IMG/VR virus record: IMGVR_UViG_3300024520_000470
Coordinates: 1-24,969 of that record
Source of the DNA: a virus
DNA length: 24,969 nucleotides
Reading direction: 5' to 3' (one strand)
Shown here: positions 1-24,969 of the stretch, piece by piece
How positions within the stretch are numbered: position 1 is the first letter of the stretch
How the letters are laid out: each line of letters begins with the position of its first letter
The notes under the pieces: generated by a model
The model's input: the letters and a program-made list of their open reading frames with translations, nothing else
Told to the model about the DNA's origin: nothing
Database searches by the model: none
Translations under genes and position numbers: made by a program

Positions 1-140
1 GGGGTCTCAGCCCAAGCGCGCATCGCAGCTTGGACAGGTCCGGGGACAGGTACAGCACCAGAACTCCAGCGCCGGACCGATGACCCATCGACCTTTAATC
101 GTTCGGCCACAACCTTTTGCCAGTTGCGGCCGAACAACAT
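1..140 (-). CDS. Partial HTH DNA-binding protein (N-terminal 46 residues)
   Basis: An ATG at 140-138 opens a frame that runs off the window edge without a stop. It begins MLFGRNWQKVVAERL and continues with VDGSSVRRWSSG, the pattern of a compact helix-turn-helix: a first helix with a buried Ala/Leu pair, then a recognition helix ending in R-R-W. Similar short HTH proteins are common in phages and Alphaproteobacteria, where they act as transcriptional regulators. The start lies about 20 nt after the TGA of the TROVE gene, so the two are probably co-transcribed. No strong Shine-Dalgarno is visible (CCTTGGTAAG precedes the ATG). The C-terminus and full length cannot be seen. Confidence 0.6.
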   Translation of the reverse strand, partial: MLFGRNWQKVVAERLKVDGSSVRRWSSGAVPVPGPVQAAMRAWAET

Positions 141-159
141 CTTACCAAGGGCTATGAAC

Positions 160-1467
160 TCAACCCTTGTCATCATCTTCGTACTCGTGGATGTAGCGAA
201 GTACCGCTTCCGAGAACCCGTCAATGTGGACCCACTTTCCTCGGTACCCGACGCCATTTCTATTTGACGCCACGTTTATGAGATAGGCCTTATCCGCCGA
301 AGGCGTCGCACCACCAGTCTGGCTCTGCTCATCGGTGATCACAATCAGGCGGTCGCACCTATGTCGGTTCACATGGTGTATCGCCCCACGTAGGTCAGTC
401 CAACCATGCCGCTGACTGTTGATAATTGCTTCCACACCAGCCATGCCTTTACGCGGCGGAACTTCAACCGCCCCATACGAAAATGTCCACAGCCGCACAT
501 CCCCCGGGATAATGGCCCCAAGGGTTGCCGCTGCGTCCATGCGAGTAAGGTCTGAACGGCTAGAAAGCGGATAGTTCATAGACCCGCTAACATCTATCAG
601 CACGTGAGTCTTACCAACGAGTGGCGTAAGCTCATTGATGCAGTCACACAGTGCTTGGTCAATGTACGGCTCATAGTGCGGGACAGCTCGGGCGGCAGCG
701 GTGTACCTGAACGGCAGAACCCTTCGGGCTCCCTTCCGTGCAAGAATGGCAAAGCGTACCAGTTCCTCGTCCACGCCCGCCTTGTCCATGTTCCGCAGAT
801 TACGGAGCAAAGCCATGTACCCAAGCTTCTCTTCCATGAGCAGCCGGGTGAAGACTTCCTTCTTGTCCTCACCAGCCGATAGCGCCACTTCCCAGGTGTC
901 CGGCGCTTTAAGCTCACCTTCTGCCAGTTTCTGCCAGACTTCCCCCTGTTCCCCATTCTTCGGGCGGGGGTGGCACATAAACATAACGTCACGCAGCTTA
1001 ACGGCCCCGTCACGGTTATATTTGGCCAGTGCGTAGGCATCAAACTGGTTAAAGGCCTTGGCCAGCCCCTTTTTAAGTTGAGCGGCTATGGGGCATCTAC
1101 CGTCGGCCCAGTACAGAGCTAACAGCTCAGTCATTTCATCCGGTCGTTGGACAATTTGGCCGATGTATTCTGCGACGCTGAAGTTGGTCATCTGCTTATT
1201 CAAAGCACCCAGAATAAGTAGAAGCGGAACATGCCGCAGATTCATATCAATGCGGGCTTCCAAGGCTAGATTCATAATGTTCTGCCCCGGCACATGCTCA
1301 CATAGCTGAGATATTCTCTCGGCTATTGACTCGCCATCCTCGTAGAATTCCTTTTCCCACAGTAGGCAGGACAGGACAGACCGACGCAGTTGTTCTTGAG
1401 GGGAAAGACCATGAACGGCTTTTCCCCCCTCTGCGGTATAAGATTTTTCTTTAACATTTTTTCGCAT
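160..1467 (-). CDS. rsr: TROVE domain protein, Ro60/Rsr orthologue (435 aa)
   Basis: Ro60 proteins are ring-shaped RNA binders that hold Y RNAs and misfolded RNAs and can pass them to exonucleases. The N-terminal ~280 residues are an all-helical TROVE ring; the C-terminal part is a von Willebrand A domain with an intact MIDAS: DVSGSM at 292-297, T357-D358 and D379. The open frame extends back to 1584, but that extension (SGVRVPPSR, GVAQLGRAH) is a readthrough of tRNA-like sequence. The ATG at 1467 has a GAGGTG Shine-Dalgarno a few bases upstream and is the better start. The Y RNA-like element at 1486-1621 lies immediately upstream on the same strand, as rsr and Y RNA genes commonly do. Function in the phage is inferred; the family call is firm. 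Confidence 0.93.
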   Translation of the reverse strand: MRKNVKEKSYTAEGGKAVHGLSPQEQLRRSVLSCLLWEKEFYEDGESIAERISQLCEHVPGQNIMNLALEARIDMNLRHVPLLLILGALNKQMTNFSVAEYIGQIVQRPDEMTELLALYWADGRCPIAAQLKKGLAKAFNQFDAYALAKYNRDGAVKLRDVMFMCHPRPKNGEQGEVWQKLAEGELKAPDTWEVALSAGEDKKEVFTRLLMEEKLGYMALLRNLRNMDKAGVDEELVRFAILARKGARRVLPFRYTAAARAVPHYEPYIDQALCDCINELTPLVGKTHVLIDVSGSMNYPLSSRSDLTRMDAAATLGAIIPGDVRLWTFSYGAVEVPPRKGMAGVEAIINSQRHGWTDLRGAIHHVNRHRCDRLIVITDEQSQTGGATPSADKAYLINVASNRNGVGYRGKWVHIDGFSEAVLRYIHEYEDDDKG

Positions 1468-1485
1468 AGCGCACCTCACAATGAA

Positions 1486-1621
1486 AGTGGGGAACAGTCG
1501 AGAACAGATAACATAATGCGCTCTACCCAACTGAGCTACCCCCCGGATTGCCCGGGAGGGAGGGACTCGAACCCCCGACCTCATCCTCCAAAGGGAAGTA
1601 ACTGTTTTCTACACCACCACT
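1486..1621 (-). ncRNA. YrlA-type Y RNA with circularly permuted tRNA-like module
   Basis: Read 5' to 3' on the minus strand: a T arm (stem 1576-1572/1564-1560, loop TTCGAGT 1571-1565), an acceptor-like stem (CCTCCCGG 1559-1552 with CCGGGGGG 1546-1539) closed by the loop GCAAT, so there is no free CCA end, then TA, a D arm (GCTC 1536-1533, loop AGTTGGGTA, GAGC 1523-1520). The anticodon-stem position is made from GGATG (1586-1582) and CATT (1518-1515). Further out GAAAACAG (1609-1602) pairs with CTGTTCTC (1507-1500) in 7 of 8 positions, and AGTGG (1621-1617) with CCACT (1490-1486). Thus the RNA ends sit where a tRNA anticodon arm would be. This is the arrangement described for bacterial YrlA RNAs that bind Ro60 and mimic tRNA. 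Exact 5' and 3' ends are inferred; no U-run terminator follows, so processing from a longer transcript is likely. Confidence 0.8.
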
Positions 1622-1691
1622 AAATCAGGTGCTTGGGAACAATAGGTAACGGTATAGTTTCTACCAAAGAAGTAACCGTTTCCTTCACCAC
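1595..1691 (-). repeat. Pair of 23-nt direct repeats in the Y RNA region
   Basis: Copies at 1691-1669 and 1617-1595 (both read on the minus strand, 74 nt apart) match at 20 of 23 positions: GTGGTG, AG, AAAC, GTTACTTC are common. Two of the three differences (G/A at two sites) are transitions. In both copies the AAAC part forms the 5' strand of a closing helix and GTTACTTC the start of an internal loop, which fits a conserved protein-binding (Ro60) site duplicated between two RNAs. Confidence 0.7.
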
Positions 1692-1692
1692 A
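1645..1692 (-). ncRNA. Candidate second, shorter Y RNA-like hairpin
   Basis: AACGGT (1680-1675) pairs perfectly with ACCGTT (1653-1648). Inside, TAC faces ACTAT as an internal loop, and TTCT (1671-1668) pairs with AGAA (1662-1659) around the loop TTGGT. The 5' side belongs to a 23-nt repeat shared 20/23 with the leader of the neighbouring tRNA-like Y RNA, including the TTACTTC that follows the helix in both. It lacks T and D arms. Bacteria with Ro60 often carry a second Y RNA without the tRNA-like domain, so a Y RNA pair is a reasonable reading. It could also be only a leader structure or a decayed duplicate. Confidence 0.45.
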
Positions 1693-1725
1693 AGCAACAC
1701 ACAAGCTAGTGCAATATGCACAAAG

Positions 1726-1744
1726 GAGCAAACCCTATTTGCTC
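1726..1744 (-). terminator. Short hairpin overlapping a stop codon, possible weak terminator
   Basis: GAGCAAA (1744-1738) and TTTGCTC (1732-1726) form a perfect 7-bp stem with the loop TAGGG, which contains the TAG stop of the upstream gene. Only CCTTTG follows, a weak U-tract. Just beyond, 1721-1709 is a perfect dyad GTGCA-TAT-TGCAC. Together they may separate the small-gene operon from the Y RNA/TROVE unit, as attenuator, processing site or operator; the function is not proven. Confidence 0.4.
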
Positions 1745-2004
1745 ATTGCTGGTTTTTCTGATGCACCGATCTCTTCAAACCCCTCGCTAAACGGTGGAAC
1801 TTCCATAACTGGTTCTAGACTAATCTTCACCAGTCTCTTTGCATCAAACCAGCGACCTGTAGGGTATTCCCCGGGTTTGTCCATTTTTGGCATGAGCGCC
1901 GCCTGGATGCAACCGTACAGATCGTAACTAACGGTGTCCACCGTGCCTTCAAAGCCTGTCACAGCATCGCGACAAACGTAGCCTAGTAGATCAAGATGTT
2001 TCAT
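1735..2004 (-). CDS. Small conserved phage protein of unknown function (89 aa)
   Basis: The protein starts MKHLDLLGYVCRDAVTGFEG and contains DTVSYDLYGCIQAAL and RWFDAKRL. The pattern (short beta-rich protein, D-x-VTGFEG-x-V followed by S-x-DLYGC and W-F-D-x-x-R-L) is one I recognise from many tailed-phage accessory regions, with no assigned function. The start at 2004 is supported by AAGGAGG eight bases upstream and by a 4-nt ATGA overlap with the preceding gene; a longer frame to 2040 has no such support. Translationally coupled to the gene at 2001-2237. Confidence 0.75.
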   Translation of the reverse strand: MKHLDLLGYVCRDAVTGFEGTVDTVSYDLYGCIQAALMPKMDKPGEYPTGRWFDAKRLVKISLEPVMEVPPFSEGFEEIGASEKPAMSK

Positions 2005-2237
2005 AGGAAGTTCCTCCTTGGGCAAAGTGGGTTCATACACGTCTGTTCAGAAGTCGCAGGACAGACACAGCCTCGGGAAACTATGATAGGCTCAGACCGG
2101 AGTTGCAGCTCCCAGAGACCATCATCTCTTTCGTACCAGTCTCCAGCGTTAACCGATCTACCATCCACAGTTTTAACCTCAACAAAGTGGCCTCCTAGTG
2201 GTCCCGGAGGACCATCAAACACTATGTTAAGCTTCAT
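2001..2237 (-). CDS. Small phage protein with Cys-rich tail (78 aa)
   Basis: MKLNIVFDGPPGP followed by GGHFVEVKTVDGRSVNAGDW is a motif seen in small phage proteins of unknown function; it looks beta-rich. The C-terminus adds four cysteines (57, 59, 67, 72), which could bind zinc. The stop overlaps the next gene's ATG (ATGA). The start lies 11 nt inside the preceding Lar-like gene, which implies translational coupling; the Shine-Dalgarno (GGAACACAAGAC before ATG) is weak. No function can be assigned. Confidence 0.7.
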   Translation of the reverse strand: MKLNIVFDGPPGPLGGHFVEVKTVDGRSVNAGDWYERDDGLWELQLRSEPIIVSRGCVCPATSEQTCMNPLCPRRNFL

Positions 2238-2382
2238 GTCTTGTGTTCCACGATTCTATGACTTCTTCTTCGGTCAGATCATCGTTAATTATCATTCCAC
2301 CACACTCGACACATAGCACTGAGTTAACACAGATTTCTATATCCACTCCTCCACAGAAGGGGCAGGGCTTAGGATTCTCCAT
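2227..2382 (-). CDS. Lar-like restriction alleviation zinc-ribbon protein (51 aa)
   Basis: The ATG at 2382 has GGAG eight bases upstream. The product begins MENPKPCPFCGG (CPFC at 7-10), has a second Cys pair C24-V-E-C27, and ends near ESWNTR (43-48). The PCPFCGG...CxxC...SWNTR pattern is the hallmark of the Lar family. Lar of the Rac prophage lowers restriction and raises modification by type I systems in Escherichia coli; most phage members are untested. It overlaps the upstream gene by 14 nt and the downstream one by 11 nt. The family resemblance is clear; an anti-restriction role is inference. Confidence 0.75.
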   Translation of the reverse strand: MENPKPCPFCGGVDIEICVNSVLCVECGGMIINDDLTEEEVIESWNTRHEA

Positions 2383-2608
2383 TAATCTGGCTCCGTTTGC
2401 ATGTTCCTATTTCCCTTTGTTGTTTAGCCACCCATTTCGGTCCAGTCTTATCAGCTCTAAAGTTTGTTCCATACTGAACCCACTCACCTTCTATTTCCTC
2501 ACAAAGGAAATAGCCGTGCTTTCCCTTAACATGTCTTAATACTCCATCGCACAAGTCTTCCTGCAACTCACACTCCAGAACCTCATCATCATGCATTAGC
2601 ACTTTCAC
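2369..2608 (-). CDS. Small acidic/basic phage protein, unknown (79 aa)
   Basis: Reads MKVLMHDDEVLECELQEDL from a GTG at 2608 that overlaps the stop of the exonuclease gene (GTGA). GAGG lies 11 bases upstream. An internal ATG at 2596 lacks a Shine-Dalgarno. The first half is acidic; the rest has aromatic and basic residues (GYFLCEEIEGEWVQYG, PKWVAKQQ). I do not recognise the family. Its place in a tightly overlapping chain supports it being real. Confidence 0.6.
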   Translation of the reverse strand: MKVLMHDDEVLECELQEDLCDGVLRHVKGKHGYFLCEEIEGEWVQYGTNFRADKTGPKWVAKQQREIGTCKRSQINGES

Positions 2609-3177
2609 GGTCGTCTCATCCTCAACCAGTTATTCCCGTTTCTTGGATCAGCCAACCCATCCGCTTCTATTATCTTGTCAACCAGCATCTTTGTCAAATT
2701 GCTATCTTCAAGGCAGTAGTCGATGGTGCGGCCAAATAGTTTTCGTTGCCACCATACCGGCGCATTAGCCCCAGAGCCAGTTTTATTTCGGTGGAAGTTC
2801 ACCGAACCACAGGCGTCCAAACCAAACCCGCCATGAGTCCGATAATTAAACTTCGGTCCTAGACCAGCCGCTGCCCACAGTTCCACAAGCACATCGTATT
2901 CAGTGGTTACTTCAAGACCATTAGCCGCACACAATTTATCATCAAAATTAATTGAATTAAAGCCGATGACTAATCGTTCTTTAACAAGTGTCTGAAACTC
3001 ATCAAAGTTATCCTCTAAGAACACCCGAAACCGGCGCTCACGATAATCGTAAGCGGTTATGCAGCTTATCCCCATACCTGCATGGTCATCCCACCCTTTG
3101 CAGTACTCAATGCCCTCGGCTCTCGGCTCTTTTCGTCCTTGAATAGCCTTCTTTATCTCGCAATCGTATATCAACAT
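2605..3177 (-). CDS. DEDDy-type 3'-5' exonuclease (DnaQ-like fold, 190 aa)
   Basis: Motif I is IYDCEI with D5 and E7; motif II is GFNSINFDDKL with D79 or D80; motif III is DYCLEDSN with Y154-x3-D158. This D-E-D-D set with the Tyr variant of motif III defines the DEDDy subclass of RNase H-fold exonucleases, which remove nucleotides from 3' ends. At 190 aa it is little more than the catalytic domain. The family A polymerase nearby has its own exonuclease motifs, so this enzyme is probably a separate DNA-processing or RNA-processing activity. The start is ATG with GGAG 11 bases upstream, overlapping the preceding small gene. Confidence 0.8.
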   Translation of the reverse strand: MLIYDCEIKKAIQGRKEPRAEGIEYCKGWDDHAGMGISCITAYDYRERRFRVFLEDNFDEFQTLVKERLVIGFNSINFDDKLCAANGLEVTTEYDVLVELWAAAGLGPKFNYRTHGGFGLDACGSVNFHRNKTGSGANAPVWWQRKLFGRTIDYCLEDSNLTKMLVDKIIEADGLADPRNGNNWLRMRRP

Positions 3178-3335
3178 AGTTTCTTCATCTCCTTTAGGAC
3201 CTGTTCGGTCTGCTTTATCATGAACTCAAGACGCTGTTTAGAAAGTTTTCTTTTGACAAGGGAAAGAGTAAAGAATCCCGAGACTTTATATAGGGTGGCA
3301 CAAATTCGTTCGAGCCTGTCCTCTGTGTCAGACAA
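3171..3335 (-). CDS. Small basic helical protein, probable (54 aa, TTG start)
   Basis: The frame opens after a stop just upstream and its first usable start is TTG at 3335, overlapping the end of the zinc-ribbon gene. It reads SDTEDRLERICATLY, then KRKLSKQRLEFMIKQTEQ, and ends KEMKKLC; the whole chain looks like two amphipathic helices, possibly a coiled coil. Its TGA overlaps the ATG of the exonuclease, and its last codons carry that gene's Shine-Dalgarno. No Shine-Dalgarno is visible for the TTG, so the start is uncertain. Function unknown. Confidence 0.5.
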   Translation of the reverse strand: MSDTEDRLERICATLYKVSGFFTLSLVKRKLSKQRLEFMIKQTEQVLKEMKKLC

Positions 3336-3516
3336 AGAGGTCTTGGCCGGAAACTATAATCGTTCCTACCAGATCACAAGCCGGACATTCAATATCAGCA
3401 AGAATAGTCACGTCGGGGGCAACCGCCTGCCATCTGTGAGAACAAGCTATGCACATCGCTTCAAAGCATACATGTGGGCGGAAATCATCCAGCCGAACCA
3501 CGTTGTTTTCACTCAT
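3328..3516 (-). CDS. Zinc-ribbon phage protein (62 aa)
   Basis: Cys residues at 17, 22, 25 (C-x4-CIAC) and 44, 47 (CPAC) make a two-knuckle zinc ribbon, with SHRWQAVAP between. AGGAG lies six bases before the ATG at 3516, and the ATG overlaps the stop of the nuclease gene. Zinc ribbons of this size in phages can be transcription or nuclease partners; nothing here decides which. Confidence 0.7.
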   Translation of the reverse strand: MSENNVVRLDDFRPHVCFEAMCIACSHRWQAVAPDVTILADIECPACDLVGTIIVSGQDLFV

Positions 3517-3932
3517 AGGTCTCTCCTAAGAATGGTCCTTATAATCTCGTTCCACTGAAAAGGGTAGGACCAAACAATTCCCCCTTCAGCGTGTATTCCT
3601 TTTTCCTTTACCTGCGGAGCCCTGTGTCCCGGCCAAAGGTATATGTCATCTATCGTGGTGCCGTTTGCCCGCTCCTGCTTCTTTCTAGCCAAGATCCAGG
3701 TCTTACCCCCCACCCTAGTTCTTCGCCAATGCCATGCCACCTGCTCGGGGGACAACTTGACTCGGTTGCCGTCTACTATCTTAGTCTCTACCCAGCACTC
3801 TCGTCCCGCATCACATATATTTACATCGGGAATACCTAACCCCGTGCCCCCAGTTTCTATGCGTTGGTAGTCAATATCTGGGGGTAGATGGGACTTTACT
3901 AGACCCCAGAAACTAGACTCAGGACCACTCAT
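3513..3932 (-). CDS. PD-(D/E)XK nuclease, VRR-NUC-like (139 aa)
   Basis: From MSGPESSFW the core reads E5, GIPD (D36), then WVETK (E49-x-K51) and SPEQ (Q64): the E...D...ExK...Q order of the PD-(D/E)XK superfamily, closest in look to VRR-NUC and phage Holliday-junction-resolvase-like nucleases. Such enzymes cut DNA with metal ions and may trim recombination or replication intermediates. Three Met starts exist (3986, 3941, 3932). I chose 3932 because GGGGGA lies about nine bases upstream and because the longer forms read deep into the polymerase gene. It still overlaps the polymerase end by 14 nt. Confidence 0.75.
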   Translation of the reverse strand: MSGPESSFWGLVKSHLPPDIDYQRIETGGTGLGIPDVNICDAGRECWVETKIVDGNRVKLSPEQVAWHWRRTRVGGKTWILARKKQERANGTTIDDIYLWPGHRAPQVKEKGIHAEGGIVWSYPFQWNEIIRTILRRDL

Positions 3933-5898
3933 TCTTTGCATTCCCCCAGTTTTCACCAAACTCGCAGTCGATAAATATTGGAACAACTAGCTCAACCGCG
4001 GTTCTCATAATTTCCTCTACAATAAGGTACTTTTTCTTAGAGCCGATAGAAACATCCAGCTCGTCGTGCATTTGGTTCAGGGGTATAATACCCTCTTTAT
4101 ACAGAAGATACATAGCCGCCTTTGTTTGATCGGCAGCTCCGCCCTGGATGAGCTTATTCATAGACTTATGGGTCTTGGCCCGCTTTATATTCTTAGTTTG
4201 AAAGAACTCCACCGCCTCATCATAGCCCCGTATCAGCTTAGGGTAGCGAGTAAACTCGTTCTTCTCATAAAACGGGAACCGGCCCCTACGGCCGAGCAAT
4301 GTTTTGATCCAACCCCGCTGCTGCGCCTTAGAATCACATAGGCTGGACAGTCCTTTAATGAATGGAACCTTTTGGTGGTAGGTCTCCATCATGTGCTTGC
4401 CCTCTGGACCAGCAACTTCAAAGGAGCCTGGAGTTCCTGCCTCCACCTTTTCCCAACCCTTCTTCCCACGCAGTATCCATTCAGTGGGCAGCCCTAGTTT
4501 GGCACATAGTAAGGGCGGACCCATACCGTAAGCTACTCCCAGGTTTATTTCTTTGGCGTCGGCCCGGCTGAGATTCGTGAAGTCCGCAACCATTTGGTGA
4601 TAATCCGTATCGGGGTCTTCGTTGTAGCGACGGACTGCTTCTTCTGCCCCATCTTGGTGAGTAATGTAGGCATAATGCACGGTGAGACGTGGTTCTTGAG
4701 CCTTGTAATCGAACGCTCCCCAACGTTCACCCTCTTCTGGTAGAAACATTCCGCGAACATGTGGTGAGAACTCGGCATCTCTGCCCGTTGCCTGCTGTAG
4801 ATTTGGATTTCGGCAACTATATCGTCCTGTGATCGTCCCACCGCTCTCTCCCTTTAGTTGGCAAAATTCAGGGTGAACCCGGCCCTTATAATAGTGCTTC
4901 TCCATCATACCCACAAGAAAGGTGTTGATGGTCTTGTCTAGCTTTCGTAGATGACGTATAGCACCACCAAGAGGATGAGTAAGCCCTTCCAGGAACTCTT
5001 TTTTGAAGCTGGGGGCGTTGGTCTTTGGGGTCCGTGGATACGGCAATTTATGGCGGTCAAAGATTTGTGCAAGAGACTCCGCCGACCAAATATCGACATA
5101 CAGACCGTAGTCCCGTTTGATAGCCTTAAGCTCCTCGGCTTTCTGCGCTTCAAGAAGTTTCTTTACCCTCTCTGCTTTATCCATATCAATACGGACCCCC
5201 TGCCGACACATTTCAAATGTGAGGGGGATAATATTCATTTCTAACTCAGCAATTTGGTTGAGGTCTTCTTCGTTAAATATTTCTAGAAACCTGTCCCTTA
5301 ACGGGAGAAGCACAGCGGCATCCTGTTCAGCATATGGCCCCACGAACCTCGGGGGCATCCGCCACATATTTGCCTTCAACTGCTTGGTAGTCTTCAGCCC
5401 CCATGCCGCGCCAGCTTCCCGCAAGAGGGTCTCATCCTTACCCTGCCCTATGAAGTCCTTGGCCACAGCATCAAGGTTATACTCCAGCCTATTCTCGTCA
5501 GCTAGGGAGGCCCCCAGCCCCGTATCAAAGAAGGGACCACTTACTTCAATGCCCTCTGTTCCCAGCCACCCCATATCATAGCTGGCATTGTGAAACAGTT
5601 TTAGTGTCGGGGTCTTGCACACATCCTGAACATACCGCTTCACCTGACCTAAGTCAAGATTACCCCCCGCTTCATGCCGCACTGGGAGGTAGAGCTTCTG
5701 AATATCCTTGCCCTTCTGAAAGGCCAGACTTATCCCAGCTAGGAACCCATCATCCCTAGACCACCCTGGACCAATGTCCGTGATATGGGGGTCGTAGGTT
5801 TCTGTATCAATACCAATTGCCGTAGCCCCGGAGGGGTCGGGGAAGGACTCTGGTGGAACCCAGTCAGACGGAGGTTCAAACAGTGGTATTTGTATCAC
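3919..5898 (-). CDS. polA: Family A DNA polymerase with 3'-5' exonuclease (659 aa)
   Basis: The phage replicative polymerase. Exonuclease motifs: DTETY (D31, E33), FHNASYD (D108), YAEQD (Y189, D193). Polymerase motif A is DYKAQEPR (D397, E402), motif B is R445-x3-K449-x3-L453-x3-Y457-G, motif C is MHDEL (H611-D612-E613). No 5'-nuclease domain is present; the length is close to the phage norm. At the position of E. coli Phe762 the residue is Leu453, which affects nucleotide discrimination and rate in other family A enzymes. A roughly 40-residue stretch after motif B (about 465-505) looks like an insertion. The start is GTG at 5898 with only a weak Shine-Dalgarno, overlapping the HTH gene. Confidence 0.95.
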   Translation of the reverse strand: MIQIPLFEPPSDWVPPESFPDPSGATAIGIDTETYDPHITDIGPGWSRDDGFLAGISLAFQKGKDIQKLYLPVRHEAGGNLDLGQVKRYVQDVCKTPTLKLFHNASYDMGWLGTEGIEVSGPFFDTGLGASLADENRLEYNLDAVAKDFIGQGKDETLLREAGAAWGLKTTKQLKANMWRMPPRFVGPYAEQDAAVLLPLRDRFLEIFNEEDLNQIAELEMNIIPLTFEMCRQGVRIDMDKAERVKKLLEAQKAEELKAIKRDYGLYVDIWSAESLAQIFDRHKLPYPRTPKTNAPSFKKEFLEGLTHPLGGAIRHLRKLDKTINTFLVGMMEKHYYKGRVHPEFCQLKGESGGTITGRYSCRNPNLQQATGRDAEFSPHVRGMFLPEEGERWGAFDYKAQEPRLTVHYAYITHQDGAEEAVRRYNEDPDTDYHQMVADFTNLSRADAKEINLGVAYGMGPPLLCAKLGLPTEWILRGKKGWEKVEAGTPGSFEVAGPEGKHMMETYHQKVPFIKGLSSLCDSKAQQRGWIKTLLGRRGRFPFYEKNEFTRYPKLIRGYDEAVEFFQTKNIKRAKTHKSMNKLIQGGAADQTKAAMYLLYKEGIIPLNQMHDELDVSIGSKKKYLIVEEIMRTAVELVVPIFIDCEFGENWGNAKNEWS

Positions 5899-6094
5899 GC
5901 CTGTACAATCTTACCTCGTAGCCCAAGAAGTTCGCCCAGTCTACGAATTGAGCTAGGCTGATGACTGGCTTCTTGCGGTTCCAGTTCCGTATGGTACGCA
6001 TTTCATAGCCGGTACCTTCAGCTAGCTCAAGAGACCCCAGCTTGAATATGCTAGTTGTCCTCTTCAGCATGAATATTAGCTCATGCATCTGCAT
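5876..6094 (-). CDS. XRE/Cro-like HTH protein (72 aa)
   Basis: A single-domain DNA-binding protein. Residues ~19-40, LGSLELAEGTGYEMRTIRNW, read as helix 2, turn and recognition helix of a lambda-repressor-like fold; SLAQFVDWANFLGYEVRL is the typical fourth-helix end. Starts are possible at 6094 and 6088; AGAGGA lies about 11 bases before 6094. It sits directly before the polymerase gene and overlaps both neighbours, so it may regulate this operon, or may assist at an origin. Its target is unknown. Confidence 0.75.
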   Translation of the reverse strand: MQMHELIFMLKRTTSIFKLGSLELAEGTGYEMRTIRNWNRKKPVISLAQFVDWANFLGYEVRLYRRDTNTTV

Positions 6095-6482
6095 GTCTGT
6101 TACTGTCCTCTCTTGTGGGTCCAGGTACCAACTGGTTCTTATGCCGCGCTATTTCCTTGTCCATTTTAACCTGTAAGACGTGCGCCTCAACGAGAAGCAG
6201 GTAGCGCCGTAGATCCTGTATATCGTCTAGCAGCCCTTCGGGCCTTTTATCCTGGTCCAAGGCTGTAAAGATATTGAAACCAGCTTTGTTTTCTACCTGC
6301 TCTTCAATACGGTCCCACTTGCGGGCGAGCATCATATAGGCCCCGACGCCCCCGCGCTTCTTCCACGAGGAAGCGTATTCTAGGTCCTTGGTAGTGGTTA
6401 TGTCAGCGTCGGCAAACTGTATTTCAGGTATGCGCTGATGATAATTAAACTTTGGGTCGTCTATGTTGTTTGTCAGCGGCAT
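6081..6482 (-). CDS. DUF1599/Nmad1-type protein (133 aa)
   Basis: From MPLTNNIDD the protein holds EYASSWKKRGGVGAYMMLA (36-53), RKWDRIEEQV (54-63), then LLDDIQDLRRYLLLVEA (84-100). The order Y/F-x-SSWKKRGG, K-x-DR, LxDxxxDLRxY is that of the all-helical domain called DUF1599 or 'nucleotide modification associated domain 1', common in phages and predicted to act in nucleotide metabolism. The ATG at 6482 has AAAGGAG eight bases upstream; the longer frame to 6566 only overlaps the TS gene. It follows the thymidylate-synthase gene (38-nt overlap), which suits a role in nucleotide supply. The precise reaction is unknown. Confidence 0.7.
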   Translation of the reverse strand: MPLTNNIDDPKFNYHQRIPEIQFADADITTTKDLEYASSWKKRGGVGAYMMLARKWDRIEEQVENKAGFNIFTALDQDKRPEGLLDDIQDLRRYLLLVEAHVLQVKMDKEIARHKNQLVPGPTREDSNRHADA

Positions 6483-7464
6483 TCTTAGCTCTCCTTTTGA
6501 TCCATTCTTCACAAGCAAGTCTCCAGTCGGTAGCGCGTATATCTGCGGCCATGCTGAGCGCACCACCCAAGTTTTTTTCTTTAACCTGATTCCAGGCTAG
6601 CCTCATAGGTGTTGCTACTTCAAAGAAAAAAGGGTTGTCTGCCGACCACCCCACTGAACCCGTCATCCACTCTAACAGATCTCGGTACCATGATTCAGGG
6701 TTATGCACCATCGGGTAGGGCTTGCACTGACCTATATCATACGGGTTACGGGGAGCAGGCTGGGGAGTGCCCACAGTGGCCAAAATAGCCGTGTAGGCGT
6801 GGTAGTCGTTACTTATTTGGGTGTACGTACCCAACGGCACCCCGACCATACTGGCAACGTACTCATGCAGCATCGACATGTGCACCGCGTTCGCCCCATA
6901 GGCCCCCCATATGATGTCATTGCTTCGGCAGCACACCGTCATGTCAAGCTCTATGCGCTGCTCATGGCGCATATCTCTATGCCGTATACGGAAGAATATA
7001 GTGGTGTTGCAGGGAGTATCTATTTTGTTGGCAAGAAGGTCACTGTTGCCGTCCCACATTGCCAGAACACAGCGGCGGGAGTTTGGGTCTCTTTTTAGAA
7101 TACCTATAATCACATCTATCTGATCATAGTCAAACCAGTGACGCCATCTGTGGCCATAGGCTCCCCAGAACTTTTTACCATCATCACTAAATTGGCCGAA
7201 CTTACTGTTATATCGTTCTATCCACTTTACATCATTCCGGCCCGCCAGCATCCACAGACCTTCCATAAAGTGGAAGAATGGGTTGGCATTGCGCTTTTCA
7301 TCAAACAATACCCGCTGGTCGGAGTGAAGGTAGACTGTGGAAACTGGGTCTGGATAGGTAAGACATTCGCCCGCCCTGCTCGGTCTGACGTCACCAGATT
7401 CTAATAACATCCTGAGACCCACGGTGTAGGCCTCATTGACGTTAAGTGCGTGTAGAGTCCTCAT
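6445..7464 (-). CDS. Thymidylate synthase homologue (TS or dUMP hydroxymethylase, 339 aa)
   Basis: The TS fold is plain: NANPFFHFMEGLWMLAGRND (59-78), the Arg pair SRR (130-131), catalytic Cys152 in DTPCNTTIFF, CCRSND (178-183), GANAVHMS with Asn192, and NDYHAY (H222, Y224). Asn192 aligns with the Asn that selects dUMP over dCMP, so the substrate is probably dUMP. The product may be dTMP or, with water as final acceptor, hydroxymethyl-dUMP; the sequence alone does not decide. Lying next to modification genes favours the second as a hypothesis. The ATG at 7464 with GGAAG upstream is preferred to a TTG at 7536. The start overlaps the glycosyltransferase gene by 23 nt. Confidence 0.88.
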   Translation of the reverse strand: MRTLHALNVNEAYTVGLRMLLESGDVRPSRAGECLTYPDPVSTVYLHSDQRVLFDEKRNANPFFHFMEGLWMLAGRNDVKWIERYNSKFGQFSDDGKKFWGAYGHRWRHWFDYDQIDVIIGILKRDPNSRRCVLAMWDGNSDLLANKIDTPCNTTIFFRIRHRDMRHEQRIELDMTVCCRSNDIIWGAYGANAVHMSMLHEYVASMVGVPLGTYTQISNDYHAYTAILATVGTPQPAPRNPYDIGQCKPYPMVHNPESWYRDLLEWMTGSVGWSADNPFFFEVATPMRLAWNQVKEKNLGGALSMAADIRATDWRLACEEWIKRRAKNAADKQHRRPKV

Positions 7465-8224
7465 AAGCTTTCTTCCATGAAATACGAACGTCGGTGCGAA
7501 TTCCTCCGCCCCACGAACTTTTGGTTTCTTTGGCAACTACTTTTACAAAACCGGGGTGTAGATTAGCAAGTTCATAACTGCACCGGGCCATCATTTCTTC
7601 ATCACGATAGGCAGCACATCCCCCCTCTTTTTGACTTCCGGGCTGGTTGTGGGCGTAATTGAACATGATTAGATTAGGGTGGCCAGCTCTTAGAAGTTGC
7701 AGGGTCATGTCAAAGTCTTGCTTAGTGTCAATACGATCAAAGCGGGCGCCGATCTTTGTTACTACCTCGACATCGTAGGCAAGAACCCGCATCATGCGGC
7801 CTACTTCTTGCGTGTACTCAGAGACCCGGTTATTTCCTTCTCTGGCGCTTATCCCCACATGTGTCCAGTCATTAAGGTGCCCTTCTACTTCGGCAATCAT
7901 ATTTTCAAGACCTTCAGCGCCTAATGGGAGCAACCTTACTTCCATTGGCTGCCCTGATCTACCACTAAAGGTTAGATCATCATCCATAAGGATGATCTTA
8001 TCCGCCGGGGTGTTATAGAGAAGATGTTGTCGAGTAGGAGATAGCATAGTTATATCAGCCGGTAGAATTCTGATATTAGCGTCTGGATGGGCTTTATAAT
8101 ATGCCTCTGCTTCCTTTTCTTGCACCACAAGCCAGACATTAGGTGCGTATCTAGTTTCCATTAGAGCTTTTAGGGTTGGTTGAGATCCTGCTCTTCCCGA
8201 GCTATGTATGTAGATGTTTAGCAT
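7442..8224 (-). CDS. TET-associated-type glycosyltransferase (TAGT-like, 260 aa)
   Basis: N-terminal MLNIYIHSSGRAGSQPTL, then VWLVVQEKEAEAYY, LSPTRQHLLYN (61-71) and the DxD-type metal/nucleotide-sugar site IILMDDDLTF (77-86, DDD at 81-83). This layout (S-x-GRA at the start, R-x-x-L-L-Y ahead of a MDDD strand) is that of the TAGT family, a GT-A glycosyltransferase predicted to add sugars to modified DNA bases in phages. The ATG at 8224 has GGGAG eight bases upstream and lies 2 nt after the radical SAM stop; a GTG at 8239 is less likely. Context with the radical SAM and TS genes supports a base-modification role. The sugar and acceptor are unknown. Confidence 0.8.
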   Translation of the reverse strand: MLNIYIHSSGRAGSQPTLKALMETRYAPNVWLVVQEKEAEAYYKAHPDANIRILPADITMLSPTRQHLLYNTPADKIILMDDDLTFSGRSGQPMEVRLLPLGAEGLENMIAEVEGHLNDWTHVGISAREGNNRVSEYTQEVGRMMRVLAYDVEVVTKIGARFDRIDTKQDFDMTLQLLRAGHPNLIMFNYAHNQPGSQKEGGCAAYRDEEMMARCSYELANLHPGFVKVVAKETKSSWGGGIRTDVRISWKKAYEDSTRT

Positions 8225-8226
8225 TT

Positions 8227-9186
8227 TTATTTCTCCCACGGTCTAAGGACCGGCTTTGTCATTGGTTCTCCACTGCTCGCCCAGTCAACTGTTTTTCGGT
8301 CATCAGCGGTTGGTACAGGGAGGTCCTGTTTTCCGACCTTATCAGGCAGGATACCAACCCTGAAACTTGTGTTGTCACAACCTTTACAGGGGCCAAAATT
8401 CCGGTCTCTATGGTAAAGGTGTTTTCGGGCGGCATCAAACGCGTCATTATTCCAGATCTCCTCTAGGCTGCCATCGTCGATATTTCCGGCCTTGTAGATT
8501 CCCCGCCAATCGTTGCAGCACAGCATCACTTGTCCGTCGTAACGTATGGCCATTTCCCGGAAGGGACGAGCGCAACGTTTCGCAAGCGGCTCCACCAAAG
8601 TAGGAAGTCCTGCGCCACAATGGTTATTGCCGATTTTAGTCCCCACCCTCTGACCTGTAAGAACTGCCTCTTCCATATCTTCCATAATGAAGATCCTCTG
8701 GCGCGACGCCTTAACTTTCGTATAAGGGCTTTCCTTTTTACTTGCATTGCTGTAGTCCCAGATTTCGACCGCATTGTACCCCCTGACCTGTTCTATCGCT
8801 TTCGCTGAATCTTTATAAGCGTCAAGAGCCAGTATATTGAGTCCGGCGTCGAATAGTCGACTAATATTGGCGTGGACGCCAGGAGGCTTAAGAAGCGGTG
8901 TTGCATTGCTCGTCACCATTAAGTGAGTTTTAGGAAGATTGCGCCTGAAGATATCGATAATAGCGACGCTGTGGGGGTTCATCAAAGGCTCCCCGCGCAA
9001 AGCAAACTCTATCTTGCTGTTCCACCCCGAGTCACTTATTTCCCCCGCTATATGGACCGCAGTTTCAAGGTCCATGAATTTATAATCACCGCGGGCCTCA
9101 CGGATACCCTGAATACCACACATCCCACACCGGAAATTGCAGCCCTCGGTCATTTCTAGCTTTATCGTATTCGGGGCATCCTGCAT
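8227..9186 (-). CDS. Radical SAM/SPASM-domain enzyme (319 aa)
   Basis: The radical SAM cluster site is C16-NFRC20-GMC23 (CxxxCxxC), followed by LRGEP (63-67), the GGEP-like SAM-binding motif. The C-terminal half carries further Cys residues at 190, 205, 223, 224, 267 and 270 (AKRCARPF, VMLCCNDW, GPCKGC), the pattern of a SPASM domain with auxiliary Fe-S clusters. Such enzymes make carbon radicals to rearrange or link atoms in a bound substrate. Radical SAM proteins occur in phage clusters for thymidine hypermodification, and this gene lies between the HMUDK-type and glycosyltransferase genes. Peptide or tRNA substrates cannot be excluded. The ATG overlaps the stop of the small membrane peptide (TAATG). 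Confidence 0.88.
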   Translation of the reverse strand: MQDAPNTIKLEMTEGCNFRCGMCGIQGIREARGDYKFMDLETAVHIAGEISDSGWNSKIEFALRGEPLMNPHSVAIIDIFRRNLPKTHLMVTSNATPLLKPPGVHANISRLFDAGLNILALDAYKDSAKAIEQVRGYNAVEIWDYSNASKKESPYTKVKASRQRIFIMEDMEEAVLTGQRVGTKIGNNHCGAGLPTLVEPLAKRCARPFREMAIRYDGQVMLCCNDWRGIYKAGNIDDGSLEEIWNNDAFDAARKHLYHRDRNFGPCKGCDNTSFRVGILPDKVGKQDLPVPTADDRKTVDWASSGEPMTKPVLRPWEK

Positions 9187-9296
9187 TATGTTAACAACCC
9201 CATCAGCATCTTATTAATGACCGCGACCAAACCGTTTCCTAGTGCCACTCCGGCCGCAATTATAATCACCGCCGTAAACACCTCATGACTTTTCAT
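9186..9296 (-). CDS. Small single-pass membrane peptide (36 aa)
   Basis: Reads MKSHEVFTAVIIIAAGVALG, then NGLVAVINKMLMGLLT: a short polar head and one continuous hydrophobic segment of about 25 residues. The ATG at 9296 lies inside the end of the upstream gene, with AAGGAG 11 bases before it. The stop overlaps the radical SAM start (TAATG), so it is part of the operon. Function unknown; it could be a holin-like or inhibitory micro-protein, or an anchor. The longer frame to 9377 lacks a ribosome site. Confidence 0.55.
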   Translation of the reverse strand: MKSHEVFTAVIIIAAGVALGNGLVAVINKMLMGLLT

Positions 9297-10146
9297 GTCT
9301 GTACCTGCTCCTTGGTCTACCTTGGCCGTTTTTGACCCGTTCATATTTATCGAACTCACACAACTGAAACTGAACATCGTGTAGTGCTAAGTCGCCCAAT
9401 CTTCCTGGCCAGTGAGCTACCCTCGCCTTATACAGCTCTAGCATCTCTTCCATATAGATTCGCTCGGGCCGCTTTTGGTCAAAAGGCCTGACCATTATTC
9501 TGTTTAAGCCCCGACGTGCTCCAGGACCAACTGGGCACCATGTATTCAAGTCTTTTATCTTTGGCCAGATTGCACAATGAATAGCATCCTGCATCACTTC
9601 CTTAGCCATAAACCCCGAACCGCCAAAACCTTGGAGCACCCGCATGTGCTTGATTATAGCCTCCCAGGACTCAGTATTTAACCCAACTTCAACAAGTGTT
9701 GAACAAGCATCCCAGAAGGGCTTCAGGAACATATCCACTACGACTTCCTGCTTAGGTGCCGAAATACCTTGATTAGTGATGACATACGCCCCTGTGAAGA
9801 CCTTTTTCTTATGGGCCATCATCATAGCTGCCACAGCCTTAATCCGGTTTCTGGTCTCTAGATCAAAGTCATACTGGTAGCCAATTGCTTCGGCAAACTC
9901 CATTGTCCCAAAGTACCGGAACAGGGCGCAGTTAAAAAGCTGAACATGGGCGGGCTGGCCGAGGTTCTGGTTGGTCCAGTTATCCCGCATCCAGCGTGTA
10001 GTGCGATCGTCCTCCCTATGGACGTTGGTGAATTTATATTCCTGGAGTATCTTATCATCGGTCCAGGGCCACGGCCTTCCCGCTTCCTTATTTAGACGTG
10101 TACTTTCCCGCTTAACCATAAAGGTATAGAAATCTTCAGTCCTCAT
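9283..10146 (-). CDS. HMUDK-helical/aGPT-PPlase-type base-hypermodification protein (287 aa)
   Basis: The N-terminus has RESTRLNKEAG, PWPWTDDKILQEYKFTNVH (25-43) and REDDRTTRW (44-52). This F-T-N-V-x-RE-x-D signature after PWT-x-D marks the helical domain found in 5-hydroxymethyl-dU DNA kinases and in alpha-glutamyl/putrescinyl-thymine pyrophosphorylase-like proteins. Those act after replication on 5-hmdU in phage DNA, phosphorylating it or replacing its pyrophosphate with an amine or amino acid. No P-loop kinase domain is visible, so this is the stand-alone helical type. The ATG at 10146 is chosen over 10185 because the longer form reads back through the preceding zinc-binding gene. Exact chemistry is inferred. 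Confidence 0.72.
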   Translation of the reverse strand: MRTEDFYTFMVKRESTRLNKEAGRPWPWTDDKILQEYKFTNVHREDDRTTRWMRDNWTNQNLGQPAHVQLFNCALFRYFGTMEFAEAIGYQYDFDLETRNRIKAVAAMMMAHKKKVFTGAYVITNQGISAPKQEVVVDMFLKPFWDACSTLVEVGLNTESWEAIIKHMRVLQGFGGSGFMAKEVMQDAIHCAIWPKIKDLNTWCPVGPGARRGLNRIMVRPFDQKRPERIYMEEMLELYKARVAHWPGRLGDLALHDVQFQLCEFDKYERVKNGQGRPRSRYRHEKS

Positions 10147-10306
10147 CCTCAACAACCATCCCTTCCGGCAGCGGTTTAGTTTCAATACAGTTTTTACCTA
10201 TGCAGAGAAGCCAGTATCTCTCCATATCCCCATCTATGATCCAGCCAAACGAACCGCACTTCAGACAGGGCTCACTCTTTACGACATCACAAAGACTAAT
10301 CTTCAT
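10136..10306 (-). CDS. Small Cys-rich zinc-binding protein (56 aa)
   Basis: The ATG at 10306 opens MKISLCDVVKSEPCLKCGSFGW; Cys at 6, 14, 17, 35 and 40 (PCLKCG and LLCIGKNC) suggest a zinc ribbon. It ends PEGMVVEDED. GGGTAG precedes the ATG by three bases. It overlaps the upstream Tad2-like gene by 11 nt and the downstream modification gene by 11 nt, which is the spacing habit of this operon. Function unknown. Confidence 0.65.
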   Translation of the reverse strand: MKISLCDVVKSEPCLKCGSFGWIIDGDMERYWLLCIGKNCIETKPLPEGMVVEDED

Positions 10307-10508
10307 AAGCTACCCAATCCTCTGCAAACATGTCATTTTGAGTGGGGTTCCATGGTAGCCTAACACCGTTTATAGGATAAAAGAACACAACCCAATCATC
10401 TTTTTTATAGGGGGTGTACACAGCCATGACAAACGTTCCCTTGAACCACGATTGTCTGGTAAACTTCTCACCATCTTTTACTTGCGACAATGCTCTGGGA
10501 AAGTCCAT
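10296..10508 (-). CDS. Tad2-like (DUF2829) protein, divergent copy (70 aa)
   Basis: MDFPRALSQVKDGEKFTRQSW at the start, then RLPWNPTQNDMFAEDWVAYE. The frame of conserved residues (F-x-x-AL-x-x-x-K-x-G-x-x-x-TR-x-x-W ... PW-x-x-x-Q-x-DMFA-x-DW) is that of DUF2829, now known as Tad2, whose characterised member sequesters the cyclic-ADP-ribose signal of the Thoeris defence. It is shorter than typical members and differs in the middle from its neighbour. TAATG overlap with the copy at 10508-10738. Retained ligand binding is not certain. Confidence 0.7.
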   Translation of the reverse strand: MDFPRALSQVKDGEKFTRQSWFKGTFVMAVYTPYKKDDWVVFFYPINGVRLPWNPTQNDMFAEDWVAYED

Positions 10509-10738
10509 TATTCTGGGTCCAAATCATATATCTGCCAATCGTTTGCGAACATGTCGCCTTGACTGCACAGCCACGGAATTAAGTCTTTCTGTACTGTGCG
10601 GATGTAGATGTAGGGCTTGGTCATCTTACTCCCGTCATCAGGGAACTGGGCCTTAAGATACTGATCTGCCCCGTTCCACCCAACACGAGTAACGGCGTTC
10701 CCCAGCTTTAGTTCTGTAAGTGCTACTGAAAAGTCCAT
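10508..10738 (-). CDS. Tad2-like (DUF2829) protein, predicted anti-Thoeris (76 aa)
   Basis: MDFSVALTELKLGNAVTRVG-WNG, then SKMTKPYIYIRT, IPWLCSQGDMFANDW: the full DUF2829 order of motifs. Tad2 proteins of phages bind and hide gcADPR-type signals made by ThsB of the host Thoeris system. GGAGG six bases before the ATG is the strongest ribosome site in this part of the window. It is the first gene after an intrinsic terminator, so a promoter or readthrough is needed nearby. The paralogue follows at once, the pair arising by tandem duplication. Confidence 0.8.
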   Translation of the reverse strand: MDFSVALTELKLGNAVTRVGWNGADQYLKAQFPDDGSKMTKPYIYIRTVQKDLIPWLCSQGDMFANDWQIYDLDPE

Positions 10739-10753
10739 ACCTGTCCTCCAATC

Positions 10754-10782
10754 AAAAAGGGGGCAGCCCGAAAGCCACCCCC
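10754..10782 (-). terminator. Intrinsic terminator
   Basis: On the minus strand GGGGGTGGC (10782-10774), loop TTTCGG, GCTGCCCCC (10767-10759), then TTTTT (10758-10754). Nine pairs including two G-U, five of them G-C at the base, and a 5-nt U-tract. It lies between the end of the 97-aa gene and the Tad2-like pair, ending the replication-gene transcript. Confidence 0.85.
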
Positions 10783-10818
10783 TTATAGTAGCCCTATTAG
10801 CGGGCTGAACAAAATGTC

Positions 10819-11112
10819 TTATGCGGCGGGCTTTTCCAGGCGCACACGACCAAATTTAATGTCCTTGCGAAGATTACCGACGGTGCCACCGAGCGGCTTC
10901 ACGGCTTCAAGCCATTTCTCGACGGTAATGCCGTCCTTGTACTTGGCGAAGATATCGGCGACTTTGGTGCCGGGCCGACGGGCCTTGACTTCTTCACCGG
11001 TGAGAAGAAAGATTTTGCATCCCTTGTCAATTGCGTCGGCCCTGGGCTTGGCTTCCTTGGCTTCGGCGGGTGCGGCGGTCGGTTTTCCTGTGGTGGCGGC
11101 TTTAACTGCCAT
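10819..11112 (-). CDS. Small basic phage protein, unknown (97 aa)
   Basis: An Ala/Lys/Pro-rich N-terminal tail (1-30, MAVKAATTGKPTAAPAEAKE) precedes a compact domain: KIFLLTGEEVKARRPGTK, VADIFAKYKDGITVEKWLEAV, GNLRKDIKFGRVRLE. The domain could be a small winged helix and is strongly basic, so DNA binding is plausible but not shown. The tail recalls histone-like or ribosomal tails. The ATG at 11112 has AGGAG seven bases upstream. It is followed by a strong terminator. Confidence 0.7.
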   Translation of the reverse strand: MAVKAATTGKPTAAPAEAKEAKPRADAIDKGCKIFLLTGEEVKARRPGTKVADIFAKYKDGITVEKWLEAVKPLGGTVGNLRKDIKFGRVRLEKPAA

Positions 11113-11172
11113 GTTGATTCTCCTATGTTGAGTTGATAAACGAAACGAACAATGCTGTATAGCAAACATCCA

Positions 11173-12651
11173 TTATAGATGAAAGCAGTAATTCGTGTCA
11201 GGAAGAATTATGTGCAAATTTTCCTTTACCCGTGTCAGGCCAACATAGAAAACCCGGCATTCATCCTCGGGATATTTTTCCATATTGTCATATGTTCGCT
11301 TGGCCATATCAGAAAATAGGATGACATTATCAGATTGACCACCCTTGGCGCTGTGTATTGTGCTCAGGGTTATACGCGGAGGTTTAGCTAAATCTTCTCC
11401 CCGGCGCAGTGCGGCCAGATAATACAGTCGCTCTTCCATTGCCATGTTGATAAATGCGTCATGCCATATTTCTTTTGTTTGGACCCCCCACATTTCCCGC
11501 AATTGGGAAATATTGACTTCTGCCCACTTTGGGGGTATCTGTGGGGAGCGCCGGGTATTGGCCACCATCTTCATTACATCGCGTGCCTGCATAGGGGAAA
11601 CTGAACCCCCTTTACGCATGTGTTCCCACTGCCGAATAGTGTTGATCGTTTTCATATTAACCGAAGGTTTCTGCCGGATGGTGTAGAGCAGACCTTCCCT
11701 ACGGCATTTCTCTTCTATTGGTTCCAGCAAGAATGAGTTCCTCACCAATACCAGCCATTCCCCCGTACTCATATCGATACTATCAGGGGCAACGTGGTAT
11801 TGCAGAGAGCCCACAGCCGGTCGAGGGCTCCACTCCTTTGCCCTGCGGTGCTTTACACCCACAATTGCCTGGAGGGCTGCTGCCTGTGGCGCTGTGGGCA
11901 CCCTGTACGACTGATCCAGCACTGTTACGGTGCCCTGTAGGTTTATAAAGTGCTCGACGTCGGCACCCGCCCACCGGAAGATCGCTTGGTCATCGTCCCC
12001 AGCTATAATCACCCTATCAGCCCTTCGGGCCATTTTCTCCTGCACCTGCCACTGTAGCTTTGAAAGATCCTGTGCTTCATCCACCACCAGTAGACTAAGG
12101 TGCACGGGATCAATTCTGTCTAGGTACATGTAGAGCATATCCGTAAAGTCAATAAGGCCCCGCGTATCCTTGAACTTCTTTAGGCCCGAGGCAATCCATT
12201 CTACCTCTGCCCACTCCAAGCCATCGTCATCTTCCTCCCACTGCTCCTTTAATTCAACGCACCGGATACGAGCCAGCGAAGCCATGAACAGCGCCCGGTC
12301 TCCCCGGGACAAGGTGTTGAATAAGCCGTCTTCACTGGAGGCATACCCGGATATCTTTATGCCCATGATCTTGCCAAATTCCCGTAGAGCGCTGGGATTA
12401 AGAACATGGTCCTTTTTCAAGCCCAGTGCCCTGAAGGCTAGGCTGTGAAAGGTTCTGAAGTACGGAAGTTGATCTGCGCGCAGCGCAAAGGATTCCATGG
12501 ACCGTGTGACCGCTTCATCTGCTGCCTTACGGGTGAATGCCATATAGGCTATTTCCTGCGGGCTGGAACCGTCGGCGATGCTCTGCTTTACCTCGTTAAT
12601 TAGGAAGGTAGTCTTGCCCGTTCCAGGCGGACCCAGGATAATTTCATTCAC
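11173..12651 (-). CDS. UvrD/Rep-type SF1A DNA helicase (492 aa)
   Basis: Walker A GPPGTGKT (7-14), motif Ia YMAFTRKAADEA (36-47), motif Ic RTFHS (66-70), Walker B VVDEAQDL (189-196), motif III GDDDQAIFRWAGAD (218-231), then STIHSAKG and VFYVGLTR in the last 80 residues (motifs V and VI). These are all the SF1A motifs; it is shorter than bacterial UvrD. Such helicases move 3' to 5' on single strands and serve replication, repair or recombination. The start is GTG at 12651, overlapping the primase stop (GTGA), which couples the two proteins. Confidence 0.93.
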   Translation of the reverse strand: MNEIILGPPGTGKTTFLINEVKQSIADGSSPQEIAYMAFTRKAADEAVTRSMESFALRADQLPYFRTFHSLAFRALGLKKDHVLNPSALREFGKIMGIKISGYASSEDGLFNTLSRGDRALFMASLARIRCVELKEQWEEDDDGLEWAEVEWIASGLKKFKDTRGLIDFTDMLYMYLDRIDPVHLSLLVVDEAQDLSKLQWQVQEKMARRADRVIIAGDDDQAIFRWAGADVEHFINLQGTVTVLDQSYRVPTAPQAAALQAIVGVKHRRAKEWSPRPAVGSLQYHVAPDSIDMSTGEWLVLVRNSFLLEPIEEKCRREGLLYTIRQKPSVNMKTINTIRQWEHMRKGGSVSPMQARDVMKMVANTRRSPQIPPKWAEVNISQLREMWGVQTKEIWHDAFINMAMEERLYYLAALRRGEDLAKPPRITLSTIHSAKGGQSDNVILFSDMAKRTYDNMEKYPEDECRVFYVGLTRVKENLHIILPDTNYCFHL

Positions 12652-14183
12652 AGTGTGTCCTCCTGCATATCCGGCAGGTCATACGGTTCTGTCTGTTTTT
12701 CCTGTTCTTTAATATGCCAAACATTTATACCCTTTCCCTTAATATTGAAGAAATACGGCTTCCCTTCAAATACGTCGCTTTGTAGGCGCGTGATTATTTG
12801 AGTCCTTGTCAGGTACTTGAAGTTGTTCCGCACCAGAAACTCTTCCAAGGAGGATAATTTGAAATACACCCGTTTGTGCCCGGTGCTGTCCGGGGAGTCC
12901 CCTTCCCATGCTTTGCCAAGAGCCACTTGGTCTCGCGAGTCTGCGGTGTTCCTGTGGGCATCCGTACAGAATTTTGCCACAAGCTCTGCAAAGTGTTCCG
13001 CCAAGCCGCCATCCTTTGGCTTTGGGAGCATGTCGCAGGAATTCATTAGTGTCTGTATTATAGAAGTCCACTGCTTGTCTGACATCCGTGGGGGCATCAG
13101 GTTGAGGCTGTTCATGCAGGCCCGTTGAAACAGTGTCTGGTTCTGTAGCTGTTCCGTTGAAAGTTCCAACCGGGAACTGTTCACATCTAAGAACCATATT
13201 GGTTGATCAGTAGGAAGCTTTGCCAGACCGGATAAGGTGGGTATAGAAGATCCCCCTATGCCGAACTTGCGGGTGCGACACAGAGCTATATTACAGAAGT
13301 TGCAAATAGGTTGATCGCTGCACTTGTACCCATAGTCCTTCTTGGCCAACTGCTTTATGACAATCGTTACCTCTTTAGACTCAAGCGGTGGGTCCATGAA
13401 AAGGTTATTGAACTCGTCTACCTTAGCTTCCCAACTGTCCGAAAAGGCAGAACGGGCGTACACTCCCAGATTGAACAAGCCATTATTTCGTGTGCCATCA
13501 GGGAAGCCTTGCCCCACAAGTGTTTGAAGGCAGGGTGGTCCGTCATTTAGGGCTTGGTTCTTTTCTATTACAAGATCATCTAGCTCACCTTCAGTAACCT
13601 TGGCGTCTTCTGCCGCTGACAAGAAGGCCCGTAGCGGCATAGCTGCCCCATTCTCATCAAGCGCATACCGGGTAGTGTTCTCTCCCCCAAAATAGGGCAT
13701 GTTCAGCCAATTTCCCATATCCCCGCGCTCCACTATCAAGGTGGTTTGCTTTGGGAATATTTCACACTGAGCATACCCCAGATTAGCCGCTATCTCGGCT
13801 AATTTATCCTGGACCTTTTTGGCTTCGACAGGCTCGATGAAAAACATCATTAGGTGGCAGCCGCCAGACTTAGATCTAAACGGAATAAGTGGTAAATCCT
13901 TCTTGTATACCACCTTGGCAAAACTAGAGACATCGAAGTTTACGTATTCATCAATATCTATTGCCCCCCAGTAACATTGATTATCCTGGTTTATCGGGAC
14001 AATGCCAACGGAGTATTCTGCCCGGACGTGCTGCTCCCATAGATCTAATGTCGCTGGTTCTTTGACCGTTCTTCCCTTGCCCTTTTTCTTTCCTGAAGCG
14101 TTGGTCGCCGCTTCTGTTTCATATGTTCCATGGACGTCCTTAAATCCCTGGAAGAGCAGCATTAACTTTTCTACATCCGTCAT
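12648..14183 (-). CDS. Archaeo-eukaryotic-type primase (AEP, 511 aa)
   Basis: The catalytic region has WGAIDIDEY (72-80; D76, D78), IPFRSKSGGCHLMMFF (100-115; S106 and H110) and CEIFPKQ, then NWLNMPYFGG. The DxD...SGGxH order is that of AEP primases, and the flanking text resembles the family annotated as TOTE-conflict-system primase. Around residues 290-305 a cluster C-x5-C-x2-C-x4-C could hold zinc or Fe-S; a PriCT-like helical part with GTRNNGLFNLGVYAR precedes it. It would make primers for the family A polymerase. No DnaB-type helicase domain is fused; the SF1 helicase follows by GTGA overlap. ATG start after GGTGA. Confidence 0.85.
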   Translation of the reverse strand: MTDVEKLMLLFQGFKDVHGTYETEAATNASGKKKGKGRTVKEPATLDLWEQHVRAEYSVGIVPINQDNQCYWGAIDIDEYVNFDVSSFAKVVYKKDLPLIPFRSKSGGCHLMMFFIEPVEAKKVQDKLAEIAANLGYAQCEIFPKQTTLIVERGDMGNWLNMPYFGGENTTRYALDENGAAMPLRAFLSAAEDAKVTEGELDDLVIEKNQALNDGPPCLQTLVGQGFPDGTRNNGLFNLGVYARSAFSDSWEAKVDEFNNLFMDPPLESKEVTIVIKQLAKKDYGYKCSDQPICNFCNIALCRTRKFGIGGSSIPTLSGLAKLPTDQPIWFLDVNSSRLELSTEQLQNQTLFQRACMNSLNLMPPRMSDKQWTSIIQTLMNSCDMLPKPKDGGLAEHFAELVAKFCTDAHRNTADSRDQVALGKAWEGDSPDSTGHKRVYFKLSSLEEFLVRNNFKYLTRTQIITRLQSDVFEGKPYFFNIKGKGINVWHIKEQEKQTEPYDLPDMQEDTL

Positions 14184-14198
14184 TCACCATCCCCAGAC

Positions 14199-14227
14199 AA
14201 AATATCCCGGCCACTGGGGCCGGGATA
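14199..14227 (-). terminator. Intrinsic terminator
   Basis: TATCCCGGCC (14227-14218), loop CCAGT, GGCCGGGATA (14212-14203): a perfect 10-bp stem followed by TTTT (14202-14199) on the minus strand. It sits in the 62-bp gap after the ssDNA-binding-protein candidate and before the primase. The U-tract is short, so partial readthrough into the primase gene is likely, which would set a lower level of primase than of the upstream protein. Confidence 0.78.
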
Positions 14228-14245
14228 CCTGACAACTTAGTGGAC

Positions 14246-15016
14246 TTACATAACTTCGGGATCGGCGGACTTATACTCGGTCTTGACGTCACCTTCGCTG
14301 ATACTGCGATGGAAGGCTTGGGCGATTTTGAAGATGTCTATATTGTCGACAACCTTTGATGTTTCCCACGCCCAGCTACACCAGTCGCCCTGCTCGTTGC
14401 TTTCATCTATGGTCCTCAGGTTATAGATTCTGCTATAACTGGGGGCCTGAAGATCGGGCCTACCCGGAACCTTCTGCTGGTTGATATAAGCACACCAGCG
14501 GCGACTAACTTTTAACTGAGTACTTGACATGGCGATAAGAGCTGGCTCCGTGTACCCCTCGTCACCAATAATGAGGACGTAATGCTCACTGGTTGGGGTT
14601 AGGATATTACCGTCCCCGGTTACGTCCCGACCACGAGAGTCAGGTTCTGTCGCTGGTATGTTCGGATCGCCCCGTTCGTATGCAGCAACAAATCCGCCAC
14701 CGCTATCACGGGGCTTCCACAAAATCTGCTTAAAGTGGTGATGACACGGAATTACAAACAGACCCTCGTTTTGCTCCCATAGCTCCCCGGTCACCGTATT
14801 CATGATCATGCCTTCTTGGGCACCTTCAATGTACTCGCCATCCTTGCGGGATAGCTGCGGTGACATTTTCTGCAGAACACGCAGAAACGGAATAGCCATG
14901 TCGTCACGATCAAAATTGGCGCCTTCACCCGCCGCCTCAATCATGGCTGATGATATATCTTCCGCCACCGCTACTTCAGTGCTTTCTTCTTTAACTTTCG
15001 CTGGTGCTTTCGCCAT
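14246..15016 (-). CDS. Probable phage ssDNA-binding protein (256 aa)
   Basis: A Lys/Glu-rich N-terminal 20 residues lead to DDMAIPFLRVLQKMSPQL, EGMIMNTVTGEL, FVIPCHHHFKQIL, then SSTQLKVSRRWCAYI and SYSRIYNLRT. The order IPFL-x-x-x-Q-x-x-SPQ ... G-x-x-x-NT-x-TG ... is that of an abundant phage family usually lying with primase and polymerase and often annotated as single-stranded-DNA-binding. The C-terminus is mildly acidic. Position upstream of the primase, separated by a terminator, supports high expression. AAAGGA lies nine bases before the ATG at 15016. The function is inferred from the family and the context. Confidence 0.65.
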   Translation of the reverse strand: MAKAPAKVKEESTEVAVAEDISSAMIEAAGEGANFDRDDMAIPFLRVLQKMSPQLSRKDGEYIEGAQEGMIMNTVTGELWEQNEGLFVIPCHHHFKQILWKPRDSGGGFVAAYERGDPNIPATEPDSRGRDVTGDGNILTPTSEHYVLIIGDEGYTEPALIAMSSTQLKVSRRWCAYINQQKVPGRPDLQAPSYSRIYNLRTIDESNEQGDWCSWAWETSKVVDNIDIFKIAQAFHRSISEGDVKTEYKSADPEVM

Positions 15017-15019
15017 CGT

Positions 15020-15580
15020 CTATTTTCCTTTGATGCTTGCTTTATTTCCGAGGTAGATACCAAACAGATCCATAGGGATATTGCTTCCGGCTTCTACCTG
15101 CTCACGGGCAAAGGCCTTCAACTGCATATGGTGAATGGCTTCTTTATCTTCCGCTAAAATGCCCTTCTCTTCCAGAGAGGTTTTAACGTCGTCAGCTAAG
15201 GCCTGATCAGTGCCTACATTCACTGTAATGACATGCTTGATCAGGTCTCCATGGCCGTTATCCCTTAGCCATTTATACGCGAGGGGCTTGTTATCATTCT
15301 TTATAGCGGCATCCACAAAAGGCTTACAAGTCACCTCCCAACCGTCTTGACTAGCCCACGTCTTCAGGTTTAGCTCTATCATTGCATCGGGTATCTTACC
15401 TGTTTCCAGATGCCCCAGCTCCTTCTTTTCAGCCTTTAGCTGCGCCTCAAGGGTAACAACGAGCTGTTGCTTGTCCCGCAGCTCCTGGACTAGTGTTCCA
15501 AGAGCTGCGATCTTTTCATCAGTAGGAAGGGCGACGTCCTCTACCGCCGCCTTTTCCATTTCCGCAAATATATCATTCAT
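15020..15580 (-). CDS. Coiled-coil phage protein, unknown (186 aa)
   Basis: Residues ~30-70 (EKIAALGTLVQELRDKQQLV... EAQLKAEKKELGHLE) form a long heptad-like helix; the rest holds GKIPDAMIELNLKTW, EVTCKPFVDAAI and WLRDNGHGDLIKH. I have the impression of a conserved phage protein that travels with the ssDNA-binding candidate, but no function is known to me. The ATG at 15580 overlaps the previous stop by 8 nt and is preferred to 15622. Probably a partner of the replication proteins. Confidence 0.75.
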   Translation of the reverse strand: MNDIFAEMEKAAVEDVALPTDEKIAALGTLVQELRDKQQLVVTLEAQLKAEKKELGHLETGKIPDAMIELNLKTWASQDGWEVTCKPFVDAAIKNDNKPLAYKWLRDNGHGDLIKHVITVNVGTDQALADDVKTSLEEKGILAEDKEAIHHMQLKAFAREQVEAGSNIPMDLFGIYLGNKASIKGK

Positions 15581-16019
15581 CTTTTCGCCACACCTCATAA
15601 AATTCAGAAGCTGCCTTTTCACCGGCGAACTTTTTAACTATTTGTGACGCCCGCTTCCAGTCAGGTGCCCTAGCCGGTTTGTTCTCGATTTGGGCGTACT
15701 TTTTGCCCCGAATATACGCATAAGCTAACAAAGAACAACGCTGCTCAGACCTGACCTCCCTTACCCGGTGGCTTCTGAGAGCATTATACGTTCCATAATG
15801 GGCGGCTACGTGCTCAACGGCCACATTTCGGCCCGCAGCCTTACGACCATGACCAAGGTATTTTCGTTCTTCTACCCGGATAATACGGGCTTCTTCAGTA
15901 AGGGACTTTATCTTCATTTTAAGGTAGACTTGCATTTCTCTCTCCGTGGGATTAGTGACATACAGAACTGTAGAATCCTTAGGAAAGACAAACTGGCGGG
16001 TCTCTAATTCGGCATTCAT
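15573..16019 (-). CDS. Basic protein of unknown function (148 aa)
   Basis: The protein is rich in Arg and Lys: ERKYLGHGRKAAGRNVAVEH (51-70), NALRSHRVREVRSEQRC (79-95), then YIRGKKYAQIENKPARAP and WKRASQIVKKFAGEKAA. It looks helical and nucleic-acid binding but I recognise no family. The ATG at 16019 lies 21 nt after the 3' end of the tRNA-like gene; AAAGAG is a weak ribosome site, so translation may depend on processing of the tRNA from the transcript. It overlaps the next gene by 8 nt. Confidence 0.7.
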   Translation of the reverse strand: MNAELETRQFVFPKDSTVLYVTNPTEREMQVYLKMKIKSLTEEARIIRVEERKYLGHGRKAAGRNVAVEHVAAHYGTYNALRSHRVREVRSEQRCSLLAYAYIRGKKYAQIENKPARAPDWKRASQIVKKFAGEKAASEFYEVWRKDE

Positions 16020-16039
16020 AACATATTAACTCTTTCTTT

Positions 16040-16109
16040 TGGTGGGCAACGAGGGACTCGAACCCTCCGCTTCGGGGTTGAAACCCCTAGCTCTCCCACG
16101 AGATTACCC
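16040..16109 (-). tRNA. Compact tRNA or tRNA-like gene, anticodon TTC (Glu) or TCA (UGA)
   Basis: Acceptor GGGTAAT (16109-16103) pairs with GTTGCCC, followed by an encoded ACCA (16043-16040). The T arm is regular: GAGGG, TTCGAGT, CCCTC. The anticodon region is GGGG-TTTCAA-CCCC; with a five-base variable loop the 7-base loop would be GTTTCAA and the anticodon TTC (Glu), while loop TTTCAAC would give TCA, reading UGA. The D arm is reduced to CTC-GTGGGA-GAG with almost no linker, far smaller than usual. It overlaps the TAA of the upstream gene by 6 nt. The encoded CCA and sound T and acceptor arms argue that it is processed; charging is uncertain. Confidence 0.62.
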
Positions 16110-16403
16110 TATTGAAACCACATGGTAGACTTTAGCAACCCTGTCCCACCTCAACAGTTTAATACGCCCCTGATTATTTTGCATAGCCACCGCAACTGAT
16201 AGTCCTATGACAATGGGGTCTCCTGATAACAGGAGAAAGTCCTCATCATTGAAATTGCGAAGCTTTACCTTCATCGCTGCTACGGGGGGTTCGTTATCTG
16301 CATCTATTTTAGCAAAGCCGGGAAGTACCACCCGTAGCTCGCCAAACATCTCTGCAGGGGTGAAGTTTCTTCCTTCGACCATTTGAGTTATGTAAACTGC
16401 CAT
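16104..16403 (-). CDS. Small phage protein, unknown (99 aa)
   Basis: Reads MAVYITQMVEGRNFTPAEMFGEL, then VAAMKVKLRNFNDEDFLLLSGDP, IVIGLSVAVAMQNNQGRIKLLRW and ends YHVVSIG. The alternation of hydrophobic residues suggests a beta-rich fold. The segment FLLLSGDPIVIGLSVAVA with N/Q after it looks like a conserved core. No function known to me. Its TAA lies inside the 5' end of the tRNA-like gene. No clear ribosome site precedes the ATG at 16403. Confidence 0.65.
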   Translation of the reverse strand: MAVYITQMVEGRNFTPAEMFGELRVVLPGFAKIDADNEPPVAAMKVKLRNFNDEDFLLLSGDPIVIGLSVAVAMQNNQGRIKLLRWDRVAKVYHVVSIG

Positions 16404-16432
16404 GAAATTAGTGTATTGCCCCTTTGTTCGGA

Positions 16433-17890
16433 TTACAACCAGTCATGCCACTTATCACCGGTTACGGCGCGGGCGATATTGACCTTATTTCGGAGCGCCT
16501 TTATTATCTTCTCGTCAATGGTATTCGTGCACACCAAATCGATATACGTGACCGGAAAATGTTGGCCAATGCGATGCGCTCGGTCCTCACTTTGTAGCCT
16601 TTTTTCGAGGTCGTAGTTATTGGAATAGTAAACCACCGTTTTCGCCTGAGTGAGAGTAATCCCGTATCCGCCGGTTTGGGTGTTTCCCACAAAATAACGA
16701 ACTGGGCTGTCTGGGTCTTGAAAACTAAGAACCGCTCGTTTACGATCTTCGTCACTCGTGTCACCAAAATAGGAAACGTAGCTATCATCACCATATTTCT
16801 CCGTTAACATATCCTGTATCTCGAACAGATTGAACCTGTAATTAGCCCATATGATAACCTTACCATCCGCTTCTTCTAAGACTTCTTTCAATAGATTTAA
16901 ACGATCATGTTTAAACTGCACCATGCCCTGATCCTGATCCAGGGGTAAGTGCCCGCAGGATATCTGGTGAAGGCGCAAAAGCTGTGTCAACGCACTAGTA
17001 GATGAGGCTTCCCCTTCTTCCATAAAGGCAATAGCCATTTCCTTCATCTCAGCATAGGCCTTGCGCTGCTCGGTACTTAACTCAAACTCCCGGCGCACAA
17101 ATATCTTCTCTGGAAGGTCCAGGCAGTCTTCCTTAAGCACACGATACGAAAACGGCTTTATTTCTTCGGCCAGTTCGGGGACGTTCTTGAACCCTACTAC
17201 CTGTTTGAAGGTGCGCCCGCCGTAGTTCATATCCCGAAGAACTGCGTAGCGATTGCGAAAGGCGTAAAAGGAACGAAACCCCAATAAGTCGGGGTCAAGA
17301 AACTCTAGCTGGGAAAACAGATCCAGGGGGGATTTGGTAACGGGGGAACCCGTTAGTATTCGCCTATAATACGCGAGTAAGCCCAACTTGATCGCGGCCT
17401 TGGTCCGCTTCGCCGAAGGCGTCTTGATTATAGTGCTCTCATCTATGATCATCAGACACCGGTACGTCTTAAGAAACTTCTCAAGCGCGGCGTAACCCTT
17501 CTTCGTTATGAGGGCGTCTATGTTGATGACAAATATGCGTAGGTCATCTGTTTCTTCAAATAGGTGGTTTATTTCGGCGCGTACCTTAACATTGAGGCTT
17601 GCCCGCCACGTCGCCACCCGGTACGGAATGTGTGAAGGCATATGTTCAGGTATTTCTTTTCCTGACCAGTTGGCATAGACCCCCTTCGGGGCCACGACAA
17701 CGACACCTTCAATACCGCTGTGATCGTATAGTAGGGCTGAATTGTCAATGGCTACCTTGGTCTTACCCGTGCCCATTTCCATGAAGTAGGCATACACTGT
17801 TTCTTGCCAGCTCTTTTCCAGTGCTATGTGCTGGTGCTCGTAAGGTTTTATTCTGAAGGGGTAAGTGTCAAGTACAAGGGAATCTACCAA
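16433..17890 (-). CDS. SNF2-like SF2 helicase/translocase (485 aa)
   Basis: Walker A MGTGKT (39-44), VVVVAPKGVYANW (63-75), motif II IIDEST (148-153), motif III LTGSPVTKSP (179-188), and in the second RecA domain VIIWANY (345-351), TQTGGYGITLTQA (404-416) and RAHRIGQ (437-443). That last motif is diagnostic of SNF2 family proteins. These translocate on double-stranded DNA with ATP and can remodel protein-DNA complexes; phage versions lie in replication modules. The only plausible start is TTG at 17890, overlapping the previous TAG; AAGGG-like sequence lies upstream. No extra domain is present. Confidence 0.92.
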   Translation of the reverse strand: MVDSLVLDTYPFRIKPYEHQHIALEKSWQETVYAYFMEMGTGKTKVAIDNSALLYDHSGIEGVVVVAPKGVYANWSGKEIPEHMPSHIPYRVATWRASLNVKVRAEINHLFEETDDLRIFVINIDALITKKGYAALEKFLKTYRCLMIIDESTIIKTPSAKRTKAAIKLGLLAYYRRILTGSPVTKSPLDLFSQLEFLDPDLLGFRSFYAFRNRYAVLRDMNYGGRTFKQVVGFKNVPELAEEIKPFSYRVLKEDCLDLPEKIFVRREFELSTEQRKAYAEMKEMAIAFMEEGEASSTSALTQLLRLHQISCGHLPLDQDQGMVQFKHDRLNLLKEVLEEADGKVIIWANYRFNLFEIQDMLTEKYGDDSYVSYFGDTSDEDRKRAVLSFQDPDSPVRYFVGNTQTGGYGITLTQAKTVVYYSNNYDLEKRLQSEDRAHRIGQHFPVTYIDLVCTNTIDEKIIKALRNKVNIARAVTGDKWHDWL

Positions 17891-18120
17891 TTTTGCGACG
17901 CCACCCTTCCCTTAAAGTCTATATGGATTCCCTTTAGTGTAACTTTGAAAAAGGCCTTAATGTCGTCGCCCATGGCTGTTTTCACATCATCGGGTATCTT
18001 GCTATCGGGTATCAGGGAATGCACCTTTTTGCGAGTCTTGTCGTACACTAGCCACGGCAGTTCATCTTCTGTGGAAGCTAATGCTTTCTGCACCTTTACT
18101 ACCATTGTTCTCTGCGCCAT
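17884..18120 (-). CDS. Small phage protein, first gene after the intergenic hub (78 aa)
   Basis: Reads MAQRTMVVKVQKALASTEDE, then LVYDKTRKKVHSLIPDSKIPDDV and ends near KVTLKGIHIDFKGRVASQNW. It looks alpha/beta and basic. AAAGG precedes the ATG by seven bases. As the first gene read from the promoter region it is likely to be expressed early. The stop overlaps the TTG start of the SNF2 helicase, so it may pair with that protein. I do not know a function for the family. Confidence 0.65.
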   Translation of the reverse strand: MAQRTMVVKVQKALASTEDELPWLVYDKTRKKVHSLIPDSKIPDDVKTAMGDDIKAFFKVTLKGIHIDFKGRVASQNW

Positions 18121-18251
18121 AACGAAACCTTTGTTGTAATTTCTGAAGCATACTAGCTAGGGCAGGTAAGGACTGCAAACATCAATTTGTCAGAAGGCCC
18201 GTGGTGTGCATAATAAGGGGTGGCCAATCGGCCCAGCACAACCCTCCGGCT

Positions 18252-18281
18252 AGTATATAAAACCTTATAGGTTATTGTTAA
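18252..18281 (-). promoter_or_regulatory. Sigma70-like promoter candidate for early genes
   Basis: On the minus strand TTAACA (18281-18276), an 18-base spacer, then TATACT (18257-18252). Each hexamer has one mismatch to the consensus TTGACA/TATAAT. Transcription would begin near 18245 and read into the 78-aa gene and SNF2 helicase. One arm of the inverted repeat ends 13 bp upstream of the -35, so a bound protein could touch polymerase. Confidence 0.5.
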
Positions 18282-18293
18282 AACCTAACCTTC

Positions 18294-18309
18294 GCAATAG
18301 GTCACAATA
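18294..18309. repeat. 16-bp inverted repeat, left arm
   Basis: GCAATAGGTCACAATA is the exact reverse complement of the sequence at 18400-18415. It contains two CAATA pentamers 10 bp apart (18295 and 18305). The arm lies just upstream of the promoter candidate, a usual place for an operator. Confidence 0.75.
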
Positions 18310-18399
18310 AGTTTCGCCTAATATACCTACCTCAGGTTTTAATTCTTTACTATATGCGCGCGCCCGCAAAACATCATAATGAAATCGATCGATATAACC

Positions 18400-18415
18400 T
18401 ATTGTGACCTATTGC
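18400..18415. repeat. 16-bp inverted repeat, right arm, with 10-bp TATTG iteration
   Basis: TATTGTGACCTATTGC is the exact reverse complement of 18294-18309; arm centres lie 106 bp apart, about ten helical turns, so bound proteins would face the same side. TATTG recurs at 18400, 18410 and 18420, exactly one helical turn apart. Confidence 0.75.
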
Positions 18416-18495
18416 CACTTATTGTAGAGTTATAACTATTAACAATAATGCTATCCCCTTGGTTCTGCTACGTTTTACCCTGTCCAACCGTCGAT

Positions 18496-18590
18496 TATTG
18501 CCGTGTATTGGCATTTGGTGCTATTTTTCGAATTTTTTATTTGGCTGTAAACTGCCAATAGGCAATAACTTTTCAGTTTTTACACTATTG
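18496..18590. repeat. Further TATTG/CAATA pentamer cluster
   Basis: TATTG at 18496-18500 and 18506-18510 (again 10 bp apart), CAATA at 18556-18560 and 18563-18567, TATTG at 18586-18590. With the inverted-repeat arms and single copies at 18273 and 18443 there are about a dozen copies in 320 bp. Iterated, helically phased sites fit an initiator or repressor array. Confidence 0.5.
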
Positions 18591-18600
18591 ACGAGTATTT

Positions 18601-21591
18601 CTACTGTAGTGCCCTTTGCAGATTCTTCTTAAACTCGGGGTTCTTTATAGCTCCTGAGTTAATAGCCTTCCGCAGCCCCTGGACAGTCTTAGTTCTTCCT
18701 TCAGCGTTGTCGTTGTGCTCGTATGTTGAGTTTATTGTCCCCGCTGTAGTGGCCCCGAACAGGCCTTGTAGGATCTTTTGACGTTCGGTGCTAGTCTGTG
18801 CTGTTGCGGCCTTGCGGAGAGCAACTGGGTCCGACACTAAATTAAGGAAGTTGCGGTGAGCCCTGACCTGAGCGAACTTACCAAGGTTTCCCAGCACAAG
18901 ACCTTTATGGCTAAGAGGACCGAGCACCGCTTGGCGAATCCACTTGATAGTGTCATCTTTCATGGTGTTGGCTGGGGTCATCTGGAGCTGTGTAGTCTCC
19001 AGTGCACGGGCTAAGACACCTAGGTCCTGCTTGAACTGACCACCAAAAATGATACCTAACCGGCTTCTGTTTGCTTCATCTTTAAGCATGTCGGACAACT
19101 TATCAAATCTGATAGTTTCCATGTTTACCGCTGGATCGTGCTGGGTAATCATCCTTTTAACCCGATCTAGCGCCGCCCGACGAAATATCTGTTTTTTCTG
19201 GGGGTACTTATCTAACATCTTCATGTACTGTGTGAGTTTTGCAGGGTCTCCCCATACAACACTCCAATCGGCGCCATTGGGATCTGAAAATATTTTTTTA
19301 AATGAACTAGGCAGTGCATCTTCGAACTGCTTCGTTCGGTTTGCAAATTGCTCTTTGGCCCTAGTCGTGTTTACAGCTCTCTTCATTATGGCCACATCTT
19401 CGGGCTCCATGAAAAGGTTTATCATCTTTTCGTGCTTCTTTAACCACTCCTCAGGGCGGGCCTTTATTCTCTTACCTGTCTCATCAAAGTTGGCACGTAG
19501 AAAGTCCTCCATTATGCCGCCCTTGAAGGCCTGTAGCTCTCTTCCGTTACCCGGCTTGGTCAGGGCATCATGGAAGTTCAGCGTCTTGGCCCCAAACTTG
19601 TCGTCTCCGCCCCAAATGTGCTTGAAAACCTTTGAGTCTTCAACCTTGGGGACTCCCGATCCTTTACGGACAAGAGACCCTAGAGCCTTATCCCCGAAAC
19701 GGTTCATCTGCTCAGTGTACCATTTTTCGGCGACTGTGTAGGCTTCTTGGGCTTTGGGATTGTCAGAAAGTCGCATGTAACGGTCAGTGCGGTCGGCTTC
19801 TAAGGCCGTGATGAGGTCGTCATACACCCCGGCATGCCCTGTCTTTTTATCTATGGCCTGCTGCTTATTTGTCTTCAAAAGGCTCATAAGATCTTGCAGG
19901 GTGCCATACTCAAAGTTCACCGTATCCTGAACCTTGGGGTTCATTTTAGCGGGGTCTACTAAGTCTTTTTGAATTTCCTTTAAAATCCGTATAGGGGAAC
20001 CAAGACCAGCACCACCGGGAAGCTTGTCATACTGCTCAACTAGTTCGTCTACCTTCTTTGTAAGGTTGACCGGCCAGAACTTGGCCTTTCCGGCTAGCTT
20101 TTCAATGGCATTAAATTTCTTAGAGGCTTCCCCGGTAACTGGTTCAAATACCTTATCGTATTCACGCTGTACCACCCCCTGAGCATATGCACCACGGGCT
20201 AAGTTATCTGCATCAACCCCCGGTAAGTCACTTGCCTCAGTGAAGGCATCGTCTGCAGCTTTGGAAACCTTGTCTTCCTGCTTGACTAGAGCGTCCCGTG
20301 CCCGCTTCACTCCGGCCGCGTTATCTGCACCTACCTCCTGAGCAACAGCTAGGCCAGAAATATCAGGGTCATCTGTTACCCCTTTCATTACGGGCATGGT
20401 CTCTGTGGAGGCCCCCGTTGCCTTCTTTCCAGCAGTCTCGAAGAAGTCGTTTGCTACGTGGGCGTTCTTTTCGAGCATCTCCCTAGCCGCCATACCTATC
20501 TCTGGATTAGGGTCGGCAGCCACTTCTTTTAGTACACTGAACAGCTCGGGCATCCGTCCTGTTTGGGCGGCATTTGCTTCAAACGGTTTAGTGGAATCTA
20601 AGGCCTTTTCATAGGCAGCCTTCATCTCTTCCCTAGTGCCACCATTAGCTTTCACTTCTAAATAGGCGCTAGAGGCTTTCACCCGCTGGCTGTCCTTTAG
20701 CCAACGGTTAGCTTCAGTTATGGCCGGTGCAGGGTTTTCAGGAAGGTGCAGGGCTTGCTCAAGAACCTCTTTGGGAAGGTACTTGCCCCCCAGTGCTGAC
20801 TTTATTTTCTTATACCCCGAAGAAATGGCTTTAGAAGCTCCGGCTCCGAGCATTTCAACTGCGGTGTCTTTTATAATTTCAGACCCCAGCCAAGTATTCT
20901 TATACCACGGACTATTTGACCATTCGGGTATGTGATCTAGCAGCTCAAGTTTATCGGCAATAGCTATCCGTGCTGCGATTCCTGTAGCTGCTCCGGCGAC
21001 CTTGGTCGCTCCACGAGAAACAATGCCTCCAAATGGGGGTGGAAGACGCTTGGAAGCTATCTCACCAATTGTCCAGCCTGCGGCAGCCAGCATTTCAGCA
21101 GTTGCTTCGGGTATCTCACCGATCTCTGCACCAGGAGGATCAAACGGGTGCCACTTTTCACCTGGAGGTTGAACCAAAAGCCTGCCTGTTTTCTTATGAA
21201 ATCTGGCCTTATACCCTTCTGGAACAGACATAAGCTGTCCCAACTTGAACCCTATATCATCTTTGGCAAACCCCGAAGCGGCGCGTCTAAGGGGGGTAAT
21301 GCCTTTATCTCCATCAATTCCCTCAGATTCGTAAAGTTCCTTTTCTTCACTGCCAGAGAGATTGAAGACAAGATTGTCAAAGAAGCCTCGTTCTTTTCCT
21401 AGCTCCGCCTTATAAGTAGTCTCGGCACTCTTAGCTTCATGAAGCTGATCAATGCCGGTAAGAGAAGATTCCCAAGGTTCAGCCCCCGGTGTAGTAGAAG
21501 GAGGGGGCGGGGGTGTCTCAACCTGAACAGGCGTGTCTATTCCGAGTAGCGCCTTTTCCCAAGGCTCCGGAGCGGCATTAGGGTCAGCCAT
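18601..21591 (-). CDS. Large internal virion-type protein (996 aa)
   Basis: A very long, mostly helical protein with many Lys/Glu/Ala stretches, no signal peptide and no enzyme motif that I can see. The N-terminus holds two copies of a short motif, EPWEKALLGID (9-19) and EPWESSLTGID (38-48), separated by a Pro-rich linker; such repeats are often docking motifs. A Gly/Ala/Ile-rich part at about 165-220 (TAEMLAAAGWTIGEIAS, GAATGIAARIA) could contact membranes. Size, composition and location as last gene of the virion block fit the ejected internal proteins of podovirus-like phages. No lytic transglycosylase motif was found. The ATG overlaps the preceding stop (TAATG). Confidence 0.6.
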   Translation of the reverse strand: MADPNAAPEPWEKALLGIDTPVQVETPPPPPSTTPGAEPWESSLTGIDQLHEAKSAETTYKAELGKERGFFDNLVFNLSGSEEKELYESEGIDGDKGITPLRRAASGFAKDDIGFKLGQLMSVPEGYKARFHKKTGRLLVQPPGEKWHPFDPPGAEIGEIPEATAEMLAAAGWTIGEIASKRLPPPFGGIVSRGATKVAGAATGIAARIAIADKLELLDHIPEWSNSPWYKNTWLGSEIIKDTAVEMLGAGASKAISSGYKKIKSALGGKYLPKEVLEQALHLPENPAPAITEANRWLKDSQRVKASSAYLEVKANGGTREEMKAAYEKALDSTKPFEANAAQTGRMPELFSVLKEVAADPNPEIGMAAREMLEKNAHVANDFFETAGKKATGASTETMPVMKGVTDDPDISGLAVAQEVGADNAAGVKRARDALVKQEDKVSKAADDAFTEASDLPGVDADNLARGAYAQGVVQREYDKVFEPVTGEASKKFNAIEKLAGKAKFWPVNLTKKVDELVEQYDKLPGGAGLGSPIRILKEIQKDLVDPAKMNPKVQDTVNFEYGTLQDLMSLLKTNKQQAIDKKTGHAGVYDDLITALEADRTDRYMRLSDNPKAQEAYTVAEKWYTEQMNRFGDKALGSLVRKGSGVPKVEDSKVFKHIWGGDDKFGAKTLNFHDALTKPGNGRELQAFKGGIMEDFLRANFDETGKRIKARPEEWLKKHEKMINLFMEPEDVAIMKRAVNTTRAKEQFANRTKQFEDALPSSFKKIFSDPNGADWSVVWGDPAKLTQYMKMLDKYPQKKQIFRRAALDRVKRMITQHDPAVNMETIRFDKLSDMLKDEANRSRLGIIFGGQFKQDLGVLARALETTQLQMTPANTMKDDTIKWIRQAVLGPLSHKGLVLGNLGKFAQVRAHRNFLNLVSDPVALRKAATAQTSTERQKILQGLFGATTAGTINSTYEHNDNAEGRTKTVQGLRKAINSGAIKNPEFKKNLQRALQ

Positions 21592-23081
21592 TACTTATTC
21601 AACCTTGCCATAGTTGCCGCCGCCCTAATCTGCCGACCCAAAGGTGATTCTTGTTCGGACTGAGACTTTCTAAAGGCCACAAACTCGTCCCAATCAGCAT
21701 CCCCTGGGTCTGGCACCTTTCCTACCCCACCGGGACGTGTAGCTATCCATTCAGCGGTCAATGCCTCACCCACTCTTTTTCTTAGACCACTGTGAATGCC
21801 CGCTACCCTGCCGTATAGTTCTTTTCTGCGAGTTTCAAATCTTTCTGAACCCGGTAGGTCCGCTTCTTTATCTTTAAAGAACTTATAACCATCCTGACCA
21901 TTTTCAATCTTCTTTTTCGCCATCTTTTTAATCTCATTTGCCAGTGCTAAAGAGGCTTCTAGTTCCAGACCAAGACGTGGAAGAGTACTAAGAATAACTT
22001 CAAGATCTCTATTAGACGGATTATGACCTAGCGCCTTATCTGCTAGGGTAGCTGCTGCTTGAGCATTACTCAGCCCCGTTAGCAACTGAGCATCGCTAAG
22101 ATCGCCAAGATCCTTACCAAATATCTGTTTATAGGCTCCGGCAAAATCTACGGTTGTCAGCCCCTTTATCATAGACCGCAACTTCTGGACTTGTGGTACT
22201 GCGCCCCCTGTGGATACATTCCCGGAAACTAAAACTTCTTCTATTCTAGCTGCCACATTAAGTGTTTGCAGACCTGCGTCACCCTGTTCCAGATAACCTG
22301 CATATCTATCGACTAGTTTTTTATTGACATCCTTATTCATGCCCATCATAGACTTGATGATGGCGACGGCTTCTGAGTCCTGCTTGCGCCAGTTCTCGTT
22401 CATCATCTTATTATAGTAGGCGCTCCCTTGGACCACCGGCTGACCCGTTGAAGGATCAGTGGTGGACAACAGTTCTTTCTGAAAGCCTGTTAGCTTTGCG
22501 TAGGAGGCGGTTTTCAGCTTTGCGGCTGCTGCGGTTAACTGAGCTTGAGCAACAACCCCTTTCGTTGCCCCTTCTTTCCGCTTTAACTCAAGAAGCTCCC
22601 GCTTATCCATCCAATCTTCAGCGGCTTTCTTGGTTTCCTTCATGCCCGAAGTAAAAGCCTGGATACCCTTGCCCACCGAACTAGCTAAGGTAGAACCGGG
22701 ACGGCTTCCTTCAATCATAGCCGCCGCACCCCCTTCCATCGCTGGTACGCCCCAGTTTTGCGTATCGTATGGGTTAGTGCGGCCCCCATTTGCCGCAGGG
22801 GGGGTAGGGGACGATGGTAGAGCGCCTCTAGGTGTGCTTTGGGGCGCTGGTACACCGCCCCCCATAGATGCACCACCCCCGGTCGGCTGTGGCCCCCCAT
22901 TTATTTCAAAATTGTACCCTGGACCCGGTTTTGACTGCACACCCATCGGGCGCGAGCGCCGTTGGTCAACAGTCGGCCTATTTTGACTAAGATGGGCAGG
23001 AGCAGGGCCGCCGATATACGGATTAACCGCCGTTTCCTCATCTACTGTGGTTGCGTCTACGCCTGCGTAAGGAAGGACCAT
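21591..23081 (-). CDS. Internal virion-type protein with disordered N-terminus (496 aa)
   Basis: Residues 1-130 are Pro/Gly/Ser-rich and likely disordered (AVNPYIGGPAPAHL, GGGASMGGGVPAPQ). From ~135 the chain is helical and charged (KETKKAAEDWMDKRELLELKRKEG, LTAAAAKLKTASYAKL), with long coiled-coil potential, ending with GRQIRAAATMARLNK. It is next to the 996-aa and 394-aa virion genes with TAATG-style overlaps. A structural or ejected internal protein is the best reading; there is no specific homology that I can name. Confidence 0.6.
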   Translation of the reverse strand: MVLPYAGVDATTVDEETAVNPYIGGPAPAHLSQNRPTVDQRRSRPMGVQSKPGPGYNFEINGGPQPTGGGASMGGGVPAPQSTPRGALPSSPTPPAANGGRTNPYDTQNWGVPAMEGGAAAMIEGSRPGSTLASSVGKGIQAFTSGMKETKKAAEDWMDKRELLELKRKEGATKGVVAQAQLTAAAAKLKTASYAKLTGFQKELLSTTDPSTGQPVVQGSAYYNKMMNENWRKQDSEAVAIIKSMMGMNKDVNKKLVDRYAGYLEQGDAGLQTLNVAARIEEVLVSGNVSTGGAVPQVQKLRSMIKGLTTVDFAGAYKQIFGKDLGDLSDAQLLTGLSNAQAAATLADKALGHNPSNRDLEVILSTLPRLGLELEASLALANEIKKMAKKKIENGQDGYKFFKDKEADLPGSERFETRRKELYGRVAGIHSGLRKRVGEALTAEWIATRPGGVGKVPDPGDADWDEFVAFRKSQSEQESPLGRQIRAAATMARLNK

Positions 23082-24266
23082 TTATGCATTCCCAAAGTAT
23101 TTAAGAGCACCAGCCGCACCTCCAAGCACACCAGCGATTTGGCCAGCGGGCGAAGTACCGAGCTGACCATTTAAGGCGCTACTGTTCGTGGTGGTGCGAG
23201 TTTCGTAAGGAACACCACTCAACGCGCCGGAGGCGAAATTGAGTTGGCGGTACGGGTATTCACGCTGCTCGAGGTAGTCGTTGTAAGCTGTGTCATACGA
23301 GGACTGCTCATTCTGCCGTTCAAGCGCACCAAAGTTCTGTAGGGCACCTGAGTCTTGCAGGCCCAGTCTACTCTCGGAAACGCCCAATTCGCCACGGGTA
23401 CGCGCGAGGTCATTATAGCTCTTCGAAGCCAGTGCATCACGGTCCATACCCGAGAACCCTGTAGAAGCCCCACTGAACGCCTGATTAGCGGTGGCCAAGG
23501 GTCTGTCGTAAACACCGAGGCGAGCACTGGCATTCTGACCGTATAGTCCGGCGCTCTGTAGTTCTCGGTTTTGCTCATTGTTAAACTGACCCTGAGCATT
23601 CGTAAAGGCATCCTGATTGCCCTTGGCATAGAGATCCCCAAGAGCCAGATTGCGGTTGCGATCGCCTTCGGCGTTAATGATACCGTGCCTGCTACCACCG
23701 AATGCGCCGTTGGCGGCTGAAGCATTCTCCTGGGTCTTTTGAACATCGAAATTGCGGTTTAGTTCTCGGGCAGCTATGTCTGTGACTTGCTGGTGATACG
23801 GACTCATATAGTCCGCCATATTTCCACCGGTAGCAAACCCTTCAGAGGCACTGCTGGCCATCTGATTGCTCTTATCAAGTTGACCGGTGGCATCGTTTAG
23901 GATATTCTGTTGGCTGGGGTCCGTCAACATATCGAACCCAGAGTTTACCATGCCATGATAAGGAACAGAATATCCCTGCATGTTGCCGAGGGCTTGACCT
24001 GCTTGATCAAGAGCCCCGTTGCTCTGGTCTAGAGACCCCTTCCAGGAACCTACGGCCCCCTGAAGAGTACCCTTGGCCTGCTGCTCTGTGTCGCTTAAGC
24101 CCGCAACCCGTGGCCCCGTGTACGGAGTATAGTCCTGATTGGCCAGTTCGCGCGCCGACAGATAGTTATCCTGACCGGCTTGACTTACCCAATCAGGTAT
24201 CTGCGTATCGGCGATTACCGTGCTAGAAGACGGTAACGTCGTGGCGTTTTGGTCAAATATACCCAT
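23082..24266 (-). CDS. Internal virion/DNA-transfer-type protein (394 aa)
   Basis: The protein is rich in Gln, Asn, Gly, Ala and Tyr. After PSSSTVIADTQIPDWVSQAG comes YTPYTGPRVAGLSDTEQQA, a motif I have seen in phage virion proteins near head-tail and ejection genes. Later parts repeat short Asn/Gln helices (AANGAFGGSRHGI, GQFNNEQNRELQSAGLYGQ) and end with a Gly/Ala hydrophobic stretch (AGQIAGVLGGAAGALKYFG). AGGA lies before the ATG at 24266, which overlaps the previous gene by 14 nt. A structural role is inferred from composition and location. Confidence 0.6.
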   Translation of the reverse strand: MGIFDQNATTLPSSSTVIADTQIPDWVSQAGQDNYLSARELANQDYTPYTGPRVAGLSDTEQQAKGTLQGAVGSWKGSLDQSNGALDQAGQALGNMQGYSVPYHGMVNSGFDMLTDPSQQNILNDATGQLDKSNQMASSASEGFATGGNMADYMSPYHQQVTDIAARELNRNFDVQKTQENASAANGAFGGSRHGIINAEGDRNRNLALGDLYAKGNQDAFTNAQGQFNNEQNRELQSAGLYGQNASARLGVYDRPLATANQAFSGASTGFSGMDRDALASKSYNDLARTRGELGVSESRLGLQDSGALQNFGALERQNEQSSYDTAYNDYLEQREYPYRQLNFASGALSGVPYETRTTTNSSALNGQLGTSPAGQIAGVLGGAAGALKYFGNA

Positions 24267-24954
24267 GAGTCATTTTCCTAGAGCGGCGTAGAACGATGTG
24301 TTTTCCGATAAATCTGCACACGGGCACTCCAGCCCAATGCAGGAACCTGCCTAATTTCGGTCGTTTGATGTCCATACCCGCCTGATAAGCGACTTCTTTG
24401 GCCCAGGACCGGCCGAGCAGCGCCCCGAACATCATCACCCAGTAGTGCCTTTTCATTGACCTTACAAACGGCTTGGCCCAGACGTGGTATCCTGCCACAA
24501 CGGTGACTGATAAGGTTTTTCCGTAGGCTTGGTCGTGGGCGTTAATATCAGGGTCAAGCAGACCTTGAGTATAAAGGAAATCGCATATAACCGACGGATC
24601 TCCTTCATCTATACCGGCTTCAGGGTCATTGTTATCTGCCTGAGATGAAGCAGATTCAGAACCTACGGCACCCTGAGTATCGGTGGAGCCAGAGGCAGTG
24701 GAGGTAGATGCGTCTGTGTCCGTGCCAACTCCGTGAGCGTCAGTAGCGGTATCGTTCTCAATGCCCGCAGCTTCAGTAGCTGCCCCCACATCCACATCGT
24801 CATAAGCGGTGGCATTTGACTGCTCATCCGCAAGATTTCCAGGCCCCCAGCCCAGCGCATTATTCGGGTCGTCTACTTGTTCTGGTCCACCTAAGAGACT
24901 GTCTAACAGCGTTTCTACATCAGGAAACACCGACGGCACATCATACCCGGCCAT
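24253..24954 (-). CDS. Virion-associated phage protein with acidic linker (233 aa)
   Basis: MAGYDVPSVFPDVETLLDSLLGG is followed by a long low-complexity Asp/Ser/Thr/Ala region (30-120). The C-terminal ~110 residues hold CDFLYTQGLLDPDINAHDQA, GYHVWAKPFVRSMKRH, and FGALLGRSWAKEVAYQAGMD, a compact basic domain that I recognise from phage genes beside virion modules but cannot name. The 14-nt overlap with the next gene suggests co-translation. Upstream context is cut by the window end; TAGAG is the only possible ribosome site, so the start is a little uncertain. Confidence 0.6.
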   Translation of the reverse strand: MAGYDVPSVFPDVETLLDSLLGGPEQVDDPNNALGWGPGNLADEQSNATAYDDVDVGAATEAAGIENDTATDAHGVGTDTDASTSTASGSTDTQGAVGSESASSQADNNDPEAGIDEGDPSVICDFLYTQGLLDPDINAHDQAYGKTLSVTVVAGYHVWAKPFVRSMKRHYWVMMFGALLGRSWAKEVAYQAGMDIKRPKLGRFLHWAGVPVCRFIGKHIVLRRSRKMTHGYI

Positions 24955-24969
24955 CTCTAGGCCTATCTT

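Follow-up and report, generated by a model that had tools for sequence, protein, structure and literature searches.

The stretch of DNA analysed here (the window, 24,969 nucleotides) is part of an uncultured phage. On its minus strand it carries a Ro60-Y RNA cassette, in which the phage's own Ro60 gene has two Y RNAs directly ahead of it. Read along that strand, unit 1 (1630-1696) comes before unit 2 (1486-1621) and the Ro60 gene follows in the same orientation.

1709-1721, minus strand: palindrome GTGCATATTGCAC, upstream of the first Y RNA (unit 1)
1630-1696, minus strand: unit 1, a short predicted Y RNA without a tRNA module, with a 16-nt head and both Ro60-type arms
1691-1669 and 1652-1635, minus strand: 5' and 3' arms of unit 1, with the outer stem TGCTT/AAGCA
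1486-1621, minus strand: unit 2, a predicted Y RNA with a circularly permuted tRNA-like module (matched at 1485-1622 by the covariance model R1, see below, and by RF02553 at 39.3 bits)
160-1467, minus strand: Ro60 (TROVE/RsR) protein of 435 aa with the vWA MIDAS motif DVSGSM (PF05731, E 4e-19)

The Ro60 start codon is at 1467-1465, on the same strand as unit 2 and 18 nt beyond its end. An earlier note on this DNA had placed a YrlA-type Y RNA 19 nt before a TROVE/Ro60 start; the adjacency stands, although direct reading gives the shorter distance, and both the second Y RNA (1630-1696) and the anticodon-like arm of unit 2 had been overlooked. The gene adjoining unit 2 is a phage Ro60, as that note proposed, with Pfam TROVE (69.5 bits against a cut-off of 23), PHROG 850 and the predicted fold in agreement. 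An AlphaFold model (ma5a3dd90462f, mean pLDDT 86.7) gave as its top Foldseek matches 9kop and 9l5y, the Ro60 of Thermus phage phiLo, and 2nvo, the Rsr of D. radiodurans; Xenopus Ro (1yvp) was also matched. The phiLo protein has the family and fold in common with that of the window but is distant (28% identity), and family and fold are likewise common to the TROVE proteins of jumbo and crAss-like phages. The MIDAS residues DxSxS (D292, S294 and S296) were invariant in 24 relatives.

The palindrome at 1709-1721 would occupy a promoter-operator position, which suggests a regulated promoter for the array. A motif of this kind, [TG]TGCA-n1-5-TGCA[AC], was found at most 90 nt upstream of the first unit in 14 viral arrays and has an overall frequency of 0.04 per kb. 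A promoter scan of the region of the array gave no strong match to sigma-70.

Anatomy of unit 2 and the evidence for its fold

When 1486-1621 was read directly on the minus strand, from 5' to 3', the parts came in the following order.

1621-1618 with 1489-1486, minus strand: outer stem (direct reading)
1595-1617, minus strand: 5' Ro60-type arm, GTGGTGTAGAAAACAGTTACTTC (arm scan, motif GTGGYGWAG-NNNN-CRG-NTACTTC)
1582-1598, minus strand: anticodon-like arm CUUCC CUUUGGA GGAUG, tRNA positions 27-43, with 4 of 5 pairs and UUG at loop positions 34-36
1560-1576, minus strand: T arm GGGGG-TTCGAGT-CCCTC (RF02553 match and alignment of relatives)
1539-1559, minus strand: loop-closed acceptor-like stem CCTCCCG-GGCAATC-CGGGGGG, without a free CCA end (alignment of relatives); 3' strand 1559-1553, loop 1552-1546 (GGCAATC), 5' strand 1545-1539
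1520-1536, minus strand: D arm GCTC-AGTTGGGTA-GAGC (RF02553 match and alignment of relatives)
1490-1507, minus strand: 3' Ro60-type arm, CTGTTCTCGACTGTTCCC (arm scan and R1 match)

Unit 2 is accordingly described as a predicted Y RNA in which a Ro60-type basal stem bears a complete permuted tRNA, rotated between positions 26 and 27, with the order anticodon arm, T arm, loop-closed acceptor stem and D arm. The last three of these were seen in the order given by the earlier note. Its acceptor stem of 8 bp with a GCAAT loop is valid once an extra C-G pair is counted, the stem otherwise being 7 bp, and its limits of 1486-1621, where it had the outer ends pairing, coincide exactly with the outer stem.

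Relatives were gathered from viral contigs, genomes and phage records, and a two-part arm motif was found to be repeated upstream of their Ro60 genes, consisting of the 5' arm given above and a 3' arm CYG-N'N'N'N'-CGNYTGTTCCC. At a score of at least 22, the 1.6 Mb of Ro60 loci scanned yielded 478 units on the strand of the Ro60 gene and a single one on the other strand. At least one unit was present in 87/95 viral and 77/79 genomic loci, the largest number per locus being seven, in Caulobacter phages. The inserts between the arms were of three kinds: short hairpins, pieces of a tRNA, and tRNA-like modules of ~80 nt. No units were detectable in the two crAss-like loci examined (L029 and L031).

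Some loci departed from the common layout. Units were located downstream of Ro60, instead of or besides upstream, in L013, L019, L028 and L086. A unit about 380 nt upstream of Ro60 in L011 has a module that, read by eye, is apparently rotated at another point, with the acceptor strand and its CCA first, then the D arm, the anticodon arm (UAC) and the T arm. A two-piece (permuted) tmRNA lies near Ro60 and its Y RNA array in Brevundimonas phage Kikimora (L024:6362-6707, RF04321, 57.7 bits). A link to RNA repair was considered and dropped, RtcB being present in just 6/48 phage records, mostly the larger ones.

In hundreds of Ro60-linked units, sequence and covariation show one and the same basal stem, made up of two helices that surround conserved strands. 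For the four variable bases of the inner helix (NNNN), 84% of the cells were paired with the 3' arm in a set of 282 units; the shuffle control gave 48% (maximum 51.5%). The five bases of the outer helix were paired in 98, 98, 90, 90 and 75% of 220 units, against 41-54% when shuffled. These two tests, and that of the anticodon arm described below, are independent of the pairing that each measures. A covariance model (R1) built from an alignment of 34 units of relatives, with the window left out, matched the window at 1485-1622 on the minus strand with 109.3 bits (E 2.7e-28). This match and the 478 to 1 strand distribution of the arm motif together exclude chance as the origin of unit 2. In the same alignment 94.8% of cells were paired, against 69.9% after shuffling, and both-sided changes occurred in 28 of the 36 base pairs. 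A caveat that must be applied is that the T, acceptor and D stems helped to select the 34 units, which inflates their paired percentages; the compensatory changes in the acceptor stem (double changes in 7/7 pairs) are so many that they stay informative despite this selection. The earlier note would have been refuted by paired strands that did not co-vary in related phages, and it is clear from these data that the basal stem and the permuted tRNA order do covary. The fold of unit 2 rests on this covariation; single-sequence nearest-neighbour folding misses it (z about -1.2). Thermodynamically, other folds had the advantage, of about 17 kcal/mol in the window and of more than 5 kcal/mol in 92/92 relatives tested, and minimum-free-energy folding was dropped as evidence, being uninformative here.

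The anticodon arm, tRNA genes and YrlA

In 92 modules the 5' arm and the T arm are far enough apart to hold a 17-nt hairpin (tRNA positions 27-43), the first bases of which overlap the UUC of the 5' arm. In the viral units, cis pairing averaged 3.69 of 5 (shuffled mean 2.82, maximum 3.19). Trans pairing, of the 39-43 strand with the bases after the D arm, averaged 3.33 (shuffled maximum 2.50). A purely trans anticodon stem in the style of the Rfam consensus was rejected for the modules as a whole, since both pairings exceeded their shuffles and cis was favoured in energy in 72/92. In the window itself the two are equally good, 4/5 each. Pair 31-39 was CG in 37 modules, AT in 23, GC in 7 and TA in 5. 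Modules with at least 4/5 cis pairs, from phage and bacterial relatives, had U33 in 59/62 and a purine at 37 in 60/62, whereas only 15/30 of the remaining modules, those with fewer than 4 cis pairs, had U33.

The modules carry 21 different anticodons, among which NNU was commoner than in real tRNAs (36/54 against 81/224; the p of 6e-5 is optimistic, the sequences being partly related). The body predicted the isotype of the anticodon in only 6/87 modules (4.8 expected), while the same prediction succeeded for 99/192 (52%) and 16/29 real tRNAs. The anticodon is decoupled from the tRNA body, though the bodies may be too diverged for the isotype method. The exceptions to the mismatch were Glu, Pro and Trp-like modules. 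As a general source of the anticodons, whole host tRNAs captured again and again are ruled out by these isotype results (6/87 against 99/192).

Such a module could be mistaken for a permuted gene of a working tRNA, or for the place where two broken tandem tRNA genes meet, a reading that is very improbable. ARAGORN found no tRNA in the window, yet called one once the window module had been un-permuted; among 125 modules it recognised 96 when un-permuted, compared with 11 as they stand natively and 60 once the anticodon arm had been shuffled. NCCA begins 14/125 acceptor loops, which would suit a working tRNA, but the acceptor loop of the window module lacks CCA, stable tetraloops often close the acceptor stem, and the isotypes of anticodon and body disagree. 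Ordinary tandem tRNAs reach similar RF02553 scores; against both forms of this reading, the two Ro60-type arms show covariation and are found again in hundreds of units. The permuted tRNA genes of algae and archaea also have the 3' half before the 5' half, but unit 2 is built into a Ro60-type stem, has its rotation at 26/27 and is without sign of maturation to a tRNA, as far as can be read from sequence alone. Annotators should be warned that such Y RNA elements get reported as tRNAs, as in Xanthomonas phage 10KY502B, where an annotated 'tRNA-Thr' (L023:2831-2898) sits in a permuted Y RNA unit. A separate, probable tRNA gene of divergent type, overlooked by ARAGORN and Rfam, lies at 16041-16109 on the minus strand of the window, with a 7-bp acceptor GGGTAAT/GTTGCCC, an encoded ACCA end, a T arm GAGGG-TTCGAGT-CCCTC and a very short D arm.

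YrlAs are reportedly encoded by phages, according to a 2014 account by Chen et al. The same has been recorded elsewhere (PMC7765460), and circular permutation lets YrlA superpose on tRNA (PMC11472068). Bacterial YrlA binds Ro60 and is a substrate of the tRNA-modifying enzymes TruB and DusA (PMC8394870). YrlA (Rfam RF02553), with a Salmonella member of known structure (PDB 6CU1), is among the closest known systems. In common with unit 2, YrlA has a linked Ro60/Rsr gene on the same strand, a basal stem in which the 5' end pairs with the 3' end, and the permuted tRNA order of T arm, loop-closed acceptor and D arm, and in common with the phage cassette it often has a second Y RNA alongside. However, Rfam at its gathering scores found nothing in the window. 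At relaxed thresholds the top match was YrlA (RF02553; 39.3 bits, E 2.2e-7 for 361 bases, model positions 23-89), so that the covariance check proposed in the earlier note did produce a YrlA match, but one well short of the curated gathering score of 69 bits; the best phage relative tested reached 55.9. A search of 299 Pseudomonadota genomes with RF02553 gave many matches of about 28-45 bits, two of which (42-45 bits) were junctions of ordinary tandem tRNAs, and an RF02553 score alone is therefore not proof.

Differences in structure were also found. The Rfam YrlA consensus has a 7-bp helix (13-19/90-96) and four further pairs, at 23-26, that connect to the tRNA-like core. Unit 2 lacks this second helix (13-19/90-96), its match spanning model positions 23-89 only; phage units mostly do not form it, and in several phage relatives it is unpaired or mostly so. 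Unit 2 further differs in its predicted cis anticodon-type hairpin and in the sequence of its basal stem. Of the YrlA-like loci that pass or approach the cut-off, L220, L222, L223, L225 and L226 have the GGAACUAC-type strand of the second helix, and L222, L225 and L226, read by eye, seem to have an anticodon-like loop too, which makes the hairpin a difference of degree. The idea that it is exclusive to this subtype was withdrawn on the same grounds. The YrlA-type reading of the earlier note is thus upheld by the adjacent Ro60, the basal stem and the permuted order, but must be qualified: unit 2 would work like YrlA, yet is best regarded as a divergent variant that falls outside RF02553 as that family is delimited.

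Possible roles of the cassette

Within the cassette, the likeliest role of unit 2 is probably that of a tether and gate for the phage Ro60. Homology with Y RNA stems elsewhere suggests that the basal stem would bind to the outer face of the ring formed by the phage Ro60, and the tRNA-like head would hang off Ro60, where a host tRNA-binding protein could recognise it. Unit 2 might then bring Ro60 to a nuclease such as PNPase, or control the access of RNA to the Ro60 cavity, and the phage could thereby profit from the way in which damaged or structured RNA is handled. Unit 1, short and without the head, may act as a gate or stabiliser. A tether or gate seems the most conservative reading of unit 2, and it is likely that the Ro60-bound RNA uses its head to dock or decoy a tRNA-binding factor of the host. 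To our knowledge PNPase tethering by a Y RNA is confined to D. radiodurans, and we know of no understood role for Y RNAs in phages. In D. radiodurans a Y RNA tethers Rsr to PNPase (PMC4726728). That complex (RYPER), which likewise has a Ro60 partner RNA with a basal stem, serves as the model for the tether; the cassette described here is phage-encoded and known from its sequence.

A decoy is a rather unlikely alternative, in which a Ro60-bound, CCA-less tRNA mimic would soak up or inhibit a host anticodon nuclease or tRNA-modifying enzyme, different heads answering different enzymes. The retention of a true anticodon-type loop (U33 and purine 37, as above) and the 21 anticodons mismatched to the tRNA body are consistent with it, and Hughes et al. 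(2020) proposed YrlA as a possible competitive inhibitor of an anticodon nuclease (PMC7790460), but Salmonella YrlA was uncleaved by its RecA-dependent nuclease (PMC7790460). The same type of arm occurs on bacterial chromosomes and is therefore no anti-host device in general, and many units are headless. Further support comes from the Xanthomonas phages Olaya and 10KY502B, the Ro60 genes of which are 96.8% identical. When their units were paired by arm similarity, 40, 38 and 41 of the 41 arm bases were identical, against 73, 14 and 93% of the insert columns, so that heads can change faster than arms; the comparison covers few phage pairs and the case for head-swapping rests mainly on this one. 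It is more doubtful still that the tRNAs presented by the phage Ro60, rotated, CCA-less and equipped with working anticodon loops, are decoys that can be exchanged against different anticodon nucleases or tRNA-modifying enzymes of the host, the heads being swapped or re-lettered between close phages while the arms stay fixed.

It is improbable that unit 2 is a cis-acting leader, a structure at the start of the Ro60 mRNA through which Ro60 binding would autoregulate its own translation. The end of unit 2 only 18 nt before the start codon and the position of most arrays ahead of Ro60 would fit, but a locus can have several units, which lie as far as about 1.9 kb upstream or are found downstream of the gene (L013, L019, L028 and L086). 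These positions disfavour a leader, and the RNA is closed off by its basal stem into a unit of its own. Whether unit 2 is a tether, a decoy or a leader can be tested directly because the Ro60-type arms are precisely defined, the anticodon arm is decoupled from the body and phage pairs differing in their heads have been named.

Elsewhere in the window, the minus strand of 6445-10185 holds genes that suggest hypermodified DNA, recognised by domain or profile matches.

9283-10185, minus strand: HMUDK_hel kinase domain
8227-9186, minus strand: radical SAM-SPASM protein
7442-8239, minus strand: beta-glucosyl-HMC-alpha-glucosyltransferase-like glycosyltransferase
6445-7536, minus strand: thymidylate-synthase-like protein

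Follow-up and report, generated by a model that had tools for sequence, protein, structure and literature searches.

A bacterial-virus modification island of five adjoining minus-strand genes is read here, with a probability of about one half, as a kinase-free, glycosyltransferase version of phage 5-hmdU hypermodification, in which an HMUDK_hel protein (HEL) presents the base, a TAGT glycosylates it and a radical SAM protein (rSAM) oxidises a carbinol of the sugar. Judged from sequence, part of the thymine of this phage is most likely replaced by a sugar-bearing form altered by a radical enzyme, a base not yet described. The DNA analysed, referred to as the window, is 24,969 nt long and comprises the whole of IMG/VR record IMGVR_UViG_3300024520_000470, yet only part of a phage genome.

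Gene content of the island and its known relatives

The original prediction, made from the letters alone, had placed five adjacent genes here, and they do occupy those positions, on the minus strand (Table 1). Its names for four of them were borne out by Pfam profiles: the HMUDK-helical protein P0005 matches PF18723 (128.7 bits against a cut-off of 25, E 3.5e-37), the radical SAM/SPASM enzyme P0004 matches PF04055 and PF13186, the TAGT-type glycosyltransferase P0003 matches PF20691 (55.4 bits against 27.5, E 1e-14), and the thymidylate-synthase (TS) homologue P0002 matches PF00303 (E 1.1e-20). The label DUF1599/Nmad1 for P0001 was rejected: with E values up to 1 allowed, PF07659 matched neither the window nor six related records, and P0001 fell into no Pfam or NCBIfam family. 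P0001 is instead an unnamed conserved phage protein of a family here called NM1, found in 122 of 228 loci; its orthologue in phage Pam3 is Pam3_54 (45%). The likely start of P0001 is ATG 6482, with its reading frame open to GTG 6566, and the ATG of P0005 agrees with its relatives, whose starts coincide. The 63-aa frame overlapping the end of P0005 is probably accessory, or no gene at all.

Table 1. Genes and reading frames of the modification island and its flank in the window.
Feature	Position	Strand	Remarks
P0005, HEL (HMUDK_hel, PF18723)	9283..10146	-	287 aa from ATG 10146; ORF open to TTG 10185
Short ORF, 63 aa, overlapping the P0005 end	9186..9377	-	C-terminal half hydrophobic; no Pfam family
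P0004, BtrN-like twitch radical SAM protein	8227..9186	-	319 aa; PF04055 and PF13186
P0003, TAGT (PF20691), putative DNA glycosyltransferase	7442..8224	-	DDD motif D81-D83
P0002, thymidylate-synthase homologue, 5-hmdU type (predicted dUMP hydroxymethylase)	6445..7464	-	PF00303
P0001 (NM1 family), unnamed conserved phage protein	6081..6482	-	Adjoins TS and DNA polymerase
Family f27, 72-aa ORF	5876..6094	-	Fills a conserved place, flanked by NM1 and DNA polymerase
Family A DNA polymerase with 3'-5' exonuclease	3919..5898	-	PF00476, E 2.4e-40; ends the replication/modification block

A megablast search of the entire window against phages gave no match. The closest characterised systems are the thymidine hypermodification clusters of phages M6/YuA and Pam3, which we take to proceed through a 5-HMUDK, an ADDT, a PLP enzyme and a radical SAM protein, with 5-NedU as a product. 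They share with the window the TS homologue, HMUDK_hel and a neighbouring DNA polymerase in equal order, and NM1 is also common to Pam3 and the window. In contrast, searches of the window recovered no PF18748 kinase, no PF18724 amino acid:DNA transferase, no gp52-like PLP enzyme and no gp53-like radical SAM protein; TAGT and a BtrN-like rSAM occupy those places. The PF18724 search did recover M6 and Pam3. Proteins labelled SPL in two related loci (L006 and L008) resemble M6 gp53 too weakly (19-24%) for a pathway link to be claimed.

P0002 also matches phrog_5131 (E 5e-107) and shares the motif RSNDxIWGAYGANAVH with M6 gp58 (46% identity). Its recognition column holds Asn, which recurs in the phage SH-Ab 15599 enzyme annotated as a dUMP hydroxymethylase and is missing from the enzyme annotated as a dCMP hydroxymethylase in a T4-like Klebsiella phage, in keeping with the dUMP specificity originally proposed. 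P0003 matches phrog_842 (E 1.4e-50), and its acidic DDD motif is invariant in 6/6 rows, while a sequence search of the PDB returned antibody noise only; by family, it may transfer a sugar to a DNA base. The T-even TAGT, a beta-glucosyl-HMC-alpha-glucosyltransferase, belongs to the same PF20691 family but differs in adding glucose to a cytosine already glucosylated, according to PMC13216743.

It is very unlikely that the island targets cytosine, with the TS homologue making 5-hmdC for the TAGT to glycosylate, as in T-even phages. Activity of the T6 TAGT on glucosylated 5-hmC (PMC13216743) would suit such a target, as would the best PDB sequence match of P0002, a CMP 5-hydroxymethylase. In the complete genome of the cultured Brevibacterium phage LuckyBarnes, where HEL, two TAGT genes and TS adjoin, a dCMP-hydroxymethylase was predicted by its authors (PMC6588365). 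The Asn in place of Asp at the recognition position of P0002, the loop and motif that it shares with M6 gp58 and the annotated dUMP hydroxymethylase, and the known company of HEL, which is 5-hmdU, all argue against cytosine. LuckyBarnes gp41 was considered as a fusion of TS and NM1, but the NM1 profile scored only 9-12 bits (two-sequence search) and no fusion is claimed.

A BtrN-like radical SAM protein

The best PDB profile match of P0004 is BtrN (E 1.1e-25; runner-up 5.7e-6), the 2-deoxy-scyllo-inosamine dehydrogenase of butirosin biosynthesis, which oxidises a cyclitol alcohol by radical chemistry. The AF2 model of P0004 (pLDDT 94.5) superimposes on BtrN with Z 25.6 at 2.4 A over 237 of 246 residues, the next non-BtrN structure reaching Z 15.8, and Foldseek likewise places BtrN first (E 7.8e-14; next non-BtrN 5.4e-7). 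Families absent from the VIA-align structural lists were not treated as excluded. Besides the fold, the two proteins share the CxxxCxxC motif of the SAM cluster (C16, C20 and C23 in P0004) and a four-cysteine auxiliary cluster (C205, C223, C267 and C270); these seven cysteines are kept in 43/43 rows and align with those of BtrN. PMC9012708 describes BtrN as oxidising an alcohol, with four cysteines in its auxiliary cluster. P0004 differs in an identity of only about 20%, an additional invariant Cys224 and its phage setting.

Peptide or surface-sugar pathways, which the original prediction held would count against it, did not emerge from the profiles: TAGT is a DNA-glucosyltransferase family, and NCBIfam RiPP and peptide-maturase models lie far below their cut-offs for P0004 (best 49.4 bits against 250), the generic SPASM domain model alone coming near (21 against 27).

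A base-acting rSAM, which would convert the 5-hydroxymethyl group to 5-formyl-dU or a rearranged base while the TAGT serves other residues, appears improbable. BtrN-type chemistry is alcohol oxidation and 5-hmdU bears a primary alcohol, and the M6 modification cluster includes a different radical SAM-family protein, gp53. BtrN, however, works on a secondary ring alcohol, and the rSAM genes of this family mostly adjoin glycosyltransferases (GTs), in one case as a fusion, the kinase route accompanying rSAM in 0/46 clusters. The original prediction of a base both rearranged and glycosylated divides: glycosylated 5-hmdU in the phage DNA is likely and well supported, because of the synteny with M6 and Pam3, the frequency of TAGT beside HEL and TS, and the dUMP-type TS, whereas sugar oxidation is a better fit than rearrangement of the base, since the rSAM is nearest to BtrN and keeps company with GTs rather than with the kinase and amino-acid route.

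Exchange of kinase and glycosyltransferase around HEL

Across IMG/VR, 289 loci were reduced to 112 clusters at 80% identity, each with one representative; 23/112 are without HEL or TS in the available stretch, leaving 89. Among these 89, a kinase occurs in 9, a TAGT or GT-B-like gene in 68, both in 0 and neither in 12 (Fisher p 4.6e-7); TAGT itself is present in 37, or 38 if a TAGT-rSAM fusion is counted. This is a modular family in which HEL and TS are constant, while the position between them is taken by a P-loop kinase or by a glycosyltransferase but not by the two together. Of the GT-B-like families, f13 is similar to GlgA (E 1.3e-4) and f21 against f13 gave 91%, with no match of f21 to the PDB. 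Family f28 was left unassigned and kept outside the strict GT counts because its hhalign probability to f21 is 2.5%.

A tree of 97 HEL sequences, from which rows below 200 aa were left out, contains at least 8 switches between kinase and GT and at least 32 switches of partner type. The row closest to the HEL of the window (59%) has a kinase, not a GT, in the same slot. The fold of P0005 may be DNA-glycosylase-like; nearly all top rows of the structural list for its AF2 model (pLDDT 94.3) belong to that fold group. Second-look matches comprise PUGT (8z2m, Z 10.2), DUF2419 (9.7) and Mag1 (9.2), scores that helical folds can reach by chance; Foldseek returned no match at E<=0.001, and no match was obtained by sequence.

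The absence of a P-loop 5-hmdU kinase from the window, already noted in the original prediction, was upheld: neither PF18748 nor a purpose-made kinase alignment matched anything in the window (a genome fragment), in its sister contig L004 or in the L005 record; M6, Pam3 and locus L075 were recovered. A kinase could lie elsewhere in the genome, as the window is a fragment, and Pfam names HEL after the kinase. An M6-like route, with HEL serving a kinase in the unsequenced part and yielding a thymidine that bears a sugar as well as an amino-acid-derived group, is highly improbable. Kinase and GT are mutually exclusive across clusters; the complete LuckyBarnes genome has no match to PF18748, PF18724 or the kinase alignment, nor do 12/13 long rSAM records (34-115 kb) match that alignment, the thirteenth (G026) giving one weak, partial match (E 3.4e-4, 15.9 bits, 419-aa frame).

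The rSAM is an optional addition, usually beside a GT and never with a kinase: 38 of its 46 clusters have TAGT, f13 or f21 and 0 a kinase. The TS, HEL and TAGT could instead yield a plain glycosylated 5-hmdU, with the rSAM accessory or acting elsewhere, for example on another nucleotide, tRNA or protein. This is unlikely, but the island most often consists of HEL, TAGT and TS with no rSAM (66/80 loci retrieved with the TAGT query have HEL and lack rSAM), and rSAM also accompanies TAGT in records without TS. Under strict GT counts, HEL+TS clusters divide into 26 with rSAM and GT, 4 with rSAM alone, 42 with GT alone and 17 with neither (p 0.12). As this enrichment is not significant, the link between rSAM and GT rests on adjacency, fusion and the rSAM-TAGT loci without HEL or TS. 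The rSAM lies within 200 bases of the nearest GT-class gene (TAGT, f13, f21, f28 or f99) in 31/41 clusters, and a single 579-aa ORF of contig L015 fuses TAGT and rSAM. In GTDB, rSAM occurs in 2 contigs only, each with the same island of HEL, TS and TAGT or f28; these observations stand against the plain glycoside. PF00303 is found in 0/12 IMG/VR records that have rSAM and TAGT but lack HEL or TS, so the pair can also work outside the HEL-TS context, perhaps with a different target base.

Proposed pathway and its significance

In the kinase-free pathway preferred here, P0002 would convert dUMP to 5-hydroxymethyl-dUMP, a step to which motif and synteny point, for polymerisation into phage DNA. 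HEL may then grip or flip 5-hmdU in the DNA and offer the base to the adjoining transferase, a P-loop kinase in M6-type phages and TAGT here, an exchange of partners seen across the clusters. TAGT P0003 would, by its family, add a sugar to the 5-hydroxymethyl group. From a carbinol carbon of the added sugar P0004 would abstract a hydrogen atom, passing an electron to its four-cysteine auxiliary cluster. To judge from the fold and cysteines of P0004, the outcome may be a ketosugar or a derived product; in the window, no enzyme plainly consuming one and no NDP-sugar gene were recognised.

A comparable logic is found in mildiomycin and blasticidin biosynthesis, where, according to PMC3715490, a glycosyltransferase (MilC/BlsD) sugars the base and a radical SAM enzyme (MilG/BlsE) then alters the sugar; there the substrate is free cytosine or CMP, BlsE decarboxylates, and the BlsE fold compares with P0004 at a Z of only 14.1. 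Co-location of HEL, TAGT and TS in a single region near DNA polymerase is already known from pelagiphages, as TS, aG/PT-PPlase1 (HEL), a 5'-deoxynucleotidase and a beta-glucosyl-HMC-alpha-glucosyltransferase (TAGT); the available portion of that account discusses no radical SAM protein, kinase partner exchange or HEL fold (PMC9599517). In the published literature searched, neither the kinase/GT partner exchange nor a BtrN-like step was found. The mildiomycin pathway presumably also employs a TS-like hydroxymethylase, MilA.

More tentative is the combined proposal of an undescribed base, a 5-hmdU sugar oxidised on DNA by a BtrN-like rSAM, with HMUDK_hel serving exchangeable kinases and glycosyltransferases. 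If true, the "kinase helical domain" would be a general 5-hmdU-DNA adaptor, and radical chemistry on a DNA-bound sugar would join the known DNA modifications. Solitary TAGTs, of undefined role in 288/753 genomes according to PMC13216743, would gain a role, and the HEL-TAGT-TS module may explain part of them. LuckyBarnes is a cultured phage whose complete genome carries this core set. Modified DNA hinders restriction in other modified phages; the modified base would do the same here, perhaps also hindering sugar-removing defence glycosylases, and would probably shield the phage DNA from bacterial defences. A sugar with a carbonyl group would, once on DNA, lend itself to labelling and could slip past defences that recognise plain glucose or strip it off.

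Gene content of the island

The window is a phage genome fragment, a complete IMG/VR record of 24,969 bases, and a megablast search of 50,697 phage records turned up nothing closely related. A surveyed contig, L004, is near-identical to it (proteins 99–100% identical). The island lies on the minus strand and is transcribed in the order HMUDK_hel protein (HEL, P0005), radical SAM/SPASM enzyme (rSAM, P0004), TAGT-type glycosyltransferase (P0003), TS homologue (P0002), NM1 (P0001), a 72-aa ORF and a family A DNA polymerase. From rSAM onward the genes overlap or almost abut: TAGT starts 2 bases past the rSAM stop, TS starts inside TAGT, and NM1 inside TS. The first four labels of the original prediction scored well over curated profile cut-offs, while profile searches ruled out DUF1599/Nmad1 for P0001, which belongs to a conserved family, named NM1 here, present in 122 of 228 loci (representative Pam3_54). 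The lack of a P-loop 5-hmdU kinase in the window, noted in the original prediction, was borne out by the absence of PF18748 and of any match to a seven-member kinase alignment, which picks up Pseudomonas phage M6, L075 and L122 as positives. Nor did profile search of this genome fragment find the amino acid:DNA transferase ADDT (PF18724).

The gene order agrees with that of M6 (gp54 kinase, gp55 HEL, gp58 TS, gp59 HD, gp62 polymerase) and of cyanophage Pam3 (kinase, HEL, Nmad5, TS, deoxynucleotidase, NM1, polymerase). Under current Pfam names, M6 gp54 is HMUDK_HMUD1 (PF18748), gp55 HMUDK_hel (PF18723) and gp51 ADDT; the window shares HEL with M6 but not the families of gp54 and gp51.

Kinases, glycosyltransferases and HEL

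Four IMG/VR scans gave samples skewed to window-like sequences and to 10-kb flanks. In the fetched stretches, the TS query (best 80 of 592) was accompanied by HEL in 77/80, TAGT in 41/80, rSAM in 12/80 and kinase in 8/80; the TAGT query (best 80 of 269) by HEL in 71/80; the HEL query (best 80 of 585) by TAGT in 44/80 and kinase in 3/80; and the rSAM alignment (69 loci) by HEL in 42/69, TAGT in 44/69 and kinase in none. The 289 loci merged into 112 clusters, 89 of which held both HEL and TS. Counting only TAGT, f13, f21 (GT-B-like families by profile comparison) and the L015 fusion as glycosyltransferases (GTs), these 89 comprised 9 with kinase alone, 68 with GT alone, none with both and 12 with neither (Fisher p 4.6e-7). 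The exclusion has p 1.1e-9 when f99 and f28, a family without an assignment, are also taken as GTs, and p 0.009 for TAGT alone (no cluster with both, 9 with just the kinase, 37 with just TAGT and 43 with neither). Loci L233, L267 and L279 have HEL followed by TS, with no transferase gene recognised within the available stretch.

A HEL tree of 97 rows, built with a short search and weak at 33 of its 94 inner branches, requires at least 8 switches of label between kinase and GT; for the kinase group, well supported branches make 6 of them unavoidable. Partner type requires 32 changes and rSAM presence 21. The window's HEL groups with that of L075 (59% identity, SH-aLRT 86). The L075 contig shares the window's flanking genes but carries a P-loop kinase in the slot from HEL to TS, where L079 has a GT-B-like gene. 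In Brevibacterium phage LuckyBarnes, whose genome is complete, TS, two TAGT and HEL are encoded consecutively, and profile and kinase-alignment searches of that genome found no kinase or ADDT match. The presence of HEL therefore does not signal the kinase. Pelagiphages have been noted to carry HEL, TAGT and TS close together (PMC9599517), and the available part of that account holds no kinase/GT exclusion or exchange.

The AF2 model of HEL (63 rows, pLDDT 94.3) returned nothing from Foldseek at E<=0.001. A second aligner ranked first PUGT, the glycinyltransferase of phage PaMx11 (8z2m; Z 10.2, 4.3 A, 220 residues), to which M6 gp51 is related by sequence, followed by the queuine salvage enzyme DUF2419, Mag1, Ogg and AGOG. 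For a helical protein such Z values are moderate, but the agreement among the ranked matches points to the DNA-glycosylase-like group, from which we infer that HEL may present the base. Sixteen residues are invariant across 64 HEL rows.

The radical SAM enzyme and its neighbours

Searched as a 43-row profile, the phage rSAM proteins matched BtrN at E 1.1e-25 (next, NifB, 5.7e-6). The AF2 model (pLDDT 94.5) aligned with BtrN at Z 25.6 and 2.4 A over 237/246 residues, ahead of ChlB (15.8), SpeY (14.6), BlsE (14.1) and DesII (13.6). All cluster cysteines are kept in 43/43 rows, including four aligned with the BtrN auxiliary cluster, as is the additional Cys224. BtrN catalyses the oxidation of a cyclitol at a ring alcohol, and ligation of its auxiliary cluster by four Cys is one of the features that set it apart from MoaA (PMC9012708).

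Strict GTs occur in 38 of 46 rSAM clusters and kinase in none, and with f28 and f99 included the nearest GT gene lies within 200 bases in 31/41. Within HEL+TS clusters the tie between rSAM and strict GT is not significant (26 with both, 4 with rSAM only, 42 with GT only, 17 with neither; p 0.12), since such clusters usually have a GT in any case. TS was absent from the whole of 12/12 IMG/VR records with TAGT and rSAM but no TS near by, and HEL from the three such records searched full length, so the rSAM–TAGT pair can act in other settings too. When 84,980 prokaryote genomes were scanned by pattern, rSAM turned up in just two contigs, probably of phages, both with the island, one with TAGT and FkbM and the other with f28; rSAM thus looks like a phage family. 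Between HEL and TS, L005 and its relatives carry an FkbM-type methyltransferase (PF05050) and GT61 (PF04577). Other neighbours (Table) possibly supply sugar donors, and the tailoring genes fit a decorated-sugar theme.

Table. Features of the window and of surveyed contigs
Contig	Position	Feature	Remarks
Window	160-1584 (-)	Ro60/TROVE domain protein	PF05731, E 4.7e-19
Window	10296-10508, 10508-10738 (-)	Tandem Tad2-like (Thoeris anti-defence 2-like) genes	PF11195; immediately upstream of island
Window	12648-14183 (-)	TOTE archaeo-eukaryotic-type primase	PF22548, E 6.9e-15
L005	9687-9980	Acyl-carrier-like protein	PF00550, E 7e-7; adjoins rSAM; Asp-Asp at presumed phosphopantetheine Ser position
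L015	3324-5063	Natural TAGT (1-261) + BtrN-like rSAM (249-579) fusion	Single 579-aa ORF between HEL and TS
L028; L049	15814-16773; 6428-7459	NDP-sugar epimerase (PF01370); cytidylyltransferase + mannose-6-phosphate isomerase (PF01467/PF01050)	Near HEL-rSAM islands
L075	13987-14670	Sulfotransferase-like protein, by eye	Between HD and NM1; kinase-bearing sister of window
L006, L007, L008, L016-L018, L060-L063, L066, L074		TAGT beside or near rSAM, no TS (PF00303)	Records 9.5-95 kb; SPL-type radical SAM gene near by except in L063, L066
L302 (JAHCSE010000026.1), L303 (JAGWWT010000024.1)		Island with HEL, TS, HD	Binned as Patescibacteria MAGs

The predicted base

P0002 and M6 gp58 (46%) have the motif RSNDxIWGAYGANAVH in common. 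At its Asn column, M6, LuckyBarnes and L075 all have Asn, as does the protein of SH-Ab 15599 annotated as dUMP hydroxymethylase, but a protein annotated as dCMP hydroxymethylase has Tyr there, directly after an Asp. In TS enzymes, Asn/Asp at the recognition column decides between uracil and cytosine. The motif and this column make 5-hmdU the likely product of P0002, judged from sequence; the authors of the LuckyBarnes genome, to the contrary, predicted a dCMP-hydroxymethylase (PMC6588365). In mildiomycin and blasticidin synthesis a GT adds glucuronic acid to cytosine and the radical SAM enzyme BlsE/MilG alters that sugar (PMC3715490), a route that parallels the island in logic, not in membership. 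We predict, with a probability of about 0.7, that the phage makes glycosylated 5-hmdU without a kinase. The chances that rSAM would then act on the 5-hmdU-linked sugar are about even, and a ketosugar as the end product is a tentative suggestion.

Follow-up and report, generated by a model that had tools for sequence, protein, structure and literature searches.

The window analysed here, an IMG/VR virus record of 24,969 bases whose recognisable genes all lie on the minus strand, carries two overlapping genes, tadA and tadB; sequence evidence and predicted folds support the assignment of their products to the Tad2 family. TadA is a canonical short-form protein; TadB has kept the N- and C-terminal core of the family, and its middle has been selectively rewritten. 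The reading that we favour, with moderate confidence, is that the pair forms a coupled counter-defence unit, in which TadA would be a sponge for an ADPR-type signal and TadB would change or widen the range. The family, known for trapping bacterial alarm molecules, is an ordinary one and the arrangement uncommon, separate neighbouring Tad2 genes being rare; the pair departs only slightly from a counter-defence already described.

Two overlapping genes of the Tad2 family

A first-pass annotation had placed two diverged DUF2829 genes at 10296-10738, and two intact open reading frames (ORFs) do lie at exactly these coordinates (Table 1), both matching Pfam family PF11195 (Thoeris anti-defense 2-like), of which DUF2829 is the older name. 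In a two-sequence BLASTP comparison, 22 of 72 positions were identical (31%, E 7e-10), and TadA and TadB are thus diverged homologues rather than a chance resemblance. A strong ribosome-binding site was seen by eye ahead of tadA (GGAGGACAGGT-ATG), and none was evident by eye before tadB. This fits translational coupling or reinitiation of tadB, which the TAATG overlap makes probable. The pair is also present on a second contig, which comes from the same virus (99.95% identity across 6,312 bases) and adds no independent evolution.

Table 1. Positions of the features of the window
Feature	Position	Strand	Description
TROVE/vWA (Ro60-like) protein	160..1584	(-)	RNA-binding protein
Accessory cassette	5899..10738	(-)	Tad2 pair, HMUDK_hel, radical SAM/SPASM, TAGT-type glycosyltransferase, thymidylate-synthase-like gene
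Radical SAM/SPASM protein	8227..9186	(-)	beside TAGT-type glycosyltransferase
HMUDK_hel-family protein (thymine hypermodification)	9283..10185	(-)	PF18723, E 3.5e-37; downstream of the pair
56-aa cysteine-containing ORF	10136..10306	(-)	overlaps the tadB end and the HMUDK_hel gene
TadB	10296..10508	(-)	intact 70-aa ORF, ATG start; diverged Tad2-like, rewritten central segment
TAATG	10506..10510	(-)	tadA stop and tadB start with one shared base; read from sequence
TadA	10508..10738	(-)	intact 76-aa ORF, ATG start; canonical short-form Tad2-like protein
Shine-Dalgarno-like GGAGGACAGGT	10739..10750	(-)	before tadA, by eye

Against the PF11195 model (curated cut-off 25 bits), TadA scored 77.6 bits (E 1.1e-21, domain positions 1-73 of 73) and TadB 57.2 bits (E 2.5e-15, positions 1-71 of 73); a six-frame Pfam search of the whole record found the family in these two genes only. 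The top PDB sequence match of both was the Myroides Tad2 protein 8v3e (E 4.4e-8 for TadA, 2.4e-4 for TadB). A profile from an alignment of 55 family members, TadA and TadB included (alignment A5), matched seven Tad2/AcrIIA7 sequences in the PDB at E 2.5e-20 to 5.9e-18, the next match having an E of 0.41.

Single-chain AlphaFold2 models, made with alignments of 55 sequences from the window and from viral contigs, had a pLDDT of 94.5 for TadA and 84.5 for TadB, with block means of 67-82 in TadB residues 21-50 and the lowest in 31-50. In VIA-align, the TadA model superposed on SPO1 Tad2 (8wje) with Z 12.9 and rmsd 1.3 over 71 residues, and the TadB model on SPO1 Tad2 with gcADPR (8smf) with Z 11.5 and rmsd 2.1 over 69 residues. 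Ten Tad2-family entries filled the top ten rows for both proteins (Z 10.4-12.9); the first other fold, the phage 812 neck protein 8qkh, followed at Z about 6. Foldseek matched the TadB model to 8smg (E 8.7e-5). The fold evidence for TadB is partly borrowed from its canonical relatives, which make up most of its alignment. Profile, PDB sequence match and predicted fold together bear out the earlier assignment of both proteins to the Tad2 family.

PF11195 spans very diverse proteins, and from family membership an anti-Thoeris function of TadA is plausible. PADLOC and NCBIfam gave no match for TadA, TadB or the 56-aa ORF. It is very unlikely, in our view, that the proteins are a regulator, a virion part or a toxin built on the same fold. 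TadB weakly matched phrog_643, 'transcriptional regulator' (E 2.2e-5), as did six of the 55 A5 members, but phrog_1048 and phrog_872, both of function unknown, matched all 55 and beat phrog_643 for TadB. The type I toxin name of Staphylococcus aureus MW1434 was once applied by RefSeq to DUF2829 proteins. A list of predicted type I toxins includes MW1434 (PMC6266405), and in one genome (G362) Tad2-like domains form part of long proteins, in one case with a GGSGG linker; solved relatives, on the other hand, are named Tad2 sponges or AcrIIA7. Because such long proteins look otherwise unrelated, function cannot be read from the fold alone.

The short form and the rewritten middle of TadB

The Tad2 chains in the PDB that the A5 profile matched are 88-158 residues long. 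A scan of viral contigs with a second alignment (A1) kept 80 loci, and most of the distinct domains listed were 70-71 residues long, with the pattern GWNG...PDxxSKMTxPYIY...PWLASQTDxLAEDW. The short form is therefore common and TadA a typical member of it; this class, frequent in the sampled viral contigs, is yet absent among the solved Tad2 chains matched (88 residues or more). The 70-aa copy had been thought to have lost much of its middle segment. TadB is only about three residues short of the Pfam domain and of the common 70-71-aa class, and the long insertion of SPO1 Tad2 and HgmTad2 was missing from TadA and TadB alike in the alignments. The middle of TadB is indeed altered, by substitution and not by large deletion.

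The extent of the change was gauged at 20 near-invariant columns, chosen for conservation of 90% or more among the remaining 53 A5 sequences. As a proxy for pocket positions, and not a set of contact residues, these were kept in TadA at 20 of 20 and in TadB at 11 of 20. The TadB losses were concentrated: two of ten positions were kept in residues 20-43, as against nine of ten elsewhere. They include G20, N22 and G23 in the β1-β2 loop, where SWFK replaces GWNG.

As described in a review (PMC12043709), the gcADPR pocket is formed by loops β1-β2 and β3-β4, strand β4, loop β4-α3 and helix α3 of two protomers, cyclic dinucleotides are bound through the insertion between β2 and β5, and SPO1 Tad2 dimerises via helix α2 and β2. 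The SPO1-type sponge is a homotetramer of V-shaped dimers. On the review's description TadA appears to retain the elements of an ADPR-type pocket. The absence of the β2-β5 insertion argues against cyclic-dinucleotide binding, which neither protein should perform in the known way, and makes the ADPR-type pocket the likelier site. TadB, having lost G20, N22 and G23 from a loop that lines the gcADPR pocket, may bind nothing of that kind. By the alignment, rather than by coordinates, the missing insertion would hold the dimer helix α2; if it does, TadA and TadB must assemble differently from SPO1 Tad2.

Descent of TadA and TadB

In a tree of 49 rows and 76 columns, TadA grouped with a protein of another viral record (L020) with support of 98/94, inside a nine-row set of short Tad2 proteins (97/93) that includes two Mycobacterium phage proteins. 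A Pfam search of the L020 record found no second Tad2 gene. TadB formed a long branch (3.04, as compared with 0.44 for TadA) with no supported place, and forcing TadA and TadB to be sisters was neither supported nor rejected (p-AU 0.38), the columns being too few. A recent duplication is unlikely because the two are only 31% identical; TadB would stem from an old duplication or a separate acquisition, which the tree does not distinguish. Close relatives of TadB in viral contigs came from the same virus only, and its best-scoring match in named phages was a canonical protein of Klebsiella phage IME346 (32.5% identical, E 1e-6).

The long branch and the loss of nine of the 20 near-invariant positions could mean that TadB is a functionless, decaying duplicate and that TadA does the work. 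We regard this as unlikely, since the tadB ORF is intact and cleanly coupled, the N- and C-terminal core is kept, and the concentration of the losses in residues 20-43 looks like the rewriting of a site, not random decay.

The same divergence bears on a second alternative, that TadA and TadB are independent sponges, each a homo-oligomer with its own ligand, which the gene overlap merely co-expresses. The low identity, the rewritten pocket region of TadB and its failure to be placed beside TadA with support are consistent with this, as is a bacterial locus (L106) with two complete Tad2 genes of different length classes. Sister placement was not rejected, though, and tight coupling would suit a complex equally. 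We consider independent sponges possible but doubtful.

Tandem and fused Tad2 domains elsewhere

An HMM scan of 99 loci and the window gave a match in 97 and two matches in six, all six from this same virus. A Pfam search of 50 further viral records in full length, taken from the first 70 listed, found two PF11195 matches in one (G007/L010), the second being weak (14.8 bits, under the cut-off). That record has a standard-type and a so-called SW-type Tad2 as separate genes (L010:227-445 and 820-1053), the SW-type about 375 bases downstream. Its standard-type protein reads PCDLSCES where PWLASQTD is usual.

The comparison also took in 16 prokaryotic genomes with a Tad2 domain. One (G057, locus L106) has two successive Tad2 genes on one strand with about 265 bases between the domain ends, and in another (G061) a single contig carries two at a distance of about 4.8 kb. 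Two domains lie within one ORF in G058 and G060, and the copies of G056 and G066 are on separate contigs. In two phyla the family was present in 4 of 398 and 4 of 199 genomes respectively, counts that include the seed genomes. Literature searches over titles and abstract openings turned up no description of a tandem Tad2 pair, which is not proof of absence. A 2025 preprint by Hadary, cited in PMC13232231 under a title on sponge diversity, may already cover paired or fused Tad2 proteins.

As fused proteins, on the other hand, a diverged and a standard domain recur together. Pfam found two PF11195 stretches in one protein at each of L107 and L109, and a single-sequence scan from the first, SW-type domain of L107 returned four loci, all fused. 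With an alignment of five SW-type sequences, 61 viral loci were found. In 55 of these a canonical Tad2 domain lies in the same ORF by threshold; the remaining six have, by eye, a further Tad2-like domain, whole or in part, directly behind, five in the same ORF (two cut short) and one in an abutting frame. The sample is biased because its seed was fused. Even so, these 61 loci show that phages do pair a changed with a standard Tad2 domain. Across L122-L182, L107, L109 and L118-L121, a diverged SWGGYW domain appears to be joined with another Tad2 domain, which is mostly of the standard kind.

TadB itself is not an SW-type domain. It scored 43.1 bits against a canonical profile from which it had been left out, as compared with 11.8 bits against an SW-type profile of seven domains, two members of which scored 113-132 bits. 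TadB is therefore a diverged canonical-type domain. The second domains of L147 and L149 score like it (44.9 and 40.6 bits). Two stretches that follow the Tad2 domain at L005:4848-5600 had been taken by eye for diverged copies; Pfam and the canonical and SW-type profiles gave this no support.

These comparisons bear on the idea that TadA and TadB form an obligate hetero-oligomer, as the split form of the fused diverged-plus-standard proteins of Bacillota phages. The first-pass suggestion of a hetero-oligomer or of two bound signals gains indirect support from the recurrence of such fusions and from the separate genes of L010. A second Tad2-like domain, at least in part, stands directly behind the first at all 61 SW-type loci, L010 carries both kinds as separate genes, and the TAATG coupling would suit such a complex. 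We think it unlikely nonetheless: the 61 loci stem from a fused seed, TadB scores as canonical and not as SW-type, and the order is reversed, the diverged copy being second.

Some Tad2-like domains have other partners. Phage_gp49_66 (PF13876) is fused ahead of a Tad2-like domain at L067:2707-3240 and L096:1790-2359 by Pfam, and at L076 and L097 by eye; in phage N4, gp48 (PF13876) directly precedes the Tad2-like gp49 (L117:2381-2752 and 2752-3234). Fusion and adjacency hint that PF13876 is a counter-defence partner. In-frame TGA codons, six in the Tad2-like gene of L007 (G006:17587-17829) and four in that of L113 (G064:C13:76-306), suggest viruses or hosts that reassign TGA. One genome (G362; L185, L191) has several Tad2-like domains, of which one is followed by a GGSGG-rich linker and then a long C-terminal part, and the fold may serve other roles there.

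Genomic context of the pair

The pair lies in an accessory cassette flanked by the UvrD and 99-aa genes on one side and DNA polymerase A on the other. Downstream of the pair, in order on the minus strand, follow the genes for HMUDK_hel, a 63-aa ORF, the radical SAM/SPASM protein, the TAGT-type glycosyltransferase, the thymidylate-synthase-like protein, two small ORFs and DNA polymerase A. On the upstream side are a 99-aa ORF, which an earlier start would lengthen to 116 aa, and the genes for a UvrD-type helicase and an AEP-type primase. In combination, the radical SAM/SPASM protein and the neighbouring TAGT-type glycosyltransferase might make a new base modification. For the 56-aa ORF, neither a Pfam family nor a tblastn match among 50,697 phage records was found, and a PHROG match (E 0.058, 11 residues) was so weak that it was taken as chance.

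Phage DSL-LC04 has a polymerase and a primase about 40% identical to those of the window, in the order primase, 85-codon gene, UvrD, polymerase; its UvrD gene abuts PolA and the cassette is absent. Whole-record searches found PF11195 in none of four relatives of the replication module (DSL-LC04, MW202510.1, HTVC023P and Sonora). In this lineage the Tad2 pair thus goes together with a set of DNA-modification genes. DNA-modification genes usually serve against restriction. These neighbours and the absence from relatives suit an accessory counter-defence cassette; they are consistent with one and do not prove it.

A model for the pair

Under the coupled-unit reading, a tailed phage with a predicted set of genes for hypermodified DNA would carry a translationally coupled pair. 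TadA would most likely oligomerise like the characterised Tad2 proteins and sequester an NAD+-derived immune signal of the ADP-ribose type in a pocket between protomers. TadB, a diverged paralogue or a separately acquired homologue produced together with TadA, would most likely change or widen the range of ligands bound, whether it oligomerises by itself or together with TadA. We infer the oligomer, the ligand class, the anti-defence role and any joint action of the two proteins. In a bolder version, which we rate as quite unlikely, the two proteins would assemble into one mixed oligomer whose pockets differ, and a single coupled operon would disarm two immune signals of different chemistry. 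Pairs of a diverged and a standard domain, fused or split, would then represent a general two-specificity design. Together, this compact pair, with one member conserved and the other altered in its pocket region, and the fused doubles make it testable whether Tad2 specificity evolves in phages through the pairing of a standard with a changed unit.

Comparison with known Tad2 proteins

Of the published members, the SPO1 protein binds gcADPR and the Myroides protein His-ADPR (PMC13299392), and across the accounts in two sources the signals bound are gcADPR, His-ADPR and cyclic dinucleotides (PMC13299392, PMC12043709). Sponge proteins are also described as able to trip Panoptes (PMC12657218), which could favour narrow specificity.

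SPO1 Tad2 (Gp34.65; 8sme, 8smf, 8smg, 8wje) shares the Pfam family and the monomer fold with both window proteins, and the motifs GWNG, W..SQ.D and DW with TadA, but it is about 90 aa long, has the insertion that TadA and TadB lack and is known as a single gene. The Tad2 of a Myroides odoratus prophage (ModTad2; 8v3e, 9eib; His-ADPR) is the closest PDB sequence to both, although it is a single protein of 88-89 aa with a longer middle. HgmTad2/AcrIIA7 and SptTad2 (8kbi-8kbk, 8wjd) have the same fold (Z 10.4-12.5); unlike TadA and TadB, they carry the long insertion, with a cyclic dinucleotide in some structures.

The nearest likenesses in arrangement are of two kinds. The alphaproteobacterial tandem (L106) resembles the pair in having Tad2-like genes side by side in the same orientation; there, both are canonical, one has a long middle and an extra N-terminal part, and the genes do not overlap. 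The fused doubles found in Bacillota genomes and in viral contigs (L107, L109, L118-L121) bring a diverged and a standard domain together as the pair does, but in one polypeptide with the SW-type domain first, a type to which TadB does not belong by score.
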